The notes under the pieces: generated by a model | What the model was told of the DNA's origin: nothing | Database searches by the model: none | The model's input: only the letters and a program-made list of their open reading frames with translations | Position numbers and translations under genes: made by a program | NCBI RefSeq assembly: GCF_006152065.1 | Contig: NZ_VDFW01000005.1 | Coordinates: 62,001-126,000, forward strand | Source: Amycolatopsis alkalitolerans | Lineage (GTDB): Bacteria > Actinomycetota > Actinomycetes > Mycobacteriales > Pseudonocardiaceae | Length of the DNA stretch: 64,000 nucleotides | Direction of reading: 5' to 3' | Shown here: positions 1-64,000 of the stretch, piece after piece | Layout: every line of letters begins with the position of its first letter | Numbering within the stretch: the first letter of the stretch is position 1

Positions 1-716
1 ATACTGGACAGCAGGAAGATCACCATCGCCAGCGCCGCGCCCGGCAGCCCCCGGTGCCAGGGCAGCCGCTTCGGCAGGGCGAGCTTGTACAGCGTCGCGA
101 GCGCGAGTATCAGGCCGACGGCCAGCACCGGGTAGTACCCGATGCCGATCCAGGTCGACAGCGTCGGCTGCCACGAGTCCGGGAACACGTCGACGAGCAG
201 GTTCGGCCCGATCGCGATCACCGGCAGGCCGATCACCAGCAGGACCAGCCCGCACAGGTACAGCAGCAGCGCGAAGATCCGTTGCCATACCTCGTTCCGC
301 ACGCCGTACTGCCCGTGCGCCACGGTGATCGCGTCGACGAACGAGGACATCGCCGAGGAGCCCGCCCACAGTGAGATCACGAACCCGACCGAGACGATCT
401 CGCCCTTGCCGGTGGTCAGGATGTCGTCGACGGTGGGCACGATGATCTGGGTGACCACGTTCCCGGTGAACACCCGCTCGGTGAACGTGATGATCTTGTC
501 GTGCACGTTCGCGACGAATCCGGCGCCGAACCAGTCGCCCATGAAGCCCAGGCTCCCGAGCAGCCCCAGCAGCAGCGGCGGCAGTGACAGCGTCTGCCAG
601 AACGCCGCTTCCGCGGACTCAGAGAAGATGTTCCCGTCCCACGCCTTGGCGAACGTGCGGCCGATCAGCCGCCGGGCACCTTTGCGCGGTGGCGGGGCTG
701 CGGGCTTGTCACTCAT
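1..716 (-). CDS. YihY/BrkB-family inner membrane protein (3' end cut by window edge)
   Basis: The frame is open from an ATG at 716 leftwards off the window, giving about 238 residues without a stop. The protein begins MSDKPAAPPPRKGARRLIGR and has several long hydrophobic segments. It carries the family-like stretch WAGSSAMSSFVDAITVAHGQ, which resembles the W-S-x6-A-N/T motif of YihY/BrkB (once called RNase BN) proteins. Those proteins are polytopic membrane proteins of uncertain role, proposed as transporters. The C-terminus is missing only because of the window edge. It is divergent from the helicase that starts at 923. Confidence 0.8.
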   Translation of the reverse strand, partial: MSDKPAAPPPRKGARRLIGRTFAKAWDGNIFSESAEAAFWQTLSLPPLLLGLLGSLGFMGDWFGAGFVANVHDKIITFTERVFTGNVVTQIIVPTVDDILTTGKGEIVSVGFVISLWAGSSAMSSFVDAITVAHGQYGVRNEVWQRIFALLLYLCGLVLLVIGLPVIAIGPNLLVDVFPDSWQPTLSTWIGIGYYPVLAVGLILALATLYKLALPKRLPWHRGLPGAALAMVIFLLSS

Positions 717-922
717 GTCGTGTCCAGGATGGTCCATCCGGGCGCATTTGGCGCGCCGGCGGTGTGGCGTGTTCCACTCTGCCGTGCCGATACCGGGCCG
801 CGCCGGGGGAGACCGGTAATCTCTTCCGAGCGCCCTCACTCCCACCCGGCGTCGCGGCCGGGCTCTGCCGTGAGGGTTTTCGCATGTGGCACCCGGGATC
901 GGCGAGAGGAGGGGGAACACCC

Positions 923-2671
923 TTGTCGGACACGGCACAGCGTAACGGGGGCTTCGTCGCGCCCGAGCCCGAGCAGGACGTGACGCCTCGCCCGCTGCGT
1001 GCCTGGCAGCGGCGCGCCCTGACCAAGTACCTGACCACGAAACCGCGGGACTTCCTCGCGGTCGCGACCCCGGGCGCGGGCAAGACCGTGTTCGGCCTGC
1101 GTATCGCGGCGGAGCTGCTGAGCGACCGCACGATCGAGCGGATCACGATCGTCACCCCGACCGAGCACCTCAAGCACCAGTGGGCGATCGCCGCGGCGGC
1201 CGCCGGTATCGCGATCGACTCGAACTACCGCAACGGCCAGGGCGCCACCTCGGACGATTACCACGGCGTCGCGCTCACGTACGCGCAGGTCGCGGCCCAT
1301 CCGACGCTGCACAGGGTGCGCACCGAGAACTTCAAGACGCTCGTCGTCCTCGACGAGATCCACCACGGCGGGGACGCGAAGTCCTGGGGTGACGCCGTCC
1401 GCGAGGCGTTCACCCCGGCCGTGCGGCGGTTGTCGCTGACCGGGACGCCGTTCCGCAGCGACGACTCGCCGATCCCGTTCATCACCTACGAGCCCGACGC
1501 CGACGGCGCGATGCGCAGCAAGCCGGACCACTCCTACGGTTACGCCGACGCGCTCGCCGACGGCGTCGTGCGGCCCGTCGTGTTCCTCGCGTACTCCGGT
1601 GAGGCGTCCTGGCGCACCAGCGCGGGCGACGAGTTCACCGCGCGCCTCGGTGAGCCGCTGACGGCAGAGCAGACGGCGCGGGCGTGGCGCACGGCGCTCG
1701 ACCCCGGCGGGGAGTGGGTCCCGTCCGTGCTGCAGGCCGCCGACACCCGGTTGCAGCAGCTTCGCGGCGGCGGCATCCCGGACGCGGGCGGCCTGGTGAT
1801 CGCGAGCGATCAGGACTCCGCACGCGCGTACGCGAAGATCCTGGCGCGCATCACGGGGGCGAACCCGGTGGTCGTGCTGTCCGACGACCCGAAGGCGACC
1901 AAGCGGATCGGCGAGTTCGCCGACTCCGACGACCGCTGGCTGGTCGCGGTCCGGATGGTCTCGGAGGGTGTCGACGTGCCGCGGCTGGCCGTCGGCGTCT
2001 ACGCGACGAGCGCGTCCACGCCCCTGTTCTTCGCCCAGGCCATCGGCCGGTTCGTGCGCGCGCGGCGCAAGGGCGAGACGGCCAGCGTGTTCGTGCCGAG
2101 CGTGCCGGTGCTGCTGGAGCTAGCCAGCGAGCTGGAGGCCGAGCGCGACCACGTGCTCGGCAAGCCGCATCGCGAGAAGGACGGCTGGGACGACGAGCTG
2201 CTCGCCCAGGCCAACCGCACCGAGGACGAGCCCGGTGAGGAGGAGAAGGCGTTCACCTCGCTCGGCGCGTCGGCCGAGCTGGACCAGGTCATCTACGACG
2301 GCAACTCGTTCGGCACGGCGGTGTTCTCCGGTAGCGAAGAGGAGCAGGAGTACCTCGGGCTGCCCGGGCTGCTGGAGCCGGACCAGGTGCGGGCGCTGCT
2401 GCGCAAGCGGCAGGAGGAGCAGCTGTCCGACGCGAAGCGGCGCAAGCCTGAGCAGGAGGCGCCGGCGCCCGCGCGGTCACAGTCCGTGTCGGAGCGGATC
2501 GCTTCGCTGCGTAAGGAACTGAACACGCTGGTCGGGATGTACCACCACCGCACGAACAAGCCGCATGGCGCGATTCACAATGAGCTGCGCCGCGTCTGCG
2601 GCGGCCCGCCCACCGCGATGGCCACGGTGGACCAACTCGAGGAGCGGATCGTCACGCTGCGGTCGTGGTAG
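923..2671 (+). CDS. DEAD/DEAH-box (SF2) helicase
   Basis: About 582 residues. Helicase motifs appear in order: motif I ATPGAGKT (48-55), motif II DEIHH (144-148), motif III LTGTPFR (about 172-178) and motif VI QAIGRFVRARR. This is an ATP-dependent nucleic-acid translocase of the UvrB/ERCC3-like kind. I chose the TTG at 923 because the Shine-Dalgarno string AGGAGGGGG lies 7 bases upstream. The open frame extends to 584, but that part looks like non-coding translation. The C-terminal 200 residues are charged and rich in Glu and Lys. Actinobacterial homologues often sit beside the small protein encoded next on the other strand. The substrate is unknown. Confidence 0.88.
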   Translation: MSDTAQRNGGFVAPEPEQDVTPRPLRAWQRRALTKYLTTKPRDFLAVATPGAGKTVFGLRIAAELLSDRTIERITIVTPTEHLKHQWAIAAAAAGIAIDSNYRNGQGATSDDYHGVALTYAQVAAHPTLHRVRTENFKTLVVLDEIHHGGDAKSWGDAVREAFTPAVRRLSLTGTPFRSDDSPIPFITYEPDADGAMRSKPDHSYGYADALADGVVRPVVFLAYSGEASWRTSAGDEFTARLGEPLTAEQTARAWRTALDPGGEWVPSVLQAADTRLQQLRGGGIPDAGGLVIASDQDSARAYAKILARITGANPVVVLSDDPKATKRIGEFADSDDRWLVAVRMVSEGVDVPRLAVGVYATSASTPLFFAQAIGRFVRARRKGETASVFVPSVPVLLELASELEAERDHVLGKPHREKDGWDDELLAQANRTEDEPGEEEKAFTSLGASAELDQVIYDGNSFGTAVFSGSEEEQEYLGLPGLLEPDQVRALLRKRQEEQLSDAKRRKPEQEAPAPARSQSVSERIASLRKELNTLVGMYHHRTNKPHGAIHNELRRVCGGPPTAMATVDQLEERIVTLRSW

Positions 2672-2702
2672 TCAGCGGCGTGGCGGAAACCACGGCGGGG
2701 GT

Positions 2703-2720
2703 CCGGGGGCTTGCCCCCGG
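2703..2720 (+). terminator. Hairpin after the helicase gene
   Basis: CCGGGGGC-TT-GCCCCCGG is a perfect 8-bp stem 31 bases past the helicase stop. It has no T-tract, which is common for GC-rich actinobacterial terminators. Confidence 0.5.
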
Positions 2721-2760
2721 GGCGGGGTCTGGCGGCTCCGCCCCCAGAAGACACGCCGAA

Positions 2761-2794
2761 CAAGAAAGGCGAGCGCTCTCCGCGAGCGCTCGCC
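2761..2794 (-). terminator. Rho-independent-like terminator of the small DUF7455 gene
   Basis: GGCGAGCGCT and AGCGCTCGCC (2768-2777 and 2785-2794) form a perfect 10-bp stem with a 7-base loop. On the minus strand it is followed by TTTCTTG. It lies 16 bases past the stop of the minus-strand gene. Confidence 0.65.
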
Positions 2795-2809
2795 TCCCAG
2801 CTTGTGGAG

Positions 2810-2989
2810 TTACTTCTGGATCTCGGCTGCCATTTCCTTGAGCTTGGACTTGTACTCGCGCGCGTGGTGGCCGCAGAACAGCAGCTCACCGCCGGAGGCG
2901 AGGACGGCTCGTACCTGTGCTGCGGCACCGCACCGGTCGCAGCGGTCGGCGGCGGTCAGTTCGGGGCGGGCGAGCGTGGGCGATGTCAT
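2810..2989 (-). CDS. Small Cys-rich protein (DUF7455-type)
   Basis: 59 residues beginning MTSPTLARPELTAADRCDRC. A CDRCGAAAQVRAVL stretch followed by ELLFCGHHAREY looks like a treble-clef or zinc-ribbon metal site (CxxC...CxHH). The C-terminus is a short lysine-rich helix. This small protein family is widespread in actinobacteria; I recall the label DUF7455 but cannot check it. An upstream in-frame start at 3013 is possible, but the ATG at 2989 has a purine-rich GGAGGGAG ahead of it. Function unknown. Confidence 0.8.
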   Translation of the reverse strand: MTSPTLARPELTAADRCDRCGAAAQVRAVLASGGELLFCGHHAREYKSKLKEMAAEIQK

Positions 2990-3395
2990 GGGAGTCTCCC
3001 TCCGTCCCGGCACCGGTTGCCCGATGCCATCGATCCAGCACGATCACTTCGGTTCTCACCGGTGCGGGGTCGCCCCGGCCCTGAAGTGTTCGTAGCTTCC
3101 ACTCTTGCAGACGCTGCGGATGGTGCAAGTGTTCCCGACTCGGTGGGACTTGTGTCACGTCGAATTACCCCGGTTGTCGTAGAACGAATCCCGCGATGCA
3201 GGACGGCGAAACGTTCCGGAAACGTCCAGACCACGCCGTTCGTCCAGGTCAGACGGTTGCGGAACGGTCACGACGAGATCGGGCAATCCCCGTCGCGGGT
3301 GGCTTATCCCACCTCTTGTGTTCGTTCTCGGCGAAACCGCGGGCCGCCGCGTTTGTGCCCTTTCGGTCAGTTGCGCACGTGAGACACTTCACTTC
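2990..3395. other. Intergenic region, promoters only inferred
   Basis: 406 bases between the small Cys-rich gene (minus) and the glutamine-synthetase-like gene (plus). It must hold two divergent promoters. A near-palindrome ACGTTCCGGAAACGT lies at 3211-3225. I see no RNA gene or convincing coding frame. Confidence 0.4.
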
Positions 3396-4742
3396 ATGAC
3401 CAAGGCAGCATCGGCAGCCGCGAAGGACCTCGCGACCGCCGGCGTCACCGGGGCGCAGCTGGCGTGGGCCGACAACAACGGCATCCCGCGGTCGCGGATC
3501 GTGCCGATCGGCGGCCTGGCCGACGCGGCCACCCGCGGGGTCGGGGCAACCTCGCTGTTTGCCGTTTTCGATACTCACGACGCCATCACCTATGCCCATC
3601 CGGGGCTGGCGACGCCGTCCGGCGACATCCGGCTGGTGCCCGTCATCGAGCGCCTCCGGCGGCTCGCCGGGCAGCCCGCGCTCGCCTGGGCGCCCGTCCA
3701 CCAGGTCGCCGCGGACGGCTCGGCGTGGCCGTACTGCCAGCGCGGCGCGCTGGAACGTCAGGTCGCGGCGGCCGCCGAGCGGGGCTACGAGATTCGCGCG
3801 GGCTACGAACTGGAGTTCGCGGTGGCGCCCGCGGGCAGCCCCGACATCGCCTCGGCGCCCGGGCATCACGGACCCGCGTACAGCCCGCACGCGCTGGTCG
3901 AGCTGGACGCGTTCATCGCCGCGCTGCTGCACGATTTCGACGCGAACGGGCTGCCACTCAACCAGGTGCACGCCGAGTACGGGCTCGCGCAGCTGGAACT
4001 GTCCCTGAAGGCCACCGACCCGGTCTCGGCCGCCGACGACCAGCTCCTGGCCCGCCAGACCATCCACGCGGCCGCACACGCGCACGGGCTGCGGGCGAGC
4101 TTCGCGCCGATCGTCAGCCCCGAGGCCGCCGGCAACGGCTGGCATCTGCACACGTCGCTCTGGCGCAGGGGAAGCAACTTGCTGACCGGACTTGACGATG
4201 GCGAAGGTGCGGGGTATCTGGCGGGATTGCTCCGCGACCTGCCGGCGCTGACCGCGATCACCGCGCCGAGCGTCCCGTCGACCCTGCGGCTGCGGCCCGG
4301 CTATTTCGCCAGCGCCTACGCGTTCTGGGGGATCGAGAACCGGGAGGCGCCGCTGCGGTTCGTGCCGGGCACCACGCTGCTCGGCGCCGGCCACGCGAAC
4401 GTCGAACTCAAACCGTCGGACGCCTCGGCGAACCCGTATCTTGCGCTCGCGGCGGTGATCGCCGCCGGGCTCGCCGGGATGGACGAAGGTCTGGCGCTGC
4501 CCGGGCAGATCGCGGAGGATCCCGGTACCTGGACGGAAGAACGCCGGGCGGCCGCGGAGATCGTGCGGTTGCCGAGCACGCCCGTCGAGCAGGACGCCGC
4601 GCTGGTGTCGTCCTCCCGGGTCACCGGCGCGCTGGGCGAAGAGCTGCTCGGAGCGTTCCGCGCGGTGCGTGAATCCGATCTCAAATGGGCGGCCGAGCGC
4701 AGTACGGACGAGATCGTCGCCGCACACCTTTGGCGGTACTGA
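3396..4742 (+). CDS. Glutamine-synthetase-family ligase (GlnA3/GlnA4-like)
   Basis: 448 residues. A short beta-grasp N-terminus (about 18-60) is followed by the GS catalytic fold: GYELEF (E138/E140), VHAEYGLAQLEL (E194, E201) and the ATP/metal motif GWHLHTSLW (H250, H252), then IENREAPLRF and a closing E-L-K motif. The metal-binding acids of a gamma-glutamyl ligase are present. The sequence resembles the non-canonical GlnA2/3/4 group that gamma-glutamylates polyamines or ethanolamine rather than housekeeping GlnA. I chose the ATG at 3396; a 26-residue upstream extension is possible but unlikely. The next gene starts on the base after the stop, so the two are probably co-transcribed. The substrate is inferred. 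Confidence 0.85.
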   Translation: MTKAASAAAKDLATAGVTGAQLAWADNNGIPRSRIVPIGGLADAATRGVGATSLFAVFDTHDAITYAHPGLATPSGDIRLVPVIERLRRLAGQPALAWAPVHQVAADGSAWPYCQRGALERQVAAAAERGYEIRAGYELEFAVAPAGSPDIASAPGHHGPAYSPHALVELDAFIAALLHDFDANGLPLNQVHAEYGLAQLELSLKATDPVSAADDQLLARQTIHAAAHAHGLRASFAPIVSPEAAGNGWHLHTSLWRRGSNLLTGLDDGEGAGYLAGLLRDLPALTAITAPSVPSTLRLRPGYFASAYAFWGIENREAPLRFVPGTTLLGAGHANVELKPSDASANPYLALAAVIAAGLAGMDEGLALPGQIAEDPGTWTEERRAAAEIVRLPSTPVEQDAALVSSSRVTGALGEELLGAFRAVRESDLKWAAERSTDEIVAAHLWRY

Positions 4743-5516
4743 GTGCTGGACGGGATCCGGTGGTTCCCGGGCGCCCGGGAAATCACGGCGCAGGCGCGCG
4801 CGGAGATGCCGCAGAAGAACGGTCTGTGCGGCGCGTTCGTCGCCATGGTTTCCTTGCGTGCCAAGGGAATCCCCGTGCGAGACCAGGACGAGGCCGCGGT
4901 CGCCGTGGGGTCCTTGCTGTCTCCAGGACATGAGCCGACCTGGCCGCCGGGGGAGAAGAGCCGCGAGGACTACCGGCTCGCGTTACCGCACGCGTCCGAC
5001 CCGGCAGCTTCGGGTTCCACTCCGGGCGGGGTGGCGGGTGCGATCGAAACGTTGTCAGACGGTCGCTTGCGGGTGGTCCCGGCGAGCGGCGACTGGGGCT
5101 CCGGATCACTCGCCGCCCTGCTTTCCGGCTTGTCCCAGCTGAACTGGGTCGCTGCGGTGGCCAATGTGGACACCGGGGAGTTCGGTGCGCACGACACCCC
5201 GGACCGCGCGTTGCTCGACTACCTCGAAGGCGGCTTGCCTCCGATGTGGTCTTCCCGTTGGCACGTGGGACATTTCCTGTTGCTCACGGGAACCAGAACC
5301 GGTCCTGGCGGGACCGCCGTGTCCATAGTGGACACTTATCCGTCGCTGGGCGAGCATGGCGTGCACGTGCAGGTGCTCGATCGTCTCGCCGCGGCCCTGC
5401 GCCGTGACACCATGGCGAGCCCTGGGGGTCTCTTGCTCGCCGTCGAGGCCGGCGAGCGGCAGGCGGCCGAGGAACTCGTCACGAGCGCGGGTCTGATTCC
5501 CCGGTTGTGGGCCTAG
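4743..5516 (+). CDS. C39-like (papain-fold) protein next to the GS-like ligase, possibly DUF6885
   Basis: 257 residues with a GTG start directly abutting the ligase stop. I do not recognise a characterised family, though I recall the label DUF6885. The sequence has the layout of C39-type cysteine peptidases: Q24-K-N-G-L-C29-G-A-F-V-A-M resembles the Q-x5-CGPA-x3-M nucleophile helix, RWHVGHFLLLTG (H174 or H177) resembles the HFVVLVG strand, and SIVDTYP (D197) resembles the x-v-x-DP acid. No signal peptide or membrane helix, so it is cytoplasmic. I infer a hydrolase or transpeptidase acting on the product of the adjacent gamma-glutamyl-type ligase; the reaction is unknown. Confidence 0.7.
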   Translation: MLDGIRWFPGAREITAQARAEMPQKNGLCGAFVAMVSLRAKGIPVRDQDEAAVAVGSLLSPGHEPTWPPGEKSREDYRLALPHASDPAASGSTPGGVAGAIETLSDGRLRVVPASGDWGSGSLAALLSGLSQLNWVAAVANVDTGEFGAHDTPDRALLDYLEGGLPPMWSSRWHVGHFLLLTGTRTGPGGTAVSIVDTYPSLGEHGVHVQVLDRLAAALRRDTMASPGGLLLAVEAGERQAAEELVTSAGLIPRLWA

Positions 5517-5744
5517 TGTCGTGTGATCCTGTCCGGTTTACGTTGCCGTGTTTGCCCGTGGGGTCGGTGGGTTTGTCCGCTGCGGTGTCGAGTTGGCTGG
5601 TCCGGTCGCTGATTTTGCCCTAGGCGACAGCGGCCGGCCAACTCGATAACGCCCCGAGCCAACTCAGCGACGCCAAGGGCCAACTCAGCACCCTGGCAAA
5701 CAAACACACCCGCGCGCAAAGACAACAAGATCACGAAACACTAG
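5513..5744. mobile_element. MITE-like element, copy A (complete)
   Basis: A 232-bp block bounded by imperfect 16-bp terminal inverted repeats, CTAGTGTCGTGTGATC at 5513-5528 and GATCACGAAACACTAG at 5729-5744 (13 of 16 pair). Both ends finish in CTAG. The first 158 bp recur at 54302-54459 with 5 mismatches. It carries no transposase. Its left end supplies the TAG stop of the preceding gene. The minus-strand open frame inside it is a by-product of the repeats. Confidence 0.65.
5637..5686 (-). repeat. Three 21-bp-period GAGTTGGC units inside the MITE-like element
   Basis: GCCAACTC (GAGTTGGC on the minus strand) occurs at 5637, 5658 and 5679, exactly 21 bp apart. An inverted GAGTTGGC lies at 5590-5597. 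The period matches the arrays at 9052, 14216, 25246 and 27444. Confidence 0.8.
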
Positions 5745-5760
5745 CCAGGCGGAAAACGAA

Positions 5761-5791
5761 CGAGAGGGCCGCCGAACCGGCGACCCTCTCG
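5761..5791 (-). terminator. Terminator of sigA
   Basis: A 14-bp stem with one mismatch and a 3-base AAC loop lies 16 bases past the sigA stop. On the minus strand it is followed by TTCGTTTTCC. Confidence 0.7.
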
Positions 5792-5806
5792 GGAAAAAAG
5801 GCGTTC

Positions 5807-7201
5807 TCAGTCCAGATAGTCCCGTAGGACCTGCGACCGCGACGGATGGCGCAGTTTGGACATCGTCTTCGACTCGATCTGCCGGATCCGCTCGCGCGTC
5901 ACGCCGTAGACCTGGCCGATCTCGTCCAGCGTGCGCGGCTGGCCGTCGGTGAGGCCGAAGCGCAGCCGCACCACGCCCGCCTCACGTTCGGACAGCGTCT
6001 GCAGCACCGACTGGAGCTGGTCCTGCAGCAGCGTGAACGACACGGCGTCGACCGCGACGACGGCTTCCGAGTCCTCGATGAAGTCGCCGAGCTGCGAGTC
6101 GCCCTCGTCACCGATGGTCTGGTCCAGCGAGATGGGCTCGCGGGCGTACTGCTGGATCTCCAGTACCTTTTCCGGCGAGATGTCCATTTCCTTGGCCAGC
6201 TCCTCCGGGGTGGGCTCGCGCCCGAGGTCCTGGAGCAGCTCGCGCTGGATCCGGCCCAGCTTGTTGATCACCTCGACCATGTGCACCGGTATGCGGATGG
6301 TGCGGGCCTGGTCGGCCATGGCACGGGTGATCGCCTGGCGGATCCACCACGTGGCGTACGTGGAGAACTTGTAGCCCTTGGTGTAGTCGAACTTCTCGAC
6401 CGCGCGGATCAGGCCGAGGTTGCCCTCCTGGATCAGGTCCAGGAACGCCATGCCACGACCCGTGTAGCGCTTGGCCAGCGAGACCACCAGGCGGAGGTTC
6501 GCCTCCAGCAGGTGGTTCTTCGCGCGCTCGCCGTCGCGCACGATCCACTTGAGATCGCGGCGCATCTGGGTGGCGAGCTTCTCGCCCTCCTCCTCGGCGA
6601 TGCGGACGCGCTCGGCGGCGTAGAGCCCGGCCTCGATCCGCTTGGCCAGCTCCACCTCCTCCTCGGCGTTGAGCAGCGCGACCTTGCCGATCTGCTTCAG
6701 GTACGCGCGGACCGAGTCGGCCGAGGCGGTGAGTTCGGCGTCCTTGCGGGCCTGCCGCAGCGCCTCGGACTCCTCCTCGTCCCAGACGAAGTCGGGGTCG
6801 TTGGCGTTCTTCGGGCCGACGCCGCTCTTCGGACGCTCGGCCCGGGGCGGGGCTTCGTCCTCCTCCTCGGGCTCCGCCTCCTCGGTGACCGTCGCGTCCA
6901 CGACGTCCACCTCGACCTCTTCCAGGTCGGCGAGATCGGCCTCGAGGTCGACGTCCTCCAGGTCCTCTTCGGTGCCGGGACCGTCGGGCTCGCCCGCTTC
7001 CTCCCCCTTGGCCGCGGGCTTGCGCGTGCGAGTCGTCTTGGCCGGGCCCTTTTTCGCCCCGGTCTTGGCGGCGGTCTTGCGTGCGGCCGGCTTCTTGGCG
7101 GCGTCGGCGCCGTTCTGCTCGGTGGCGGCCTCGTCGCCTGCGTCGGGTTCCGCGTTCGTTGTCTTCGTGCCGCTTCGAGTAGCGGTTTTTGCGGGTGCCA
7201 C
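5807..7201 (-). CDS. sigA: Principal RNA polymerase sigma factor (SigA/HrdB)
   Basis: 464 residues. The first 130 are Lys/Ala/Thr-rich and then strongly acidic, as in actinobacterial primary sigma factors. Region 1.2 ([13 protein letters not shown], 162-174), region 2 ([18 protein letters not shown] to [15 protein letters not shown], 229-294), region 3 (about 304-375) and region 4 with its helix-turn-helix ([20 protein letters not shown], 424-443) are intact. The GTG at 7201 is preferred because AAAGGG lies just upstream and because residues encoded further upstream are not sigma-like. It directs core polymerase to housekeeping promoters. As in M. tuberculosis, ppgK and suhB are neighbours. 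Confidence 0.97.
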
Positions 7202-7319
7202 GTACGCCCTTTCGCAGCGGTCGATCACGGCGAGCCGGAACCGGGATCCCGGCTGCCTCAGATTCGGGGAACATCCCGCGGCCTGCGGTTTTGTCCGCCG
7301 CGACCGTGGGCCGTGTTCC

Positions 7320-7325
7320 ATTGTA
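7320..7325 (-). promoter_or_regulatory. Candidate -10 element (TACAAT) upstream of sigA
   Basis: TACAAT on the minus strand, about 118 bases upstream of the sigA start. No strong -35 is visible. Confidence 0.3.
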
Positions 7326-7388
7326 ACGACGATACGCGCAAAGGTTGCGGCCGATCATCGTTGCCCGGCGTGCGCGGCGCGGCAGGCC

Positions 7389-8150
7389 TCAGTGCTCGAT
7401 GCCCTCGACCGCCGCCGCGGCGGCACCCACGATTCCGGCGTTGTTCTGCAGGGATGCGACGATGATCTTGGTCCGGACGTCGAGCAGCGGCACCCACTTC
7501 TCGGACTTCTTGCTCACCCCGCCGCCCACGATGAACAGATCCGGCCAGATCAAGTTCTCGAGCACGGTCAGGTAACGACTTACCCGCTTGGCCCAGTGGT
7601 GATAGGACAGGCCCTCGTTGTCCTTGACCGAGGCGGCCGCGCGCTTCTCCGCGTCGTGCCCGTCGACCTCGACGTGGCCGAACTCGGTGTTGGGCACGAG
7701 CTTGCCGTCCTGGAAGACGGCGCTGCCGATGCCGGTGCCGAAGGTGAGCAGGGTCGTCACGCCGTGGCGGGCCGACGGGTCCCCGAACCGGATCTCGGCC
7801 ATCCCGGCGGCGTCGGCGTCGTTGAGCATCGCGATGTCGTCGACCGGGCGGCCCAGAACGTCGGCGAACAGACCGTCCGCATCGGTGCCGATCCACTTGG
7901 GGTCGATGTTCGCCGCGGTGTGCGCAACGCCCTTCTTGATGACCGCGGGCAGCGTGATGCCGACCGGGCCGTCCCAGTCGAAGTGGCGCACGACCTTGGC
8001 CACGACTTCGGCGACCGCCTCGGGGGTCGCGGGCTGCGGGGTGTCGATCCGGAGCCGGTCGCCAATGAGGGCGCCCTTTTCCAGGTCGACAAGGGCGCCC
8101 TTGATACCGCTGCCGCCGATGTCGATTCCGAAACCTCGGGTCGCCGTCAT
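7389..8150 (-). CDS. ppgK: Polyphosphate glucokinase
   Basis: 253 residues. An N-terminal phosphate-binding motif [17 protein letters not shown] is followed by TPAVIKK-like and [11 protein letters not shown] segments, [14 protein letters not shown] (phosphate 2) and a ROK-type E-F-G-H-V-E-V motif. These are features of polyphosphate/ATP-dependent glucokinases, which make glucose-6-phosphate from glucose in the cytoplasm. AGGAAGGGATC precedes the ATG. It is divergent from suhB, as in M. tuberculosis (Rv2702/Rv2701c). Confidence 0.95.
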
Positions 8151-8222
8151 TGGCGTGATCCCTTCCTGCTCGATTCAGAAGCCTGTCCACGAGACTTTAT
8201 CCGGGTGTGGTCACATGGTGGG

Positions 8223-9041
8223 GTGGGAGCCTTCGAGTCCGAACCGACAGACCTGCGTGACACCGCCCTCCAGGTGGCCGAAGAAGCGGCCGACCTGGTG
8301 CGCCGAGCCCGTGAGGCCATGGTCGCAGGCGATGCGGTGCAGGTCGATACCAAGTCCACCGACACCGATGTGGTCACCGCCGTGGACCGCGCCTCGGAGC
8401 GGTTGATCCGGCAGCGGCTGGCCGAGCTGCGGCCCGATGACCAGGTGCTCGGAGAGGAGGAGGGCGGCGCCGCCGGGGACGGCGTGACGTGGGTGGTCGA
8501 CCCGATCGACGGCACCGTCAACTTCCTTTACGGCTCACCCTGTTTCGCGGTTTCGGTGGCCGCTCAGGTCGGTGGCGTCTCGGTCGCGGGTGCGGTCGTG
8601 GAACCGGTCGACGGGCGCCGCTGGACCGCGGTGCGCGGGCAGGGCGCGTGGCTCGACGGGCGGCGGCTGCACACCTCCGCGCCGGAGCGGCTCGATCTGA
8701 CGCTGGTCGGCACCGGGTTCTCCTACGACAGGGCCCGCCGGGCGCGTCAGGCCGCGATGGTCGCGGAGCTGATGTCGCGGGTGCGAGACGTCCGGCGGCC
8801 AGGGGCGGCTTCGCTCGACCTGTGCGCCGTCGCGGCCGGCTGGCTGGACGCCTACGTCGAGCACGGGCTGCACCGGTGGGACTGGGCCGCGGGCGCGCTG
8901 ATCGCCGCCGAGGCCGGCGCCGTGGTGTCCCTGCCGGGCGAGGACGAGGAGCTGGGGCCCGACGCCACGTTCGCCGCCGCCCCGACGATCGCCGCCCCGC
9001 TCCGCGCCGCCCTGCTGTCCTCCGGCATCGCCAAAATCTGA
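8223..9041 (+). CDS. suhB: Inositol-1-monophosphatase family protein (SuhB-like)
   Basis: About 272 residues. The metal-binding signatures of the family are present: GEEEGG (Glu ligand), WVVDPIDGTVNFLYG (the DPxDGT motif) and, near the C-terminus, HRWDWAAGALIAAEAGA (the WDxAAG motif). It probably hydrolyses inositol phosphates, or related sugar or adenosine phosphates, with Mg2+. The start is uncertain: GTG at 8223 is taken, and another in-frame GTG lies at 8205. It faces ppgK across a short divergent promoter region and runs towards cei across a repeat array. Confidence 0.92.
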   Translation: MGAFESEPTDLRDTALQVAEEAADLVRRAREAMVAGDAVQVDTKSTDTDVVTAVDRASERLIRQRLAELRPDDQVLGEEEGGAAGDGVTWVVDPIDGTVNFLYGSPCFAVSVAAQVGGVSVAGAVVEPVDGRRWTAVRGQGAWLDGRRLHTSAPERLDLTLVGTGFSYDRARRARQAAMVAELMSRVRDVRRPGAASLDLCAVAAGWLDAYVEHGLHRWDWAAGALIAAEAGAVVSLPGEDEELGPDATFAAAPTIAAPLRAALLSSGIAKI

Positions 9042-9051
9042 CCCCCACCCC

Positions 9052-9198
9052 GAGATCTACGTTCCAGACGCCGAGTTCCACACTGGGGACGCCGAGTTGG
9101 GCACTGAGGACGCCGAGTTCGACGTTCGGGACGCCGAGTTCGACGTTCCGGACGGCGAGTTCGACAGTCGAGGCGGCGAGTTCGGCGGGTCCGGCTAG
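9052..9198. repeat. Seven-unit 21-bp tandem repeat between suhB and cei
   Basis: Units begin with GAG at 9052, 9073, 9094, 9115, 9136, 9157 and 9178, exactly 21 bp apart. The consensus is close to GAGTTCGACGTTC followed by SGGACGCC; the first unit reads GAGATCTACGTTC. The array fills the gap between the convergent stops of suhB and cei. Confidence 0.92.
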
Positions 9199-9872
9199 CA
9201 GGTGACGTTGCGGGCGGCGGACAGCAGCGCCGGGTCGATGACCGGGCCGCTCGCCGCGGACTGCTCGTTCCCGCCGTCTGGATGCTGCTGCGACCACTGC
9301 TGCAGTTGCTGGAGGATCTGCCGCCCCTGCTGCGTCGGCCGCACGTCACCGAACGCCGTGCCGATCGAAAGGTCCACCGAAGCGTCCGCGCGCGTGTCCT
9401 TCACCAGTTCGACGCACGGCAGCACGAGGCTGAGCGTGCGAGCGGCGGAGCGTCCGTTGTCCCCGAACCGCAGCTGGCCTTGGCATCCGGCGTCCTGAGC
9501 CGGGTACGCCGGGTCGTTGCCCGGGTCACCGATCTGGGTGAAGCCCAGCTCGCGCAGGCTTTCGGTGGTGATGGTGGCCTGCCCCCGGGACGTGCTCGCG
9601 TTGAGCACCTGGACCGCGATCTTGTCCGGCGGGATGGGCGCGACGTCGTCGAGCGCGGTGTACGTCAAGGGGGTGAAGGTCAGCCCGTCCACCGGCGCCG
9701 GCGCCGGGGTGCAGCGCACGACCTCGTTGATATCGGTTCTGGTCGTGACCGCGCGCACCCATACGACCATCGCGACGAGCCCCAGTATCCCGATGAGAAC
9801 GAGAGCGGGGAGCGGGCGGCGCTTGCGGTAGCCTCGTTTCTTGCGGTTGCCGAAACCGATCCCCGACGCCAC
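9195..9872 (-). CDS. cei: Envelope integrity protein Cei (LytR C-terminal domain)
   Basis: 225 residues: a basic cytoplasmic N-terminus (NRKKRGYRKRR), one transmembrane helix (about 24-42) and an extracytoplasmic LytR_C-type domain (IAVQVLNASTSRGQATITTESLRELGF). It corresponds in position and layout to M. tuberculosis Rv2700 (Cei), needed for envelope integrity and virulence. Four extracytoplasmic Cys residues could form two disulfides. The C-terminus ends in NVTC. Confidence 0.9.
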   Translation of the reverse strand: MASGIGFGNRKKRGYRKRRPLPALVLIGILGLVAMVVWVRAVTTRTDINEVVRCTPAPAPVDGLTFTPLTYTALDDVAPIPPDKIAVQVLNASTSRGQATITTESLRELGFTQIGDPGNDPAYPAQDAGCQGQLRFGDNGRSAARTLSLVLPCVELVKDTRADASVDLSIGTAFGDVRPTQQGRQILQQLQQWSQQHPDGGNEQSAASGPVIDPALLSAARNVTC

Positions 9873-10269
9873 CTGCCCGATCCCTTCCCGATTCCCCCGA
9901 CCGTCCCCCTACACCAGGACCTTCGCTCCTGATCAGCGTAAGCGTTACAGTGCACCACTGCCGACACCACCGTTCGAGTGGGTCGTCGTGTCGCCTCACC
10001 AGGCATTCTGAGGGCACCCGTTCCCCCTGTTGGGTGACGTATGAAGACCTTCGCCTAACACGTTGCGAGCCGGGGTATCTCGTGAGCTACCCTCTGCGGG
10101 CTCCGGCCGTAGTCAGCGGTCTTCCGACCACTCGCCGAAGAGAGACCTGCCTCACTACCGGCCCGGGCACAAACAGGGGCGCTGGAACGTTGTCCAGCGG
10201 CACGAAGGGCTTGCGACGCGCATCGCGGGCCTGGAGACATCAACAAGCTGATCGCAGGGGTGAGGGACA
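9873..10269. other. Intergenic region upstream of DUF4193 and cei
   Basis: 397 bases between divergent starts. TTGCGA about 19 bases before TACCCT (about 10062-10095) could be a promoter for the DUF4193 gene. I see no tRNA or small ORF worth calling. Confidence 0.4.
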
Positions 10270-10578
10270 ATGGCGACCGACTACGACGCTCCGCGCCGCA
10301 GCGAAGCCGACGAGCTGGCCGAAGACTCGTTGGAGGAGCTGAAGGCCAGGCGTAACGAAAACCAGTCCGGTGTCGTGGACGTGGACGAGGACGCGACCGC
10401 GGAGAACTTCGAGCTCCCCGGCGCGGACCTGTCCGGGCTCTCGGGTGAGGACCTGACCGTCAAGGTGGTGCCGAAGCAGGCCGACGAGTTCACCTGCTCG
10501 GTGTGCTTCCTGGTGCACCACCGCAGCCGGCTGGCCGAAGAGCACAACGGCCGGCTGATCTGCCGGGACTGTGCCTGA
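10270..10578 (+). CDS. DUF4193 protein
   Basis: 102 residues with an acidic N-terminal two-thirds and a C-terminal zinc-ribbon-like motif, FTCSVCFLVHHRSRL...LICRDC (CxxC...CxxC). It is the counterpart of M. tuberculosis Rv2699c in the same gene order. It is small and cytoplasmic, conserved across actinobacteria, with unknown function. The paired Cys motifs suggest zinc binding. Confidence 0.93.
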   Translation: MATDYDAPRRSEADELAEDSLEELKARRNENQSGVVDVDEDATAENFELPGADLSGLSGEDLTVKVVPKQADEFTCSVCFLVHHRSRLAEEHNGRLICRDCA

Positions 10579-11088
10579 TCACCGGGTGGCCGGGCTGTCG
10601 CGCAGTAGCCCGGCCACCGCTTCGGGCTTACGAGTACTGAAAATCCAGTAAGGCGTTGGGTCGTCGGGATCCGTCAGGTGGACCCGCACGACCGGGCCGA
10701 TCCAGCCGCGGTGCAGCACGAACGCCGTCGGGTCGAGCTCGGGGCCCAGCGCCTTACGTTTGTGCGCCTTGTCGATGATGTCGACCTGCCCGACGAACTC
10801 CAGCGGCAGGTTCGCCTTGCCGACCACCAGCCGGCTGCCGGTGATGGTGACCCTCGACCGCCCGAGCAGGAACATCCAGCCGGCCATCAGCGGCACCAGG
10901 ATGAGGTAGGGCAGCCACGCCCGTACCCCGGGGTAGCCCATGTGGACCTCCGCGGCCAGCAACCCGGCCGCGATCAGCGGCAGCGGCCAGCCCCACCACG
11001 CCAGGTAGAGCCGTTCGTTATGCCGCTTCTGCTCGGTCCGCGCCGTGCTGTCCACTCCCGCATCGGCCGCGCTTGCGCTCTCGCCCAC
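10579..11088 (-). CDS. DUF3093 membrane protein
   Basis: About 169 residues from a GTG at 11088. Two closely spaced transmembrane helices ([22 protein letters not shown] and [20 protein letters not shown]) precede a C-terminal PH-like cytoplasmic region ([23 protein letters not shown]...). It matches Rv2698 by position and architecture. No Shine-Dalgarno is visible; TACCCT ends 6 bases before the GTG, which suggests a leaderless transcript. The stop abuts that of DUF4193. Confidence 0.88.
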
Positions 11089-11094
11089 ATGCCC

Positions 11095-11104
11095 AGGGTA
11101 GTCT
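11095..11104. promoter_or_regulatory. Back-to-back -10 elements for DUF3093 and dut
   Basis: AGGGTAGTCT contains TAGTCT on the plus strand (8 bases before the dut GTG at 11113) and TACCCT on the minus strand (6 bases before the DUF3093 GTG at 11088). Both fit the TANNNT spacing of leaderless genes, and both sit within a 24-base divergent gap. Confidence 0.6.
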
Positions 11105-11112
11105 GGCCGCCC

Positions 11113-11595
11113 GTGTCCATCGTGCAGGTCCTGCTCACCCGGCTCGATCCGGGTGTGCCACTTCCGAATTACGCGCGTCCCGGCGATGCCGGCGCCGATC
11201 TCGTGACCACCGACGACCTCGTGCTGGAGCCCGGTGAGCGGGCCGTCGTCGGCACCGGCGTCGCGATCGCGCTGCCCGAGGGCTACGCCGGTTTCGTGCA
11301 TCCGCGTTCGGGGCTGGCGGCCCGCGCCGGGCTGTCCGTCGTGAACACCCCGGGCACGATCGACGCGGGCTACCGCGGTGAGATCCGGGTATGCCTGATC
11401 AACCACGATCCGCGCGAACGGCTGAAGCTGTCCCGGGGTGACCGGATCGCGCAGCTGGTCATCCAGCGCGTCGAGACGGCCGAGTTCGTGGAGGTCGCCG
11501 AGCTGTCGGCCTCCGAGCGCGGGGCCGGAGGTTACGGATCTACCGGTGGGCATGCCACGCTGGGCGGCGTGGCCGGTGAAGGAGCGAAGAAGTAG
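11113..11595 (+). CDS. dut: dUTP diphosphatase
   Basis: 160 residues. The five dUTPase motifs are visible: DAGADL (motif 1), [14 protein letters not shown] (motif 2), [14 protein letters not shown] (motif 3), [10 protein letters not shown] (motif 4) and the glycine-rich tail [11 protein letters not shown] (motif 5). It is a trimeric cytoplasmic enzyme that converts dUTP to dUMP, keeping uracil out of DNA and supplying dTMP synthesis. Its stop overlaps the DUF3710 start by one base. Confidence 0.97.
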
Positions 11596-12254
11596 TGGGC
11601 ATTTTCGGACGCAAGCGGCGGTCACCCGAGCCGGAACAGAGTCGTGGCCGGCATGCCCTGCCCGAGCCGGACGACCTCGACGAGGACTACGAAGCACCGC
11701 AGCCGGTCGTCACGGACGGGCCGTTCGACGTCGCGGACGCCCCCGAGGACGACGTGCCGCGCATCGACCTGGGCTCGGTGCGGGTGCCGGTGCCGGACGG
11801 TTCGCAGGTCCAGGTGGAGATGGACCCCGCAGCCGGCGGCGTGCGCGCGGTGCACGTGGTCACCCCGCAGGGGCAGATCACGGTGAGCGCCTACGCCGCG
11901 CCGCGCTCGGGCGGGCTGTGGGATGAGGTCGGCGCGGAGCTGACCGAGCAGTTGCGCAACGACGGTGCCAGGGTTTCGCCGGGACAGGGCGAGTGGGGGT
12001 TCGAGCTGTCCGCGCTGATCGGTGACGTAGCGCTGCGGTTCGTCGGCGTCGACGGGCCGCGCTGGATGCTGCGCGGGGTCATCGCCGGGCCGCAGTCGGC
12101 GTCGGCGGAGGCGCCGGGTGTGCTGCGGGACATCGTGCGCGACACGATCGTCGTCCGCGGGGACGCGCCGATGCCGGTGCGCTCACCGCTGCCCGTCACG
12201 CTTCCGGACGCCGTCGCCCAGCACATCGCGGAGCAGCAGGCCCAGCAGGCCTAG
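11595..12254 (+). CDS. DUF3710 protein
   Basis: 219 residues, GTG start overlapping the dut stop by one base. It begins MGIFGRKRRSPEPE and has an acidic, disordered first 55 residues, then a compact domain with GSVRVPVPDGSQVQVEMDP and WMLRGVIAGPQS. It is the equivalent of Rv2696c and translationally coupled to dut. No enzymatic motif seen. Function unknown. Confidence 0.92.
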   Translation: MGIFGRKRRSPEPEQSRGRHALPEPDDLDEDYEAPQPVVTDGPFDVADAPEDDVPRIDLGSVRVPVPDGSQVQVEMDPAAGGVRAVHVVTPQGQITVSAYAAPRSGGLWDEVGAELTEQLRNDGARVSPGQGEWGFELSALIGDVALRFVGVDGPRWMLRGVIAGPQSASAEAPGVLRDIVRDTIVVRGDAPMPVRSPLPVTLPDAVAQHIAEQQAQQA

Positions 12255-12991
12255 CGGCGCGGAGCGCCTCGATCAGGGGTGGTGGTCGGGCGACGGGTGG
12301 GACTGAGGGCTTCGATCGCCGCCCGTCCGAGGGATGCCCGGTCGGTGCCCAGGGCCGTCAGCGTGGTCTCGACGACCGCGGCCCGGGGCATCGTCGCGGC
12401 CCAGGTCCTGGCGACCTCCGCCGGATGGACGGGATCGTCGGTGCAGGCCGCGATCCCGGCCGGAATGTCGAGTTCGCGCAGTTCGTCCAGCGTCGGCGCG
12501 GGATGGTCGGCGGCCACCCGCAGACTCGCCGCCAGCCCGTCGCCATGGCGCCGCCAGGACCTGGCCAGCTCGTCGGCGAGCCATGGCGCGACGCCTTCCA
12601 CCGAAAGCGCCAGTGCCCTTTCGATCCCTTCGGCGTCCACGAGATCCGCAGAGGCCTTCGCGGCCCGTGAGGCGGGAGCGTCTCCCGGCGCGCCGTACCA
12701 GGCGGGCAGCGCCAGCAGCAGGCCCGCACACCGGTCCGGGTTCCGCAGGGCCCATTCGGCCGCGAGATGGGCACCGAACGAGATGCCTCCCACGATCAAG
12801 GGCCCCTGGGCGGCCAGCTCGTCGAGCAGAGTGAGGAAGCCCACTGCGAGCCGATCGCCGGCAGGCGGCCGCGGCGTTATCGCTTCGAGACCGATCTCGG
12901 CCAGCGGACCTGCGAAAACGGCCCGGACGAAAATCTCGTCGGAGCCGGTGCCCGGCAGCAGCACGGCGGGAGCTGCCGGGATAGCGGACAT
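12251..12991 (-). CDS. Alpha/beta-hydrolase-like protein (Rv2695 counterpart)
   Basis: 246 residues from the ATG at 12991. VLLPGTGSDEIFVRAVF resembles the oxyanion loop. GGISFGAHLA carries a G-x-S-x-G nucleophile elbow at about residue 76. A DDPVHP segment and a late histidine are less certain catalytic partners. Its 3' end overlaps the DUF3710 stop by 4 bases in convergent orientation. Substrate unknown. Confidence 0.8.
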   Translation of the reverse strand: MSAIPAAPAVLLPGTGSDEIFVRAVFAGPLAEIGLEAITPRPPAGDRLAVGFLTLLDELAAQGPLIVGGISFGAHLAAEWALRNPDRCAGLLLALPAWYGAPGDAPASRAAKASADLVDAEGIERALALSVEGVAPWLADELARSWRRHGDGLAASLRVAADHPAPTLDELRELDIPAGIAACTDDPVHPAEVARTWAATMPRAAVVETTLTALGTDRASLGRAAIEALSPTRRPTTTPDRGAPRR

Positions 12992-13108
12992 CACGTTGCG
13001 ATCTTGCGGCAAACCGGTTTCCCTTGCCTGGAACGAGCGCAACAACCTTAACGTTGACTAGGTACGGGCCGTTCAAGTCGGGGGCCCCGGACAACAGGAG
13101 CACCGCTT

Positions 13109-13486
13109 ATGTCCGCCAAAGACGGCGGCTACTTCAGCCGGTTGGTTCGCAAGCTGACCAGCGACGTCGACGAGCTCGACGCCGATGATCTCTCCGAAAA
13201 ATCCGAGGCGGTCGGGGCGCAGCGCGCCTGCGACTGCCGTTCTGGTGACGAGGTGACGGTGCTGGGCAGACTCCGCAGTGTAGAGCTGTGCCCGGAGGAC
13301 AAGGCCGCCACTCTACGGGCTGAGTTGTTCGACGGAACGGAAGGCGTGACGCTAGTCTGGCTCGGACGGCGCCGGATCCCGGGCATCGAGCCAGGGAGAA
13401 CGATCAAGGCGCGCGGCCGGATGGCCGAGCGCGACGGTCACAAGGTGCTGTACAACCCGTTCTACGAATTGCAGACGACCTCCTGA
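13109..13486 (+). CDS. OB-fold nucleic-acid-binding domain protein
   Basis: 125 residues. After a helical N-terminus comes an OB-fold: DEVTVLGRLRSVELCPEDKAATLRAELFDGTEGVTLVWLGRRRIPGIEPGRTIKARGR. This resembles the nucleic-acid-binding OB-folds of RecG and DNA polymerase III. It is the counterpart of Rv2694c. AGGAG lies 8 bases before the ATG. It is followed after 15 bases by the DUF3159 gene. Confidence 0.9.
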   Translation: MSAKDGGYFSRLVRKLTSDVDELDADDLSEKSEAVGAQRACDCRSGDEVTVLGRLRSVELCPEDKAATLRAELFDGTEGVTLVWLGRRRIPGIEPGRTIKARGRMAERDGHKVLYNPFYELQTTS

Positions 13487-13501
13487 GTTGGTATCCACAC
13501 T

Positions 13502-14221
13502 GTGACTGAACCCGCCGGCACCGAAGAGAAGACTCCGGACAAACCGGAACCCACGATGCTGGAACAGATGGGTGGGATATCCGGGCTCATCTACTCTTCG
13601 GTGCCGGTCCTGGTGTTCGTACTGGTGAACGCCTTTTTCGGGCTGCAGGCCGGGATCTGGAGCGCGGTCGGCAGCGCGGTCGCGATCACCATCCTGCGGC
13701 TGGTGCGCAAGGAGCCGCTGCAGCCGGCGATCTCCGGGTTCTTCGGGGTGGCCATCGCCGCGTTCATCGCGTACCGCACGGGCTCGGCCAAGGGCTTCTT
13801 CCTGTTCGGCATCTGGGCGAGCCTGGTGTACGGCGCCGCGTTCGTGCTCTCGATCGTGGTGCGCTGGCCGCTCGTCGGGGTCATCTGGAACGCCGTCAAC
13901 GGCACCGGCACCGAATGGCGCCGCGACAAGCCGTCCCGGTTCGGGTACGACTTGGCGACGCTCGCGCTCGCGGTGGTGTTCGGCGCGCGGTTCGTCGTCC
14001 AGCGCTGGCTGTACGACAGCGACCACACCGGCTGGCTGGCCTTCGCGAAGATCGCGATGGGCTACCCGCTGTACGCGCTGGCGTTCCTGGTGGTCATCTG
14101 GGCGGTGCGCCGCTCGGACAAGCGCATCAAGTCGCTGCAGCAGGCGCGCGCCGCAGAAGAGGCGGACACGGAAGCCGCCCTGCGGCTCAAGTACAGCCAG
14201 CGCCCGGGCGAGGCTACGTAG
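13502..14221 (+). CDS. DUF3159 membrane protein
   Basis: 239 residues, GTG start. About six hydrophobic segments lie between residues 30 and 215, including GLIYSSVPVLVFVLVNAFFG and IAMGYPLYALAFLVVIWAV; the C-terminal tail is charged. It is the counterpart of Rv2693c. It is probably co-transcribed with the OB-fold gene. Function unknown; the polytopic architecture suggests an integral membrane role. Confidence 0.9.
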   Translation: MTEPAGTEEKTPDKPEPTMLEQMGGISGLIYSSVPVLVFVLVNAFFGLQAGIWSAVGSAVAITILRLVRKEPLQPAISGFFGVAIAAFIAYRTGSAKGFFLFGIWASLVYGAAFVLSIVVRWPLVGVIWNAVNGTGTEWRRDKPSRFGYDLATLALAVVFGARFVVQRWLYDSDHTGWLAFAKIAMGYPLYALAFLVVIWAVRRSDKRIKSLQQARAAEEADTEAALRLKYSQRPGEAT

Positions 14222-14257
14222 ATCTCATCGTCCTGAACGTAGATCTCGTCGTCAGTA
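14216..14257. repeat. Two-unit 21-bp repeat between DUF3159 and ceoC
   Basis: ACGTAGATCTC occurs at 14216 and 14237, 21 bp apart. In reverse complement the unit reads GAGATCTACGTTC-AGGACGAT, close to the first unit of the 9052 array. It overlaps the last codons of both convergent genes. Confidence 0.8.
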
Positions 14258-14908
14258 GCCGAGGGCGGTGCGGACGTCGGCTTCGACTTCGGCGTTCGCC
14301 ACGAACAGCAGTTCGTCGCCCGGCTCCAGCGGGTCCTCCGGCTGCGGCACGATCACCCGCTCGCCGCGCAGGATCGTCACCAGCGCGGCGTCGCGCGGCA
14401 GCGCGATCTCGCTGACGGGCCGTCCGGCGAGCGGCGTCTCCTCCGGCAGGGTGAGCTCGACGAGGTTCGCGTGGCCCTGCCGGAACGTCATCAGCCGCAC
14501 GAGATCGCCGACGCTCACCGCCTCCTCGACCATCGCGGCGAGCATCCGCGGGGTCGACACCGCGACGTCCACGCCCCACGCGTCGGTGAACAGCCACTCG
14601 TTCGACGGGTCGTTCACCCGCGCCACGACGCGCCGCACCGCGAACTCCGTCTTCGCGAGCAACGCCACGACCACGTTGACCTTGTCGTCCCCGGTCGCGG
14701 CGATCACGACGTCACAGCGCTCGATACCGGAGTCCTCCAGCGTCGAGACCTCGCACGCGTCGCCGAGCACCCAGTCGGCCTGTTCGACGATCTCCGGCTC
14801 GAACTGGGCCGCGGACCGTTCGATCAGCATGACCTGGTGCCCGCCGTCGATGAGCTCGAGAGCGATCGAGCGCCCCACGGCACCCGCACCGGCGATCGCG
14901 ACCCGCAT
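14252..14908 (-). CDS. ceoC: TrkA-type K+ regulatory (RCK) protein CeoC
   Basis: 218 residues. An N-terminal Rossmann RCK_N domain (VAIAGAGAVGRSIALELIDGGHQVMLIE, GxGxxG) is followed by RCK_C (ELTLPEETPLAGRPVSEI...). Such proteins bind NAD(H), ATP or c-di-AMP and gate K+ channels or transporters. It is the counterpart of Rv2692. It overlaps ceoB by one base. No TrkH/TrkG membrane subunit is encoded nearby. Confidence 0.92.
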   Translation of the reverse strand: MRVAIAGAGAVGRSIALELIDGGHQVMLIERSAAQFEPEIVEQADWVLGDACEVSTLEDSGIERCDVVIAATGDDKVNVVVALLAKTEFAVRRVVARVNDPSNEWLFTDAWGVDVAVSTPRMLAAMVEEAVSVGDLVRLMTFRQGHANLVELTLPEETPLAGRPVSEIALPRDAALVTILRGERVIVPQPEDPLEPGDELLFVANAEVEADVRTALGY

Positions 14909-15573
14909 CAGCTTTCCTCCTCTGGGGCCTTGGCGGCGACGCTCGTGACGTCGCTGACCGTCCCGGACCGCGCGGCCACATACACGAGATCGTCAGCCTG
15001 CAGCACCGTCTTGGCGTCCGGCAGCACCGGCGTGCCGAACCGCATGATGAACGCGACACGCGCGCCCGTGGCCTCCTGCAGATCGCGGACGCTGCGCCCG
15101 ACCCAGGCGTCGTGCAGCGGGAGTTGCAGGACGGCCACGTTGCCCGTCGGGTCCCGCCACGCCGAGGCCACCCCCTCCGGCAGGAGGGTACGCAGGAAGC
15201 GGTCGGTGGTCCACGGGACGGTGGCGATTGTCGGGATGCCGAGGCGCTCGTAGACCGCCGCCCGCTTGGGGTCGTAGATCCGGGCCACGACGTGCTCGAC
15301 GCCGAAGGTCTCGCGCGCGACCCGCGCCGAGATGATGTTGGAGTTGTCGCCGCTGGAGACCGCGGCGAAGGCACCCGCTCTCTCGATGCCGGCCTCGATC
15401 AGCACCTCACGGTCGAACCCGACACCGACGATCTGCCGGCCGTGGAACTCCGGGCCGAGGCGCCGGAACGAGTCCGGTGCCTTGTCGATGACCGCGACCT
15501 CGTGGCCGAGACGCTCCAGCGCCGCGGCCAGGGACGCGCCCACCCGGCCGCATCCCATGATCACCACGTGCAC
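14908..15573 (-). CDS. ceoB: TrkA-type K+ regulatory (RCK) protein CeoB
   Basis: 221 residues. HVVIMGCGRVGASLAAALERLGHEVAVIDK is an intact dinucleotide-binding motif with an acidic residue at the end of beta-2, and RCK_C covers about 135-215. It is the counterpart of Rv2691 and forms a two-gene operon with ceoC. It is divergent, across 92 bases, from a KimA-like permease that may be the membrane partner. Confidence 0.92.
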   Translation of the reverse strand: MHVVIMGCGRVGASLAAALERLGHEVAVIDKAPDSFRRLGPEFHGRQIVGVGFDREVLIEAGIERAGAFAAVSSGDNSNIISARVARETFGVEHVVARIYDPKRAAVYERLGIPTIATVPWTTDRFLRTLLPEGVASAWRDPTGNVAVLQLPLHDAWVGRSVRDLQEATGARVAFIMRFGTPVLPDAKTVLQADDLVYVAARSGTVSDVTSVAAKAPEEES

Positions 15574-15653
15574 CCGCTTGCCTCCTGTGCATAGCCCGAA
15601 CAGCGGTTACCCGCGTTACACCAGCGGAGAACCTACCTTGTCCGGACGCAAAG

Positions 15654-15659
15654 TAGTCT
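15654..15659 (+). promoter_or_regulatory. Leaderless-type -10 of the KimA-like gene
   Basis: TAGTCT is followed by 6 bases and the GTG start at 15666. No Shine-Dalgarno sequence is present. Confidence 0.5.
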
Positions 15660-15665
15660 CTCACC

Positions 15666-17678
15666 GTGCCGAAGTTCGCGACCGTGGCAAAAAGGCTGCT
15701 CCTTGGCCGTCCGTTCCGCAGCGACCGGCTGTCCCACACGCTGCTGCCCAAGCGCATCGCGCTGCCGGTGTTCGCCTCCGACCCCATGTCGAGCGTGGCG
15801 TACGCCCCGGAAGAGATCCTGCTCACGCTGTCCGTGGCGGGGCTGAGCGCGTACGCGTTCAGCGTGTGGATCGGCATCGTGGTCGTCGTGGTCATGCTGG
15901 CGGTCGTCGCCTCCTACCGCCAGAACGTGCACGCGTACCCTTCCGGCGGCGGTGACTACGAGGTGGCGACCACGAACCACGGGCGCAGATGGGGGCTGGT
16001 CGTCGCGAGCGCGCTGCTCGTCGACTACATCCTCACCGTCGCGGTCTCGATCTCCTCGGCGGCGGCCAACATCGGCGCGGCCATCCCGTTCGTGTCCACC
16101 CACAAGGTCCTGTTCGCGGTGTCGGCGATCGTGGTGCTCGCCGCGATGAACCTCCGTGGCATCCGCGAGTCGGGGACCGCGTTCGCGATCCCGACCTACG
16201 CCTTCGTGGTCGGCATCGTGTGCATGCTGCTCTACGGCCTGTTCCGGGTGTTTGTGCTCGGCGACACCGTGCGCGCGGAGAGCGCGGGCTTCAGCCTGCC
16301 GGAGAACAGTCAGCACCTGGCCGGGCTCGGCTTCGCGTTCCTGATCCTGCGGGCGTTCTCCTCGGGCAGCGCGGCGCTGACCGGCGTCGAGGCGATCAGC
16401 AACGGCGTGCCCGCCTTCCGCAAGCCGAAGTCGCGCAACGCCGCGACCACGCTGCTGCTGATGGGCGTCATCGCGGTCGTGATGTTCCTCGGCCTGATCA
16501 TCCTCGCCCGGATCAGCCACGCCGTGATCGCCGAGGATCCGGGCCAGCTGATCGGCGCCCCGGCGGGCTACGAGCAGAAGACGCTGGTCGCGCAGCTGGC
16601 GAACGCCGTGTTCGCCGGGTTCCCGCCGGCGACCTGGTACATCATCTTCTTCACCGGGCTGATCCTGGTGCTGGCCGCGAACACCGCGTTCAACGGCTTC
16701 CCGGTGCTGGGCTCGATCCTCGCGCAGGACCGCTACCTGCCGCGCCAGCTGCACACCCGGGGCGACCGGCTGGCCTTCTCCAACGGGATCATCTTCCTGG
16801 CGACCTTCGCGATCGTGCTCGTCGTGGCGTTCGACGCGGAGGTCACGCGGCTGATCCAGCTGTACATCATCGGCGTGTTCGTCTCGTTCGTGCTCAGCCA
16901 GAGCGGGATGATCCGGCACTGGAACCGGCTGCTGCGCACCGAAACCGATCCGGCCGCCCGCCGCCGGATGCGGCGTTCCCAGGCGATCAACACGTTCGGC
17001 CTCATCATGACGAGCGCGGTACTGGTGCTCGTGCTGGTCACCAAGTTCCTGCTCGGCGCGTGGATCGCGATCGCCGCGATGGTGGTGATCTTCGTGCTGA
17101 TGACCGGGATCCGGCGGCACTACGACCGGGTCGCCACCGAGCTTTCCGAAGTGGACCGTTACGACCAGCGCACGCTGCCCTCGCGCAACCACGCGATCGT
17201 GCTGGTGTCGAAGCTGCACCTGCCGACGCTGCGGGCGCTGTCCTACGCCAAGGCGATGCGGCCGGACGCGCTCGAAGCCGTCACGGTCAACGTCGACGAC
17301 GAGGAGACGCGGAGGCTCACCGCGGAATGGGACACGCACGGGTTCAAGGTGCCGCTGAAGGTGCTGGAGTCGCCGTACCGCGAGATCACCAAACCGGTGG
17401 TGGACTACGTGAAACGGGTGCGCGGGGACAATCCGCGCAACGTGGTCACCGTGTTCATCCCGGAGTACGTGGTCGGCCGCTGGTGGGAGCAGCTGCTGCA
17501 CAACCAGAGCGCGTTGCGGCTCAAGGGAAGGCTGCTGTTCCAGCCCGGGGTCGTGGTGGCGAGCGTGCCGTGGCAGCTCGCGTCCTCGCAGGCCGCGGCG
17601 CGCCGGCTGACGCGCTCCCGCCCGGCGGCTGGTGACGTGCGGCGCGGTCTGTACCAGTCGAAGGACCGCGTGCGATGA
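15666..17678 (+). CDS. APC-superfamily permease, KimA-like potassium importer
   Basis: 670 residues. About 12 hydrophobic segments in the first 470 residues are followed by a roughly 190-residue soluble C-terminal domain. The N-terminal half shares features with Bacillus KimA (YdaO), a K+/H+ symporter: FASDPMSSVAYAPEEILL, SYRQNVHAYPSGGGDYEV and LLVDYILTVAVSISSA. KimA is inhibited by c-di-AMP; whether this one is cannot be seen. It is the counterpart of Rv2690c, divergent from ceoB. The ATG of the next gene overlaps its stop. Confidence 0.85.
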   Translation: MPKFATVAKRLLLGRPFRSDRLSHTLLPKRIALPVFASDPMSSVAYAPEEILLTLSVAGLSAYAFSVWIGIVVVVVMLAVVASYRQNVHAYPSGGGDYEVATTNHGRRWGLVVASALLVDYILTVAVSISSAAANIGAAIPFVSTHKVLFAVSAIVVLAAMNLRGIRESGTAFAIPTYAFVVGIVCMLLYGLFRVFVLGDTVRAESAGFSLPENSQHLAGLGFAFLILRAFSSGSAALTGVEAISNGVPAFRKPKSRNAATTLLLMGVIAVVMFLGLIILARISHAVIAEDPGQLIGAPAGYEQKTLVAQLANAVFAGFPPATWYIIFFTGLILVLAANTAFNGFPVLGSILAQDRYLPRQLHTRGDRLAFSNGIIFLATFAIVLVVAFDAEVTRLIQLYIIGVFVSFVLSQSGMIRHWNRLLRTETDPAARRRMRRSQAINTFGLIMTSAVLVLVLVTKFLLGAWIAIAAMVVIFVLMTGIRRHYDRVATELSEVDRYDQRTLPSRNHAIVLVSKLHLPTLRALSYAKAMRPDALEAVTVNVDDEETRRLTAEWDTHGFKVPLKVLESPYREITKPVVDYVKRVRGDNPRNVVTVFIPEYVVGRWWEQLLHNQSALRLKGRLLFQPGVVVASVPWQLASSQAAARRLTRSRPAAGDVRRGLYQSKDRVR

Positions 17679-18916
17679 GCTGGACCGGCCGCACGGTCGA
17701 GGCCGAGGTCGGTGCGGTCGCGCACGGCGGCCATTGCGTGGCCAGGGTCGAGGGCCGCGTCGTGTTCGTGCGGCACGCGCTGCCCGGCGAGGTCGTGCTG
17801 GCGGAGATCACCGAGGACAAGGGCGGCTCGTTCTGCCGTGCCGACGCGGTGCGGGTGCTCGAGGCAGCGCCGGAACGGGTCGAGCCGCCGTGCCCGCTGG
17901 CCGTGCCCGGCGGGTGCGGGGGCTGCGACTGGCAGCACGCGAAGGCGGCGTTCCAGCGCGAGCTCAAGGCACGCGTGGTCATCGAGCAGCTTTCGCGGCT
18001 CGCGGGTATCGAGTGGCCGGTCGTGGTCGAGGAACTGCCCGGCGGGCCGCTCGGTTGGCGGAGCCGGGTGCGGCTCGTCGCGGGACCCGACGGACGGGCA
18101 GGCCTGCGGGCGCATCGCAGCCACCGGGTCGTGCCGCTCGAACAGTGCCCCATCGCGGTGCCCGGAGCGCTCGATTCCGTGCTGGCCCGACGCTGGCGGC
18201 CGGGCACCGAGCTGGAGGTGACCAGCGACGGTGACGGGCGGGCGCATGTGCGTGAGCTGAGCGTGGCGCGGGGAAAGCGGCGGGCCAGGCAGCTCACCGG
18301 CGGGGTGGCGGTGCAGCATGCCGCCGGACGTGACTGGAAGCTGGACGCACACGGGTTCTGGCAGGTGCACCCCGCCGCCGCGGACACTTTCGCGCGCGTC
18401 GTGCGCGAGTGGGCGCAGGCGTCGCGAGACGCGCTGGCCTGGGATCTGTACGCCGGGGTGGGGCTGTTCGCGTCGGTGCTGGCCGGCCAGGTCGGTCCGG
18501 ACGGCGAAGTGGTGGCCGTGGAGTCCGGGCGGCGCGCGGTCGCCGACGGCGAGGCGGCGCTGGCGGATCTGCCGCAGGTGCACTGGCGGGGCGGCCGGGT
18601 CGAGCACGTGCTGCGGGACCTGCCAGGGCGGCCCGAGGTCGTCGTGCTGGACCCGCCGCGCGCCGGGGCCGGACGAGCGGTCGTGGAGTCCATTGTGGAG
18701 CGCGGGCCGGCGCGGGTGGTGTATGTGGCTTGCGATCCCGCCGCGCTGGCACGGGATCTGGCGACTTTCGCCGGATCGGGTTACCGGCTCGCGCGGTTGC
18801 GGGCGTTCGACGCCTTCCCGATGACACATCACGTCGAGTGCGTGGCTCTTGTCCTGTCGGAAACTGACGGTGGGTCGGGGCATGATGCCGACCATGAACC
18901 TTTCCGAGGAGTCTGA
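17675..18916 (+). CDS. TrmA/RlmD-family RNA (uracil-5-)methyltransferase
   Basis: 413 residues. An N-terminal TRAM domain (1-60) is followed by cysteines placed for a 4Fe-4S cluster (C73, C81, C84 and one in LEQCPIAV near 163) and a SAM Rossmann domain with DLYAGVGLFASVLA. The catalytic region is VVLDPPRAGAG and VYVACDPAALARDL, whose Cys would attack C6 of uracil. It probably forms m5U in rRNA or tRNA. It is the counterpart of Rv2689c. The ATGA overlap with the permease indicates translational coupling. Confidence 0.92.
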   Translation: MSWTGRTVEAEVGAVAHGGHCVARVEGRVVFVRHALPGEVVLAEITEDKGGSFCRADAVRVLEAAPERVEPPCPLAVPGGCGGCDWQHAKAAFQRELKARVVIEQLSRLAGIEWPVVVEELPGGPLGWRSRVRLVAGPDGRAGLRAHRSHRVVPLEQCPIAVPGALDSVLARRWRPGTELEVTSDGDGRAHVRELSVARGKRRARQLTGGVAVQHAAGRDWKLDAHGFWQVHPAAADTFARVVREWAQASRDALAWDLYAGVGLFASVLAGQVGPDGEVVAVESGRRAVADGEAALADLPQVHWRGGRVEHVLRDLPGRPEVVVLDPPRAGAGRAVVESIVERGPARVVYVACDPAALARDLATFAGSGYRLARLRAFDAFPMTHHVECVALVLSETDGGSGHDADHEPFRGV

Positions 18917-18964
18917 CCGCGCGGTCCGACGCCGTGCACCCGCGGGCGCGAGGGGGTAACGGTA

Positions 18965-20119
18965 TTGCCGGAACTGGAAGACATCTCCGGGCTGTTGCTG
19001 CGCGCGGCCGGGTGGCCGCACGCGCGCGAGCAGGTCGTGCGCGAGCTGACCGGGCCGGCGTTCGCCGGGCGGCGCCGTCTCGTGGACAGCGCGGCGGATC
19101 TGGTCCTGGCGGAGGTGGTCGGGCGACTGCTGCGCAGGGGGTGGCAGCCGTACGACGTCCACCGCATCACGGCGCGGCGAGCCGATGCCAGGACTGCTGG
19201 GCTGGCCGGGGACGCGCTCGCGGCCGAGGTGGACGGCAGGCCCGCGGCGACGGTGCATCCGCGATGGTGGGCGCAGCTCGAGCAGATCGGTGCGGTCGTG
19301 TGGTGGCAGCGCGGGGAACCGAGGCTGAGCCAGTACGCGCGCCGGGAAGGGTGTGGCTCGTTCGAAGCGCTGTCGTGCGCGGTGAGAGCGCTGGGGGTGC
19401 TCGCGACGTTGCCCGCCCTGCCGGAGCTGCCACTGTCCTCGCCGTCGCAGGCCGGGGTGGACGGGAGGATGCTCGCGCGGGTGCGGGCCCTGCTGGCGAA
19501 GGCGGAGTCGACGCAGTTCCCGGAGGAGGCCGAAGCGCTGTCGGCGAAGGCGCAGGAGCTGATGAGCCGGTATTCCTTCGAGCAGGCGCTGGTGTCCTCG
19601 CCGCGGTCGGCCGGTTCGGCGCGGCGGTTCTGGCTGGACGAGCCGTACCTCGCGGCGAAGTCCGCGCTGGTGTCGGCGGTGGCCTCGGCGAACCGCTGCC
19701 GGGCGGTTTCGTACCAGAGGCTGGGCTTCCTGTCCGTCGTGGGGCACGAGGTGGATCTGGACTTCGTCGAACTGCTGGCGACGTCGCTGCTGGTCCAGGC
19801 CACCGAGGCGATGCTCGCGGCGGGCCGGCACGGCTCGAGGACGCGTTCGTTCCGGCACGCGTTCCTGCTTGCCTACGCCGGGCGGATCGGCGAACGGCTG
19901 GAGGAGGCGAACTCGGCCGCGTCGGCGGAGGTAAGCGACGAACGCCTGCGGCCGGTGCTCGCCCGGCGCAGCCAGGAGGTGGACGCCCTGTTCGCCGAAC
20001 TGTTCCCGCGCGTGAGCCGACGGTCCCACTCGGTCAGCAACGGCGCCGGCTGGCAGGCCGGCCGGGCCGCCGCGGAAACCGCGAAGCTGACCGTGGAAAG
20101 GAGCCGCCTCAGCTCGTGA
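18965..20119 (+). CDS. DUF2786 domain protein
   Basis: 384 residues, TTG start preceded by GAGGGGG. DUF2786 is recognisable at about 165-205 (MLARVRALLAKAESTQFPEEAEALSAKAQELMSRY). The flanking regions are helical and show no membrane segment or known catalytic motif. Some DUF2786 proteins occur with phage or DNA-processing genes, but nothing like that is adjacent here. Function unknown. Confidence 0.85.
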   Translation: MPELEDISGLLLRAAGWPHAREQVVRELTGPAFAGRRRLVDSAADLVLAEVVGRLLRRGWQPYDVHRITARRADARTAGLAGDALAAEVDGRPAATVHPRWWAQLEQIGAVVWWQRGEPRLSQYARREGCGSFEALSCAVRALGVLATLPALPELPLSSPSQAGVDGRMLARVRALLAKAESTQFPEEAEALSAKAQELMSRYSFEQALVSSPRSAGSARRFWLDEPYLAAKSALVSAVASANRCRAVSYQRLGFLSVVGHEVDLDFVELLATSLLVQATEAMLAAGRHGSRTRSFRHAFLLAYAGRIGERLEEANSAASAEVSDERLRPVLARRSQEVDALFAELFPRVSRRSHSVSNGAGWQAGRAAAETAKLTVERSRLSS

Positions 20120-21667
20120 TCAGGCGTCCGCCTTGAGCAGGTCGGCGCATTTCTCGCCGATGGCCATCGTGGTGATGCACGGGTTCACCGCGACCAGGAA
20201 CGGCATCGCGGAGCCGTCCGCTACCCGGAGCCCGTCCACGCCGCGCACGCGCAGGCGTTCGTCCAGTACGGCGAGGGGGTCCGAGGCCGGGCCCATCTTG
20301 GCGGTGCACGACGGGTGGTAGACGGTGTTGTGCGTCTTGCGCAGGTAGTCGGCGATCTCGTCGTCGGAGACCACGTCCGCGCCCGGCGCCAGTTCCGCAC
20401 CGGCCCAGGCCGACATCGCGGGCTGCGCGACGATCTCGCGGGCCAGCTTGACGCCATAGGTCATCACGCGCATATCGTGCGGATCGGTGAAATAGCGCGG
20501 ATCCACCCGGGGCTTGTCGCGGAAGTCCCTGGTGCGCAAGCGAACCGTGCCGGTCGAGCGGCTGCGCGTGACGTTGGGGGTCAGGCAGAAGCCGTTCTCC
20601 GTCGAGGGGTAGCCGTACCGCAGCGTGTTCAGGTCGAACGGCACCGAACCGTAGTGGAACATCAGGTCCGGCCGGTCCAGCCCCGGCTCGGTCGTGGTGA
20701 AGACGCCGATCTCCCACCACTGCGTGGATTCCGTGGTCATCGGCTGCCGCGCGTCCCACTGGATCACGCCCTCCGGATGGTCCTGCAGGTTCGAGCCGAC
20801 CCCTGGCGAGTCCACCAGCACGTCCAGCCCGATCTCACGCAGGTGCTGCCCGGGGCCGATTCCGGACAGCATCAGCAGTTTCGGCGTGTCGATCGCACCG
20901 GAGGACACGATCACCTCGCGCCGTGCCCGCACGGCCACGGTGTGCAGGAGATCCGGCGACAGGTACTCGACCCCGGTGCAGCGCTTGCCGTCGAAGGTCA
21001 GCCGCCTCGCCCGCGCCCCGGTCCGGATGTCCAGATTGGACCGTTGACCGAGCACGGGGTGCAGGTACGAGACCGAGGACGAGGCCCGCGTACCGTCCTC
21101 ACGCGCGTTGATCTGGAACCAGTTCGCGCCGTGGGTGACCGTGCGGCCGGAGTTGAACTCCGCGCGCGGGATCCCCGCCTGTTCGCAGGCTTCCAGCAGC
21201 GCCACGCCGCACGGGTCCTCCGGCGGGACCGACCGGATCGTCACCGGCCCGCCTCGCCCGTGGTGTTCGCCGGGCCCGTCGTTCGTCTCGAGTCGTTGGT
21301 ACAGCGGGAAAATCTCCGCTGTCGACCAGCCGGGCAGGCCGAGCGACGCCCACTCGTCCAGATCCTCGGCCGGGGCCCAGAAGGCGATGCACGAGTTGTG
21401 CGAGGAACATCCGCCGAGCACCTTCGCCCGCGCGTGCCGCAGGAACGAGTTCCCCGATTCCTGCGGTTCCACGAGGTAGTCCCAGTCGTAACCGGACTCC
21501 AGCAGGGCCATCCACCGGTCCAACCGGAGAATCGCCTGATCGTCCACATCGGACGGTCCGGCTTCCAGTACGCACACCGAAACCGACGGGTCCTCCGAAA
21601 GCCGGGCGGCCACCACCGCGCCCGCCGTCCCGCCGCCGACCACCACGTAGTCGAACTCGTCACTCAC
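20120..21667 (-). CDS. Choline oxidase-like GMC flavoprotein
   Basis: 515 residues, GTG start overlapping the aldehyde dehydrogenase stop (GTGA). The FAD-binding start is YVVVGGGTAGAVVAARLSED. The stretch LGGCSSHNSCIAFWAP closely resembles Arthrobacter choline oxidase, whose His in SSHN carries covalent FAD, and so do STQWWEIGVFT and LRTRDFRDKPRVDPRYFTDP. The catalytic His lies in NTVYHPS. The partner position, Asn in NPNIT of choline oxidase, is Cys here (NPCIT). With the next gene it should make glycine betaine from choline for osmoprotection, if the substitution is tolerated. Confidence 0.85.
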   Translation of the reverse strand: MSDEFDYVVVGGGTAGAVVAARLSEDPSVSVCVLEAGPSDVDDQAILRLDRWMALLESGYDWDYLVEPQESGNSFLRHARAKVLGGCSSHNSCIAFWAPAEDLDEWASLGLPGWSTAEIFPLYQRLETNDGPGEHHGRGGPVTIRSVPPEDPCGVALLEACEQAGIPRAEFNSGRTVTHGANWFQINAREDGTRASSSVSYLHPVLGQRSNLDIRTGARARRLTFDGKRCTGVEYLSPDLLHTVAVRARREVIVSSGAIDTPKLLMLSGIGPGQHLREIGLDVLVDSPGVGSNLQDHPEGVIQWDARQPMTTESTQWWEIGVFTTTEPGLDRPDLMFHYGSVPFDLNTLRYGYPSTENGFCLTPNVTRSRSTGTVRLRTRDFRDKPRVDPRYFTDPHDMRVMTYGVKLAREIVAQPAMSAWAGAELAPGADVVSDDEIADYLRKTHNTVYHPSCTAKMGPASDPLAVLDERLRVRGVDGLRVADGSAMPFLVAVNPCITTMAIGEKCADLLKADA

Positions 21668-23163
21668 TGCATCGGCTCCTCTCGGCTGGGGTGCCCGGCG
21701 CGGAACCAGCCCGACGGGGCCGGGCGAAGGTTCTGGTAGATGTGCTTGGCCTCCTGGTACTCGCCGAGCCCGGTCGGGCCCAGTTCCCGGCCGAAACCGG
21801 ACTGCTTGAACCCGCCCCATTCGGCCTGCGGCAGGTACGGATGGTAATCGTTGATCCACACCGTGCCATGGCGCAGCCGGTTCGCGACCCGCTGCGCACG
21901 CGAGGCGTCGGTGGTGAACACCGCGCCCGCCAGCCCGTACTGGGTGTCGTTCGCGATGCGGATCGCGTCTTCCTCGTCCGTGAACGTTTCGACGGTCAGC
22001 ACCGGGCCGAACGATTCCTCGGTGACCGCGTGGCTGCCCTGGCGGACCCCGTCGAGCACGGTCGGGGCATAGAAGAACCCCGCGGCGAGCCGCTCGTCGT
22101 CCGGACGGTGGCCGCCGGTGCGCAGGATCGCACCCTCCGCGATCGCGGTCTGGACGTATTTCTCGACCTTCGCCAGATGCGCGGCCGAGATCAGCGGCCC
22201 GGTCTCGGCGTCCGGGTCGAACGGCCCGCCGAGGCGGATCCGCTCCGCGCGGCGCACGACCTCGTCGACCAGTCGGTCGTGCAGTTCCTCGGCCACCACC
22301 AGCCGCGCCCCGGCCGAGCACACCTGGCCCGAATGGAGGAACACCGCGGTGAGCGTGTAGTCGACCGCGGTCTCGAAGTCCGCGTCGGCGAAGATCACGT
22401 TCGGGTTCTTGCCGCCCAGTTCCAGCGCGAACTTCTTGACCGTCGCCGCCGCGTTCGCCGCGATGACCCGGCCCGTGGCCAGGCCGCCGGTGAACGACAC
22501 CAGGTCCACGTCCGGATGCTCCGACAGCGGCGCGCCGGCCTCCGGGCCCGCGCCCAGCACGAGGTTCGCCACCCCAGCCGGCAGCCCGGCCTCGGTAAGC
22601 GTGCGCATGAGCAGGATCGCGGTATGCGGGGTCAGTTCACTGGGCTTGAGCACGAACGTGTTCCCGGCCGCGAGCGCGGGCGCGACCTTCCATGCCGCCT
22701 GTAGCAGCGGGTAGTTCCACGGCGTGATGAGCCCGCACACCCCGACAGGCTCGTAGACGATGCGGCTGAACGCGTCCGGGCTCCCGGCGTCCACGACGCG
22801 CCCGGCGTCCTGGCCCGCGAGCTTGCCGAAATAGCGGAAGCACGCGGCGACGTCCGCGAGGTCGTATTCGCTTTCCACCAGGCGTTTCCCCGTGTCGAGC
22901 GATTCCGCGCGGGCGTAGGCGTCCTTGTCGCGTTCGAGCAGTTCCGCCACACGCAACAGAAGGTCGCCGCGCCGCCCGGCCGGAGTGGACGGCCACGGAC
23001 CGGCGTCGAAGGCCCGGCGCGCGGCGGCGATGGCGGCCCCGGTGTCCTCCCTGGTGCCTTCGCCGACCACCCCGACCAGCGTCCCGTCCGCGGGGCAGTG
23101 GATCTGCCTGGTGCCGCCGCGGGCCGGCTCGGCCCATTCTCCGTCGATGAAGAACTCCGCCAT
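21664..23163 (-). CDS. Betaine-aldehyde dehydrogenase-type ALDH
   Basis: 499 residues. ALDH motifs: PWNYPLLQAAWKVAPALAAGN, the FTGGLATG NAD loop, ELGGKNPN (general-base Glu) and GQVCSAGARLVV (catalytic Cys). The C-terminal motif is ESFGPVLTVETF. It is the first gene of a two-gene operon with the choline oxidase-like gene, so betaine aldehyde is the likely substrate, oxidised with NAD+ in the cytoplasm. Confidence 0.9.
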   Translation of the reverse strand: MAEFFIDGEWAEPARGGTRQIHCPADGTLVGVVGEGTREDTGAAIAAARRAFDAGPWPSTPAGRRGDLLLRVAELLERDKDAYARAESLDTGKRLVESEYDLADVAACFRYFGKLAGQDAGRVVDAGSPDAFSRIVYEPVGVCGLITPWNYPLLQAAWKVAPALAAGNTFVLKPSELTPHTAILLMRTLTEAGLPAGVANLVLGAGPEAGAPLSEHPDVDLVSFTGGLATGRVIAANAAATVKKFALELGGKNPNVIFADADFETAVDYTLTAVFLHSGQVCSAGARLVVAEELHDRLVDEVVRRAERIRLGGPFDPDAETGPLISAAHLAKVEKYVQTAIAEGAILRTGGHRPDDERLAAGFFYAPTVLDGVRQGSHAVTEESFGPVLTVETFTDEEDAIRIANDTQYGLAGAVFTTDASRAQRVANRLRHGTVWINDYHPYLPQAEWGGFKQSGFGRELGPTGLGEYQEAKHIYQNLRPAPSGWFRAGHPSREEPMQ

Positions 23164-23345
23164 CGATCCCTCCCGTTTTCGACCGGTTCGGGATCCTACG
23201 GTCCGTGCCCTGGCGCGGGCGGGCGAGCAGTAACGCAGGCCACTTTCGGACCGGCCGCGCGCGCCGGGGGAGAGTAGGGTGGCGAGCTAGCGTTCCTTCG
23301 TACACTGGGCGGACGGTCGCGGGATCGAACACGTGAGGTGGGAAA

Positions 23346-25244
23346 GTGACGTTGCTGGAGTCTCTGCACGGGCCGGCCGATCTCAAGCGCATGGGGCAGG
23401 GCCAGTTGGAGCAGTTGGCGGGGGAGATCCGTGACTTCCTGATCGACCGGGTGCGGCGCTCCGGTGGCCACCTCGGCCCGAACCTCGGGGTGGTCGAGCT
23501 GACGCTGGCGCTGCACCGCGTGTTCGACTCACCGCGCGACGCGATCGTGTTCGACGTCGGGCACCAGAGCTACGTCCACAAGATCGTCACCGGCCGTCGC
23601 GAGGGCTTCGACCTGTTGCGCCAGCCGGGTGGGGTCGCGGGTTACCCGATCCGGGCCGAGAGTGAGCACGACTTCGTCGAGAACAGCCACGCCTCCACCG
23701 CGCTGTCCTATGTGGACGGATTGTCGAAGGCGTTCGAGCTGTCCGGCGACGGGCGGCACGCGGTCGCCGTGGTCGGGGATGGCGCGCTCACCGGCGGGAT
23801 GTGCTGGGAGGCGCTCAACAACATCGCCGCCGAGCCGGGCCGGCCGGTGGTGATCGTGGTCAACGACAACGGGCGGTCGTACTCGCCGACGATCGGCGGG
23901 TTCGCCGAGCACCTGGCCTCGCTGCGGCTGCAGCCCGGCTACGAGCGGATGCTCGACGGCGGCAAGGAACTGCTGCTGCACACCCCGGTCGTGGGCCGCC
24001 CGATCTACGCGGCGCTGCACGCGGCGAAGGCCGGGATCAAGGACGCGCTGAGCCCGCAGATGATGTTCTCCGATCTGGGCCTGAAGTACCTGGGCCCGGT
24101 GGACGGGCACGACCTGGTGGCGCTGGAGAAGGCGTTGCAGGCGGCGAAGGCGTTCGGCGGCCCGGTCGTCGTGCACGCGGTCACCGAGAAGGGGCACGGG
24201 TACCCGCCCGCGGTCAACCACGAGGCCGATCAGATGCACCAGACCGATCCGATCGACCCGGAGACCGGCCTGCCCAAGCCCAAGGGCCGCAGCTGGACCT
24301 CGGTGTTCGCCGACGAGCTGGCGAAGATCGGCGGCGAGCGCCGGGACGTGGTCGCGATCACGGCGGCGATGCTGCGCTCGACGGGACTGGAGAAGTTCGC
24401 CGAGCGTTTCCCGGACCGCTGGTACGACGTGGGCATCGCCGAACAGCACGCGGTGACTTCGGCGGCGGGCCTGGCGATGGGCGGGATGCATCCGGTCGTC
24501 GCGGTCTACTCGACGTTCCTCAACCGCGCTTTCGACCAGTTGCTGATGGACGTGGCGCTACACCGGCAGCCGGTCACGCTCGTGCTCGACCGTGCCGGGA
24601 TCACCGGCCCGGACGGGCCGAGCCACCACGGCATGTGGGACCTGTCACTGCTGGGCATGGTGCCGGGCATCCGGGTGGCCGCCCCGCGTGACGCCGAAAC
24701 GCTGCGTGAGGAACTGCGCGAGGCGGTCGCGGTGTCCGACGGGCCGACCGCGTTGCGGTTCTCCAAGGGCAGCGTCGCCGATTCGGTCCCAGCCGTCGAG
24801 CGGGCCGGGGTGGTCGACGTGCTGCGTAAACCGTCGGACGGTGCGGACGTGCTCCTGGTGGCCGTCGGTGCGTTCGCCAAGCTGGGCCTGGAGGCCGCGG
24901 AACGGCTCGCGGACCAGGGCGTCGGCGTGACGGTGGTCGACCCGCGCTGGGTGGTGCCCGCGCCGCGGGATCTGGTCGCGCTGGCCAAGGCGCACCGGCT
25001 GGTGGTGACGGTCGAGGACAGCGGGCGGCACGGCGGTTTCGGCACGGCGCTGGCGGCGCTGCTGCGAGACGCGGAGGTCGACGTCCCGTTGCGAGATCTT
25101 GCGGTGCCGCAGCAGTTCCACGAGCACGGTTCGCGCGAGGAGGTCCTCGCGCGCGTCGGGCTGACGGCGCAGGACGTGGCGCGCCGGGTCACCGAATGGG
25201 CCGCGAACCTCGTCGCCGACCCCCAGCCCGAACCCGCCGAATGA
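23346..25244 (+). CDS. dxs: 1-deoxy-D-xylulose-5-phosphate synthase
   Basis: 632 residues, GTG start after GGTGGGAAA. The thiamine-diphosphate motif [17 protein letters not shown] and the substrate-loop sequence [13 protein letters not shown] are present. The transketolase core [17 protein letters not shown] and the [15 protein letters not shown] signature are diagnostic. It condenses pyruvate and glyceraldehyde-3-phosphate, the first step of the MEP isoprenoid pathway. It corresponds to Rv2682c; RNase D, its immediate neighbour in M. tuberculosis, is 16 kb away here. Confidence 0.97.
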
Positions 25245-25245
25245 C

Positions 25246-25272
25246 GAACTCACCGTCCTGAACGTGGATCTC
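25246..25272. repeat. Partial 21-bp repeat after dxs
   Basis: GAACTC at 25246 and GATCTC at 25267 are 21 bp apart. In reverse complement the unit is GAGATCCACGTTC-AGGACGGT, the same family as the 9052 and 14216 arrays. Confidence 0.7.
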
Positions 25273-25275
25273 GGC

Positions 25276-25902
25276 ATGACCGAGCCGCCGCATGTCGCCG
25301 CTGTCCGCGAGTCCTACGACACCGTCGCGGCGGAGTACGCACGCCGGTATCCCATCGCGCGGGTGGATCCGGTGGCCCGCGCGATGCTGGGCGCGTTCGC
25401 CGAGATCGTGCACGGGCCGGTCGCGGATCTGGGGTGCGGGCCGGGCAGGGTGACCGCGTTCCTGGCCGAGCGGGGCGCGTCCGTGTCCGGAGTGGACGTT
25501 TCGCCCGAGATGGTCCTGCTTGCCCGGCGCGCGTATCCGCACCTGCGGTTCAGCGTCGGCTCGATGACGGCACTCGACACCGGCGACGGCGAGCTTGGCG
25601 GGATCCTCGCGCACTACTCGACCCACCACACGCCACCGGGCTGGTTGCCCATCGTGTTCGCGGAGTTCGAGCGCACGCTCGCGCCCGGCGGGCAGGTGAT
25701 GCTGGCGACACACACCGGCGACGGCGAGCACCTGCGCCCGGCGCAGGCGTACGGCGGCCGGCCGGTGTCGTACGAGTCCTATCTCCTGCCCTCGGAGCGG
25801 ATCGCGGAGTTGCTGGGCGAAGCGGGCCTGGCCGTGACGGCCCGGCTGGATCTGGCGGCCGGGCGGCGGCCCGGGGTGGCGTTCCTGGCTCGCAAACGGT
25901 GA
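25276..25902 (+). CDS. Class I SAM-dependent methyltransferase
   Basis: 208 residues from the ATG at 25276; a GTG four codons upstream lies inside the repeat unit. Motif I is VADLGCGPGRVTAFL, and motif II GVDVSPEMVLLARR follows. The acceptor is not evident. It sits alone between dxs and the PBP gene. Confidence 0.82.
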   Translation: MTEPPHVAAVRESYDTVAAEYARRYPIARVDPVARAMLGAFAEIVHGPVADLGCGPGRVTAFLAERGASVSGVDVSPEMVLLARRAYPHLRFSVGSMTALDTGDGELGGILAHYSTHHTPPGWLPIVFAEFERTLAPGGQVMLATHTGDGEHLRPAQAYGGRPVSYESYLLPSERIAELLGEAGLAVTARLDLAAGRRPGVAFLARKR

Positions 25903-25930
25903 GCACACGCGCCGGTGGCACAATGGCCCG

Positions 25931-27430
25931 GTGAACAGGGCGATCCGCCGCGTCGGGACCTTGATGATGGTGCTCATGGTTCTGTTGCTGGTCAACGGTT
26001 CCTGGGTGCAGGGCATCAAGGCCGACAGCTACGCGAACAATCCGAGGAACCTGCTGCACCTCTACGACCAGTACTCGGTGCGGCGCGGTATGATCACCGC
26101 CTCCGACGGGACGGTCCTGGCCTCCTCGACGCCGGCCGACGACAAGCGGCAGTTCCAGCGCACCTATTCGGACGGTCCGCTGTACGCGCCGGTCACCGGG
26201 TACCTCTCGATGGCTTCCGGCGCGCACGGGATGGAGTACGCGGAGAACGAGGTCCTCAACGGCGGCGACGCCAGGCTGGAGCTGCGGCGGCTGGCGGATC
26301 TGACCTCGGGCACCGCGGTGGGTGGCAACGTCCAGCTGACGATCGACCCCAAGGTGCAGGCCGCGGCGTACAACACCATGGTGCGCAACGGGTTCACCGG
26401 GGCGGCGGTCGCGATCCAGCCGTCGACGGGGCAGATCCTCGCGATGGTGAGCGTGCCGTCCTACGACCCGAACAAACTGTCCACTCACGACACGGCGGCC
26501 GCGCAGTCGGCGTACAACGGCTACGACCCGAATTCGGCCACCAGCCCGTTGATCAACCAGGCCGTTTCGCAGGCGTACGCGCCCGGTTCCACGTTCAAGC
26601 TCGTGGTTTCGGCCGCGGCGCTGTCCGGCGGGGCGGGCGACGAGAACACGCCCGATCTGCCCGCCTCGCCACGGATCACGCTGCCGGGTACGGCGACGAC
26701 GCTGGAGAACTTCGACGGCGAGACCTGCCCGTCCTCGGTGAACGGGCAGGTCTCCATGAAGACCGCGCTGGCCTATTCGTGCAACACGGCTTTCGCGACG
26801 CTCGCGGGCCGCGTCGGTGCTTCCGCTGTCGCGGCGCAGGCGTCGAAGTTCGGCTTCGGCGACAGTGGCCTCACCGTGCCGCTCGGCGTCGTGCCGTCCT
26901 GTCTCGGGCCCGCCGGCGACTGCATGAACATCCCGAACGGCACCGCCGGGCTGTACCAGAGCGGTATCGGGCAGCTCGACGTGCGCGAGACCCCGCTGCA
27001 GGACGCGATGATCGCGGCGACGATCGCCAACGGTGGCAAGGAGATGCAGCCCCAGTTGGTCAAGGCGGTGCAGGCGCCGGACGGCTCCACGATCGCGGGC
27101 TTCGCCCCGCAGACGTTGCACGACAACGTGATCTCGCCTCAGGTCGCCGGGACGATCACCCAGATGATGGAGGACTCGGAAAGCCACTCCGGGACGGCGG
27201 GGAAGAACCCGGCGATCCCGATCGCGTCCAAGACGGGCACGGCCGAGCACGGACCGGATCCGAAGCAAGTGCAGCCCTACGGCTGGTACGTGGCTTTCGC
27301 CCCGGCGGCCCACCCGTCAATCGCCGTCGCCGTCGTCGTCACCTCCGGCGGGAACTACGACCTCGCCACGGTCGGGGCGAAGGTGGCGGGCCCGGTCGGC
27401 CGCGCGATGATCAACGCCGCCGCCGGCTGA
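25931..27430 (+). CDS. Class B penicillin-binding protein (PbpA-like D,D-transpeptidase)
   Basis: 499 residues, GTG start. A single N-terminal membrane anchor (9-28) is followed by a short dimerisation-type region and the transpeptidase domain: SxxK at S220-K223 (APGSTFK), SxN at S283-N285 (YSCN) and KTG at K434-G436 (SKTGTAEH). It crosslinks peptidoglycan at the outer face of the membrane. PbpA usually sits with rodA; no rodA or ftsW gene is next to this one, so it may be an additional paralogue. Confidence 0.9.
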   Translation: MNRAIRRVGTLMMVLMVLLLVNGSWVQGIKADSYANNPRNLLHLYDQYSVRRGMITASDGTVLASSTPADDKRQFQRTYSDGPLYAPVTGYLSMASGAHGMEYAENEVLNGGDARLELRRLADLTSGTAVGGNVQLTIDPKVQAAAYNTMVRNGFTGAAVAIQPSTGQILAMVSVPSYDPNKLSTHDTAAAQSAYNGYDPNSATSPLINQAVSQAYAPGSTFKLVVSAAALSGGAGDENTPDLPASPRITLPGTATTLENFDGETCPSSVNGQVSMKTALAYSCNTAFATLAGRVGASAVAAQASKFGFGDSGLTVPLGVVPSCLGPAGDCMNIPNGTAGLYQSGIGQLDVRETPLQDAMIAATIANGGKEMQPQLVKAVQAPDGSTIAGFAPQTLHDNVISPQVAGTITQMMEDSESHSGTAGKNPAIPIASKTGTAEHGPDPKQVQPYGWYVAFAPAAHPSIAVAVVVTSGGNYDLATVGAKVAGPVGRAMINAAAG

Positions 27431-27443
27431 CTACCCGCCCGCC

Positions 27444-27532
27444 GTGTTGGCCCACCCGGTCGCTGTGTTGGCCCGCCCGGTCGCTGTGTTGGCCCCCCAC
27501 GCGGCCAAACGTCCCGCGTGGGGGGCCAACAC
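27444..27532. repeat. 21-bp GTGTTGGCC repeat ending in a 19-bp hairpin
   Basis: GTGTTGG occurs at 27444, 27465 and 27486 (period 21). The third unit is the left arm of a perfect 19-bp inverted repeat (27486-27504 and 27514-27532, 9-base loop). It lies between convergent genes and probably acts as a bidirectional terminator. Confidence 0.88.
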
Positions 27533-27537
27533 GCGGG

Positions 27538-28797
27538 TCAGACGCCTTGGCTGCTGACGGTGAGCCATTCCTCGTCGGAGAACATCTCCTCGGCGGACAG
27601 CTCCGGGAGCGGGCTCGCGACCGGCGTGTACTCCGGCACCGGGAGGCGGCGTTCGAGCTCCGCGGTCCAGTGCAACATCGTGCGCGGCTTGTCCCAGGTT
27701 GCCGCGCCGACCAGCTGGCCACCCCTGACGAACCCGGTCACGCCCTCGTCCAGTTGCACCGTGTCCTCGCCGAGCGCTGGCATCCCGGCCATCTGCAACC
27801 GGTGCTCGTAGATGCTCGACCAGGCCCGCGGCAACGGCGTGTACGGCTTCGCGAGCGCGCGCCCGGCCATCAGGTTCTCCGCCGCGGCGCGGGCCGACTC
27901 GACCGCGTTGAGCCAGTGTTCGACCCGCCGCGGCGTCTCGTCGAAGCGCAGGTTCGGCCAGCGCGCGGTGTCACCGGCGACGACCACGTCCTCGGCGCCT
28001 TCGGCGAACAGCGTCGCTTCGCACAGCACGCCGTCGGAGATGTCCAGCCCGGAACCGCGCAGCCAGTCCACCATCGGCACGCTGCCGATCGCGAGCACGA
28101 CGCAGCTCGCGACGATCAGCTTGTTGTTCGTCAGGTGCAGCCCGAACGCTTCCTTCGTGCTGATCCAGTGCCGAACCTCGGAGTTCATCGCCAGGCTCGC
28201 CCGGTGCTTCTCGTGCGCCCCGGTGACCGCGTCCGCGATCCGGGGGCCGAACCGGTACAGCGGCGCCTTGGCGTGCCCGACGAGCGTGACGTCCCGGCCG
28301 AGCGAGCGCATGCTCGCCGCGAACTCGCAGCCGATGAGCCCGCTGCCGATCACCACGGCCGGTTTGGTGCTCGCGGTCAGCGCGCGGCGCAGCGACAGCG
28401 AGTCCTCGACCGTGCGCAGCACCCGCACCCGCGGGTCGTGCCGTGGTGCGCCGGGCAGGTGCCGTGGCACGACCCCGGTCGCGATGATCAGCCCGTCGTA
28501 CCAGAGCTCCTCCTTACCGGGCAGGTGCACGACGCGCTGGCTGGTGTCCAGGTGCGTCGCCCTGGTGCCAAGCCGCCAGTGCGCGTCGAGGTCTACATAG
28601 GACTTCAGGTCCGTGTCGATCGCCCGCACCTGGCCGGTCACCAGCTGTTTCGACACCATCGGCCGGTGGTAGGGCTTCCGGCGCTCGTCGCCGACGATGA
28701 TGATCTCGCCGTCGAAACCGAGCTCCCGCAGCCGTTCGGCAGCGCGCAGGCCGGCAACCCCGGCCCCGACGATGACGATCCGGTCTCCATCACTCAT
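27538..28797 (-). CDS. FAD-dependent NAD(P)H:ferredoxin reductase-like oxidoreductase
   Basis: 419 residues. The FAD-binding Rossmann start is IVIVGAGVAGLRAAERLREL, the NAD(P)-binding site is AVVIGSGLIGCEFAASM, and the second FAD motif ends in VVVAGDTARW. This is the layout of ferredoxin or rubredoxin reductases of the pyridine-nucleotide-disulfide family without redox cysteines. It overlaps the ferredoxin gene by 8 bases and is the last gene of a five-gene operon. It probably passes electrons from NAD(P)H to that ferredoxin. Confidence 0.88.
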   Translation of the reverse strand: MSDGDRIVIVGAGVAGLRAAERLRELGFDGEIIIVGDERRKPYHRPMVSKQLVTGQVRAIDTDLKSYVDLDAHWRLGTRATHLDTSQRVVHLPGKEELWYDGLIIATGVVPRHLPGAPRHDPRVRVLRTVEDSLSLRRALTASTKPAVVIGSGLIGCEFAASMRSLGRDVTLVGHAKAPLYRFGPRIADAVTGAHEKHRASLAMNSEVRHWISTKEAFGLHLTNNKLIVASCVVLAIGSVPMVDWLRGSGLDISDGVLCEATLFAEGAEDVVVAGDTARWPNLRFDETPRRVEHWLNAVESARAAAENLMAGRALAKPYTPLPRAWSSIYEHRLQMAGMPALGEDTVQLDEGVTGFVRGGQLVGAATWDKPRTMLHWTAELERRLPVPEYTPVASPLPELSAEEMFSDEEWLTVSSQGV

Positions 28798-29017
28798 CGG
28801 TCATCCCTCTCAAGACAATGGCCTGCATGGGGCAGCTGCGGGCCGCCGCGGCGGCCTCGGCGTAGTCGGTCTCCGCCAGTTGCCTGCGGTAGCGCAGCCG
28901 GCCGTCCTTCTCCAGCGTGAACAGCCGGGGTGCTTCCCACATGCAGGTGCCGAACAGTTCGCAGCGGTCCTTGTCGACGCTGATCCGCGGCGCGCGTAGG
29001 CGGTTGCGTGCTTTCAC
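28790..29017 (-). CDS. 3Fe-4S-type ferredoxin
   Basis: 75 residues, GTG start overlapping the stop of the membrane protein gene (GTGA). C19-x5-C25 and C62-P are the three ligands of a small 3Fe-4S ferredoxin like those that serve P450s (ISVDKDRCELFGTC, SCPMQAI). It lies between the reductase gene and a haem-type membrane protein gene, which suggests it relays electrons between them. Confidence 0.88.
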   Translation of the reverse strand: MKARNRLRAPRISVDKDRCELFGTCMWEAPRLFTLEKDGRLRYRRQLAETDYAEAAAAARSCPMQAIVLRGMTDE

Positions 29018-29598
29018 ACCAGCTCCTCGACGAGTCCGATCCGTTCGAGCCACCGGCCGGGCAGGAACCGCAGGATGGCCAGGACGATCGTGGGCACGAT
29101 CAGCGTGATCCCGCCCAGCCACAGCACCTGCAGGTTGCCGTTCGCCATCGCGCCGAACAGCGAGTGGATCGCCAGGAGCGGGATCGCGGCGTACGCCAGG
29201 CGATGCAGCCAGAGCCAGCGCCGGTACGTGGTGAACCGGTACAGCCCGGCGGTCAGCACGATGGCCACCATCAGTTCCAGGCCGATGATGCCGAACGCGT
29301 GCCGTGCGAGGGTGCCCGGCAGGAACGGCACGGTCAGCCGCGCGAGCGTGAACGCGCCGTTGGACAGGAAGTAGAACGCGCCGGCGTGCACGACCCCGAA
29401 CGCGAGCGTCAGCATCGCCATCGCGATATGGCTGCTGCGCAACGCTTTGCGCCCGGTGATGTTGCGGACCCAGCCGGTGGCGGTGAGCACGCCCCAGCAC
29501 AGGGTCGTGCACATGAACACGTAGGCGAGGCGGGCCGACAGCTGCGCGACGATGCGCAACCCGTCGTCGGTGTCCTGCTGAGCCAGTACCGTCACCAT
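29014..29598 (-). CDS. Ferric-reductase-like transmembrane protein
   Basis: 194 residues with about five transmembrane helices. Histidines H57, H71, H100, H132 and H145 lie in or beside the helices in the pattern of b-haem ligands of ferric-reductase/YedZ/NOX-type domains (SSHIAMAM, VVHAGAF, LARHAFG, WLHRLAY, AIHSLFG). It has no flavin or NAD domain of its own. The adjacent ferredoxin and reductase could supply electrons from inside, making transmembrane electron transfer plausible. The haem assignment is inferred. Confidence 0.82.
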   Translation of the reverse strand: MVTVLAQQDTDDGLRIVAQLSARLAYVFMCTTLCWGVLTATGWVRNITGRKALRSSHIAMAMLTLAFGVVHAGAFYFLSNGAFTLARLTVPFLPGTLARHAFGIIGLELMVAIVLTAGLYRFTTYRRWLWLHRLAYAAIPLLAIHSLFGAMANGNLQVLWLGGITLIVPTIVLAILRFLPGRWLERIGLVEELV

Positions 29599-29610
29599 GC
29601 CGGCACCGCC

Positions 29611-30375
29611 CTAGACCGGAGTTTCCGACTCGGCCGCCTTGCGCGACCTGAGGGTTCGGGCATTGTCATCTCCTGGGTGATATTTCTGCCTGGTGCGCCT
29701 TCTCCGCGTCAGTCGCATGGCGACGAGCCCGGCGCCGGTGAGGCCCAGCGCGATCCCGATCCCGGTGTAGACATCGGACGCGCTGAGGCTCAGCAGGTTC
29801 GCGGTGCCCGCGGCCGGCTGAGGCAGTTTGCCGTAGTCGACGAGGCCGGTGCCTTCCAGCAGCGTGATATGCCGCAGCACCACTTGGTTCGCCGTGTCGG
29901 CGAACGCCCTGATCTCCGCGTGTGTGGTGCTCACGCGTGTCTGTGCGATGGCGTTGAAAACCAACCCGTGTGCCAGCCGAAGGCGGTTGACGAGCACCCG
30001 CTCGAACTCCGCTTGCGAGGACGCGTTGCGGATCTCGTCGAGCCAGACCTGCTGGTCGGGATTCGGCGCGTCGGGCAGCGGCACGGCGAATTTCTTCGCG
30101 AGCGCGCGGGTCTGCACGTCCAGTCGGCCGTGGTCGACCATCAGCGTCTTGCCCATGTCGCGGAAGTACTGGGTGGATCCGCGCTGGTAGGCCATGTCAC
30201 TGGCCGGCATCTCCCACAACCCCGCCTGCCGCACCATGACCAGCAGGCCGCGGTCGGTGTCGCTGAGCGTGACTTGTTGTGCCTGGGCGAATACGGGTAC
30301 GGCCAATTGGGTCAACACGCAGACGGCGAGTACGAGCAGCACACGGAACAGCCGGCGGTCAGAGGCCGAAGGCAT
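29611..30375 (-). CDS. DUF4142 exported, membrane-anchored protein
   Basis: 254 residues. A signal peptide (LFRVLLVLAVCVLTQLAVPVFAQAQ) is followed by a helical DUF4142 region (about 36-185, including DRGLLVMVRQAGLWEMPASD and LMVDHGRLDVQTRALAKKF), a C-terminal membrane helix (about 205-222) and a basic tail. DUF4142 is a ferritin-like four-helix-bundle family. The start overlaps the lipoprotein stop by 17 bases. It would face the outside next to the haem-type membrane protein. Confidence 0.85.
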   Translation of the reverse strand: MPSASDRRLFRVLLVLAVCVLTQLAVPVFAQAQQVTLSDTDRGLLVMVRQAGLWEMPASDMAYQRGSTQYFRDMGKTLMVDHGRLDVQTRALAKKFAVPLPDAPNPDQQVWLDEIRNASSQAEFERVLVNRLRLAHGLVFNAIAQTRVSTTHAEIRAFADTANQVVLRHITLLEGTGLVDYGKLPQPAAGTANLLSLSASDVYTGIGIALGLTGAGLVAMRLTRRRRTRQKYHPGDDNARTLRSRKAAESETPV

Positions 30376-30910
30376 CGGACCGCCCGGGATCGGCGACCGC
30401 GGTGACCTTCCCGCCGTCCGGGGTCACCGGGGACCATCCGGCGGCGTCCATACCGGAGGTCTGGCCGGGCTCCGTGTCGTTGACGTTGCGGTACAGCGGA
30501 TGCCCGGCGAGTGTCGCCTGGTCGGCGCTGTCGGTCCTGGTGAACGTGCCGACCAGGCGCTGGTCGATGCCGTCGAGACGGGCGACCGCGGTGGCTGGCA
30601 CCGGTTTCCAGGTCCGCAGGCAGGAATCGAAGCAGGCGGACCGGGGTGGGTTCGTGCCGTCGGCTGCGGAAATGTAGATCGTATCGCCGTTTCCGTCGAT
30701 CACCATCCGGCCGAGATCGAACGCGCGGACCGCGACCAGCATCGGTTCGCCCGCGTTGCCGGCGGTCGCTTGTTCGCTGGTGGGAGGCACGTAGGTGCTC
30801 TGCCGATCCGCTCCGGGCACGTAATTACAGCCGGTTGAAGCCGCGACTACGGCGATTCCGGCCACGGCCAGCGGGAGCACGGATCTGGCTCTGGCTGCGT
30901 GGGGTACCAC
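30359..30910 (-). CDS. COG4315-family secreted lipoprotein
   Basis: 183 residues, GTG start after GGAAGG. A lipobox-like ASTG-C28 ends the signal peptide; position -3 is Ser, so lipidation is probable rather than certain. The family repeat follows: RMVIDGNGDTIYI then C93-x3-C97-x3-W101 (SACFDSCLRTWKP), and a second copy around LAGHPLYR. The paralogue at 53727 has C93, C97 and W101 at identical positions. It is the first gene of the redox operon, and both paralogues are divergent from an ECF sigma gene. Confidence 0.85.
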   Translation of the reverse strand: MVPHAARARSVLPLAVAGIAVVAASTGCNYVPGADRQSTYVPPTSEQATAGNAGEPMLVAVRAFDLGRMVIDGNGDTIYISAADGTNPPRSACFDSCLRTWKPVPATAVARLDGIDQRLVGTFTRTDSADQATLAGHPLYRNVNDTEPGQTSGMDAAGWSPVTPDGGKVTAVADPGRSDAFGL

Positions 30911-30950
30911 GAGAGTGAACTTCCTTCCCTGTCGGGGGCCAGGGTTTGTA

Positions 30951-31017
30951 CCCGCACGGAAAAACCGCTGCGTGCGGGCATGTTGGCTCCACTATGGACG
31001 CTTCTGTCCACAGTGGA
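30951..31017 (-). other. Two hairpins in the long leader of the lipoprotein operon
   Basis: CCCGCACG/CGTGCGGG (30951-30958, 30971-30978) is a perfect 8-bp stem. TCCACTATGGAC/GTCCACAGTGGA (30988-30999, 31006-31017) is a 12-bp stem with one mismatch. Both lie between the proposed promoter at 31064-31091 and the start codon at 30910. Confidence 0.6.
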
Positions 31018-31063
31018 GTGAAAGCGCTGTCGGGGGTCAGCGCGGTCGGGGCCTTCGCCGGGG

Positions 31064-31091
31064 GATACGCGAGGCGCCCTGGCACGGTTCA
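31064..31091 (-). promoter_or_regulatory. ECF-type promoter of the lipoprotein-redox operon
   Basis: Minus strand: TGAACC (31091-31086), 16-bp spacer, CGTATC (31069-31064). The same bipartite pattern occurs at 32458, 53613 and 53655. Confidence 0.7.
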
Positions 31092-31098
31092 AAGAATG

Positions 31099-31126
31099 TG
31101 AACGAGATTTATTGGTACTGGACTAC
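31099..31126 (+). promoter_or_regulatory. Weak candidate promoter of the ECF sigma gene
   Basis: TGAACG, 16-bp spacer, GACTAC. The -35 and spacing agree with the other sites but the -10 does not. It is back to back with the site at 31064-31091, as in the 53.6-kb locus. Confidence 0.35.
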
Positions 31127-31145
31127 TCGCCCGTTCCCCGTAAGG

Positions 31146-31703
31146 ATGTCCGCCGTGGGACGCCACAGCCGATCGCTGAGAACCGTTGTCGAGCCAGATG
31201 CCGGCACCGGTCATGAAGAGCTGGCCGCCGCTCTCTACCAGGAGTTCGGGCGGCCACTGTTCGCCTTCGTGGTGACCCTGACCGCCGGTGACCGGCAATG
31301 GGCCGAGGACGTCGTGCAGGAGACGCTGATCCGTGCGTGGCGCAACGCCGACAAGCTCGACCGCGAACCGGAAATGCTGCGTGCCTGGTTGCACACCGTC
31401 GCCCGCCGCATCGTCATCGACGGCTGGCGCAGCCGCCAGGCCCGGCCGCGGGAGGTCGAAGAGGCCGAACCGGATTCGGTCGGCGTGCCCGACGAGTCGG
31501 ATCGCACCCTCGCCGCGATGGTGGTCTACGAGGCGCTCGGTAATCTCTCCCCGGAACAACGGGAAGCCGTGTTACAGACCTACATCCGTGATCGAACGGT
31601 GAACGAGGTGGCCAGCTCCCTCGGTATTCCCCCCGGCACCGTCAAGTCCCGGATCTACCACGCGGTACGCGCGTTACGGCGGGCCTTACGAGACCGGGGG
31701 TGA
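31146..31703 (+). CDS. ECF RNA polymerase sigma factor (first of three)
   Basis: 185 residues. Region 2: LYQEFGRPLFAFVVTLTAGDRQWAEDVVQETLIRAWRN (31-68). Region 4: LSPEQREAVLQTYIRDRTVNEVASSLGIPPGTVKSRIYHAVRALRRAL. It lacks regions 1 and 3, as expected. The ATG at 31146 is chosen because conserved sequence begins shortly after it. The anti-sigma gene follows after 6 bases. It is divergent from the lipoprotein-redox operon, which it may control. Confidence 0.92.
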   Translation: MSAVGRHSRSLRTVVEPDAGTGHEELAAALYQEFGRPLFAFVVTLTAGDRQWAEDVVQETLIRAWRNADKLDREPEMLRAWLHTVARRIVIDGWRSRQARPREVEEAEPDSVGVPDESDRTLAAMVVYEALGNLSPEQREAVLQTYIRDRTVNEVASSLGIPPGTVKSRIYHAVRALRRALRDRG

Positions 31704-31709
31704 CGCGAG

Positions 31710-32417
31710 GTGGGAGGGGTCGCGCACACCGATATCGCCGCCTACGTGCTGGGTGTCCTCGACGAAGCCGACAACGCGGTCTTCGAGGCGCATTTGGCGG
31801 ACTGCCCGCACTGCCAGTTCGATCTGCTCGAGTTCTACGAGTTGCCGGAGATCCTCACCGAGGTCCGCAAGTACTGGCCTGATCCGCCGATCCCGCAAAC
31901 GCGGCCGCTGGACGGGATGTTCGACGAACTGGCCCGGATGCGGCGCCGCCGCAAGATCCTGGTGCGCGTGGCGGGTGCCGTCGCGGTCCTGCTCGTCATC
32001 GTCGGCCCGCTCATCACGGTCGGGCTGCTGCGGTCCGGCTCGGCGCCGGCCGGCCAGGCTCCCGGCCCGGCCGCCGCGAGCGCGCCCCAGACACCGGACA
32101 TGGTGGGCACGCCCAGCATGTTCTCGGGCAGTGAAGCCGGAAAGTCCTTGCTGGCACAGGTCATCGTGCAGCCGACGGAATGGGGCGCGAACGTCGACCT
32201 CGTGCTCGGCGGGGCTCGCGGGCCGCAGTCGTGCCGGCTCGTGGCCGTACCGTGGGCCGGACCCGAGCAGGTCGTCACCAACTGGTCGGTGCCCGGACCC
32301 GGGGCCGCGGCGGATCCGCTGCGCATCTCGGGCGCCACGTCGCTCGCGCCGGCTGAGATCGCACGCTTCGAAATCTGGACGACGAGCGGTGAACTGCTCG
32401 CGACGATCCCACGCTGA
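31710..32417 (+). CDS. Membrane anti-sigma factor (zf-HC2 type)
   Basis: 235 residues, GTG start. HTDIAAYVLGVLDEADNAVFEAHLADCPHC is a zinc-binding anti-sigma domain (H-x3-C-x2-C pattern). A membrane helix at about 82-105 (ILVRVAGAVAVLLVIVGPLITVGLL) is followed by an extracytoplasmic domain with a single Cys in PQSCRLVAV and the strand pattern W...V.L...G..C.L. The anti-sigmas at 34636 and 52479 share this outer domain. It presumably sequesters the adjacent sigma factor until an envelope signal is sensed. Confidence 0.88.
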   Translation: MGGVAHTDIAAYVLGVLDEADNAVFEAHLADCPHCQFDLLEFYELPEILTEVRKYWPDPPIPQTRPLDGMFDELARMRRRRKILVRVAGAVAVLLVIVGPLITVGLLRSGSAPAGQAPGPAAASAPQTPDMVGTPSMFSGSEAGKSLLAQVIVQPTEWGANVDLVLGGARGPQSCRLVAVPWAGPEQVVTNWSVPGPGAAADPLRISGATSLAPAEIARFEIWTTSGELLATIPR

Positions 32418-32457
32418 CCGGCATTTATAACGGCGAGATAACGGCCAGATCGCGTTT

Positions 32458-32485
32458 TGAACTACCTGAGTGCGGTCTCCGTACT
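32458..32485 (+). promoter_or_regulatory. ECF-type promoter of the DUF1996-sigma operon
   Basis: TGAACT (32458-32463), 16-bp spacer, CGTACT (32480-32485). The start codon lies at 32604, leaving a leader of about 110 bases. Confidence 0.65.
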
Positions 32486-32489
32486 CCTT

Positions 32490-32567
32490 GGTGACGGGCC
32501 TCGGGGGCCTTCTCCGTCACCACTCAGTCCGCATCTTCGCCTTGGCGGCCGCCCCCGACCCGGGGGC
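32490..32567 (+). other. Structured leader of the DUF1996 gene
   Basis: GGTGACGG/CCGTCACC (32490-32497, 32514-32521) and GCCCCCG/CGGGGGC (32551-32557, 32561-32567, 3-base loop) are two perfect stems downstream of the promoter. I cannot match them to a known riboswitch. They could attenuate or simply stabilise the transcript. Confidence 0.5.
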
Positions 32568-32603
32568 GCCCCTGGGCGCGACCCCGAACGAGGTGAGTAC
32601 TGC

Positions 32604-34025
32604 ATGGCCCGCAACCAAGGCCGGCACCGCATCGCCAGGAGAACCAAGATCGCCACCGCAGGCGTCGGGCTTGCGATCGCGACCGGCGGGGTGGTCGTCA
32701 CGACGACCACCAGCGACACCGGCAGCGCCAGCGCCGACGCCGTCGACAAGTCCTTCTTCGTCGACATCACCACCGTGCGGCCCAACGTCAAGACGCCGCA
32801 GCCAGGCCGTTCCGCCTCGGCAGGCACGTTCACCGTCGACTGCGGCAAGAACGAGAACCAGCACTTCAACCCAGACAACTTCATCGCGCAGCCCGGTGTC
32901 CGCAATGGCGCCCAGCACCTGCACGACTACGTCGGCAACCTGACCACCAACGCCGATTCGACCGACGACAGCCTCCTGGCAGGCGGGACGACCTGCAAGA
33001 ACGGCGACAAGTCGGCCTACTTCTGGCCGGTGGTCCGGATCGACACCGGCGACCAGCAGGAGAGCACGACGGCGACCTCGGCCCGGCAGACGTCGGCCGG
33101 CAGCACGCAGGCCGGCGCGGCGCCCGCGGTCGACTGCCCGGACGTGGCCGGCCGGCTGCCCGGCGTCCCCGGCCAGGCGAGCGCGGAGGTGAACGACAAC
33201 CTCGCGCAGCTGAACCAGCAGATCGCCGACGCCGACCAGCGGCTGGTGACCAGCCGGGGCCAAGGTGGCCCGGACTTCGTCCAAAACGCGGTCCTCGGAC
33301 CGCTGCGCGACAAGCGCCAGGCCGCCATCGACCGGATCAGGCTCGCGATCGGCCGGGCCGGGAAACAGGCGTGGCTCGACCGCGGCCTCGCCAACTGCGG
33401 GGTCAAGGGCCGTGGCGGGAACGGGTCCACGACCACCGCGACCTCGGCGAGTGAGCTGCCCGGCGTGAACGACAAGAACGAGATCGCCGGCAATGACGGT
33501 GAGATCCAGCGCCCGGCCACGGTTTCGCTCACCTTCCGCGGGAGTCCCGTGACGCGGGTCCGGGCGATGCCGCAGTTCCTCCGGGTTCTCTCCGGCGACG
33601 CGAAGGAGGGCACGAACGGGCCGGCGAACGCCAGGCCTGCGTGGACGTGCACCGGGTTCGAGGACCGCCTGTCCGGCAAGTACCCGATCTGCCCGGAGGG
33701 CAGCAAGGTCGAGCGGATCCACGACTTCCCGAGCTGCTGGGACGGCAAGAACACCGACAGCGCCAACCACCGGACGCACATCGTCTTTCCCGACGAAAAC
33801 GGCCGGTGCGGGCGCGGGTTCGTCGCCGTGCCGCAGCTGCGGGTGACCCTCACCTACGACATCCCGCGCGCGGTGCAGCTGGCCGGGCAGTACAAAGTCG
33901 ACTCTTTCCCCGAAGAGCGGCACAACCCGCTGTCCGATCACGACGACTTCGCCAACGTGATGTCACCGCAGCTGATGAGCCGCGTCGTCGGCTGCATCAA
34001 CCAGGGCCAGACCTGCAACGAGTGA
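32604..34025 (+). CDS. DUF1996 exported protein
   Basis: 473 residues from the ATG at 32604, preceded by GAGGTGAG. A basic N-terminus and hydrophobic segment (14-36) act as a signal peptide or anchor. DUF1996 features follow: DCGKNENQHFNPDNFIAQPGVRNGAQHLHDYVGN, CKNGDKSAYFWPVV, and later DFPSCWDGKNTDSANHRTHIVFP. An insert of about 110 residues, rich in Gln, Ala and Ser with a predicted coiled coil (EVNDNLAQLNQQIADADQRL), interrupts the domain. Eight or more Cys suggest disulfides outside the cell. Enzymatic role unknown. An ECF pair follows in the same direction. Confidence 0.88.
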   Translation: MARNQGRHRIARRTKIATAGVGLAIATGGVVVTTTTSDTGSASADAVDKSFFVDITTVRPNVKTPQPGRSASAGTFTVDCGKNENQHFNPDNFIAQPGVRNGAQHLHDYVGNLTTNADSTDDSLLAGGTTCKNGDKSAYFWPVVRIDTGDQQESTTATSARQTSAGSTQAGAAPAVDCPDVAGRLPGVPGQASAEVNDNLAQLNQQIADADQRLVTSRGQGGPDFVQNAVLGPLRDKRQAAIDRIRLAIGRAGKQAWLDRGLANCGVKGRGGNGSTTTATSASELPGVNDKNEIAGNDGEIQRPATVSLTFRGSPVTRVRAMPQFLRVLSGDAKEGTNGPANARPAWTCTGFEDRLSGKYPICPEGSKVERIHDFPSCWDGKNTDSANHRTHIVFPDENGRCGRGFVAVPQLRVTLTYDIPRAVQLAGQYKVDSFPEERHNPLSDHDDFANVMSPQLMSRVVGCINQGQTCNE

Positions 34026-34084
34026 CCCCTAGATACGGCGTAGCCCGGGCGACCCGGGCTACCGGGAGAACAAGGAGTGACCGG

Positions 34085-34639
34085 ATGCCGGCGCTATGGG
34101 CCCGCAAACGAGCGGCGGTCGCCGATGAGGCACTGATCCGATCGCTCTACTCCGAACACGGACGTGCGCTGCTCGCCTACGCGACACGGCTGACCAACGA
34201 CCGGGCCGCCGCCGAGGACGTCGTCCAGGAGACCCTCGTCCGGGCGTGGCGACATCCCGATTCGCTCGTCAACGGCAAGGGATCGGTGCGCGGGTGGCTG
34301 CTCACGGTCGCCCGCAACATCGTCACCGACCGGTACCGCGCGAAGGCGGCCCGGCCGGCCGAGGTGGCCGAAACCCCGGTCACCACCGCCGTCCAGGACG
34401 ATCACGCCGATTCGGTGGTGACCTCGATGGTGGTGCTCGATGCGCTGGAACGGCTGTCCCCGGAGCACCGGGACGTGCTGACCGAGATCTACTTCCGCGG
34501 GCACAGCGTCGCCGAAGCGGCCGAGCATCTCGGGGTCCCACCGGGCACGGTCAAGTCGCGGTCGTACTACGCGCTCAGAGCGATGCGGCAGACCTTCGGC
34601 GGGAGCCGTCAGGTCGCACTGTCCGAGGTGGCGGGGTGA
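34085..34639 (+). CDS. ECF RNA polymerase sigma factor (second of three)
   Basis: 184 residues. Region 2 contains LYSEHGRALLAYATRLTNDRAAAEDVVQETLVRAWRH and region 4 contains LSPEHRDVLTEIYFRGHSVAEAAEHLGVPPGTVKSRSYYALRAMRQ. AAGGAG precedes the ATG by 8 bases. It lies 59 bases after the DUF1996 stop with no clear terminator, so it is probably in one operon with it. Its stop overlaps the GTG of its anti-sigma. Confidence 0.93.
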   Translation: MPALWARKRAAVADEALIRSLYSEHGRALLAYATRLTNDRAAAEDVVQETLVRAWRHPDSLVNGKGSVRGWLLTVARNIVTDRYRAKAARPAEVAETPVTTAVQDDHADSVVTSMVVLDALERLSPEHRDVLTEIYFRGHSVAEAAEHLGVPPGTVKSRSYYALRAMRQTFGGSRQVALSEVAG

Positions 34640-35295
34640 GCGAAGAACAGCAGCTGGGCGCTTACGTGCTCGGCGCGGTGGACCGGCGGGAGAGGCGTGC
34701 GATGGAGCAGCACCTGGCTTCGTGCCGGCGCTGCCAGGCGGAGCTGGCGGAGCTGCGGATGGCGCGTGCCGCACTGGACGTGCTGCCACCCGAGGCGATG
34801 CTCGAGGGCCCGCCCGACGGCGGGGACCTGCTGCTGCAGCGCACACTGCGAAGGATCCGCCGGGAGAAGGGCCGCGAATCCGGGCGGCGCCGGGCGATGG
34901 CCGCAACCACGGCCGTCGTGGTCGCCGTCGCGTTCACCGGCAGTGGCATCGCGCTCGGTCGCATGAGCGCGACGCCAGGGGTGACGCAGACCGCCGGCAC
35001 CAGGACGGCGTCGGCGACGGACGCGGCGACCGGCGCGAGGATGACGGTTTCGGTCCGGCCGGCCGCGGGCTGGGTCCGGGTCAGCGCGACGGTCGCCGGA
35101 ATCCCGGCGGGGCAGAAATGCCGGCTGTTCGTCGTGTCACGTGATGGCACCCGGCAGGAGGCGGGGAGCTGGCTCGTGCCCGGCACCGGCCACGGCACCG
35201 AACTCGACGGCGCCGCTTTGGTCGCGTCCGCGGACGTGAGCGGCGTCGAGGTGGAGAACTTCGACGGGCGGAAATATGTGTCCGTCACACTCTGA
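34636..35295 (+). CDS. Membrane anti-sigma factor (zf-HC2 type)
   Basis: 219 residues, GTG start (GTGA overlap). The N-terminal zinc domain is LGAYVLGAVDRRERRAMEQHLASCRRCQAEL. There is one membrane helix at about 94-112 (AMAATTAVVVAVAFTGSGIALG) and an outer domain with GWVRVSATVAGIPAGQKCRLFVVSRDG...GSW. The single outer Cys aligns with that of the other two anti-sigmas in the window. Confidence 0.88.
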   Translation: MSEEQQLGAYVLGAVDRRERRAMEQHLASCRRCQAELAELRMARAALDVLPPEAMLEGPPDGGDLLLQRTLRRIRREKGRESGRRRAMAATTAVVVAVAFTGSGIALGRMSATPGVTQTAGTRTASATDAATGARMTVSVRPAAGWVRVSATVAGIPAGQKCRLFVVSRDGTRQEAGSWLVPGTGHGTELDGAALVASADVSGVEVENFDGRKYVSVTL

Positions 35296-35316
35296 GAGGT
35301 CGTACTGTGCCGGTCG

Positions 35317-35407
35317 TTACCAAGCCGACCGTCAGCCACGGCCATCTCTGGAACGTAGGCCGGCTTCCTGTTGATCGTGTCGGCCTACTTCCTGGTCGGC
35401 TTGGTAA
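35317..35407. repeat. 91-bp nested inverted repeat
   Basis: Outer arms TTACCAAGCCGACC and GGTCGGCTTGGTAA (35317-35330, 35394-35407) are a perfect 14-bp inverted repeat. Inner arms GTAGGCCG and CGGCCTAC (35355-35362, 35381-35388) are nested inside. It lies between the anti-sigma stop and the response regulator start. It could be a small MITE or a structured terminator/leader. Confidence 0.7.
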
Positions 35408-35442
35408 GGCTCTTCTCAGGAATCTGTGGCACGGTGGTTGAC

Positions 35443-36120
35443 GTGCGGATTCTGGTAGTCGAGGACGAAGAGCCGCTCGCGGACGCGATCGCCCGTGGGC
35501 TGCGTCGTGAGGGTATGGCCGTCGACGTCGCGCTGAACGGCGACGACGGGCATGAGAAGTCGAGCATCACGCGCTACGACGTGGTACTGCTCGACCGCGA
35601 CCTGCCCGGAATGTCCGGTGACGAGCTGTGCAAGGAGATCGTCGCCTCCGGTGAGCTGACCAGGGTCCTGATGCTGACCGCGAGCGGCACGGTGTCCGAC
35701 CGGGTCGAGGGCCTGTCCCTCGGCGCGGACGACTACCTGGCCAAACCGTTCGCGTTCCCCGAACTGGTCGCGCGGGTGCGCGCGCTCGGCCGCCGGGCCA
35801 CCCCGGCCGCGCCGCCGCTGCTCACCGCGGGTGACGTCGAGCTGGACCCGGCCCGCCGTACGGTGCGTCGCGGCGGCGAGTCCGTCGAGCTGACGCGTAA
35901 GGAGTTCGGCGTGCTGGAGGTGCTGATGGCGGCCAAGGGCGCCGTGGTCAGCAGTGAAGAGCTGCTCGAGCGGGTGTGGGACGAGAACGCCGACCCGTTC
36001 ACCACGACCGTGCGCGTGACGGTCATGACCCTGCGCAAGAAGCTGGGCGAGCCTGGCATCATCGAGACCGTGGTGGGATCGGGATACCGGGTGCCGGACG
36101 CCGGTTCGACGAAGGGGTGA
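35443..36120 (+). CDS. OmpR/PhoB-family response regulator
   Basis: 225 residues from the GTG at 35443 (VRILVVEDEE); another GTG lies 9 bases upstream. The receiver has an acidic pocket ED at 7-8, phospho-acceptor D51 (LLDRDLPGMSG) and K101 (LAKPF). The winged-helix DNA-binding domain covers about 130-220 (LTRKEFGVLEVLMAAKGAVVS, TTTVRVTVMTLRKKLG, GSGYRV). The kinase gene overlaps its stop. The 91-bp inverted repeat is upstream. Confidence 0.93.
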   Translation: MRILVVEDEEPLADAIARGLRREGMAVDVALNGDDGHEKSSITRYDVVLLDRDLPGMSGDELCKEIVASGELTRVLMLTASGTVSDRVEGLSLGADDYLAKPFAFPELVARVRALGRRATPAAPPLLTAGDVELDPARRTVRRGGESVELTRKEFGVLEVLMAAKGAVVSSEELLERVWDENADPFTTTVRVTVMTLRKKLGEPGIIETVVGSGYRVPDAGSTKG

Positions 36121-37256
36121 GCCCGCGGGCGGGCCTGCCACAGGTGAACAGCCTGCGGGCGCGGATCACGCTGCTCGCGACCGGGCTGGCCGCCGGGGTG
36201 AGCGTGGTGCTGCTGTGGCTCGCCTGGACCCTCGTCGGCGACGCGGTCGGGGCCGTGCCCCAGCTGCCGCCCGGTACGACGGTTCGCGTCGACGGCGTGG
36301 ATGTGGATGCGTCCACGCTGGCCGCACACCTGCGCGAGCATGCGCGGGACAAGGTGCTGCTGTTCGGTTCGATCGCGTTCTTCTGCGTCGTCGCCGCGAC
36401 GGCGATCCTGGCCTGGACGTTCACTTCGCGGGTGCTGCGGCCGCTGCGGGAGATCACCGGCACGGCCCGGCGGCTGTCGGTCGAGTCGCTCGGCGAGCGT
36501 ATCGGTGAGGTCGATTCGAAGGGTGAGCTGACGGAGCTGGCGCATACGTTCGACGCGATGCTCGACCGGTTGCAGGCGGCGTTCGAAGCGCAACGGCATT
36601 TCGTCGCCAACGCCAGCCACGAGCTGCGCACCCCGCTGTCGGTGATCCGGACCGAGCTCGACGTGACACTGTCCGATCCGGACGCGGACGCGGCCGAGCT
36701 GCGGCGGATGGCGAACGTCGTGCGGGACGCCACCGAGCGCGCCGGGCAGCTGGTGAACTCGCTGCTGCTGCTCGCCCGCACCGACGGTGCCGGCCTCGCC
36801 GTGAACGAGCCCACGGACCTGGCGACGCTGGTGTCGAGCGCTTGGCGCGCGGTGCGGGGAGAGGCGGATCAGCGCGGGATCCAGGCGCGGTTCGCGACGG
36901 AACCCGCGAGCGTGCACGGTGATCCCGCGCTGCTGGAACGGATCGCGGGCAACCTGCTGGAGAACGCGGTGCGGCACAACGTCGAACGAGGGTGGATCGA
37001 GGTCACCACGCACCAGGGCGAGCGGTGGTCGACGCTGCGCGTGCGTTCCGCCGGGGGTCTGGTGGACCCGGCGACGGTGGCCGAGTTGTTCGAACCCTTC
37101 CGCCGGGCCGGGGTCGCCCGCACGGCGCGATCCGGAGCCGGGTTGGGGTTGTCGATCGTGCGCGCCGCGGCCGAGGCCCACGGCGGCGTGGTCTCGGCGG
37201 AACCCGTTGTGGGGGGCGGATTGTCGGTGACGGTGCTGCTTCCGGCAGGCGGTTGA
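36117..37256 (+). CDS. Sensor histidine kinase
   Basis: 379 residues from the GTG at 36117 (GTGA overlap). Two membrane helices (about 19-41 and 80-102) flank a short outer loop of about 40 residues. A HAMP domain (103-157), HisKA with H168 in ANASHELRTPLSV, and HATPase_c with N-box ERIAGNLLENAVRHN and G-boxes SGAGLGLSIV follow. The tiny outer loop suggests sensing within or near the membrane. Signal unknown. Confidence 0.93.
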   Translation: MSPRAGLPQVNSLRARITLLATGLAAGVSVVLLWLAWTLVGDAVGAVPQLPPGTTVRVDGVDVDASTLAAHLREHARDKVLLFGSIAFFCVVAATAILAWTFTSRVLRPLREITGTARRLSVESLGERIGEVDSKGELTELAHTFDAMLDRLQAAFEAQRHFVANASHELRTPLSVIRTELDVTLSDPDADAAELRRMANVVRDATERAGQLVNSLLLLARTDGAGLAVNEPTDLATLVSSAWRAVRGEADQRGIQARFATEPASVHGDPALLERIAGNLLENAVRHNVERGWIEVTTHQGERWSTLRVRSAGGLVDPATVAELFEPFRRAGVARTARSGAGLGLSIVRAAAEAHGGVVSAEPVVGGGLSVTVLLPAGG

Positions 37257-37319
37257 GCGGCTTCACTCTTTTCGGCGACCGCGGACGGCCGCGGTGTAGC
37301 ACGTCCGTAGCGCTTGTGG

Positions 37320-37337
37320 CACGATTGCGCTATCGTG
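37320..37337 (+). promoter_or_regulatory. Palindromic operator over the -10 of the Phd-VapC operon
   Basis: CACGAT-TGCGCT-ATCGTG, a perfect 6-6-6 inverted repeat. The overlapping TATCGT (37331-37336) is 6 bases before the ATG, as in leaderless promoters. Confidence 0.65.
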
Positions 37338-37342
37338 GTCGT

Positions 37343-37624
37343 ATGGCACAGACAATCGGTCAACGCGAGCTCCGCAACGACAATGCGGAGATCATGCGGC
37401 GGGTGGAAAAGGGCGAGAGCTTCGTCGTGACCCGCAACGGCAAACCCATCGCGGATCTCATTCCGCACCAGGTCGAGCGGCGACCCACGAGGACACTGAG
37501 AGAGATCCAGGCAACCTTCGCGAAGCTGCCACCGATGGATCTCGAACGCTGGCGGCGCGAGCGCGAGGAGGACGACAAGATCTTCGGTCCTGACTATCCG
37601 GAAGATCCTTGGGAGCGTCAGTGA
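37343..37624 (+). CDS. Phd/YefM-family antitoxin
   Basis: 93 residues. The Phd fold is evident in IGQRELRNDNAEIMRRVEKGESFVVTRNGKPIADLIP (5-41). The C-terminal, toxin-neutralising half is charged and aromatic. It binds DNA through its N-terminus and is expected to repress its own promoter at the palindrome just upstream. The toxin GTG overlaps its stop. Confidence 0.92.
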   Translation: MAQTIGQRELRNDNAEIMRRVEKGESFVVTRNGKPIADLIPHQVERRPTRTLREIQATFAKLPPMDLERWRREREEDDKIFGPDYPEDPWERQ

Positions 37625-38025
37625 GCGGTTCGGGCCAAATGCTACTTGATACCTGCTCGGTCATCGACCTCGAAGAGATCGATCTCGGGGAGCTTGGGGC
37701 GGCCACCGATCCTGCCGTGAGTGCCGTGACCATCGCCGAACTGGCCTATGGCATCGACATTGCCGATCCTGTGGAGCGGATGGTGCGCACCGAACGGTAT
37801 TACGGTGCGCTCAATCAGTTCGAGGTTCTGCCGTTCGACATCACGGCCGCGAAGCTGTACGGCACCCTGGCCGCGCTGCTCCGCCAGTCGGGCCGGGATC
37901 CCCGTCCACGCCGGATGGACCTGCAGATCGCGGCCACGGCCGCGGCTCATTCGCTCCCGCTCATCACCCGCAACGGCAAGGACTTCGCCGGTCTCGAACG
38001 CGCCGTCCAGGTCATCACCGTATGA
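37621..38025 (+). CDS. VapC-type PIN-domain toxin
   Basis: 134 residues, GTG start overlapping the antitoxin stop. PIN acidic residues: D10 (LLDTCSVID), E40 (TIAELAYG), D100 (MDLQIAATA) and D121 (NGKDFAG). This is an Mg2+-dependent RNase of a type II toxin-antitoxin pair. All acidic positions are retained, so the module looks functional. Confidence 0.92.
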   Translation: MSGSGQMLLDTCSVIDLEEIDLGELGAATDPAVSAVTIAELAYGIDIADPVERMVRTERYYGALNQFEVLPFDITAAKLYGTLAALLRQSGRDPRPRRMDLQIAATAAAHSLPLITRNGKDFAGLERAVQVITV

Positions 38026-38029
38026 CGAA

Positions 38030-38060
38030 GGGCCCCGCACGTCGAGGGCGTGCGGGGCCC
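38030..38060. terminator. Bidirectional terminator between vapC and fadB
   Basis: GGGCCCCGCACG and CGTGCGGGGCCC form a perfect 12-bp stem with a 7-base loop, placed 4 bases past the vapC stop and 5 bases past the fadB stop. Confidence 0.75.
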
Positions 38061-38065
38061 GCACG

Positions 38066-40174
38066 TCAGGCAGGGACAGACGCGACGCCTGGGGCGAGGA
38101 ACGGCTTGCCCGTCACCTTCGCCGAGACGCCGGTGCGGTCCAGGTACGGCGTGATGCCGCCGAGCCAGAACGGCCAGCCCGCGCCGAGGATCAGGCACAG
38201 GTCGATGTCCTGCGCCTGGACGACCACGCCCTCGTCGAGCATGATCTTGATCTCCTCGGCGATCGCGGCCAGCGCGCGCTCGCGGACCTCCTCCGCCGTC
38301 GAGACCTTGTCGCCCTGCTGCCACAGCGCGGCGACCTCCGGGTCGACGGTCTGGTTCCCGGAGGAATCCCACTGCCAGACCGCGGTCTTGCCCGAATCGA
38401 CGAACCGCTTGAGGTTCTCGCTCACGCCGAACCGGTCCGGGAACGCCGCGTGCAGCGTCTCACCGACGTGCAGCGCGATCGCCGGGCCGACCAGTTGCGT
38501 CAGCACCAGCGGCGACATCGGCAGGCCCAGCGGGTCGAGCGCGTGGTCGGCCACCTCGAACGGCGTGCCCTCGTCGATCGCGGTCAGCACCTCGCCGAGG
38601 AACCGCAGCAGCAGCCGGTTCACTACGAACGCCGGCGCATCCTTGACCAGCACGCTCGACTTCTTCAGCTGCTTGCCCACCGCGAACGCCGTCGCGAGCG
38701 AAGCGTCGTCGGTCCGCTCTCCCCGCACGATCTCCAGCAGCGGCAGCACGGCCACCGGGTTGAAGAAGTGGAACCCGACGACCCGATCGGGATGCCGCAG
38801 CTTCGAGGCCATCTCGCTCACCGACAGCGAGGACGTGTTGGTCGCGAGGATCGCCTCCGCGGAAACGTGCTGCTCCAGCTCCCCGAACACCTGCTGCTTG
38901 ACGCCCATCTCCTCGAACACGGCTTCGATCACGAAGTCCGCGTCCGCGAACGCAGCCTTGTCAAGGGAACCGGACACGAGTGCCTTCAGCCGGTTCGCCT
39001 CGTCCGGCGAAATACGAAGCTTGGCTCGAAGTTTGTCCAACTCACCGTGCACATAGGACACGCCCTTGTCGATGCGTGCCTGGTCCACGTCGGTGAGCAC
39101 GACCGGTACCTTGAGCCGCCGCACGAACAGCAGCGCCAGCTGCGAGGCCATCAGACCTGCCCCCACGACGCCGACCTTGTTGACCGGGCGCGCCAGCGAC
39201 TTGTCCGGCGCGCCGGCCGGCCGCCGTGCCCGCTTGTTGACCAGATCGAACGAGTACAGCCCCGCGCGCAGCGTGTCGCTCATCAGCAGCTCGGCCAGCG
39301 CGTCGGTCTCCACCGCGTACCCCGCGTCGAGATCGTTGTTCCGCGCCAGCTCCAGCAGCTCCACGGCCTTCGTCACGCCCGGCGAGGCACCGTGCGTCTT
39401 CCCGTCCACAATGGACCTCGCGCGGGCGACCGCGGCGTCCCAGCCGGAGCCGCGGTCGATCTCGCGGCGCGGCACGGTGATCTCGCCGCGCACGACCTTC
39501 GACAGCCACGCGAACGACTGCTCGAGGTAGTCCGCCGAGCCGAGCACCTCGTCCACGATGCCCAGCTCCGCCGCCTTCGCGACACTCAGCATCTTGTTCT
39601 GGTTCAAGGCGTTCTCGATGATCACCGTGACCGCGGCGTCCGCGCCGATGAGGTTCGGCAACAGCTGCGTACCGCCCCAGCCCGGGAACAGGCCCAGGAA
39701 CACCTCGGGGAACGCGATCGCGGCCGCGTTCTCCGACAGCGTCCGGTAATGACACGACAGCGCGAGTTCGAGCCCGCCACCCATGACCGCGCCGTTGACG
39801 AAGGCGAACGTCGGCACCTTCGAGTCGGTCAGCCGCCGGAACACCGTGTGCCCGGTCTCGGCGATCTCCCGCGCGAGCGCCGGGTCGGACAGGGCCTCGA
39901 CCCCGGACAGGTCCGCGCCCACGGCGAACACGAACGGCTTGCCGGTCACCGCGATCGCGGCGGGCTCGGCGGCGAACGCCTCGTCGAGGGCGGCATCGAG
40001 GCTCATCAACCCCTGCGGGCCGAAGGTCGAGGGCCGGGTGTGATCGTGCCCGTTGTCGAGGGTGATCAGCGCGACCGGCTTGTCCAGTCCGGGCACGCGC
40101 GCCAGGCGCGTGACGGCCCTGGTCACCACCTCGTCCGGGAACGCCGCTTTTGCTTGCTCGGCGGTGAAGGTCAC
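38066..40174 (-). CDS. fadB: Fatty-acid oxidation bifunctional enzyme (enoyl-CoA hydratase / 3-hydroxyacyl-CoA dehydrogenase)
   Basis: 702 residues. The crotonase domain (about 30-290) has oxyanion-loop segments FAVGADLSG and NGAVMGGGLELALSCHYR and the catalytic Glu region FPEVFLGLFPGWGG. The NAD-binding 3-hydroxyacyl-CoA dehydrogenase domain starts at VGVVGAGLMASQLALLF; the usual second glycine pair is partly replaced by Ala-Ser. HFFNPVAVLPLLEIV marks the catalytic His. It carries out beta-oxidation steps 2 and 3. The GTG start overlaps the thiolase stop. Confidence 0.93.
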   Translation of the reverse strand: MTFTAEQAKAAFPDEVVTRAVTRLARVPGLDKPVALITLDNGHDHTRPSTFGPQGLMSLDAALDEAFAAEPAAIAVTGKPFVFAVGADLSGVEALSDPALAREIAETGHTVFRRLTDSKVPTFAFVNGAVMGGGLELALSCHYRTLSENAAAIAFPEVFLGLFPGWGGTQLLPNLIGADAAVTVIIENALNQNKMLSVAKAAELGIVDEVLGSADYLEQSFAWLSKVVRGEITVPRREIDRGSGWDAAVARARSIVDGKTHGASPGVTKAVELLELARNNDLDAGYAVETDALAELLMSDTLRAGLYSFDLVNKRARRPAGAPDKSLARPVNKVGVVGAGLMASQLALLFVRRLKVPVVLTDVDQARIDKGVSYVHGELDKLRAKLRISPDEANRLKALVSGSLDKAAFADADFVIEAVFEEMGVKQQVFGELEQHVSAEAILATNTSSLSVSEMASKLRHPDRVVGFHFFNPVAVLPLLEIVRGERTDDASLATAFAVGKQLKKSSVLVKDAPAFVVNRLLLRFLGEVLTAIDEGTPFEVADHALDPLGLPMSPLVLTQLVGPAIALHVGETLHAAFPDRFGVSENLKRFVDSGKTAVWQWDSSGNQTVDPEVAALWQQGDKVSTAEEVRERALAAIAEEIKIMLDEGVVVQAQDIDLCLILGAGWPFWLGGITPYLDRTGVSAKVTGKPFLAPGVASVPA

Positions 40175-41403
40175 TTGTCACTCCCGTTGTAGTTCGGGTT
40201 CTCCCAGAGCACGGAACCGCCCATGCCGATACCGATGCACATCGTGGTCAGCCCGTAGCGGACCTCGGGGTGCTCGGCGAACTCGCGCGAGAGCTGGGTC
40301 ATCAGCCGCACGCCCGACGAGGCCAGCGGGTGGCCGCAGGCGATCGCGCCACCCCACGGGTTGACGCGCGGATCGGTCTGGTCGATCCCGAAGTGGTCGA
40401 GGAACGCCAGTACCTGCACCGCGAACGCCTCGTTGATCTCGAACAGTCCGATGTCCGAAATGGACAGACCGGTGCGGGCGAGCAGCTTCTCGGTGGCCGG
40501 TACCGGGCCGATGCCCATCACCTCGGGCTCGACCCCGGCGAAGGAGTAGCCGACCAGGCGCATGCCGACGGGCAGGCCCAGCTCGTGCGCGGTGTCCTCG
40601 CCGGCGAGAATCGCGCCGGTAGCGCCGTCGTTCAGCCCCGCGGCGTTGCCCGCGGTGACCCGCCCGTGCGGGCGGAACGGCGTCTTGAGCTTCGCCAGCT
40701 GTTCGACCGTCGTGCCCGGGCGTGGCGGCTCGTCCTCGGTCGCCAGGCCCCAGCCCAGTTCCTGGTTGCGGATCGCGACCGGGACGAGTTCGGGGCCGAT
40801 CTTCCCCGCCTTGACGGCGTCGGCGAAACGCTCCTGGCTCTGCGCGGCGTACTCGTCGGCACGCAGCTTGGTGATCGCGGGGAAGCGGTCGTGCACGTTC
40901 TCCGCGGTCTGGCCCATCACGAGCGCTGTCGGGTCGACCAGCTTGTCGGCGACGATGCGCGGGTTCGGGTCGACACCCTCGCCCATCGGGTGGTGGCCCA
41001 TATGCTCGACCCCGCCCGCGATCGCGATGTCGTACGCGCCGAACCCGATGCCGCCGGCGACCGCGGTCACCGCGGTCATCGCGCCCGCGCACATCCGGTC
41101 GATCGCGAAGCCGGGCACGGATTTGGGCAGCCCGGCCAGCAGCGCGGCGGTGCGGCCGATGGTGAGGCCCTGGTCGCCGATCTGGGTGGTCGCGGCGATC
41201 GCGACGTCGTCGACGCGCTCCGGGGGCAGCTCGGGGTGCCGGCGCATCAGCTCCCGGATGACCTTGACGACGAGATCGTCGGCGCGGGTGCCGGCGTAGA
41301 TGCCCTTGTCGCCGGCCTTGCCGAACGGGGTGCGCACCCCGTCGACGAACGCGACGGTGCGCACCGCGCGGGGCTGGGATGCCGCCAGGGGTGTTGCGGC
41401 CAC
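40171..41403 (-). CDS. fadA: Acetyl-CoA C-acyltransferase (thiolase)
   Basis: 410 residues, GTG start with GAGGAG 6 bases upstream. The thiolase nucleophile Cys is in DRMCAGAM, the conserved His-containing loop is INEAFAVQ with GHPLASSGVR, and the second Cys is in TTMCIGIGMGG. It makes the last cleavage of beta-oxidation and forms an operon with fadB. A 26-bp perfect palindrome lies upstream. Confidence 0.94.
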   Translation of the reverse strand: MAATPLAASQPRAVRTVAFVDGVRTPFGKAGDKGIYAGTRADDLVVKVIRELMRRHPELPPERVDDVAIAATTQIGDQGLTIGRTAALLAGLPKSVPGFAIDRMCAGAMTAVTAVAGGIGFGAYDIAIAGGVEHMGHHPMGEGVDPNPRIVADKLVDPTALVMGQTAENVHDRFPAITKLRADEYAAQSQERFADAVKAGKIGPELVPVAIRNQELGWGLATEDEPPRPGTTVEQLAKLKTPFRPHGRVTAGNAAGLNDGATGAILAGEDTAHELGLPVGMRLVGYSFAGVEPEVMGIGPVPATEKLLARTGLSISDIGLFEINEAFAVQVLAFLDHFGIDQTDPRVNPWGGAIACGHPLASSGVRLMTQLSREFAEHPEVRYGLTTMCIGIGMGGSVLWENPNYNGSDK

Positions 41404-41449
41404 GGTTGCTCCTCGGAGAAGAAGTAGAGGCTGTACACTCGCACCATAG

Positions 41450-41475
41450 CCCTGGTTACCCGCGGGTAACCAGGG
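41450..41475. promoter_or_regulatory. 26-bp perfect palindromic operator upstream of fadA
   Basis: The core TGGTTACCCGCGGGTAACCA sits in a perfect 26-bp palindrome, next to TATGGT (41448-41443 on the minus strand), a likely -10. It looks like a dimeric (TetR-type) repressor site. Confidence 0.7.
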
Positions 41476-41525
41476 TGGCTCCCCGGTCGAGTGGGTCACG
41501 CCACTCCGCGGAACGCGTACGGCGC

Positions 41526-42764
41526 CTACTTCTTCGCGGTCGCCTGCAGCGCCGTCGATAGCTCGCTCGCGGTCAGCTGGACCTGCCACGGTCGTGCACC
41601 GCCGATGCTCAGCACCTCGGCGACGCCCTCGGGCGAGGTGTCGTCGGGCCGGCGCCAGCAGGTGCGGCGCAGCAGATCGGGCAGGAGCAGGTTCTCCACC
41701 GGCAGCTGGTGATGTTCGGCGATCCGGTTCAGCACGGCCCGCGCCGCGGCGAGGCGGGCGGCCGCGTCCGGGTCCTTGTCGGCCCACCGGTTGGCCGGGG
41801 GCGGGCCGTCGTTGGGCTGGGTCGGATTCGGCAGCTGCTCGCGCGGCAGCGCCCGCGCCGCCTCGAGATGCCGGAACCAGTTCGCGGTGTAGCGCCGCTG
41901 CACGCGGCCGCCGAAAACGGGCAGCGCCTGCAGTTCGGCGACGGTCTTGGGCTCGGCCAGCACCGCGTTGATGATCGCGCTGTCCGGCAGCACCCGGCTC
42001 GGGGCACGATCACGCTTGCGAGCCAGTTCGTCGCGCGCCTCCCACAGCGCCCGCACGGTGGCGAGCCCGCGCGCGGTGCGGACCTTGTGGATACCGGAGG
42101 TGCGGCGCCACGGCTCGGTCCGTGGCGCGGGCAGGGGAGCCGTCCGGACGGCCTCGAACTCCTGCTGCGCCCATACGAGCTTGCCCTGCGCGGCCAGTTC
42201 GGCCTCGAGCTTCTCGCGCAACTGCACGAGCAACTCGACATCCAGCGCCGCGTAGTTCAGCCAGTCCACCGGGAGCGGCCGCTTCGACCAGTCGGCGGCG
42301 CTGTGGCCCTTTTCGAGGCGGTAGCCCAGCAGTCGCTCGACGAGGGTGCCCAACGCCACCCGCTCGTAGCCCGCGAGCCGGCCGGCCAGCTCCGTGTCGA
42401 ACAGGCTCGCCGGGCTCAGTTCCAGCTCGGCCAGGCACGGCAGATCCTGCGAGGCGGCGTGCAGCACCCACTCCTCGCTGTTGATGACGCTCCGGAGCGG
42501 CTCCAGTTCGCCTTCGAGTGCGACGGGGTCGACGAGCATGGTGCCCGCCCCGTCACGTCGCAGCTGGACCAGGTAGGCCTTCGGCCAGTACCGGTAGCCG
42601 GACGCACGTTCGGTGTCGACCGCTATTGCCCCGGTCCCCTCGGCGAGTTGTTCGCAGGCGAGGGCGAGCTCAGTGGGGTTGGAGACCACGGCGGGAGTTC
42701 CGTCAGCCGGCTCCTGCAGCAGGATCGGTTCAGCACTCTCCGGCTCGTGATCTGCGGTTTCCAC
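41526..42764 (-). CDS. Ribonuclease D-family 3'-5' exonuclease with HRDC domain
   Basis: 412 residues. DEDDy motifs: D50 and E52 (IAVDTERASG), D107 (HAASQDLPCL), Y171 and D175 (NYAALDVELL). An HRDC domain follows at about 220-300 (RTARGLATVRALWEARDELARKRDRAPSRVLPD) and a second helical region after it. It probably trims RNA 3' ends. It is the counterpart of Rv2681. Confidence 0.93.
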   Translation of the reverse strand: METADHEPESAEPILLQEPADGTPAVVSNPTELALACEQLAEGTGAIAVDTERASGYRYWPKAYLVQLRRDGAGTMLVDPVALEGELEPLRSVINSEEWVLHAASQDLPCLAELELSPASLFDTELAGRLAGYERVALGTLVERLLGYRLEKGHSAADWSKRPLPVDWLNYAALDVELLVQLREKLEAELAAQGKLVWAQQEFEAVRTAPLPAPRTEPWRRTSGIHKVRTARGLATVRALWEARDELARKRDRAPSRVLPDSAIINAVLAEPKTVAELQALPVFGGRVQRRYTANWFRHLEAARALPREQLPNPTQPNDGPPPANRWADKDPDAAARLAAARAVLNRIAEHHQLPVENLLLPDLLRRTCWRRPDDTSPEGVAEVLSIGGARPWQVQLTASELSTALQATAKK

Positions 42765-42832
42765 GGTTTTCCACCCTACGGGACGGGCAGGCCGCGCCTG
42801 GCGCGCCCGTCCCGCAGAGCGTTCTGCGTCGG

Positions 42833-43549
42833 TCAGCGGATGACGCCCGCGCGCATCGCCAGCGCCACCATCTGCGCCCGGTCACCGGTGCCGAGCTTGC
42901 GCCCGATCCGCGACAGATGCGACTTGACGGTGAGCGCGGAGAGGCTGAGCTCCTCGCCGATCTCCTTGTTGGACTGACCGTCCGCCACGAGCTGGAGTAC
43001 CTCCACCTCACGTGCGGACAGTTCCCGCGGGGTGTTGTCCGTGCCCGGCACCCGGGTTCCGGTGGCGAGCACCGGAGCCACACTGGGGTCGGCGTACACG
43101 CCGCCTTCGAGGACCCGCCGCACGCCGTCCGTCACCACCATGGGTGAGGCCGACTTGAGCAGGTACGCCTGGGCTCCCGCCTGGAACGCCGAGCGCACCG
43201 CGTACGGATCGTCCGAGGACGCCAGTACGACGATGCGAGGCCAGCCGTGGTTACGGAGCTCGGTGACGAGCTCGATGCCCGAACCGTCAGGCAGCCCGAG
43301 ATCGAGGATCGCCAGGTCGCATGGACCTGTCGCGGTGGCCCGCGCCCTCGCCTCGGCTACCGTGGCGGCCTCGTGGACGGTGCCCGCTCCCATTTGAGCG
43401 AGTCGTGCGGCGATAGCCTCCCTCAGCAACGGGTGGTCATCGACCACCAGTACGGAAAACAGCTCTTCCCGCGGGTGCGGAACCATGCTCGCCGGCAAAG
43501 CACCGGCTGGCGTGGATCTGACGGCCTGAGATAAGCCGACGGCAGCCAC
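42833..43549 (-). CDS. Orphan NarL/LuxR-family response regulator
   Basis: 238 residues from the GTG at 43549, which has GGGAGG 8 bases upstream; the frame extends to 43654 without better support. The receiver has DD at 37-38 and phospho-acceptor D83 (AILDLGLPDGSG). The LuxR helix-turn-helix is LSAREVEVLQLVADGQSNKEIGEELSLSALTVKSHLSRIGRKLG. No kinase gene is nearby. An N-terminal extension of about 30 residues precedes the receiver. Confidence 0.9.
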   Translation of the reverse strand: MAAVGLSQAVRSTPAGALPASMVPHPREELFSVLVVDDHPLLREAIAARLAQMGAGTVHEAATVAEARARATATGPCDLAILDLGLPDGSGIELVTELRNHGWPRIVVLASSDDPYAVRSAFQAGAQAYLLKSASPMVVTDGVRRVLEGGVYADPSVAPVLATGTRVPGTDNTPRELSAREVEVLQLVADGQSNKEIGEELSLSALTVKSHLSRIGRKLGTGDRAQMVALAMRAGVIR

Positions 43550-43963
43550 GTCACTACCTCCCTGGAGTCGGTCGTGCCCCCCGACCGGCACCGGGACTTT
43601 CGGCCAATCAGCCGCGCCAGCTCTAGACCGAAAGTGGTGTCGTCGAAGGAGCACTCTAGCCGTCTCCGGGCGTTCGCGGGGGGATCGAACGGGTATCTAT
43701 CCCGATCGAGTAGTTACTAACTGGTGTCCTTGTAACACGAACGGGTGAATAGACGACCTGTGGCTAACGGCTTGCGGAGCGAACACGATAGAGCACAGTT
43801 GGTAGCACGCCAGATGCTCGTGCATACGGGCCGTGCATCTGCCCGGGCATCAAATGTAGCGGGCGCCGACCCCATCTGGGAGAGCATTCATCAGTTCGCA
43901 GTAAAGCGTTCGCCGGCGGTTCGCGTGCGCGCGAACCCCTCGATCGAGGGACTCAGGAACGGC
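43550..43963. other. Long non-coding stretch between the response regulator and DUF3000
   Basis: 414 bases upstream of the regulator on the minus strand and downstream of DUF3000. Somewhat lower GC around 43690-43740 (GTAGTTACTAACTGG) suggests a promoter region with a long leader. I see no hairpin strong enough for a terminator call and no coding frame worth calling. Confidence 0.35.
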
Positions 43964-44518
43964 CTACGACCCCTCGCGGCGGCCGAAGAGGGTGACCCCG
44001 ACCGGGGGAAGCCCGGCGACGCTCGACATGAGCTGCAGGAACGCCTCGCCGTGCGGTTCGAGCCGCCCGTCGAGCGGGGTCCACGATGCCCTCAGCTCCA
44101 GGTCGTCGCTCCGAGCGGGCCCGGCGATCTCGCCGAAGCGGGCCGAAGAGGTTTCGGTGACGGTGCCGCCCAGCGCCGTGTACGGGGCGCCGGAATGGTC
44201 GAGCGCGTCGGTGAGCCAGGACCAGCCGACGGCGGGCAGGAACGGGTCGGTCGCGAGTTCGCGGTCCAGTTCGGCCCGCACGTAGACCACCAGGCGCAGC
44301 GTGCCCTGCCAGGTCTCCTGGCCTTCGGGGTCGTGCAGCAGCACGAGCCGTCCGGTCGCCAGCACGTCGGCCGGACCGGTGGTCTCGCAGCTGAGCGCAT
44401 GTGCCCACGGGGCGAGCCGCTGCGGGGCGCGCACGGTCTCCAGCGTCATCTCCGGCCGGGCGCGAAGGGCTCGCAAGGCCGCGACGGCTTCACGGAAGAG
44501 TTCGGGCGCTTGCGTCAT
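43964..44518 (-). CDS. DUF3000 protein
   Basis: 184 residues from the ATG at 44518; a GTG three codons upstream is possible. It is a soluble protein with no recognised catalytic motif. Segments [45 protein letters not shown] are typical of this actinobacterial family. It is the counterpart of Rv2680, divergent from hemE. Function unknown. Confidence 0.9.
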
Positions 44519-44613
44519 CGCGGTCACCGTGCGACTTTAGGCCGGAATCCCAGGCGGAACGCGTAGACGCGCCGAAGGACGGCCCGGTCCGGGGCCGTGG
44601 CACGATGAAGACG

Positions 44614-45693
44614 ATGTCTACTTCCGCCCCGTCGCGCCGGCGGCCGGCCCAGCGCGATCTGTCCACCGCCCCGTTACTGGCCGCCGCCCGCGGCGAGCGG
44701 CCCTCGCGGGTGCCGGTGTGGTTCATGCGGCAGGCCGGCCGGTCGCTGCCCGAGTACCGCTCGCTGCGCGAAGGCGTGCCGATGCTCGAGGCCTGTTTCG
44801 ACCCCGAGATGCTCGCCGAGATCACGCTGCAGCCGGTCCGCCGGCACGGGGTGGACGCCGCGATCCTGTTCAGCGACATCGTGGTGCCGCTGTTCGCGGC
44901 GGGCGTCGACATCGACATCGTGCCCGGGACCGGGCCGGTGGTCGCGAAGCCGGTCCGCTCCGCCGATGCCGTCGCGGCGCTACCCCTACTGGAGCCGGAC
45001 CAGGTCGCCGCGGTGGCCGAAGGCGTCGGGCTGCTGGTGGAGCGGCTGGGTGAGACGCCGCTGATCGGGTTCGCCGGTGCGCCGTTCACCCTCGCGTCGT
45101 ACCTCATCGAGGGCGGGCCGAGCCGCAGCTACGAGCACACCAAGGCGCTCATGCACGCAGACCCGGCGCTGTGGCACGCGCTGGCGGGCAAGCTCGCCGA
45201 TATCGCGCTCACCTTCCTGCACGCGCAACTGGACGCCGGCGCCGACGCGGTCCAGCTGTTCGACTCGTGGGCAGGCGCGCTGTCGTTGCGCGAGTACCGC
45301 GAGTTCGTGCTGCCGCATTCAGCGAAGGTGCTGGGCGGGCTCGCGGACTATGACGTACCGCGGATCCACTTCGGGGTCGGGACGGGCGAGTTGCTCACCG
45401 CGATGCGCGAGGCCGGGGCGGACGTGGTCGGGGTCGACTGGCGGATTCCGCTGGACGAGGCCGTGCGGCGGCTGACGGCGGCCGGTGGTCCCGCGCCCGC
45501 GGTGCAGGGCAACTTCGACCCGGCGCTGCTGGGTGCCCCGTGGCCGGTGATCGAGGCGGAGACCCGCCGGATCGTCGCGGAGGGCCGCGCCGCCGCCGGG
45601 CACATCTTCAACCTGGGCCACGGGGTGCCGCCCGGCACCGACCCCGCGGTGCTGACCAGGATCGTCGAGCTGGTGCACGGGATCGAGCCATGA
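44614..45693 (+). CDS. hemE: Uroporphyrinogen decarboxylase
   Basis: 359 residues from the ATG at 44614; an ATG three codons earlier is equally possible. Signatures: [16 protein letters not shown] (substrate-binding Arg), [45 protein letters not shown] and FDSWAGALS. It decarboxylates uroporphyrinogen III to coproporphyrinogen III. It is first in a hemE-hemY-chdC operon. Confidence 0.96.
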
Positions 45694-47063
45694 GGGTAGC
45701 GGTCGTCGGTGGCGGGATCTCCGGGCTGACCGCCGCCTACCGCCTGCGGGCAGGGCTCGGTGACGGGGCCACGATCACCGTGTTCGAGGCGGGTCCGGGC
45801 CTCGGCGGCAAGCTGCGGACGATCGAACTGGCCGGGCAGGCCTACGACGTCGGCGCGGAGGCCTTCCTGGCGCGCCGGCCCGAAGCGCTCGCGCTGGTCG
45901 AGGAGACCGGGCTCACCGAACGGCTCGTGCATCCGACGAAGGCGCGCTCGACGGTGCGCGCGGGCGGTCAGCAGGTCGCCATGCCGGGCGGCACCGTGAT
46001 GGGCGTGCCGGGGTCCGTCGAGGCCGTCGCCGGGGTGCTGTCCGAGGACGGGCGTCGCCAGGTCGCGGCCGAGCCGGAGTTGCCGCCGGTACGGCTCGAG
46101 GGCGACGTCGCGCTCGGTGAGCTGCTACGCGCCCGGTTCGGCGACGAGCTGGTGGACCGGCTGGTCGATCCGCTGCTCGGCGGTGTGTACGCGGGCGGAG
46201 CCGACGGGCTGGGCTTGCGGGCGACCGTTCCCGGGCTCGCGACCGCGATCGGCCAGGGCGCCCGCTCGCTGACCGAGGCCGCCGCTTCGCTGATTCCGAA
46301 GTCCACCGGCGACGCGCCGGTGTTCGGCACCCTTGCCGGCGGCCTGGGCACGCTCGTCGACAGGCTCGTGGAGCTGGCGAAACCCGAGCTGCGGCTCAAC
46401 ACGCTCGTCCGTGGGCTGACGCGGTTGCCGTCGGGGTTCCGGCTGGAGCTGGTGGACGAGACCGTCGAGGTGGACGCCGTGCTGCTGGCCGTCCCAGCAC
46501 CGGCCGCGAGGCGGCTGCTGGCGGACGTCGTGCCCGCGGCGTCGGCCGCGCTGAGCGAGGTCGAGGTCGCGTCGATGGCGGTTGTCGCGCTCGCATTGCC
46601 GCCGGACGCCGCGGTGCCGGACGCGTCCGGGGTGCTGATCGGCGTCCATGAGGGGCTGACGTCGAAGGCGTTCACGTTCTCGAGCCGCAAATGGGCGCAT
46701 CTGAACGACGGCCCGCTGCTCGTGCGCGGTTCGGTCGGGCGGTTCGGCGAACCCGGCGCGCTCAAGGCGGACGACGAGGAGCTGATCCGGCTCGTGCGGA
46801 CGGATCTCGCCGAGCTGACCGGGGTGACGGCCGAGCCGGTCGACACGTACGTCATGCGCTGGGGCGGCGGGCTGCCGCAGTACGGCGTCGGGCATCTCGA
46901 CCTCGTGGCGCGCGTCGAACGAGCCGTGGCCGAGGTGCCCGGGCTCGCGATCGTGGGGGCGGCGCTGCACGGCGTCGGGATCCCCGCGTGCATCGCGACG
47001 GCGGGAGCGGGCGCGAGCCGCATCACCTCGGCGGCCGGTCACGGGCAGCCAGTGCCATCATGA
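45690..47063 (+). CDS. hemY: HemY-type coproporphyrinogen III/protoporphyrinogen oxidase
   Basis: 457 residues, ATGA overlap with hemE. The FAD-binding start is [20 protein letters not shown]...[15 protein letters not shown], with a C-terminal FAD motif [23 protein letters not shown]. In actinobacteria that encode ChdC, HemY works as coproporphyrinogen oxidase (CgoX) in the coproporphyrin-dependent haem pathway; chdC is next, so that role is likely. Confidence 0.94.
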
Positions 47064-47067
47064 ACAT

Positions 47068-47760
47068 ATGGCGCGCCTGAACTACACCGAGCTCAACGAC
47101 ACCATCCGCTACACCGCCTGGTCCGTGTTCCGGGTCGAGCCGGGCCGGCTCCCCGAGGATCGCGGCGCCGTGGCGCGCGAGACGACGGAGTACCTGGATG
47201 CCTTGGAGGGCAAGGGTGTCGTCGTGCGCGGGGTGTACGACGTGTCGGGGCTGCGGGCGGATGCGGACTACCTGATCTGGTGGCACGCACAGGAGCCCGA
47301 GCAGGTGCAGGCCGCGTACACCGGCTTCCGCCGTACGCCGCTCGGCCGGGTCTCGACGCCGGTGTGGAGCCAGTTCGCGCTGCACCGGCCCGCGGAGTTC
47401 AACAAGAGCCACGTCCCGGCGTTCCTGGCCGGTGAGGAAGCCCGCAAGTACGTCTGCGTGTACCCGTTCGTGCGTTCGTACGAGTGGTACCTGCTGCCGG
47501 ACGAGGAGCGCCGCGCGATGCTCGCCGAGCACGGCAAGATGGCGCGCGACTACCCCGACGTGCGGGCCAACACGGTGGCTTCGTTCGCCCTCGGCGACTA
47601 CGAATGGATCCTCGCGTTCGAGGCCGACGAGCTGCACCGGATCGTCGATCTCATGCGGCATCTGCGCGGCAGCGAAACGCGGCGGCATGTGCGTGAGGAG
47701 ATCCCGTTCTACACCGGCACGAGGGTGCCGCCCGCGGAGCTGATCGCGGCCCTGCCGTAG
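47068..47760 (+). CDS. chdC: Coproheme decarboxylase (ChdC/HemQ)
   Basis: 230 residues. It belongs to the chlorite-dismutase-like family: [58 protein letters not shown] (with the catalytic Tyr region) and [29 protein letters not shown]. It converts iron-coproporphyrin III to haem b with peroxide. It is the counterpart of Rv2676c, 4 bases after hemY. Confidence 0.96.
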
Positions 47761-47784
47761 TGGCCGTCGTCGGCCTGCTGGACG

Positions 47785-48221
47785 AGATCGCGAGCTGGAC
47801 CGGGCAAGTCGCTGCAGGCCTACATGCAGGAGCAGACGAGTGTGATCGCCCGCCGGGCGCGCAAGAAGGCCGCGCTCGATGCGGCGCGGGATGTGCTGGC
47901 AAGGGACACCGGGACCCGGGGTGAACGCCCCGCACCTCGTCGACGCCGAGGTCGGGGACGTGCTGCGTCGGATGGTGCCTCACGGTCGGTTGCGCGCCGA
48001 GACCGCGGAGACGGCGCTAATGTCGCTGAACAGCCTTGTCGACGCCCGATATGCGCATGTCGGCGCTCTTTCGCGGGATGCGTGGGATTTGCGGGATCGC
48101 GTGCGCTTCTACGACGCCCTGTACGTCGCGCTGGCGGCCCGGCTGGAGCTTCCGTTGCTCACCCGCCGACGTGACGCTCGCCAAGGCGCCGGACCTGCCG
48201 TGTGAGGTCGAAATCGTGTGA
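47785..48221 (+). pseudogene. Decayed VapB-VapC toxin-antitoxin locus
   Basis: A fragment of a ribbon-helix-helix antitoxin (SRAGPGKSLQAYMQEQ) survives around 47790-47870 without a start. It runs into a PIN toxin lacking its N-terminal Asp strand (VNAPHLVDAEVGDVLRR from 47921, then RVRFYDALYVALAARLELPLLT). An extra base near 48165 shifts the frame; the true C-terminus, ADVTLAKAPDLPCEVEIV, continues in another frame to the stop at 48221. A deletion has fused the two genes. Confidence 0.75.
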
Positions 48222-48282
48222 GCCCGCCGGGTCAGCGCGGGGCGGCCTTCACCTTGGCGGCGACGGCCAGAGAGGCGCCGGG

Positions 48283-48705
48283 CTACTCCGCCGGCTTCAG
48301 GCGCAACGAGATCGAGTTGATGCAGTAGCGCTGGTCGGTCGGCGTCGGGTAGCCCTCGCCCTCGAAGACGTGGCCCAGGTGGCTGTGGCAGTTCGCGCAC
48401 AGCACCTCCCTGCGCACCATGCCGAGCGAGCGGTCCTCGCGGATGATCACCGCGTCGGAGTCCGCCGGGTCGAAGAACGACGGCCAGCCGCAGTGGCTTT
48501 CGAACTTCGTGTCGCTACGGAAGAGTTCGGCGCCGCACGCGCGGCACTCGTACACGCCTTCGGTCTTGGTGTCGGTGTACTCGCCGGTGAACGGGCGCTC
48601 GGTGCCGGCCTCGCGGAGCACCGCGTACTCCTGCGGGCTCAGCTGCGCGCGCCACTCCTGCTCCGACTTGACCACGCGCGGAGCGGATCCGGTGACAGGT
48701 TCCAT
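48283..48705 (-). CDS. msrB: Peptide-methionine (R)-S-oxide reductase
   Basis: 140 residues. Two zinc-binding pairs (CRACGAELF and CANCHSHLGH) and the catalytic motif RYCINSISL are typical of MsrB. HCGWPSFF is also diagnostic. It repairs methionine-R-sulfoxide with thioredoxin in the cytoplasm. It is the counterpart of Rv2674. Confidence 0.96.
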   Translation of the reverse strand: MEPVTGSAPRVVKSEQEWRAQLSPQEYAVLREAGTERPFTGEYTDTKTEGVYECRACGAELFRSDTKFESHCGWPSFFDPADSDAVIIREDRSLGMVRREVLCANCHSHLGHVFEGEGYPTPTDQRYCINSISLRLKPAE

Positions 48706-48715
48706 GCCTTGCAGG

Positions 48716-49009
48716 TTACCCGGCGGTCAGCCACTCGATCGCGTGGACGACGATGTCCCACGAGGCCACGACCACCCCGAACACGATCAGCACGACGATC
48801 ATCGCGGCGACCCACCAGCGCAGACCACCGGCCCGGCTGGAGGACTCCGCGAAGTCGGCGACGCGGTCGAGCGAGGCCTCGATCGTGAAACCCGGCTCAC
48901 AGCGCCGCATGCGCTCCAGATGTGCGGCGAAAGCCCGCACTTCGGGATCTTCGGGGTCCAGCCCGATCAGCTCGTCGTCGAACCGAGGGTCGCGCTCGGT
49001 CTCGGCCAT
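48716..49009 (-). CDS. Small membrane protein of unknown function
   Basis: 97 residues from the ATG at 49009, with GTGGGGG just ahead of it. A charged N-terminal half (DPEDPEVRAFAAHLERMRR) and one C-terminal membrane helix (WWVAAMIVVLIVFGVVVASWDIVV). No family recognised. It lies between msrB and the kinase gene in the same direction and could be expressed with either. Confidence 0.7.
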   Translation of the reverse strand: MAETERDPRFDDELIGLDPEDPEVRAFAAHLERMRRCEPGFTIEASLDRVADFAESSSRAGGLRWWVAAMIVVLIVFGVVVASWDIVVHAIEWLTAG

Positions 49010-49026
49010 ACCCCCACGGTAGGCCA

Positions 49027-50559
49027 TCAGCCGATCTGGGTGTTCGCGTCGATCCGCAGACCTTCCGCGGTGTTCACCACTCGCCAGTGCACCCGGTTGC
49101 CGTTGATCGTGACGTACATGTCGACCGAACCGTCGGCGTTCGGCCCGTTGTCGGCCAGGATCTGGCGGTACGAGTCGATCTGGTGCGCGAGCCAGTAGGA
49201 CTGGAAGTCCTGCAGCGAGCCGTACACGCCCTGCGCGGCCGGCGTCAGCAGCGCCCAGGCGTTGGCCGTGCCGGCGGCGTCCAGGTAGGTCTTGACCATG
49301 TTGCCGGCCTGGCCGTAGTTCGGGGTCCCGCCCGTGTTCGGCGTCTGGCCGAGCGGGGCCGCGTTCACCGGGCTCGCGGAGCTCGACGGCGGTGCGGTCG
49401 AACTGGACCCGCCGGGCGGCGTCGTCGTCGCCCCGTTGTCACCCGAACCGCCCGAGTTGAGCACCAGGAACAGCACGACCCCGACCACGACGACGGCGGC
49501 CGCGACCGAGCCGATCAGGATGCCCTTGCGCCGCGCCGCAGCCGGATTGGCCTGGCTCGCCGGGCGGTCCGGCGGGATGAACGCCGCGGTGGGGGTGCGC
49601 GGTGACCGCGGCTGGACGGGGGCGGCGGTGCGCTGCCACGGCGGGCGTTCGGCCGGCGCCGGGTCCATCGGGATGGCGGCCGGTTTCGGACCCGGGCCGT
49701 ACAGCGGCGGGGACACGCGCGTGGCCGCCGTGTCCTCCTGCTCACCCGAGGCGAGCGCGGCCAGCCTGTCACGCGCCTCGGCCATGCTCGGGCGCTCGTC
49801 CGGCTCAACCCGCAGCAGGTTCATCAGCAGCGCGGTCGCCTTGCCCGACTGGCGCGGCGGGATGACCTGGCCGTTCGCCGCGGTGTAGAGCAGCGCGAGC
49901 TGGTTGCTGCTGTTGCCGTACGGCGGCTGGCCCTCCAGCGCGTGGTACAGCGTCGCGCCGAGGGAGAACACGTCGGAGGCCGATGACGGGTCCGAGCCGC
50001 GGGCCAGTTCCGGCGCGAGGTACGCGGGGGTGCCCCCGATGAGGCCCGTCTGGGTCAGGGTGAGGTCACCGGCCGCGCGGGAGATGCCGAAGTCGGTGAT
50101 CTTCGCGGTGCCGTGCTCGTCGAGGAGGACGTTCGCGGGCTTGATGTCGCGGTGCACGATGCCGGCGCGGTGCGCGGCGACGAGCGCCGACGCGACCTGC
50201 TCACCGATGCGGGCGACCTGGCCGAGCGGGAGCGTGCCCTGCCCGGCGATCACCGCGGACAGGCTTTTCGACGGCAGGTACTCCATGACGAGGCATGGGT
50301 CGCCGTCCTGCTCCGCGACATCGAAGACGACGATCGCGTTGGGATGCTGGAACCGTGCGGCGTTCTTCGCCTCGCGCATCGCCCGTTGCCGCATGCTGCT
50401 GCGCTCGGCCTCGGACATCCCCGGCTGGGCGAGAATCTGCTTTACCGCCACGGCACGTTCGAGGCGCTCGTCAACCGCGCGCCACACGACGCCCATGGCG
50501 CCGCTGCCGATGTGCTCAACGAGGCGATAGTGCCCTGCGATCAGCTGACCGGTGTCGAT
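49027..50559 (-). CDS. Membrane Ser/Thr protein kinase (apparent ATC start)
   Basis: About 510 residues. The kinase domain (10-265) has the glycine loop IGSGAMGVVW, VAVKQIL (catalytic Lys), HRDIKPANVLL, ITDFGISR, and GTPAYLAPELARG. A Pro-rich linker, one membrane helix (GILIGSVAAAVVVVGVVLFLVL) and a Thr/Ser/Pro-rich outer region precede a C-terminal outer domain of about 110 residues. No ATG, GTG or TTG fits the 5' end: GAGGAG stands 8 bases before ATC (50559-50557), and the only upstream in-frame candidate is a GTG at 50730 deep in the previous gene. Start therefore uncertain. Confidence 0.85.
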   Translation of the reverse strand: MDTGQLIAGHYRLVEHIGSGAMGVVWRAVDERLERAVAVKQILAQPGMSEAERSSMRQRAMREAKNAARFQHPNAIVVFDVAEQDGDPCLVMEYLPSKSLSAVIAGQGTLPLGQVARIGEQVASALVAAHRAGIVHRDIKPANVLLDEHGTAKITDFGISRAAGDLTLTQTGLIGGTPAYLAPELARGSDPSSASDVFSLGATLYHALEGQPPYGNSSNQLALLYTAANGQVIPPRQSGKATALLMNLLRVEPDERPSMAEARDRLAALASGEQEDTAATRVSPPLYGPGPKPAAIPMDPAPAERPPWQRTAAPVQPRSPRTPTAAFIPPDRPASQANPAAARRKGILIGSVAAAVVVVGVVLFLVLNSGGSGDNGATTTPPGGSSSTAPPSSSASPVNAAPLGQTPNTGGTPNYGQAGNMVKTYLDAAGTANAWALLTPAAQGVYGSLQDFQSYWLAHQIDSYRQILADNGPNADGSVDMYVTINGNRVHWRVVNTAEGLRIDANTQIG

Positions 50560-50564
50560 GGCGA

Positions 50565-51302
50565 CTACTCCTCGGAAACTGCCTGCATTTCTGGGTCTGA
50601 TCGAGCGCGCACACCCTCCTCGCGCACCGCGTCGAGTGTAGCGGGCTGTTCCGTCGGCCTCCCGTAAGACGCCCCGCGCGCGACCTTGATCAATCCGAGC
50701 GCCCCCACCAGCGCGAATCCGAGGTAGCACGCGAGCAGGGCCGGGGGCGTGCCGCCGGTGAGCGCGTCACCGAGCACGACGACCGCGATCGTGCCGGGCA
50801 GGCTGCCGAGAACGGTGCCTGCCAGATACGGAAACGGCCGTACCGAGAGGATCCCGCAGCAGTACCCGAACGGCGCGAAGGGCACCACGGGGATCAGCCG
50901 CAGTGAGGTGATCGCGAGAATCCCGCCGCCGGCCAGGCGTTCGTCCACCGCGCGCACGGATTTCCGGCCCAGGTGCGCCGAAACCAGGTCGCGGCCGAGC
51001 AACCGGGCCAGCCCGAAGCCGAGCAGCCCGGAGACCGCGGTCGCGATGATCGAGACGCCGATCCCCGCCGCGGTACCGAGAAGCAGCCCGGCCGCGAGAT
51101 TGAACACCGTGCGTGGAATGGGAATCACGGTGAGAAGTGAATAGGCGGCGAGGAAGAGCAGCGCTGTCGCCGGGCCCGTGCCCGCCGCCCAGTCGCGCAA
51201 TTGCGCGGGCGTGGGCAGCGGCACCACGAACGCGACGGTGACGACAGCCGCGAGCACGGCGAGCGCGAGGGCGAGTTTTGTCCGGCGGGGCACGCGCTCC
51301 AC
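50565..51302 (-). CDS. TVP38/TMEM64-family membrane protein
   Basis: 245 residues, GTG start. About six membrane segments. The VTT-domain features are visible: LLTVIPIPRTVFNLAAGLLLGTAAGIGVS and LRLIPVVPFAPFGYCCGILSVRPFPYLAGTVLGSLPGT. Such proteins are linked to lipid scrambling or undecaprenyl-phosphate recycling. The tail GEEGVRARSDPEMQAVSEE carries the Shine-Dalgarno of the kinase gene. Confidence 0.9.
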   Translation of the reverse strand: MERVPRRTKLALALAVLAAVVTVAFVVPLPTPAQLRDWAAGTGPATALLFLAAYSLLTVIPIPRTVFNLAAGLLLGTAAGIGVSIIATAVSGLLGFGLARLLGRDLVSAHLGRKSVRAVDERLAGGGILAITSLRLIPVVPFAPFGYCCGILSVRPFPYLAGTVLGSLPGTIAVVVLGDALTGGTPPALLACYLGFALVGALGLIKVARGASYGRPTEQPATLDAVREEGVRARSDPEMQAVSEE

Positions 51303-51346
51303 GGTATTGCACGCGAATTCCGGTCTCGCGCCGCTACGGTGATCCC

Positions 51347-52360
51347 GTGCCCAAGAACGGCGAACCGGTCGAATACCAGGTCGGGGAGCGGACCGTCCGG
51401 CTCTCCAGCCCGGACAAGGTCTACTTCCCGGAGCGCGAGATCACCAAGCGGCAGGTGGCGGAGTACTACCTCGCCGTCGCCGAGCCCTTGCTCGCGGCGA
51501 TCCGTGACCGGCCGACGACGCTCAAGCGGTACCCGGACGGGGTCACCGGCGAGCATTTCTACGCCAAGCGGGTGCCCAAGGGTGCGCCGCCGTACGTCGA
51601 GTCGGTGCGCATCACGTTCCCGTCGGGGCGGACCGCGGAAGAGGTGTGCCCGACCGAGCCCGCGGTGATCCTGTGGGCGGCGAACCTCGGCACGTTCGAC
51701 TTCCATCCGTGGCCCGTGCGCCGGCCCGACGTCGACCATCCCGACGAATTGCGCATCGACGTGGACCCGTCCGACGAGACGGGGTTCGCCGACGCGGTGC
51801 GCGTGGCGCAGATAGTGCGCGAGGTGCTCGCGGACGCGGGTCTGACCGGGTATCCGAAGACCTCCGGCGGGCGCGGGGTGCACGTGCGCGTCCGCATCCG
51901 GCCTGAATGGGATTTCGTCGCGGTGCGGCATGCGGTGATCGCTCTCGGCCGCGAGGTCGAGCGGCGGATCCCGGAGCTCGCGACCATCGCGTGGTGGAAG
52001 GAAGAACGCGAGGGCCGGGTGTTCATCGACTACAACCAGGCCGCCCGGGACCGCACGATCGCGTCGGCGTGGTCCGTGCGCGGCACCCCGCGCGCGACCG
52101 TGTCCACGCCGGTGACCTGGGAGCAGCTGACCGAGGTCCAGCCCGACGACTTCGACGTGCTCACGGTGCCCGGCTGGTACGCCGAGCACGGGGACGCGAG
52201 CGCCGGGCTCGAGTCGACGGCGTTCGGACTGGAGACGGCCCTGGAGTGGTACGAACGCGACGAACGTGACCACGGGCTGGGTGAGATGCCCTACCCGCCG
52301 GACTATCCGAAGATGCCCGGCGAGCCGAAGCGGGTGCAGCCGAGCAAGGCGCGTGACTGA
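51347..52360 (+). CDS. LigD-type polymerase/primase domain protein (NHEJ)
   Basis: 337 residues, GTG start; TACGGT ends 6 bases upstream, a leaderless arrangement. It covers the polymerase domain of LigD (archaeo-eukaryotic primase fold): LRIDVDPSDETGF (catalytic D-x-D), YPKTSGGRGVHVRVRI and RVFIDYNQAARDRTIASAWSVRGTPRATVSTPVTWEQL. It has no ligase or nuclease domain, as in stand-alone PolD-type proteins. No ku or ligase gene is adjacent. Confidence 0.92.
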   Translation: MPKNGEPVEYQVGERTVRLSSPDKVYFPEREITKRQVAEYYLAVAEPLLAAIRDRPTTLKRYPDGVTGEHFYAKRVPKGAPPYVESVRITFPSGRTAEEVCPTEPAVILWAANLGTFDFHPWPVRRPDVDHPDELRIDVDPSDETGFADAVRVAQIVREVLADAGLTGYPKTSGGRGVHVRVRIRPEWDFVAVRHAVIALGREVERRIPELATIAWWKEEREGRVFIDYNQAARDRTIASAWSVRGTPRATVSTPVTWEQLTEVQPDDFDVLTVPGWYAEHGDASAGLESTAFGLETALEWYERDERDHGLGEMPYPPDYPKMPGEPKRVQPSKARD

Positions 52361-52418
52361 CCGGCGGAAACGCCGCGTCTCGGGCCGGTGCGGTGGTTCG
52401 CACACCCGCTCACTCGCC

Positions 52419-52436
52419 CGACGACTTCGGTCGTCG
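52419..52436. terminator. TTCG-loop hairpin between convergent genes
   Basis: CGACGAC-TTCG-GTCGTCG, a 7-bp perfect stem with a stable TTCG tetraloop, between the LigD-type gene and the anti-sigma stop. Confidence 0.6.
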
Positions 52437-52478
52437 CTCGCGACGGCCTCGTGTCGTGATGGTGGGTGGGTCGGAGGT

Positions 52479-53093
52479 TCATTTCGTGATTCCCGCCAGT
52501 GCGGTGCCGGTCGCGTCGCGCACCTCCAACCGGCTCAGCTCGGTGAGCGGGACCGAGGTGCTGGTCGTGATGTATGCGTCGGTGTAGTACCCAGTGGTCC
52601 ACCAGCCGATGGTCTGCTGGCTCCCGTCGCGTGTGAACGCGACGAGGTGGCATTGCTTGCCCGACGGCGGGTTTGCCAGGTGCAGGCCGACCTGTGTGCC
52701 CCACGGCCGGGCGGTCAGGTCCGCGGTCGCCCGCATCGTGGGCGTCGCGGAGACGGTGCGGGACCAGCTGACCGTGGCCGCCGCGGGCGTACCTGACGTG
52801 TCATGCCCGGCCGTGTAGCCGGCCGCACCGGCGACGGCGATCAATGCCAGCGCCGCGGCGATCACGTGGAGCCTGCGGGCTCGACGCGGCGCTGGACGGT
52901 GGGCTTTGGCAGGCTGGGGTCCTGTGTCCTCTGGGGAAAGGCGCACCAGCAGTCCGGGCAGGGGAGCGAGCATGACCAGCTCTTCGCGGCACTGGGGGCA
53001 GGTGCGGTAGTGGCGTTCCAGCTCGACCGACTCGCCGGGCTCCAGTGCGCCGAGCACGTGGGCGGCGACCGAGCTTGTGTATGGGCAGTTCAT
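52479..53093 (-). CDS. Membrane anti-sigma factor (zf-HC2 type)
   Basis: 204 residues. The zinc domain SSVAAHVLGALEPGESVELERHYRTCPQCREEL (H-x3-C-x2-C) is followed by a membrane helix (about 76-95) and an outer domain with WGTQVGLHLANPPSGKQCHLVAFTRDG...GWW. The single outer Cys and the strand pattern are shared with the anti-sigmas at 31710 and 34636. The start overlaps the sigma stop. Confidence 0.88.
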   Translation of the reverse strand: MNCPYTSSVAAHVLGALEPGESVELERHYRTCPQCREELVMLAPLPGLLVRLSPEDTGPQPAKAHRPAPRRARRLHVIAAALALIAVAGAAGYTAGHDTSGTPAAATVSWSRTVSATPTMRATADLTARPWGTQVGLHLANPPSGKQCHLVAFTRDGSQQTIGWWTTGYYTDAYITTSTSVPLTELSRLEVRDATGTALAGITK

Positions 53094-53608
53094 GGGCTTG
53101 TCACCCCTCGCTTTTCCAGGGCCTGGCGTAACGCCTTGAGCGCGTAGAAGCTGCGCGACTTGACCGTGCCGGCTGGCACGCCAAGCAGGTCGGCGGTCTC
53201 CGAGACGCTGTGGCGCCGGTAGAACAGTTCGAAGATCACCGCCCGGTGCTCCGCGCGCAGTTCCTGGAGGGCTTCGGTGATCTGCCAGGCCTGCAGGACG
53301 CGCTCGAGGTTGTCATCGCGGGTAGGACAGTCGAGCTCGATGGTCGATACCTCGGTGGGCCGGGCGTCTCGGCGTCGATGTGCCGAGACGATCAGGTTGT
53401 GCGCGACGGTGTAGAGCCACGGGCCCGCCCGTGCCGGGTCCAGCGTCGCACGCTGCCGCCAGGCCCTCACGAGGGTCTCCTGAACGATGTCCTCCGCGCC
53501 TTGGTAGTCGCCGGAGACGGCTCGGAGCACGTAGCTCATCAGCGGCGCTCGGTATCGGCGGTAGAGGGCCTGGATGACCTCGTCGTCATGCGCGCCCACA
53601 TGTTCCAC
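53090..53608 (-). CDS. ECF RNA polymerase sigma factor (third of three)
   Basis: About 172 residues from the GTG at 53608; a GTG at 53599 is also possible. The frame is open to 53686, but that overlaps the promoter pair. Region 2: LYRRYRAPLMSYVLRAVSGDYQGAEDIVQETLVRAWRQ. Region 4: LRAEHRAVIFELFYRRHSVSETADLLGVPAGTVKSRSFYALKALRQAL. The proposed -10 ends 4 bases before the GTG, implying little or no leader. Confidence 0.9.
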   Translation of the reverse strand: MEHVGAHDDEVIQALYRRYRAPLMSYVLRAVSGDYQGAEDIVQETLVRAWRQRATLDPARAGPWLYTVAHNLIVSAHRRRDARPTEVSTIELDCPTRDDNLERVLQAWQITEALQELRAEHRAVIFELFYRRHSVSETADLLGVPAGTVKSRSFYALKALRQALEKRGVTSP

Positions 53609-53612
53609 ACCC

Positions 53613-53642
53613 GTATTACGCCGCGGGACCACATCGGGTTCA
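53613..53642 (-). promoter_or_regulatory. ECF-type promoter of the third sigma gene
   Basis: Minus strand: TGAACC (53642-53637), 16-bp spacer, CGTAATAC (53620-53613). Confidence 0.75.
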
Positions 53643-53654
53643 GCACGCTCCCGG

Positions 53655-53684
53655 TGAACCGGCCGCGCAACCGCCGCGTAATAC
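53655..53684 (+). promoter_or_regulatory. ECF-type promoter of the second COG4315 lipoprotein gene
   Basis: TGAACC (53655-53660), 16-bp spacer, CGTAATAC (53677-53684), identical in both boxes and spacing to the divergent site at 53613-53642. The start codon is 43 bases further. Confidence 0.78.
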
Positions 53685-53726
53685 ACGTGACCAGCCGGAG
53701 AAGCACCGCACCTGGAAGGGGCACGA

Positions 53727-54305
53727 ATGAAGGGGATCCGACTCAGAGTCCAAAAGGGACAGTCAAACCGGACACCGGTTGCCGTGGCCTTCCTGGGTTT
53801 ACCGGTCGCCGCCGCTTCGGTTCTTGTCGCCTGCGGCGGCTCGACGGGCTCGACCGGCTACGGCGCCCCGGCACAGGGCGGCGGCGGGGCGCGGACGGGC
53901 GTGGTGAACGTGCACGACATCAGCGGGCTCGGGCCGACATTGGTGGACGGAACCGGGAAGACGTTGTACTTCAGCGACCAGGAGTCCGGCGGCTCGGTCC
54001 ACTGCGTGGGTGGCTGCCTCGGCTTCTGGTTCCCGGCCACCGCAGGTGATGCGACCGCTGCCGATGCTCAGGCGCCCGGCCTGGCGTCACTGCGACGGCC
54101 CGACAACGGCAAGCAACAGATTACCTACCAAGGAAAACCTCTCTACACGTTTGGGCTCGACGACAGCCCTGGGAAGCACATGGGCGACAATTTCAGCGAC
54201 GACTTCGACGGGCGGCATTTCACCTGGCACGCGGCGACTGTCGGGGCTCCCCGGCAAGTCAACCCCGCGCCACCGTCGCAAAGCGACAGTGGTTACGGGT
54301 ACTAG
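53727..54305 (+). CDS. COG4315-family secreted lipoprotein
   Basis: 192 residues, GGAAGGGG before the ATG. The signal peptide ends in a good lipobox, LVA-C36. The family repeat PTLVDGTGKTLYFS is followed by C93-x3-C97-x3-W101 (VHCVGGCLGFWFP), matching the paralogue at 30359 residue for residue at these positions, then QGKPLYTFGLDDSPG. The C-terminus ends in a Ser/Gly/Tyr tail. It is divergent from the third ECF sigma gene. Its TAG stop lies inside the left end of the truncated MITE-like copy. Confidence 0.88.
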   Translation: MKGIRLRVQKGQSNRTPVAVAFLGLPVAAASVLVACGGSTGSTGYGAPAQGGGGARTGVVNVHDISGLGPTLVDGTGKTLYFSDQESGGSVHCVGGCLGFWFPATAGDATAADAQAPGLASLRRPDNGKQQITYQGKPLYTFGLDDSPGKHMGDNFSDDFDGRHFTWHAATVGAPRQVNPAPPSQSDSGYGY

Positions 54306-54459
54306 TGTCGTGTGATCCTGTCCGGTTTACGTTGCCGTGTTTGCCCGTAGGGTCGGTGGGTTTGTCCGCTGCGGTGTCGAGTTGGCTGGTCCGGTCGCTG
54401 ACTGTGCCCCCGGCGACAGCGGCCGGCCAACTCGATAACGCCCCGAGCCAACTCAGCGA
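54302..54459. mobile_element. MITE-like element, copy B (truncated)
   Basis: 158 bp matching 5513-5670 with 5 mismatches, starting with the same CTAGTGTCGTGTGATC end and containing GCCAACTC at 54426 and 54447. The right third and right terminal repeat are missing. The break is 51 bp from the TIR-STAND stop codon. Confidence 0.75.
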
Positions 54460-54510
54460 GAGACCGAAGCGGGTTTCGGATCGACGGCGGGGTTCGGCGC
54501 TGCCTGATGA

Positions 54511-56370
54511 TCAGTCTCGCTGGTCTGCGATCAGTGCGAGTTGGTCGGCGATGTCGAGCGCTTCGCGGTGGATGGCGTGGAGTTCCTCGCGGAGCTTGCG
54601 GTTGTGTGGCCAAAGGCGTTCGTGCTCGATGCGGCTGACGCCGCCGGGGCGGAGGTCTTCATGCGCGGCGAGGTCGACGTGCCAGTGGGTCAGCCTGCTG
54701 CGGAGGGTGTCGTTGATGAGGCGGTGGACGAGCACGGAGAGGTCGGCGCCGGAGGTTGTGGTGTGCAGGCAATGCGGCGGCACGTCGCCGTAGACACTGC
54801 GGGTCGTTTTCAGTAGCTCGTACAGGGAGGTGAGTGCATCCCGCAGTGAGCCTTCGTCATCGGTGAGCGGGTGCCCGGTGATCCGGTGGAGCAGTTCGGT
54901 CTGGATCCGGTGAGCTGCTCGTGCTTGCTCCCGGTTTCCCGGTCTCGCCGCGCGTGAGGGTGCGGGGTGTGGCTGGGTGAGCCACTGAATGGTGCGTGCC
55001 CGGATGAGCTCGGCGCGATAGGGATCGGCGTCGAGGCGACGGAGCGCAAGGACGAGCCCGTTCGGGAGCGTCAGCTCGACCGCGTCGGGGCGGGCGGCCA
55101 CGACGCCGCGAGCGAGCAGGTCGGTCGCGGCATGCTGAACCGGGACGAACTCGTGCAGCCGTTCGGTGCCGTGCAGGGAGCCAACGATGTCGGCCACATG
55201 AAGGAGCGAGACCTTCGTGGGGGCGGCCGCGGCGAGGACGCGAAGGACGTCCCAGTGGTTGTCGTCGAGTCCATCCAGTACCGGCGTGAGCCGTTCGGTC
55301 AGCGCGGACAGCAGCGGAGAGGCCGGCTGGTGCAGCCTGGTAAGGGCAGTGTCGACGCCGTCGCGTGCCGCCAGTTCCGCGATTCGGCTGCGCAGATAGG
55401 GACTTCCCGCCGTCGACTGGGTGAGCTGCCGCAGCGTCACGGTGTCAGGCGTGAGCCCGTGCGCGCTTAGTAGGTGCGCCGACTCGTCGTCGTCGAGGTC
55501 GTCGAGGGCGAGGGCGTTGCCGAATGCCGCCAGTCTCGGATCGCGCGTCAGGACGAGACACGGCTTGCCGGGCTCGGGCGGCAAATGGGCGAGCACGCGC
55601 TCGAAATCGCCCTCGGCATCGTCGAGCACCCACAGGGCGGTGCCCGGAGTACCGGGCGGAGCAGGGGCGGGGCGGGTCGCCGACCGCCAGACGATGCCGG
55701 AGAAGGCCGCGCCGAAGCGGCGGACGTACTGTGCGGCCAGGGCGGTCTTGCCGATTCCGGCTGGACCGTGCACGACGACGACCGGGGTGCTCGGCCGGGT
55801 GGTGAGCGGGCCCACGTCCGGATGCAGGGCGGAATGCAGCCACCACAGTTCACGCCAGCGGCCGACGAAATCGTTGAGCGGGCGGATCACCGTGCCGGAC
55901 AGCCACCGTGGTGGGCGTTCGGGAACCTCGCCCATCGGGCCGGGAACGTCCGCGAGCCGATCGGCTACGGCTTTGACCACCTCGTCCAGTGACGCGGACG
56001 CGGGAGGGAGCAGGACGTCGCGCAGGTGCCTGGGTTCGATGTGGTCGACGGTCCGTTCGAGGTTGATCGCGACGGCGCGGCGCAGCGGGTCGCCCTCGGC
56101 CTGGCCGGTCAGGTACGCCGTGGCGAACTCGTACTGGCACGCTGAGCGGGTGGGGTAGTCGGCGGAGTAGCAGGCCAGCAGCACGCGGCTGGCGCGCAGG
56201 GCCCGCAGGATCGAGTCGGAGATCGAGGTGAAGGGATTGACCGCGCCGACGGCGCGGAACACTCGCAGTCCCGCCTCCGTCAAGGCGGCCGCGACGGTGG
56301 CAGCCGCGGCCTCGTCGGCGTGGCCGTGGCTGACGAAGACATCCCAGGTTTGCCCTGCCGCGTCGTTCAT
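54511..56370 (-). CDS. TIR-STAND (NLR-like) NTPase
   Basis: 619 residues. The N-terminal TIR domain (8-140) begins WDVFVSHGHADE and has the catalytic-type Glu at 81 in SACQYEF, the position of the NADase glutamate. The NB-ARC/STAND NTPase has Walker A GPAGIGKT (202-209) and Walker B WVLDDAEG (D250-D251), then winged-helix-like helical regions to about 450. The C-terminal 170 residues are helical with no recognised repeats and could be the sensor. By analogy with bacterial TIR-STAND defence proteins, binding of a trigger would activate NAD+ cleavage. A G10 tract lies upstream. Confidence 0.85.
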   Translation of the reverse strand: MNDAAGQTWDVFVSHGHADEAAAATVAAALTEAGLRVFRAVGAVNPFTSISDSILRALRASRVLLACYSADYPTRSACQYEFATAYLTGQAEGDPLRRAVAINLERTVDHIEPRHLRDVLLPPASASLDEVVKAVADRLADVPGPMGEVPERPPRWLSGTVIRPLNDFVGRWRELWWLHSALHPDVGPLTTRPSTPVVVVHGPAGIGKTALAAQYVRRFGAAFSGIVWRSATRPAPAPPGTPGTALWVLDDAEGDFERVLAHLPPEPGKPCLVLTRDPRLAAFGNALALDDLDDDESAHLLSAHGLTPDTVTLRQLTQSTAGSPYLRSRIAELAARDGVDTALTRLHQPASPLLSALTERLTPVLDGLDDNHWDVLRVLAAAAPTKVSLLHVADIVGSLHGTERLHEFVPVQHAATDLLARGVVAARPDAVELTLPNGLVLALRRLDADPYRAELIRARTIQWLTQPHPAPSRAARPGNREQARAAHRIQTELLHRITGHPLTDDEGSLRDALTSLYELLKTTRSVYGDVPPHCLHTTTSGADLSVLVHRLINDTLRSRLTHWHVDLAAHEDLRPGGVSRIEHERLWPHNRKLREELHAIHREALDIADQLALIADQRD

Positions 56371-56411
56371 GCGCCTCGCCTCGATGGTGCGGCGGGAACG
56401 TCAAATGCGAC

Positions 56412-56421
56412 GGGGGGGGGG
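56412..56421. repeat. Homopolymer of ten G (C on the coding strand) upstream of the TIR-STAND gene
   Basis: Ten consecutive G lie 42 bases upstream of the TIR-STAND start, beside GGTATACC (56420-56427). Its location between the two genes could affect spacing or transcription. Confidence 0.9.
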
Positions 56422-56440
56422 TATACCATTTCCGCGATTG

Positions 56441-57130
56441 TCATTCGGCAAGCCCGATTACGTCCAGATAGCCGTCGTATTCCGCCATCTTGGCGAATGC
56501 GATCGCTTGTGGCCGCAGCTGGGCCTGCAGGTCGCGCAACTCGGTGCGGAACGCCTTGTCGTCGGACCATTCCGACTCCGGTTGACCGGGATTTGCCGCA
56601 CGCCAGTCAGAGTACCGCCGATGCCACGTGCTCAAGAACGGGCGAAGGTGACAGGTGAGCATGTTCATCGCGAGCACGTCCACGTTCGGCCTGCCGGGTG
56701 TCGGACGGGCGCCGGCGTCTTCGTCCAGCAGTTCACGCACGAACCGAAACAGTGAGTGCAGTGACGCGACGGCCTCATCCACGCGCCCGGCGTCGTCGTC
56801 CAGCGGCTGGACGGCGACCCTCGTCGCCATCTGCACGACGATGCGCCGGGCCATCACCTTGTGGTCCTTGGTGACCGCGAACTTCACCTTGCTGAACTGT
56901 GGCACCGTCACCTCCACCTCGGAGACGGCGGCCGACTTGGTCAACCAGGCCCAGATGACCGCGCCCAGCGCGGCGGTGACGCCACCGGTGATCACGTAGA
57001 GGGCGACGCCGCTCAACCGCGACGCGTAGTATGCGAGCCCGCCGATGGCCATTCCGGCGACGGCGGCGACCAAGAGTGCCAGCAGGCGGTAGCGGGTCCA
57101 CCAGCCCGCCCAGGCAAGCGACTTTCCCAC
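56441..57130 (-). CDS. Two-helix membrane protein partner of the TIR-STAND gene
   Basis: 229 residues from the GTG at 57130, which has GGGGGGAG 6 bases upstream; the frame opens at 57163. Two membrane helices at about 15-37 and 41-63 in a hairpin precede a cytoplasmic region of about 165 residues with a beta-like part (EVEVTVPQFSKVKFAV) and helices. No family recognised. It is 70 bases upstream of the TIR-STAND gene on the same strand, so probably co-transcribed. A membrane effector or anchor is possible. Confidence 0.75.
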   Translation of the reverse strand: MGKSLAWAGWWTRYRLLALLVAAVAGMAIGGLAYYASRLSGVALYVITGGVTAALGAVIWAWLTKSAAVSEVEVTVPQFSKVKFAVTKDHKVMARRIVVQMATRVAVQPLDDDAGRVDEAVASLHSLFRFVRELLDEDAGARPTPGRPNVDVLAMNMLTCHLRPFLSTWHRRYSDWRAANPGQPESEWSDDKAFRTELRDLQAQLRPQAIAFAKMAEYDGYLDVIGLAE

Positions 57131-57227
57131 GCTGCTCCCCCCTCGCTCCGGCCGTCCCGACACGGTCCGTCATCAGCGCCCTGCTGATCGTATCGAGGAT
57201 GTCCTGGGGGAGGCCAGTGCAGCCGGG

Positions 57228-57256
57228 CAGGGCGCGGCGGTAGCCGCCGCGCCCTG
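57228..57256 (-). terminator. Terminator of xsc
   Basis: CAGGGCGCGGCGG and CCGCCGCGCCCTG form a perfect 13-bp stem with a 3-base loop, 8 bases past the xsc stop. Confidence 0.65.
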
Positions 57257-57264
57257 GGGCGTGG

Positions 57265-59073
57265 TTAGACGTAGTCCTTGTACTTCTCCAGGAACCGGAC
57301 GGGTTTCGACAGCGCGTCGCGGCGGAACGGGTCGCCCAGCTCGCGGGTGCACATGATCTCCAGCACCGTGGTGCGGCCCTGGTTCATCTGCGCGTCGACA
57401 GCCTGCTGGAGCGCCGGGCCGACCTGGTCCAGTTCGTCCACGACGACCCCGTCGGCGCCCATCGACCTGGCGATCCCGGCGAAGCTCGGGTTGTCCAGCT
57501 CACCGGCCACGAAACGGCGGTCGTAGAAGTCGACCTGGTTCTTCTTCTCCGCTCCCCACTGCCGGTTGTGGAACACCACCGCGGTGACCGGGATGTCGTG
57601 CCGGACGCAGGTCAGGATCTCGCCCATGCTCATCCCCCACGCGCCGTCGCCGGCATAGGAAACCGCCGGCCGGTCCGGGGCGGCGACCTTCGCGCCGATG
57701 ATGGCGGGCAGGGCGTACCCGCAGTTGCCCCAGCTCATCGCGGCGAACATGCTGCGAGGCCGTTCGAAGCGCAGGTAGCTGTTCGCGACCGAGTTGATGT
57801 TGCCGATGTCCGTGGACACCATTACGTCGGCGGGCATCGCGTGCTCGAGCTCCCGCAGCACCTGACGCGGGTGAAGCCAGCGACCTTCCTCGTGCTCGGC
57901 TTCGCTGATCACGTCGAGGCTGTACGGGTCCTTCTCGTGCGTCCACGCGGTGAGCTCGCTTTCCCACGCTTCCTTCTCCGCGCGCAGCTTCGCCATCCGC
58001 TGGTCGCGGGTGGCGTCGCAGGCCAGTGTCCGGTCGGCCAGCCGTTCGGACAGCGCGTGCGCGGACGCCTTGGCGTCGCCGCAGATGCCGACGGTGACCT
58101 TCTTGACCAGGCCCAGCATCTTGTGGTCCGCGTCGATCTGGATGATCTTGGCGTTGGCCGGCCAGTAGTCGAGACCGTGCTGGGGGAGCGTGCCGAACGG
58201 GCCGAGCCGGGAGCCGAGCGCGATCACCACGTCGGCCTGGGCCAGGAGCTTCATGGCCGCCTTCGAACCCTGGTAGCCGAGCGGCCCGCACCACTGCGGG
58301 TGGCTCGCGGGGAACGAGTCGTTGTGCAGGTAGCTGTTGACGACCGGGGCGCCGAGCCGCTCAGCCAGCGCCTTGCACTCCTCGACGGCGCCGGCCATCA
58401 CGACGCCACCCCCGGAGATGATCACCGGGAACTCCGCGGCGGCGAGCAGTTCCGCCGCTTCGTTGAGGCTCTGCTGCCCGCCGGGGCCGCGGTCGAGCCG
58501 CCGTGGTTCGGGGATCTCGGCGGTGATCTCGCCGTAGAAGAAGTCGCGCGGGATGTTGAGCTGCGTCGGCCCGATCTCGGACATCGCCCGGTCGAAGGCG
58601 CGGCCGGTCAGTTCGGCCATCCGCTTGGGGTTGTTGACGTGCGCCTGGTACTTGGTGAACTCCTGGAACATCGGCAGCTGGTGGGCCTCCTGGAAGCCGC
58701 CGAGCCCGATCCCCATCGTGCCCGCTTCCGGGGTGACCACGACGACGGGGCTGTGGGCCCAGTAGGCGGCCGCGACCGCCGTGACGCAGTTGCTGATACC
58801 CGGGCCGTTCTGGCCGATGACCATCCCGTGCCGGCCGCTGACCCGCGCGTACCCGTCGGCCATATGCGCCGCGCCCTGCTCGTGCACGACGGGGACGAGC
58901 CGGATTCCGGCCGGCGCGAAGATGTCCATGGCGTCCATGAAGGCGGAGCCCATGATGCCGAAGATGTCCGTGACCCCGTTGGCGACCAGCGTTTCGACGA
59001 AGGCCTCGGACGGAGTCATCTTCGTCGGCCCGCTCGCCACCGTGCGACCGTCCGCTGTCTTCCTGTCCGCCAT
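57265..59073 (-). CDS. xsc: Sulfoacetaldehyde acetyltransferase
   Basis: 602 residues. Thiamine-diphosphate enzyme layout: PYR domain with VHEQGAAHMADGYARVSG (activating Glu), a central DHS-like domain, and PP domain with the GDGAWGMSMGEILTCVRHDIPVTAVVFHNRQWG motif. GMVIGQNGPGISN and KPVRFLEKYKDYV are features I associate with Xsc rather than acetolactate synthase. It converts sulfoacetaldehyde plus phosphate to acetyl phosphate and sulfite in taurine or isethionate breakdown. It is divergent from the IclR regulator. Confidence 0.9.
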   Translation of the reverse strand: MADRKTADGRTVASGPTKMTPSEAFVETLVANGVTDIFGIMGSAFMDAMDIFAPAGIRLVPVVHEQGAAHMADGYARVSGRHGMVIGQNGPGISNCVTAVAAAYWAHSPVVVVTPEAGTMGIGLGGFQEAHQLPMFQEFTKYQAHVNNPKRMAELTGRAFDRAMSEIGPTQLNIPRDFFYGEITAEIPEPRRLDRGPGGQQSLNEAAELLAAAEFPVIISGGGVVMAGAVEECKALAERLGAPVVNSYLHNDSFPASHPQWCGPLGYQGSKAAMKLLAQADVVIALGSRLGPFGTLPQHGLDYWPANAKIIQIDADHKMLGLVKKVTVGICGDAKASAHALSERLADRTLACDATRDQRMAKLRAEKEAWESELTAWTHEKDPYSLDVISEAEHEEGRWLHPRQVLRELEHAMPADVMVSTDIGNINSVANSYLRFERPRSMFAAMSWGNCGYALPAIIGAKVAAPDRPAVSYAGDGAWGMSMGEILTCVRHDIPVTAVVFHNRQWGAEKKNQVDFYDRRFVAGELDNPSFAGIARSMGADGVVVDELDQVGPALQQAVDAQMNQGRTTVLEIMCTRELGDPFRRDALSKPVRFLEKYKDYV

Positions 59074-59187
59074 GGATGCACCCCTTCACGCCGTTGTGTT
59101 GCGAAAATCGGTATGGAGCGTTCCTGAAATCAGGATGATGAGACTGACCATAAGCGGGCGGTGACGTTGGGTCAATGACTTCTTCCG

Positions 59188-59228
59188 GAAAACGAGACGA
59201 GATGTGCTAGTTTCTGAGAACGAGACGT
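59188..59228. promoter_or_regulatory. Direct-repeat operator between xsc and the IclR gene
   Basis: AACGAGACG occurs at 59191 and 59219, 28 bp apart. Each is preceded by a TTCYGR half-site (CTTCCGGAA and TTTCTGAGAA). It probably binds the adjacent IclR protein. Confidence 0.5.
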
Positions 59229-59250
59229 CCCGACGACTCTGGGAGACGCT

Positions 59251-60066
59251 GTGGAGCTGATACGCGAGCCCGACAGCTCGGTGAGCGGCGACACGCCGGC
59301 CCTGCGCTTGTTCTCGCTGATCGAGCGAATCGCCGGCAGAGACCAGCTGGTCACGCTGCAGGGTCTGGTCGAGGAGACCGGCCTGCCGAAGCCGACGGTG
59401 CACCGCATGCTCCAGCAACTGGAGGCGGGCGGGCTGCTCATCCGCCAGGCCGACGGGCGGCACTACGGCACCGGGGTGCGGTTGCGGCGGCTCGCCGAGA
59501 ACCTGCTGCTGAACGCGACGCACCACGGTGCCCGGCATGCCATCCTGGCGCGGCTCGTCGACGAGCTGGGGGAAAGCTGCAACATCACCGCGTTGTCCGG
59601 CAGCGAGATCGTCTACCTGGACCGCGTGGAGACCTCGGAGCCGTTGCGCTTCTACCTGCGGCCGGGTTCGCGGGTGCCGGTGCACTGTTCGGCGACCGGC
59701 AAGATGATCCTGTCGCAGTTCACCCCGGCCCAGCGCCGCCGCCTGCTCGGCGCCGCGCCACTGCGTTCCTACACGCCCAAGACCGTCACCGACCTCGACC
59801 GGCTCGAAGCCGAGTTCGCCCGCGTCCGGGGCGACGGCTTCGCGCTCGATCGGGAGGAGTTCCTGCCCGGGCTCGTCTGCGTCGCGGTGCTGGTGCCCGC
59901 GCGCAACGGCCGGTCCAACCTCGCCGTCGCCGTGCAGGCGCCGGTGATGCGGCTGACCCCGGACAAGGCACCGGACACGCTGCCCGCGCTGCGGCGGGCC
60001 GCGAACGCGATCAGCGAGGTCGAAGCCATGGCGGCGGCGGACAACGTCGAAGAAATCCCCTCGTGA
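59251..60066 (+). CDS. IclR-family transcriptional regulator
   Basis: 271 residues, GTG start. The winged helix-turn-helix is at about 17-75 ([45 protein letters not shown]) and the IclR effector-binding domain at 85-260 ([34 protein letters not shown], the effector-pocket region). It probably controls xsc and its own operon from the shared intergenic operator. The effector is unknown, possibly a C2 sulfonate. Confidence 0.92.
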
Positions 60067-61013
60067 AGGGAAACCTCGTGACGGATCCGGCCCAGCACCT
60101 CGTCTCCGCTCGCGACGTGTTCGGGCTCGATTCGCGGCTGGCCGTGCCCGCCTTCCGCGAGCGAGGCGAGCACGTGCCGGAGATCGACGAGGTGTACCGG
60201 TTCAACCCCGACGTGACGCGTGCCGTGCTCGCCGGGTTCGCCCGCAACCGGCGCGTGCTCGTGCAGGGCCTGCACGGGACGGGGAAGTCGACGCATGTCG
60301 AGCAGGTCGCGGCGCGGCTCAACTGGCCTTGCGTGCGGGTGAATCTCGACGGGCAGCTGAGCAGGCTCGACCTCGTCGGCAGGGACGCGGTGGTGCTGCG
60401 GGGCGGCAAGCAGGTGACGGAGTTCCAGGAAGGCATCCTGCCGTGGGCGCTGCGGCGGCCGGTCGCGCTGATCCTGGACGAGTACGACGCCGGCCGCCCC
60501 GACGTCATGTTCGTGATCCAGCGCCTGCTCGAACGCGACGGCATGTTCACCCTGCCCGATCAGCACACGGTGCTGCGCCCGCATCCGGGTTTCCGGCTGT
60601 TCGCGACGGCGAACACCGCGGGGCTCGGCAATCTCACCGGTCTCTACCACGGGGTCCAGCGGCTCAACCACGCCCAGCTGGACCGGTGGAACATCGTGGT
60701 GGCGCTGGACTACCTGCCGCCGGCCGAGGAGATCGCGATCGTCCGGGCGCGGGTGCCGCGGCTCGACGGTGAGCTCGCGGCCGCGATGGTCGCGGTGGCG
60801 AATCTGACCCGCGCGGGCTTCCGGGGCGGTGACCTGTCGACTCTGATGTCGCCCCGGACCGTCATCACCTGGGCGGAGAACACCGAGATCTTCGGCGACT
60901 GCGCGCTGGCGTTCCGGCTGTCCTTCGTGAACCGGTGCGACGAGGCGGAACGGCCGGTGGTGGCCGAGTACTACCAGCGCTGCTTCGACACCGAGCTCGC
61001 GCTCACGGCCTGA
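60063..61013 (+). CDS. CobS-like AAA+ ATPase
   Basis: 316 residues, GTG start overlapping the IclR stop (GTGA); a second GTG lies five codons further. AAA+ motifs: Walker [13 protein letters not shown], Walker [13 protein letters not shown], sensor-1 LFATANTAG. Overall it resembles the CobS subunit of aerobic cobaltochelatase and MoxR-type ATPases. No CobN is encoded here, so B12 synthesis is not implied. It is paired with the VWA protein gene that follows. Confidence 0.9.
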
Positions 61014-61017
61014 AACG

Positions 61018-62694
61018 GTGGACGGCACGCGGATGGAAGCGCTCGCGGCCGCCGCGGTCCGGGCGCTGTCCGGCGAGCCCGCTCTGCACTTCCGGGGTGG
61101 CAGACTCCACAAAGGACACCGCGCGGTCCCCGCGCACGCACCGCATCTGAGTTTCCCGGCGGACGAAGACCGCGGTTCGTTCCGCGGGGTCGCCGACGGG
61201 CTGGCGCTGAGAGTGACCGGCTCGGATCCGCGCCTGCACCGGCGGCTGCGCCCGGAGAACGGGATCGCCCGGCTGGTTTTCGAGATGCTGGAACAGTTCC
61301 GGGTGGAATCGCTGGTCTCGCCGGTCATGCCGGGGACGGGGCGCAACGTGCGGCACCGCCATCGCCGGTGGGCGCTGGACGCGCACCACTCGGGGCTCAC
61401 CGAGACCGACGCGGGCCTGCTGATCTACACCGTGGGCCAGGTCTGCCGCGCCCGCATCACCGGCGAGCCCGTCCTCGCCGAAACCGAAGACCTGATCGAG
61501 CCCACGCGTGCCGCCGTCGGCGCGGCGCTCGGGCCACAGTTGCGCGGCCTGCGGCAGACTCGCACCGACCAGGCGGCGTTCGGCAGGCACGCCCGTGCGC
61601 TGGCGGAGAAGGTCGCGGCGATGCTGGCCGAAGCCGGGTCGGGGTCCGGTGACCGCGGCGAATCCGAGACGGCCGCGCAGTTCGCCTTCCTTCTCGACTT
61701 CGAGGAGGGCGCTGACGGCGGGATCGCGCGGGCGGAAAGCGGTCGCGGGCCCGGCGCCGGGGTCGGCTACCGCATCTTCACCACCGCCTACGACCGCGAG
61801 GTCGCCGCTTCGTCGCTGATGCGGCCGGCTCTGGCACAGGAATACCGCGCGCGGCTCGACAGGCTGGTGCTCGACCGCGGAGCGCATCACGTGCGGCTCG
61901 CCCGTGACTTGCGGGCGCTGCTCGCCGTACCCGCCACGGACGGCTGGGAAGGAGACCTGGAGGAGGGGTATGTCGACGCGCGCGCCCTGCCCCGCCTGGT
62001 GTCCTCGCCCGCCGAGCGAGCCGTGTTCAAGCGTCCCCGTTCCGTACCGGCCGGTGACACGCTGCTGACCTTCCTGATCGACTGCTCCGGATCGATGAAG
62101 CAGCACCGGGACGCGGTGGCCGTGCTCGTCGACGTGTTCGCCCGCGCGCTCGAACTGGCCGGTTTCGCGTGCGAGATCCTGGGATTCACCACGGCGGCGT
62201 GGAACGGGGGCCAGGCGCGCCGGGACTGGTTCCGCGCGGGGCGGCCGGCGAATCCGGGGCGGCTGAACGAAGTGCGCCATCTCGTGTACAAGGACGCGGC
62301 CGCGACCTGGCGCCAGAGCCGCCGCGGCATCGCCGCGTTGCTCAGGACCGACGGGTACCGAGAGGGAATCGACGGCGAAGCCGTGGCGTGGGCGGCGAAT
62401 CGGGCCCGGGCTCGCGACGAGCGCCGCAAGCTGCTGCTCGTCGTGTCGGACGGCAGCCCGATGGACACGGCGACCGCGCTCGCGAACGGCGAGGACTATC
62501 TGGCGGCCGATCTCGCCGCCGTGGTCGACGAGATCGGCGAGCGTGGCGACATCGAGGTGTTCGGGCTGGGCGCGGGCCTCGACCTGAGCCCGTTCTACCG
62601 CCGCTTCCACGCGCTCGGCGAACTCGACGCGGCAGGCTACCGCGTGTTCCGGGAGATCCTCGAGCTGATCGCGAAACGGCGGCGTCCTTTGTAG
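61018..62694 (+). CDS. CobT-like VWA-domain protein
   Basis: 558 residues, GTG start 4 bases after the AAA gene. The N-terminal CobT-like helical region (1-330) includes ENGIARLVFEMLEQFRVESL. The VWA domain has the MIDAS motif FLIDCSGSMKQH (D-x-S-x-S) at about 350, a threonine and LLVVSDGSPMD. With the CobS-like ATPase it forms an AAA-VWA pair of the Mg/Co-chelatase or MoxR type, usually acting on a metal site of another protein. The partner could be the iron-type dehydrogenase encoded downstream. Confidence 0.88.
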   Translation: MDGTRMEALAAAAVRALSGEPALHFRGGRLHKGHRAVPAHAPHLSFPADEDRGSFRGVADGLALRVTGSDPRLHRRLRPENGIARLVFEMLEQFRVESLVSPVMPGTGRNVRHRHRRWALDAHHSGLTETDAGLLIYTVGQVCRARITGEPVLAETEDLIEPTRAAVGAALGPQLRGLRQTRTDQAAFGRHARALAEKVAAMLAEAGSGSGDRGESETAAQFAFLLDFEEGADGGIARAESGRGPGAGVGYRIFTTAYDREVAASSLMRPALAQEYRARLDRLVLDRGAHHVRLARDLRALLAVPATDGWEGDLEEGYVDARALPRLVSSPAERAVFKRPRSVPAGDTLLTFLIDCSGSMKQHRDAVAVLVDVFARALELAGFACEILGFTTAAWNGGQARRDWFRAGRPANPGRLNEVRHLVYKDAAATWRQSRRGIAALLRTDGYREGIDGEAVAWAANRARARDERRKLLLVVSDGSPMDTATALANGEDYLAADLAAVVDEIGERGDIEVFGLGAGLDLSPFYRRFHALGELDAAGYRVFREILELIAKRRRPL

Positions 62695-62744
62695 ACACCG
62701 TGCCGGGGTTGCCCTTCACAAAGTGGCCGGTGGCACCTATTGTC

Positions 62745-62770
62745 ATATAGTGGGAGCTGATCCCATATAT
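62745..62770 (+). promoter_or_regulatory. Palindromic operator upstream of the transhydrogenase gene
   Basis: ATATAGTGGGA and TCCCATATAT (62745-62755 and 62761-62770) form an inverted repeat around GCTGA. It is markedly AT-rich for this window and ends 21 bases before the start codon. Confidence 0.6.
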
Positions 62771-62791
62771 TGCCAACGAGGGGAGCCGTCG

Positions 62792-64000
62792 ATGCTGCCG
62801 GATATCCACCGCAACGAAAGCGTCTTCACCTGGGCCGCCCCGCCGCTGAAGTTCGGTCACGGTGCGATCGACGAGATCGGCGCCGAGGTCGCCGCGATGG
62901 GCGCGAAATCCGCGCTGGTGCTCACCGATCCCGGCGTGCGCGGCACCGGTTTCCCGGACCGGGTCCGGGAAGGACTGCTGGGGGCCGGCCTCAAGGCCGA
63001 GGTCTTCGACCGCGTGGCCGTCGAACCGACGGACCGCAGTATCGCCGAGGCGGTGGCCTTCGCGCGCGAACGGGAGTGGGACTGCTTCGTCGCCGTCGGC
63101 GGTGGTTCGGCGATCGACACGGCCAAAGCCGTGAACCTGCTGACCACGCATCCCGGTGACCTGCTGGACTTCGTGACGCCGCCGATCGGTGCGGGCAAGG
63201 CTCCGTGGCTCCCGCTGAAACCGCTCATCGCGGTTCCCACCACGGCGGGAACCGGCTCCGAGTCGACCACCATCTGCGTGGTGGACCTGCTGGACCTGCA
63301 CCTCAAGGCCGGGGTGAGCCATCCGAAGCTCAGGCCGTCGCTCGCGGTCGTCGACCCGGTGACCACGATGAGCCTTCCCCCGCAGGTCACCGCCGCGAGC
63401 GGGATGGACGTGCTGTGCCATGCGCTGGAAAGCTTCACCAGCCTCCGGTACGACGCGAAGCCCGCGCCGGAGGATCCGATGCGCCGCCCCGCGTTCTGTG
63501 GCGGGAACCCGATCAGCGACACCTGGTGTGAGGCCGCGCTCCGGCTGGTGGGCCAGAGCCTGCGCAAGGCCGTCTGCAGCGGGCGCGATCTGGGTGCGCG
63601 CAGTGCCATGGCCCTGGCCTCGACCTACGCGGGAACCGGGTTCGGCAACGCCGGCACGCATCTGCCGCATGCGAACGCGTATCCCATCGCCGGCGCGGTG
63701 CGCGGCTACCGGGCCGAGGGTTACCCGGAGATGCCGATGGTGCCGCATGGCCAGGCCGTGTCGGTCACGGCTCCGGCCGTGTTCCGATGGACCTATCCGG
63801 CGGACCCGGAGCGGCATCTGCGTGCCGCGGAAATCCTTTCCGGACAGCGGTTCACCGCGACCGACGGCGCGGAGGCCCTTCCGCAGGTGCTGACCGAGCT
63901 CATGCGGGACATCGAGATTCCGGCGGGGCTGCGCGGTTTCGGTTATACCGAGGACGACATCGACACGCTGACAGAGGGCACGCTCAAGCAGACCCGGCAG
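62792..64000 (+). CDS. Hydroxyacid-oxoacid transhydrogenase-type iron alcohol dehydrogenase (3' end cut by window edge)
   Basis: 403 residues to the edge, ATG preceded by GAGGGGAG. The family III (iron) ADH motifs are VAVGGGSAIDTAKA and PTTAGTGSE, with metal-ligand histidines in DVLCHALESFTS and THLPHANAYPIAG. The insert RRPAFCGGNPISDTWCEAALRLV and the stretch LASTYAGTGFGNAGTHLPHANAYPI are characteristic of ADHFE1-like 4-hydroxybutyrate:2-oxoglutarate transhydrogenases. Only a short C-terminus should be missing. The physiological substrate in this cluster is unknown. Confidence 0.88.
   Translation, partial: MLPDIHRNESVFTWAAPPLKFGHGAIDEIGAEVAAMGAKSALVLTDPGVRGTGFPDRVREGLLGAGLKAEVFDRVAVEPTDRSIAEAVAFAREREWDCFVAVGGGSAIDTAKAVNLLTTHPGDLLDFVTPPIGAGKAPWLPLKPLIAVPTTAGTGSESTTICVVDLLDLHLKAGVSHPKLRPSLAVVDPVTTMSLPPQVTAASGMDVLCHALESFTSLRYDAKPAPEDPMRRPAFCGGNPISDTWCEAALRLVGQSLRKAVCSGRDLGARSAMALASTYAGTGFGNAGTHLPHANAYPIAGAVRGYRAEGYPEMPMVPHGQAVSVTAPAVFRWTYPADPERHLRAAEILSGQRFTATDGAEALPQVLTELMRDIEIPAGLRGFGYTEDDIDTLTEGTLKQTRQ

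Follow-up and report, generated by a model that had tools for sequence, protein, structure and literature searches.

The TIR-STAND gene and the small membrane gene at positions 54511 to 57130 of the window (the whole stretch of 64,000 nucleotides of Amycolatopsis alkalitolerans DNA that was analyzed) most likely constitute a two-gene immune module of the TIR-NLR type, with a putative role in defense. As judged from sequence comparison and structure models, the helical C-terminus of the TIR-STAND protein and the cytoplasmic part of the membrane protein are one and the same domain, which was overlooked in the original prediction. The homology of this domain, its recurrent pairing, and its association with TIR genes are computed results, and the domain accompanies TIR genes of differing architecture in several bacterial phyla.

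Organization of the locus

Both genes lie on the minus strand, and a spacer of 70 bases separates the membrane gene from the downstream TIR-STAND gene, in agreement with the spacing and orientation originally described. The features of the locus are as follows:

54302..54459, strand not assigned: truncated dispersed repeat, MITE-like, 158 bp of a ~232-bp element, in the flank and outside the module
54511..56370, minus strand: TIR-NB-ARC (STAND) gene with C-terminal shared domain, ATG start, 619 aa
54523..54933, minus strand: C-terminal copy of the shared domain, approximately residues 480–616 (BLASTP, profile comparison, predicted four-helix bundle)
55744..55767, minus strand: Walker A GPAGIGKT, residues 202–209 (sequence and 40-sequence alignment)
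56053..56340, minus strand: TIR domain, residues 11–106 (Pfam TIR_2, 9.4e-13)
56128..56130, minus strand: codon of Glu81, by alignment the counterpart of the conserved Glu in other TIR domains (no variation among 40 aligned sequences)
56441..57130, minus strand: two-helix membrane partner gene, GTG start, 229 aa
56480..56869, minus strand: predicted shared domain of the partner, residues 88–217 (modeled four-helix bundle, BLASTP, profile comparison)
56873..56923, minus strand: predicted beta hairpin, residues 70–86 (model)
56933..57010, minus strand: predicted transmembrane helix 2, approximately residues 41–66 (hydropathy; model helix 42–66)
57020..57091, minus strand: predicted transmembrane helix 1, approximately residues 14–37 (hydropathy; model helix 3–37)

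The GTG start of the membrane gene is preceded by a ribosome-binding-like GGGGGGAG, and a second in-frame GTG for this ORF is found upstream, at 57163. The structure model of the membrane protein (mean pLDDT 84.1) consists of two long helices, a hairpin, and then a four-helix bundle, and its first two helices agree with the hydropathy.

From its sequence, the 619-aa protein can be described as a TIR-NB-ARC (STAND) protein and a putative NADase. Glu81 of its TIR domain and G202, G205, G207, and K208 of its Walker A motif are invariant in the 40 aligned sequences. The AAA_16 and NB-ARC matches of the single sequence fall below the Pfam cut-offs; among PDB sequences, the 40-sequence profile matches the TIR and NB-ARC regions of plant Roq1 and the NB-ARC regions of AfsR and Apaf-1. 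The structure model (mean pLDDT 87.8) has the TIR-NLR RPP1 as its best PDB fold match, with Apaf-1, CED-4, and Roq1 also in the top 12. Both the catalytic-type Glu81 and the intact STAND NTPase of the original prediction are thereby supported, while its reading of a C-terminus lacking a repeat sensor holds in one part only: no LRR, TPR, WD40, or other repeat family was found there with Pfam, but the protein is not simply sensorless: its C-terminal four-helix domain is that of the membrane partner.

The neighboring genes scanned are metabolic or regulatory (xsc, IclR, CobS-like, LigD-type polymerase, sigma/anti-sigma, and lipoprotein), and the defense genes that were to be sought nearby were not recognized among the seven neighbors scanned with Pfam, six of them also with NCBIfam, the PADLOC search having been made with the gene pair itself. 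In the fetched flanks of four relatives of the same genus, xsc-IclR-CobS is kept without the pair, and in one of these four, the sigma/anti-sigma/lipoprotein block is located on another contig, so that the pair is flanked in the window by two blocks that occur apart in that relative. The dispersed element beside the locus has imperfect inverted ends and at least 41 matches in the genome, including the truncated copy at 54302–54459. Site comparison and truncated element fit an accessory locus, a position that had been proposed together with the truncated mobile element. There is mostly no relationship between the flanks of different named TIR-STAND loci; some soluble-partner loci, such as L100, L102, and L105, have flanking genes in common. 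No match to the system was found in viral contigs or phage.

The shared four-helix domain

BLASTP between the two window proteins gave 4e-8 for residues 469–603 of the TIR-STAND protein and residues 77–204 of the membrane ORF, numbered from the GTG at 57130 (residues 88–215 if numbered from the upstream GTG), and hhalign of the two families gave a probability of 98.8 and an E-value of 8e-17 over 135 columns. The four-helix layout is identical in both structure models, with helices at residues 88–103, 117–138, 150–179, and 191–215 of the membrane protein and at residues 480–496, 509–528, 544–571, and 590–614 of the TIR-STAND protein. The two copies are approximately 25% identical and were the only matches at an E-value of 10 when the whole genome was searched with the combined profile.

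Among the positions conserved across every class of the domain are R104/R496, R132/R524, W169-H170/W563-H564, W188/W587, and R195/R594 (membrane/fused numbering), and E185/E584 is also kept across classes, including 88% of fused copies. The membrane copy of the window deviates from residues common elsewhere, with D118 for Arg and R177 for Glu. In the approximately one-third of alignment rows printed, a strand-like stretch precedes the first domain helix in many partners, soluble or two-helix, and is missing from the fused copies and from short partners of ~150 aa.

The best Pfam match among 21 members was 0.0067, in one member only, and the published effector-associated domains (EADs) are expected to be represented in Pfam. 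Among 49 members, no NCBIfam or PADLOC family matched better than 0.0068; no PDB relative was found by sequence (best 1.2), and Foldseek gave no fold relative at an E-value of 0.001, a search in which helical bundles are uninformative. The domain was not found in the partial open-access literature searched, which is weak evidence of its absence from print.

Pairing of TIR-STAND genes with a partner

A partner gene with the domain is located close to the TIR-STAND gene at 40 of the 41 complete or nearly complete TIR-STAND-domain loci, the window included; these partners are two-helix proteins at 15 loci (one truncated) and have no two-helix anchor at 25. The family survey, in which 10 candidates were scored per genome, detected the domain in at least 27 of 390 same-family genomes, including that of the window. 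Besides the window's genome, 18 family genomes have a TIR-STAND-domain gene, in every case with one or two additional domain genes adjoining it; the partners lack a two-helix anchor in 17 genomes, and the other (L037) has a two-helix partner shortened by a stop. At L054, the TIR-STAND frame and its domain are divided over two frames. A lone domain gene or fragment occurs in seven family genomes, and in L059, a genome of the same genus as the window, the TIR-STAND gene is broken. The phylum survey found the domain in at least one of 396 genomes, namely the window's own; both surveys were limited to 10 scored candidates per genome and therefore undercount.

A scan of named genomes with the motif LREALTSL[YH] returned at least 80 loci, with close species counted several times; the 80 loci listed are no census because they were picked by this one motif. 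Among them, 22 have a complete TIR-STAND-domain gene, 21 of these with a partner: two-helix, upstream, on the same strand, and 107–226 bases away, as in the window, at 12; two-helix on the opposite strand at L131; and divergent without a two-helix anchor at eight. The TIR-STAND gene of L113 has no partner found in 18 kb. Three further loci, L104, L119, and L138, contain seeming TIR-STAND-domain genes cut by contig ends, L119 being judged from the domain part alone. Co-occurrence of the membrane gene with TIR-STAND genes, which had been set beforehand as a refutation test, is thus observed at 13 of the 22 complete named loci, with a truncated copy among the 18 family loci. The two-helix partner recurs with TIR-STAND genes; most partners in the set, however, are without the two helices, which corrects the original prediction.

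The 154 domain copies were placed in a tree built from 138 columns with one support measure, in which 86 rows are labeled soluble by a simple hydropathy rule that misplaces some rows (L038, L137). The fused copies constitute one cluster (support 91, not starred) of 40 copies and three cut or split copies, which pairs with two-helix or soluble partners. Of 28 rows labeled two-helix, 25 fall together with L137 in another cluster (support 99, starred), and the other three lie elsewhere. The reading frame of L137 itself shows no helices. The window's fused copy groups with those of L035, which has two soluble partners, and L037, which has a two-helix partner (support 92, not starred); this grouping suggests, the tree being moderately supported, that related receptors have switched partners.

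Association of the domain with TIR genes and effector positions

At 67 of the 80 named loci listed, a TIR gene lies within 1.5 kb of the domain gene or is fused to the domain; three more have one within 2.3 kb, and 10 have none, three of which appear to be contig-cut TIR-STAND genes. Without the 22 complete and three cut fused loci, a TIR gene is found within 1.5 kb at 45 of 55 loci and within 2.3 kb at three, and seven gave no TIR hit (L078, L087, L099, L103, L122, L123, and L137). Among the 54 full-length stretches scored, 48 have a TIR gene within 1.5 kb, whereas 1000 random placements in the same stretches averaged 19 and never exceeded 28; for a distance of 500 bases, the observed 42 of 54 compares with an average of 13.6 and a highest value of 23. 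The stretches in this control had been selected for the domain, and a single gene was placed, whereas any stand-alone copy qualified for the observed count. The profile used to detect the TIR genes had 14 of the listed loci and five homologues as its seeds. Pfam, run on 17 neighboring or fused TIR candidates, listed TIR_2 for 14; the best 25 families listed for L085, L135, and L140 are WD40.

By Pfam, the neighbors include a TIR-GUN4 gene adjoining a soluble domain gene in cyanobacteria, a WD40-Ras/Roc-TIR gene in Calothrix and Nostoc relatives, a TIR-WD40 gene in Chloroflexota and Streptomyces, and a TIR-NB-ARC-TPR or TIR-TPR gene in Streptomyces and Geodermatophilus. With the profiles used, the TIR-GUN4, TIR-WD40, and TIR-TPR neighbors showed no copy of the shared domain; therefore, domain–domain contact cannot be the general rule. 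The 18 genomes searched have 1–17 TIR_2 matches each; the one match of Desulfosarcina widdelii lies 575 bases from its domain gene. Of 10 plasmid records, eight were examined, and in seven of these, the domain gene and a TIR gene are no more than 1.7 kb apart. On the L159 plasmid, an IS5 transposase gene lies between the two. No TIR gene was recognized near the domain gene of the Ruegeria plasmid L155.

The domain is also found in effector-like positions. In Sinorhizobium, Mesorhizobium, and Rhizobium plasmids, it constitutes the N-terminal part of an 858–890-aa patatin protein with several TIR genes around, and all three rhizobial proteins scanned matched patatin in Pfam (2.1e-5, 1.2e-8, and 9.5e-7, the first slightly below the cut-off). 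A NUDIX gene identified by Pfam adjoins the domain gene of L137, genes 81%–82% identical to it lie beside those of L135 and L140, and annotated NUDIX genes lie beside the two-helix-domain genes of the Streptomyces plasmids L158 and L159. The two-helix gene of L122 is followed by a SLOG gene; this locus gave no TIR hit.

Proposed mechanism and alternative readings

NLR cores are known for ATP-driven oligomerization and TIR activation, and in most TIR-NLRs, the C-terminus senses the trigger. The favored model, to which we give roughly even weight, treats the window's pair as a receptor system of the TIR-NLR type, a putative sensor and NADase in which an adaptor domain would take the place of the sensor and link the receptor to a partner anchored in the membrane. 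The TIR-STAND protein would be an NLR-like switch whose NB-ARC ATPase drives oligomerization, after which the TIR domain would consume or convert NAD+. The C-terminal sensor position would be filled by the small four-helix adaptor domain, which is also the predicted cytoplasmic domain of the partner; the two copies probably bind each other, and the membrane partner may tether the receptor to the membrane and gate or relay its activation. Since the partner's domain is predicted at the sensor place of the TIR-STAND protein, binding of partner and receptor through it would be the simplest reading. In other bacteria, the domain may serve TIR systems as an adaptor, either by itself or attached to a two-helix anchor, a patatin phospholipase, or a TIR-STAND protein. 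Physical binding, direction of control, NADase activity, and a defense role are inferred. The model draws on domain homology (BLASTP, hhalign, and matching four-helix models), pairing at 18 of 18 family loci and 21 of 22 complete named loci, the TIR genes at 67 of 80 listed loci, the fused cluster with its two kinds of partner, the rhizobial patatin fusions, and a receptor core resembling RPP1, Roq1, and Apaf-1. Several points speak against the adaptor model. The residues conserved throughout may serve to form a ligand pocket or to stabilize the fold. At ~25% identity, the two copies differ from EADs, for which neighboring copies are usually most closely related to each other. In addition, 10 of the 80 listed loci gave no TIR hit, and seven family genomes have a lone domain gene or fragment.

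More tentatively, and with clearly less than even confidence, the domain may represent an undescribed, phylum-crossing branch of TIR immunity, in which a four-helix module receives TIR output, as protein or NAD+-derived nucleotide, and passes it to exchangeable outputs: the two-helix protein, the patatin phospholipase, or the TIR-STAND amplifier. TIR enzymes have a central place in the immunity of bacteria, plants, and animals, but many bacterial TIR proteins have no known partner that would read their output. One domain with many TIR architectures, placed on membrane helices or a phospholipase, would be a direct handle on such readers, and the window's pair is a compact case, with one TIR_2 gene in the genome, one partner, and one shared domain. 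An EDS1-type relay acts downstream of plant TIRs; by analogy, and with no homology claimed, the domain would be its bacterial functional counterpart if this proposal is true.

A Thoeris-like reading, in which a nucleotide produced from NAD+ by the TIR is received by the shared domain, the two-helix partner (patatin in rhizobia) is a membrane-perturbing effector, and the NUDIX neighbors remove the signal, is rather unlikely, yet the patatin form, the two-helix form, and the NUDIX neighbors keep it open. The effector-like positions of the domain, the NUDIX genes at L137, L135, L140, L158, and L159, the SLOG gene at the TIR-less L122, and the Arg, Trp, and His invariant in all domain classes are consistent with it, and TM-macro Thoeris effectors are proposed to act in this way (PMC11204291). 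It accounts poorly for the soluble label of 86 of 154 tree rows, most copies being without any effector part, and for the fused copy, which is part of the TIR enzyme. No nucleotide-binding relative was named by the fold search, in which helical bundles are uninformative.

Toxic TIR enzymes need restraint, and the close genetic linkage in same-strand or divergent layout would suit a partner that is an immunity protein, occupying the C-terminal domain of the TIR-STAND protein and released on infection. Such an inhibitor is improbable, as autoinhibition by their own domains is the rule for NLRs, L113 has a TIR-STAND gene without a partner in 18 kb, and the domain is fused to patatin in rhizobia. 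Even less credible is a signaling role outside defense, such as developmental or envelope-stress control in filamentous bacteria with the TIR as scaffold, for which the NB-ARC regulator AfsR among the profile's PDB matches, the scanned neighbors without a recognized defense gene, and the missing viral-contig or phage match can be cited, and against which stand the sparse distribution (at least 27 of 390 family genomes), the insertion between conserved blocks, the mostly differing flanks, the plasmid copies, and the conserved TIR Glu.

Comparison with known systems

Plant RPP1 and Roq1 share the TIR and NB-ARC core with the window's protein and have LRR-type sensors, in contrast to the predicted four-helix shared domain at the sensor place here. 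A P4-like satellite protein, compared by description only, is called a TIR-NLR and protects E. coli against phages (PMC9122126).

Canonical Thoeris was considered and rejected: neither window protein has a SIR2, SLOG, or macro match in Pfam, the pair thus containing no SIR2-SLOG or TM-macro ThsA, and the ThsB models match the TIR part weakly, at its start only. The EACC1 two-gene conflict system of actinobacteria resembles the pair in its small membrane protein upstream of a variable effector but has one TM helix and a caspase partner (PMC7159879), unlike the two predicted helices and TIR partner here.

EADs and bacterial Death-like domains are proposed to act by homotypic binding (PMC7159879; PMC8195603), and the nearest relative of an EAD copy tends to be the neighboring copy (PMC7159879). 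In EAD systems, as here, a small domain without an enzyme match is located both on a STAND or effector protein and on the protein of an adjacent gene (PMC7159879; PMC8195603), and the same domain is found on the core and adjacent-gene proteins of the window and of 39 of the 40 other complete or nearly complete loci. Unlike in EAD systems, the domain is ~130 aa long, has no Pfam family, is tied to TIR genes, and has adjacent copies that are ~25% identical. TM-macro Thoeris similarly combines a TIR protein with an adjacent-gene transmembrane protein bearing a cytoplasmic domain (PMC11204291), whereas the cytoplasmic domain here is modeled as four-helix, has no macro match, and is also fused to the TIR protein. 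The gene organization follows the effector-associated-domain principle, and the pair resembles TM-macro Thoeris but is without a defining feature of Thoeris.

Flanks of the pair and a dispersed repeat in the window

A dispersed repeat of approximately 232 bp with imperfect inverted ends is represented in the window by truncated copies at 54302-54459 and 5513-5670, and genome-wide its matches number 41 or more, counting the copy at 54302-54459. The following block is kept in four relatives of the same genus:

57265-61013, xsc (sulfoacetaldehyde acetyltransferase), IclR regulator and CobS-like ATPase

Other contexts of the shared domain

One further genome of the window's genus carries the TIR-STAND gene in broken form (L059:8931-10912). 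The soluble domain gene, which encodes the four-helix domain common to the TIR-STAND C-terminus and the membrane partner without the two-helix anchor, occurs alone (182-193 aa) in L044-L047 and L049, five genomes that all belong to a single different genus within the family. With the TIR profile of the domain-carrying TIR-STAND subfamily, no TIR gene was detected next to this lone gene; in L046 a weak match to the profile lies 6 kb from it. In Geodermatophilus saharensis, one soluble domain gene lies amid four ORFs matching TIR and NB-ARC (L108:3149-15438), and TPR is present in the one of the four that was scanned.

In Streptomyces and Spongiactinospora, the domain gene is adjoined by a NUDIX hydrolase gene. 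In L122 a SLOG cluster 2 gene comes after a two-helix-domain gene, with no TIR gene found at that locus. On rhizobial plasmids, the domain is fused to a patatin phospholipase and the fusions are surrounded by several TIR genes; L157 also carries an Nmad2 gene.

Neighbors and fusion partners of the domain (coordinates within each locus)
L135:9516-10058, NUDIX hydrolase
L137:9499-10098, NUDIX hydrolase
L140:9503-10132, NUDIX hydrolase
L158:3170-3739, NUDIX hydrolase
L159:4604-5143, NUDIX hydrolase
L122:9540-10361, SLOG cluster 2
L156:3902-6526, domain–patatin fusion
L157:3902-6478, domain–patatin fusion
L160:3905-6577, domain–patatin fusion
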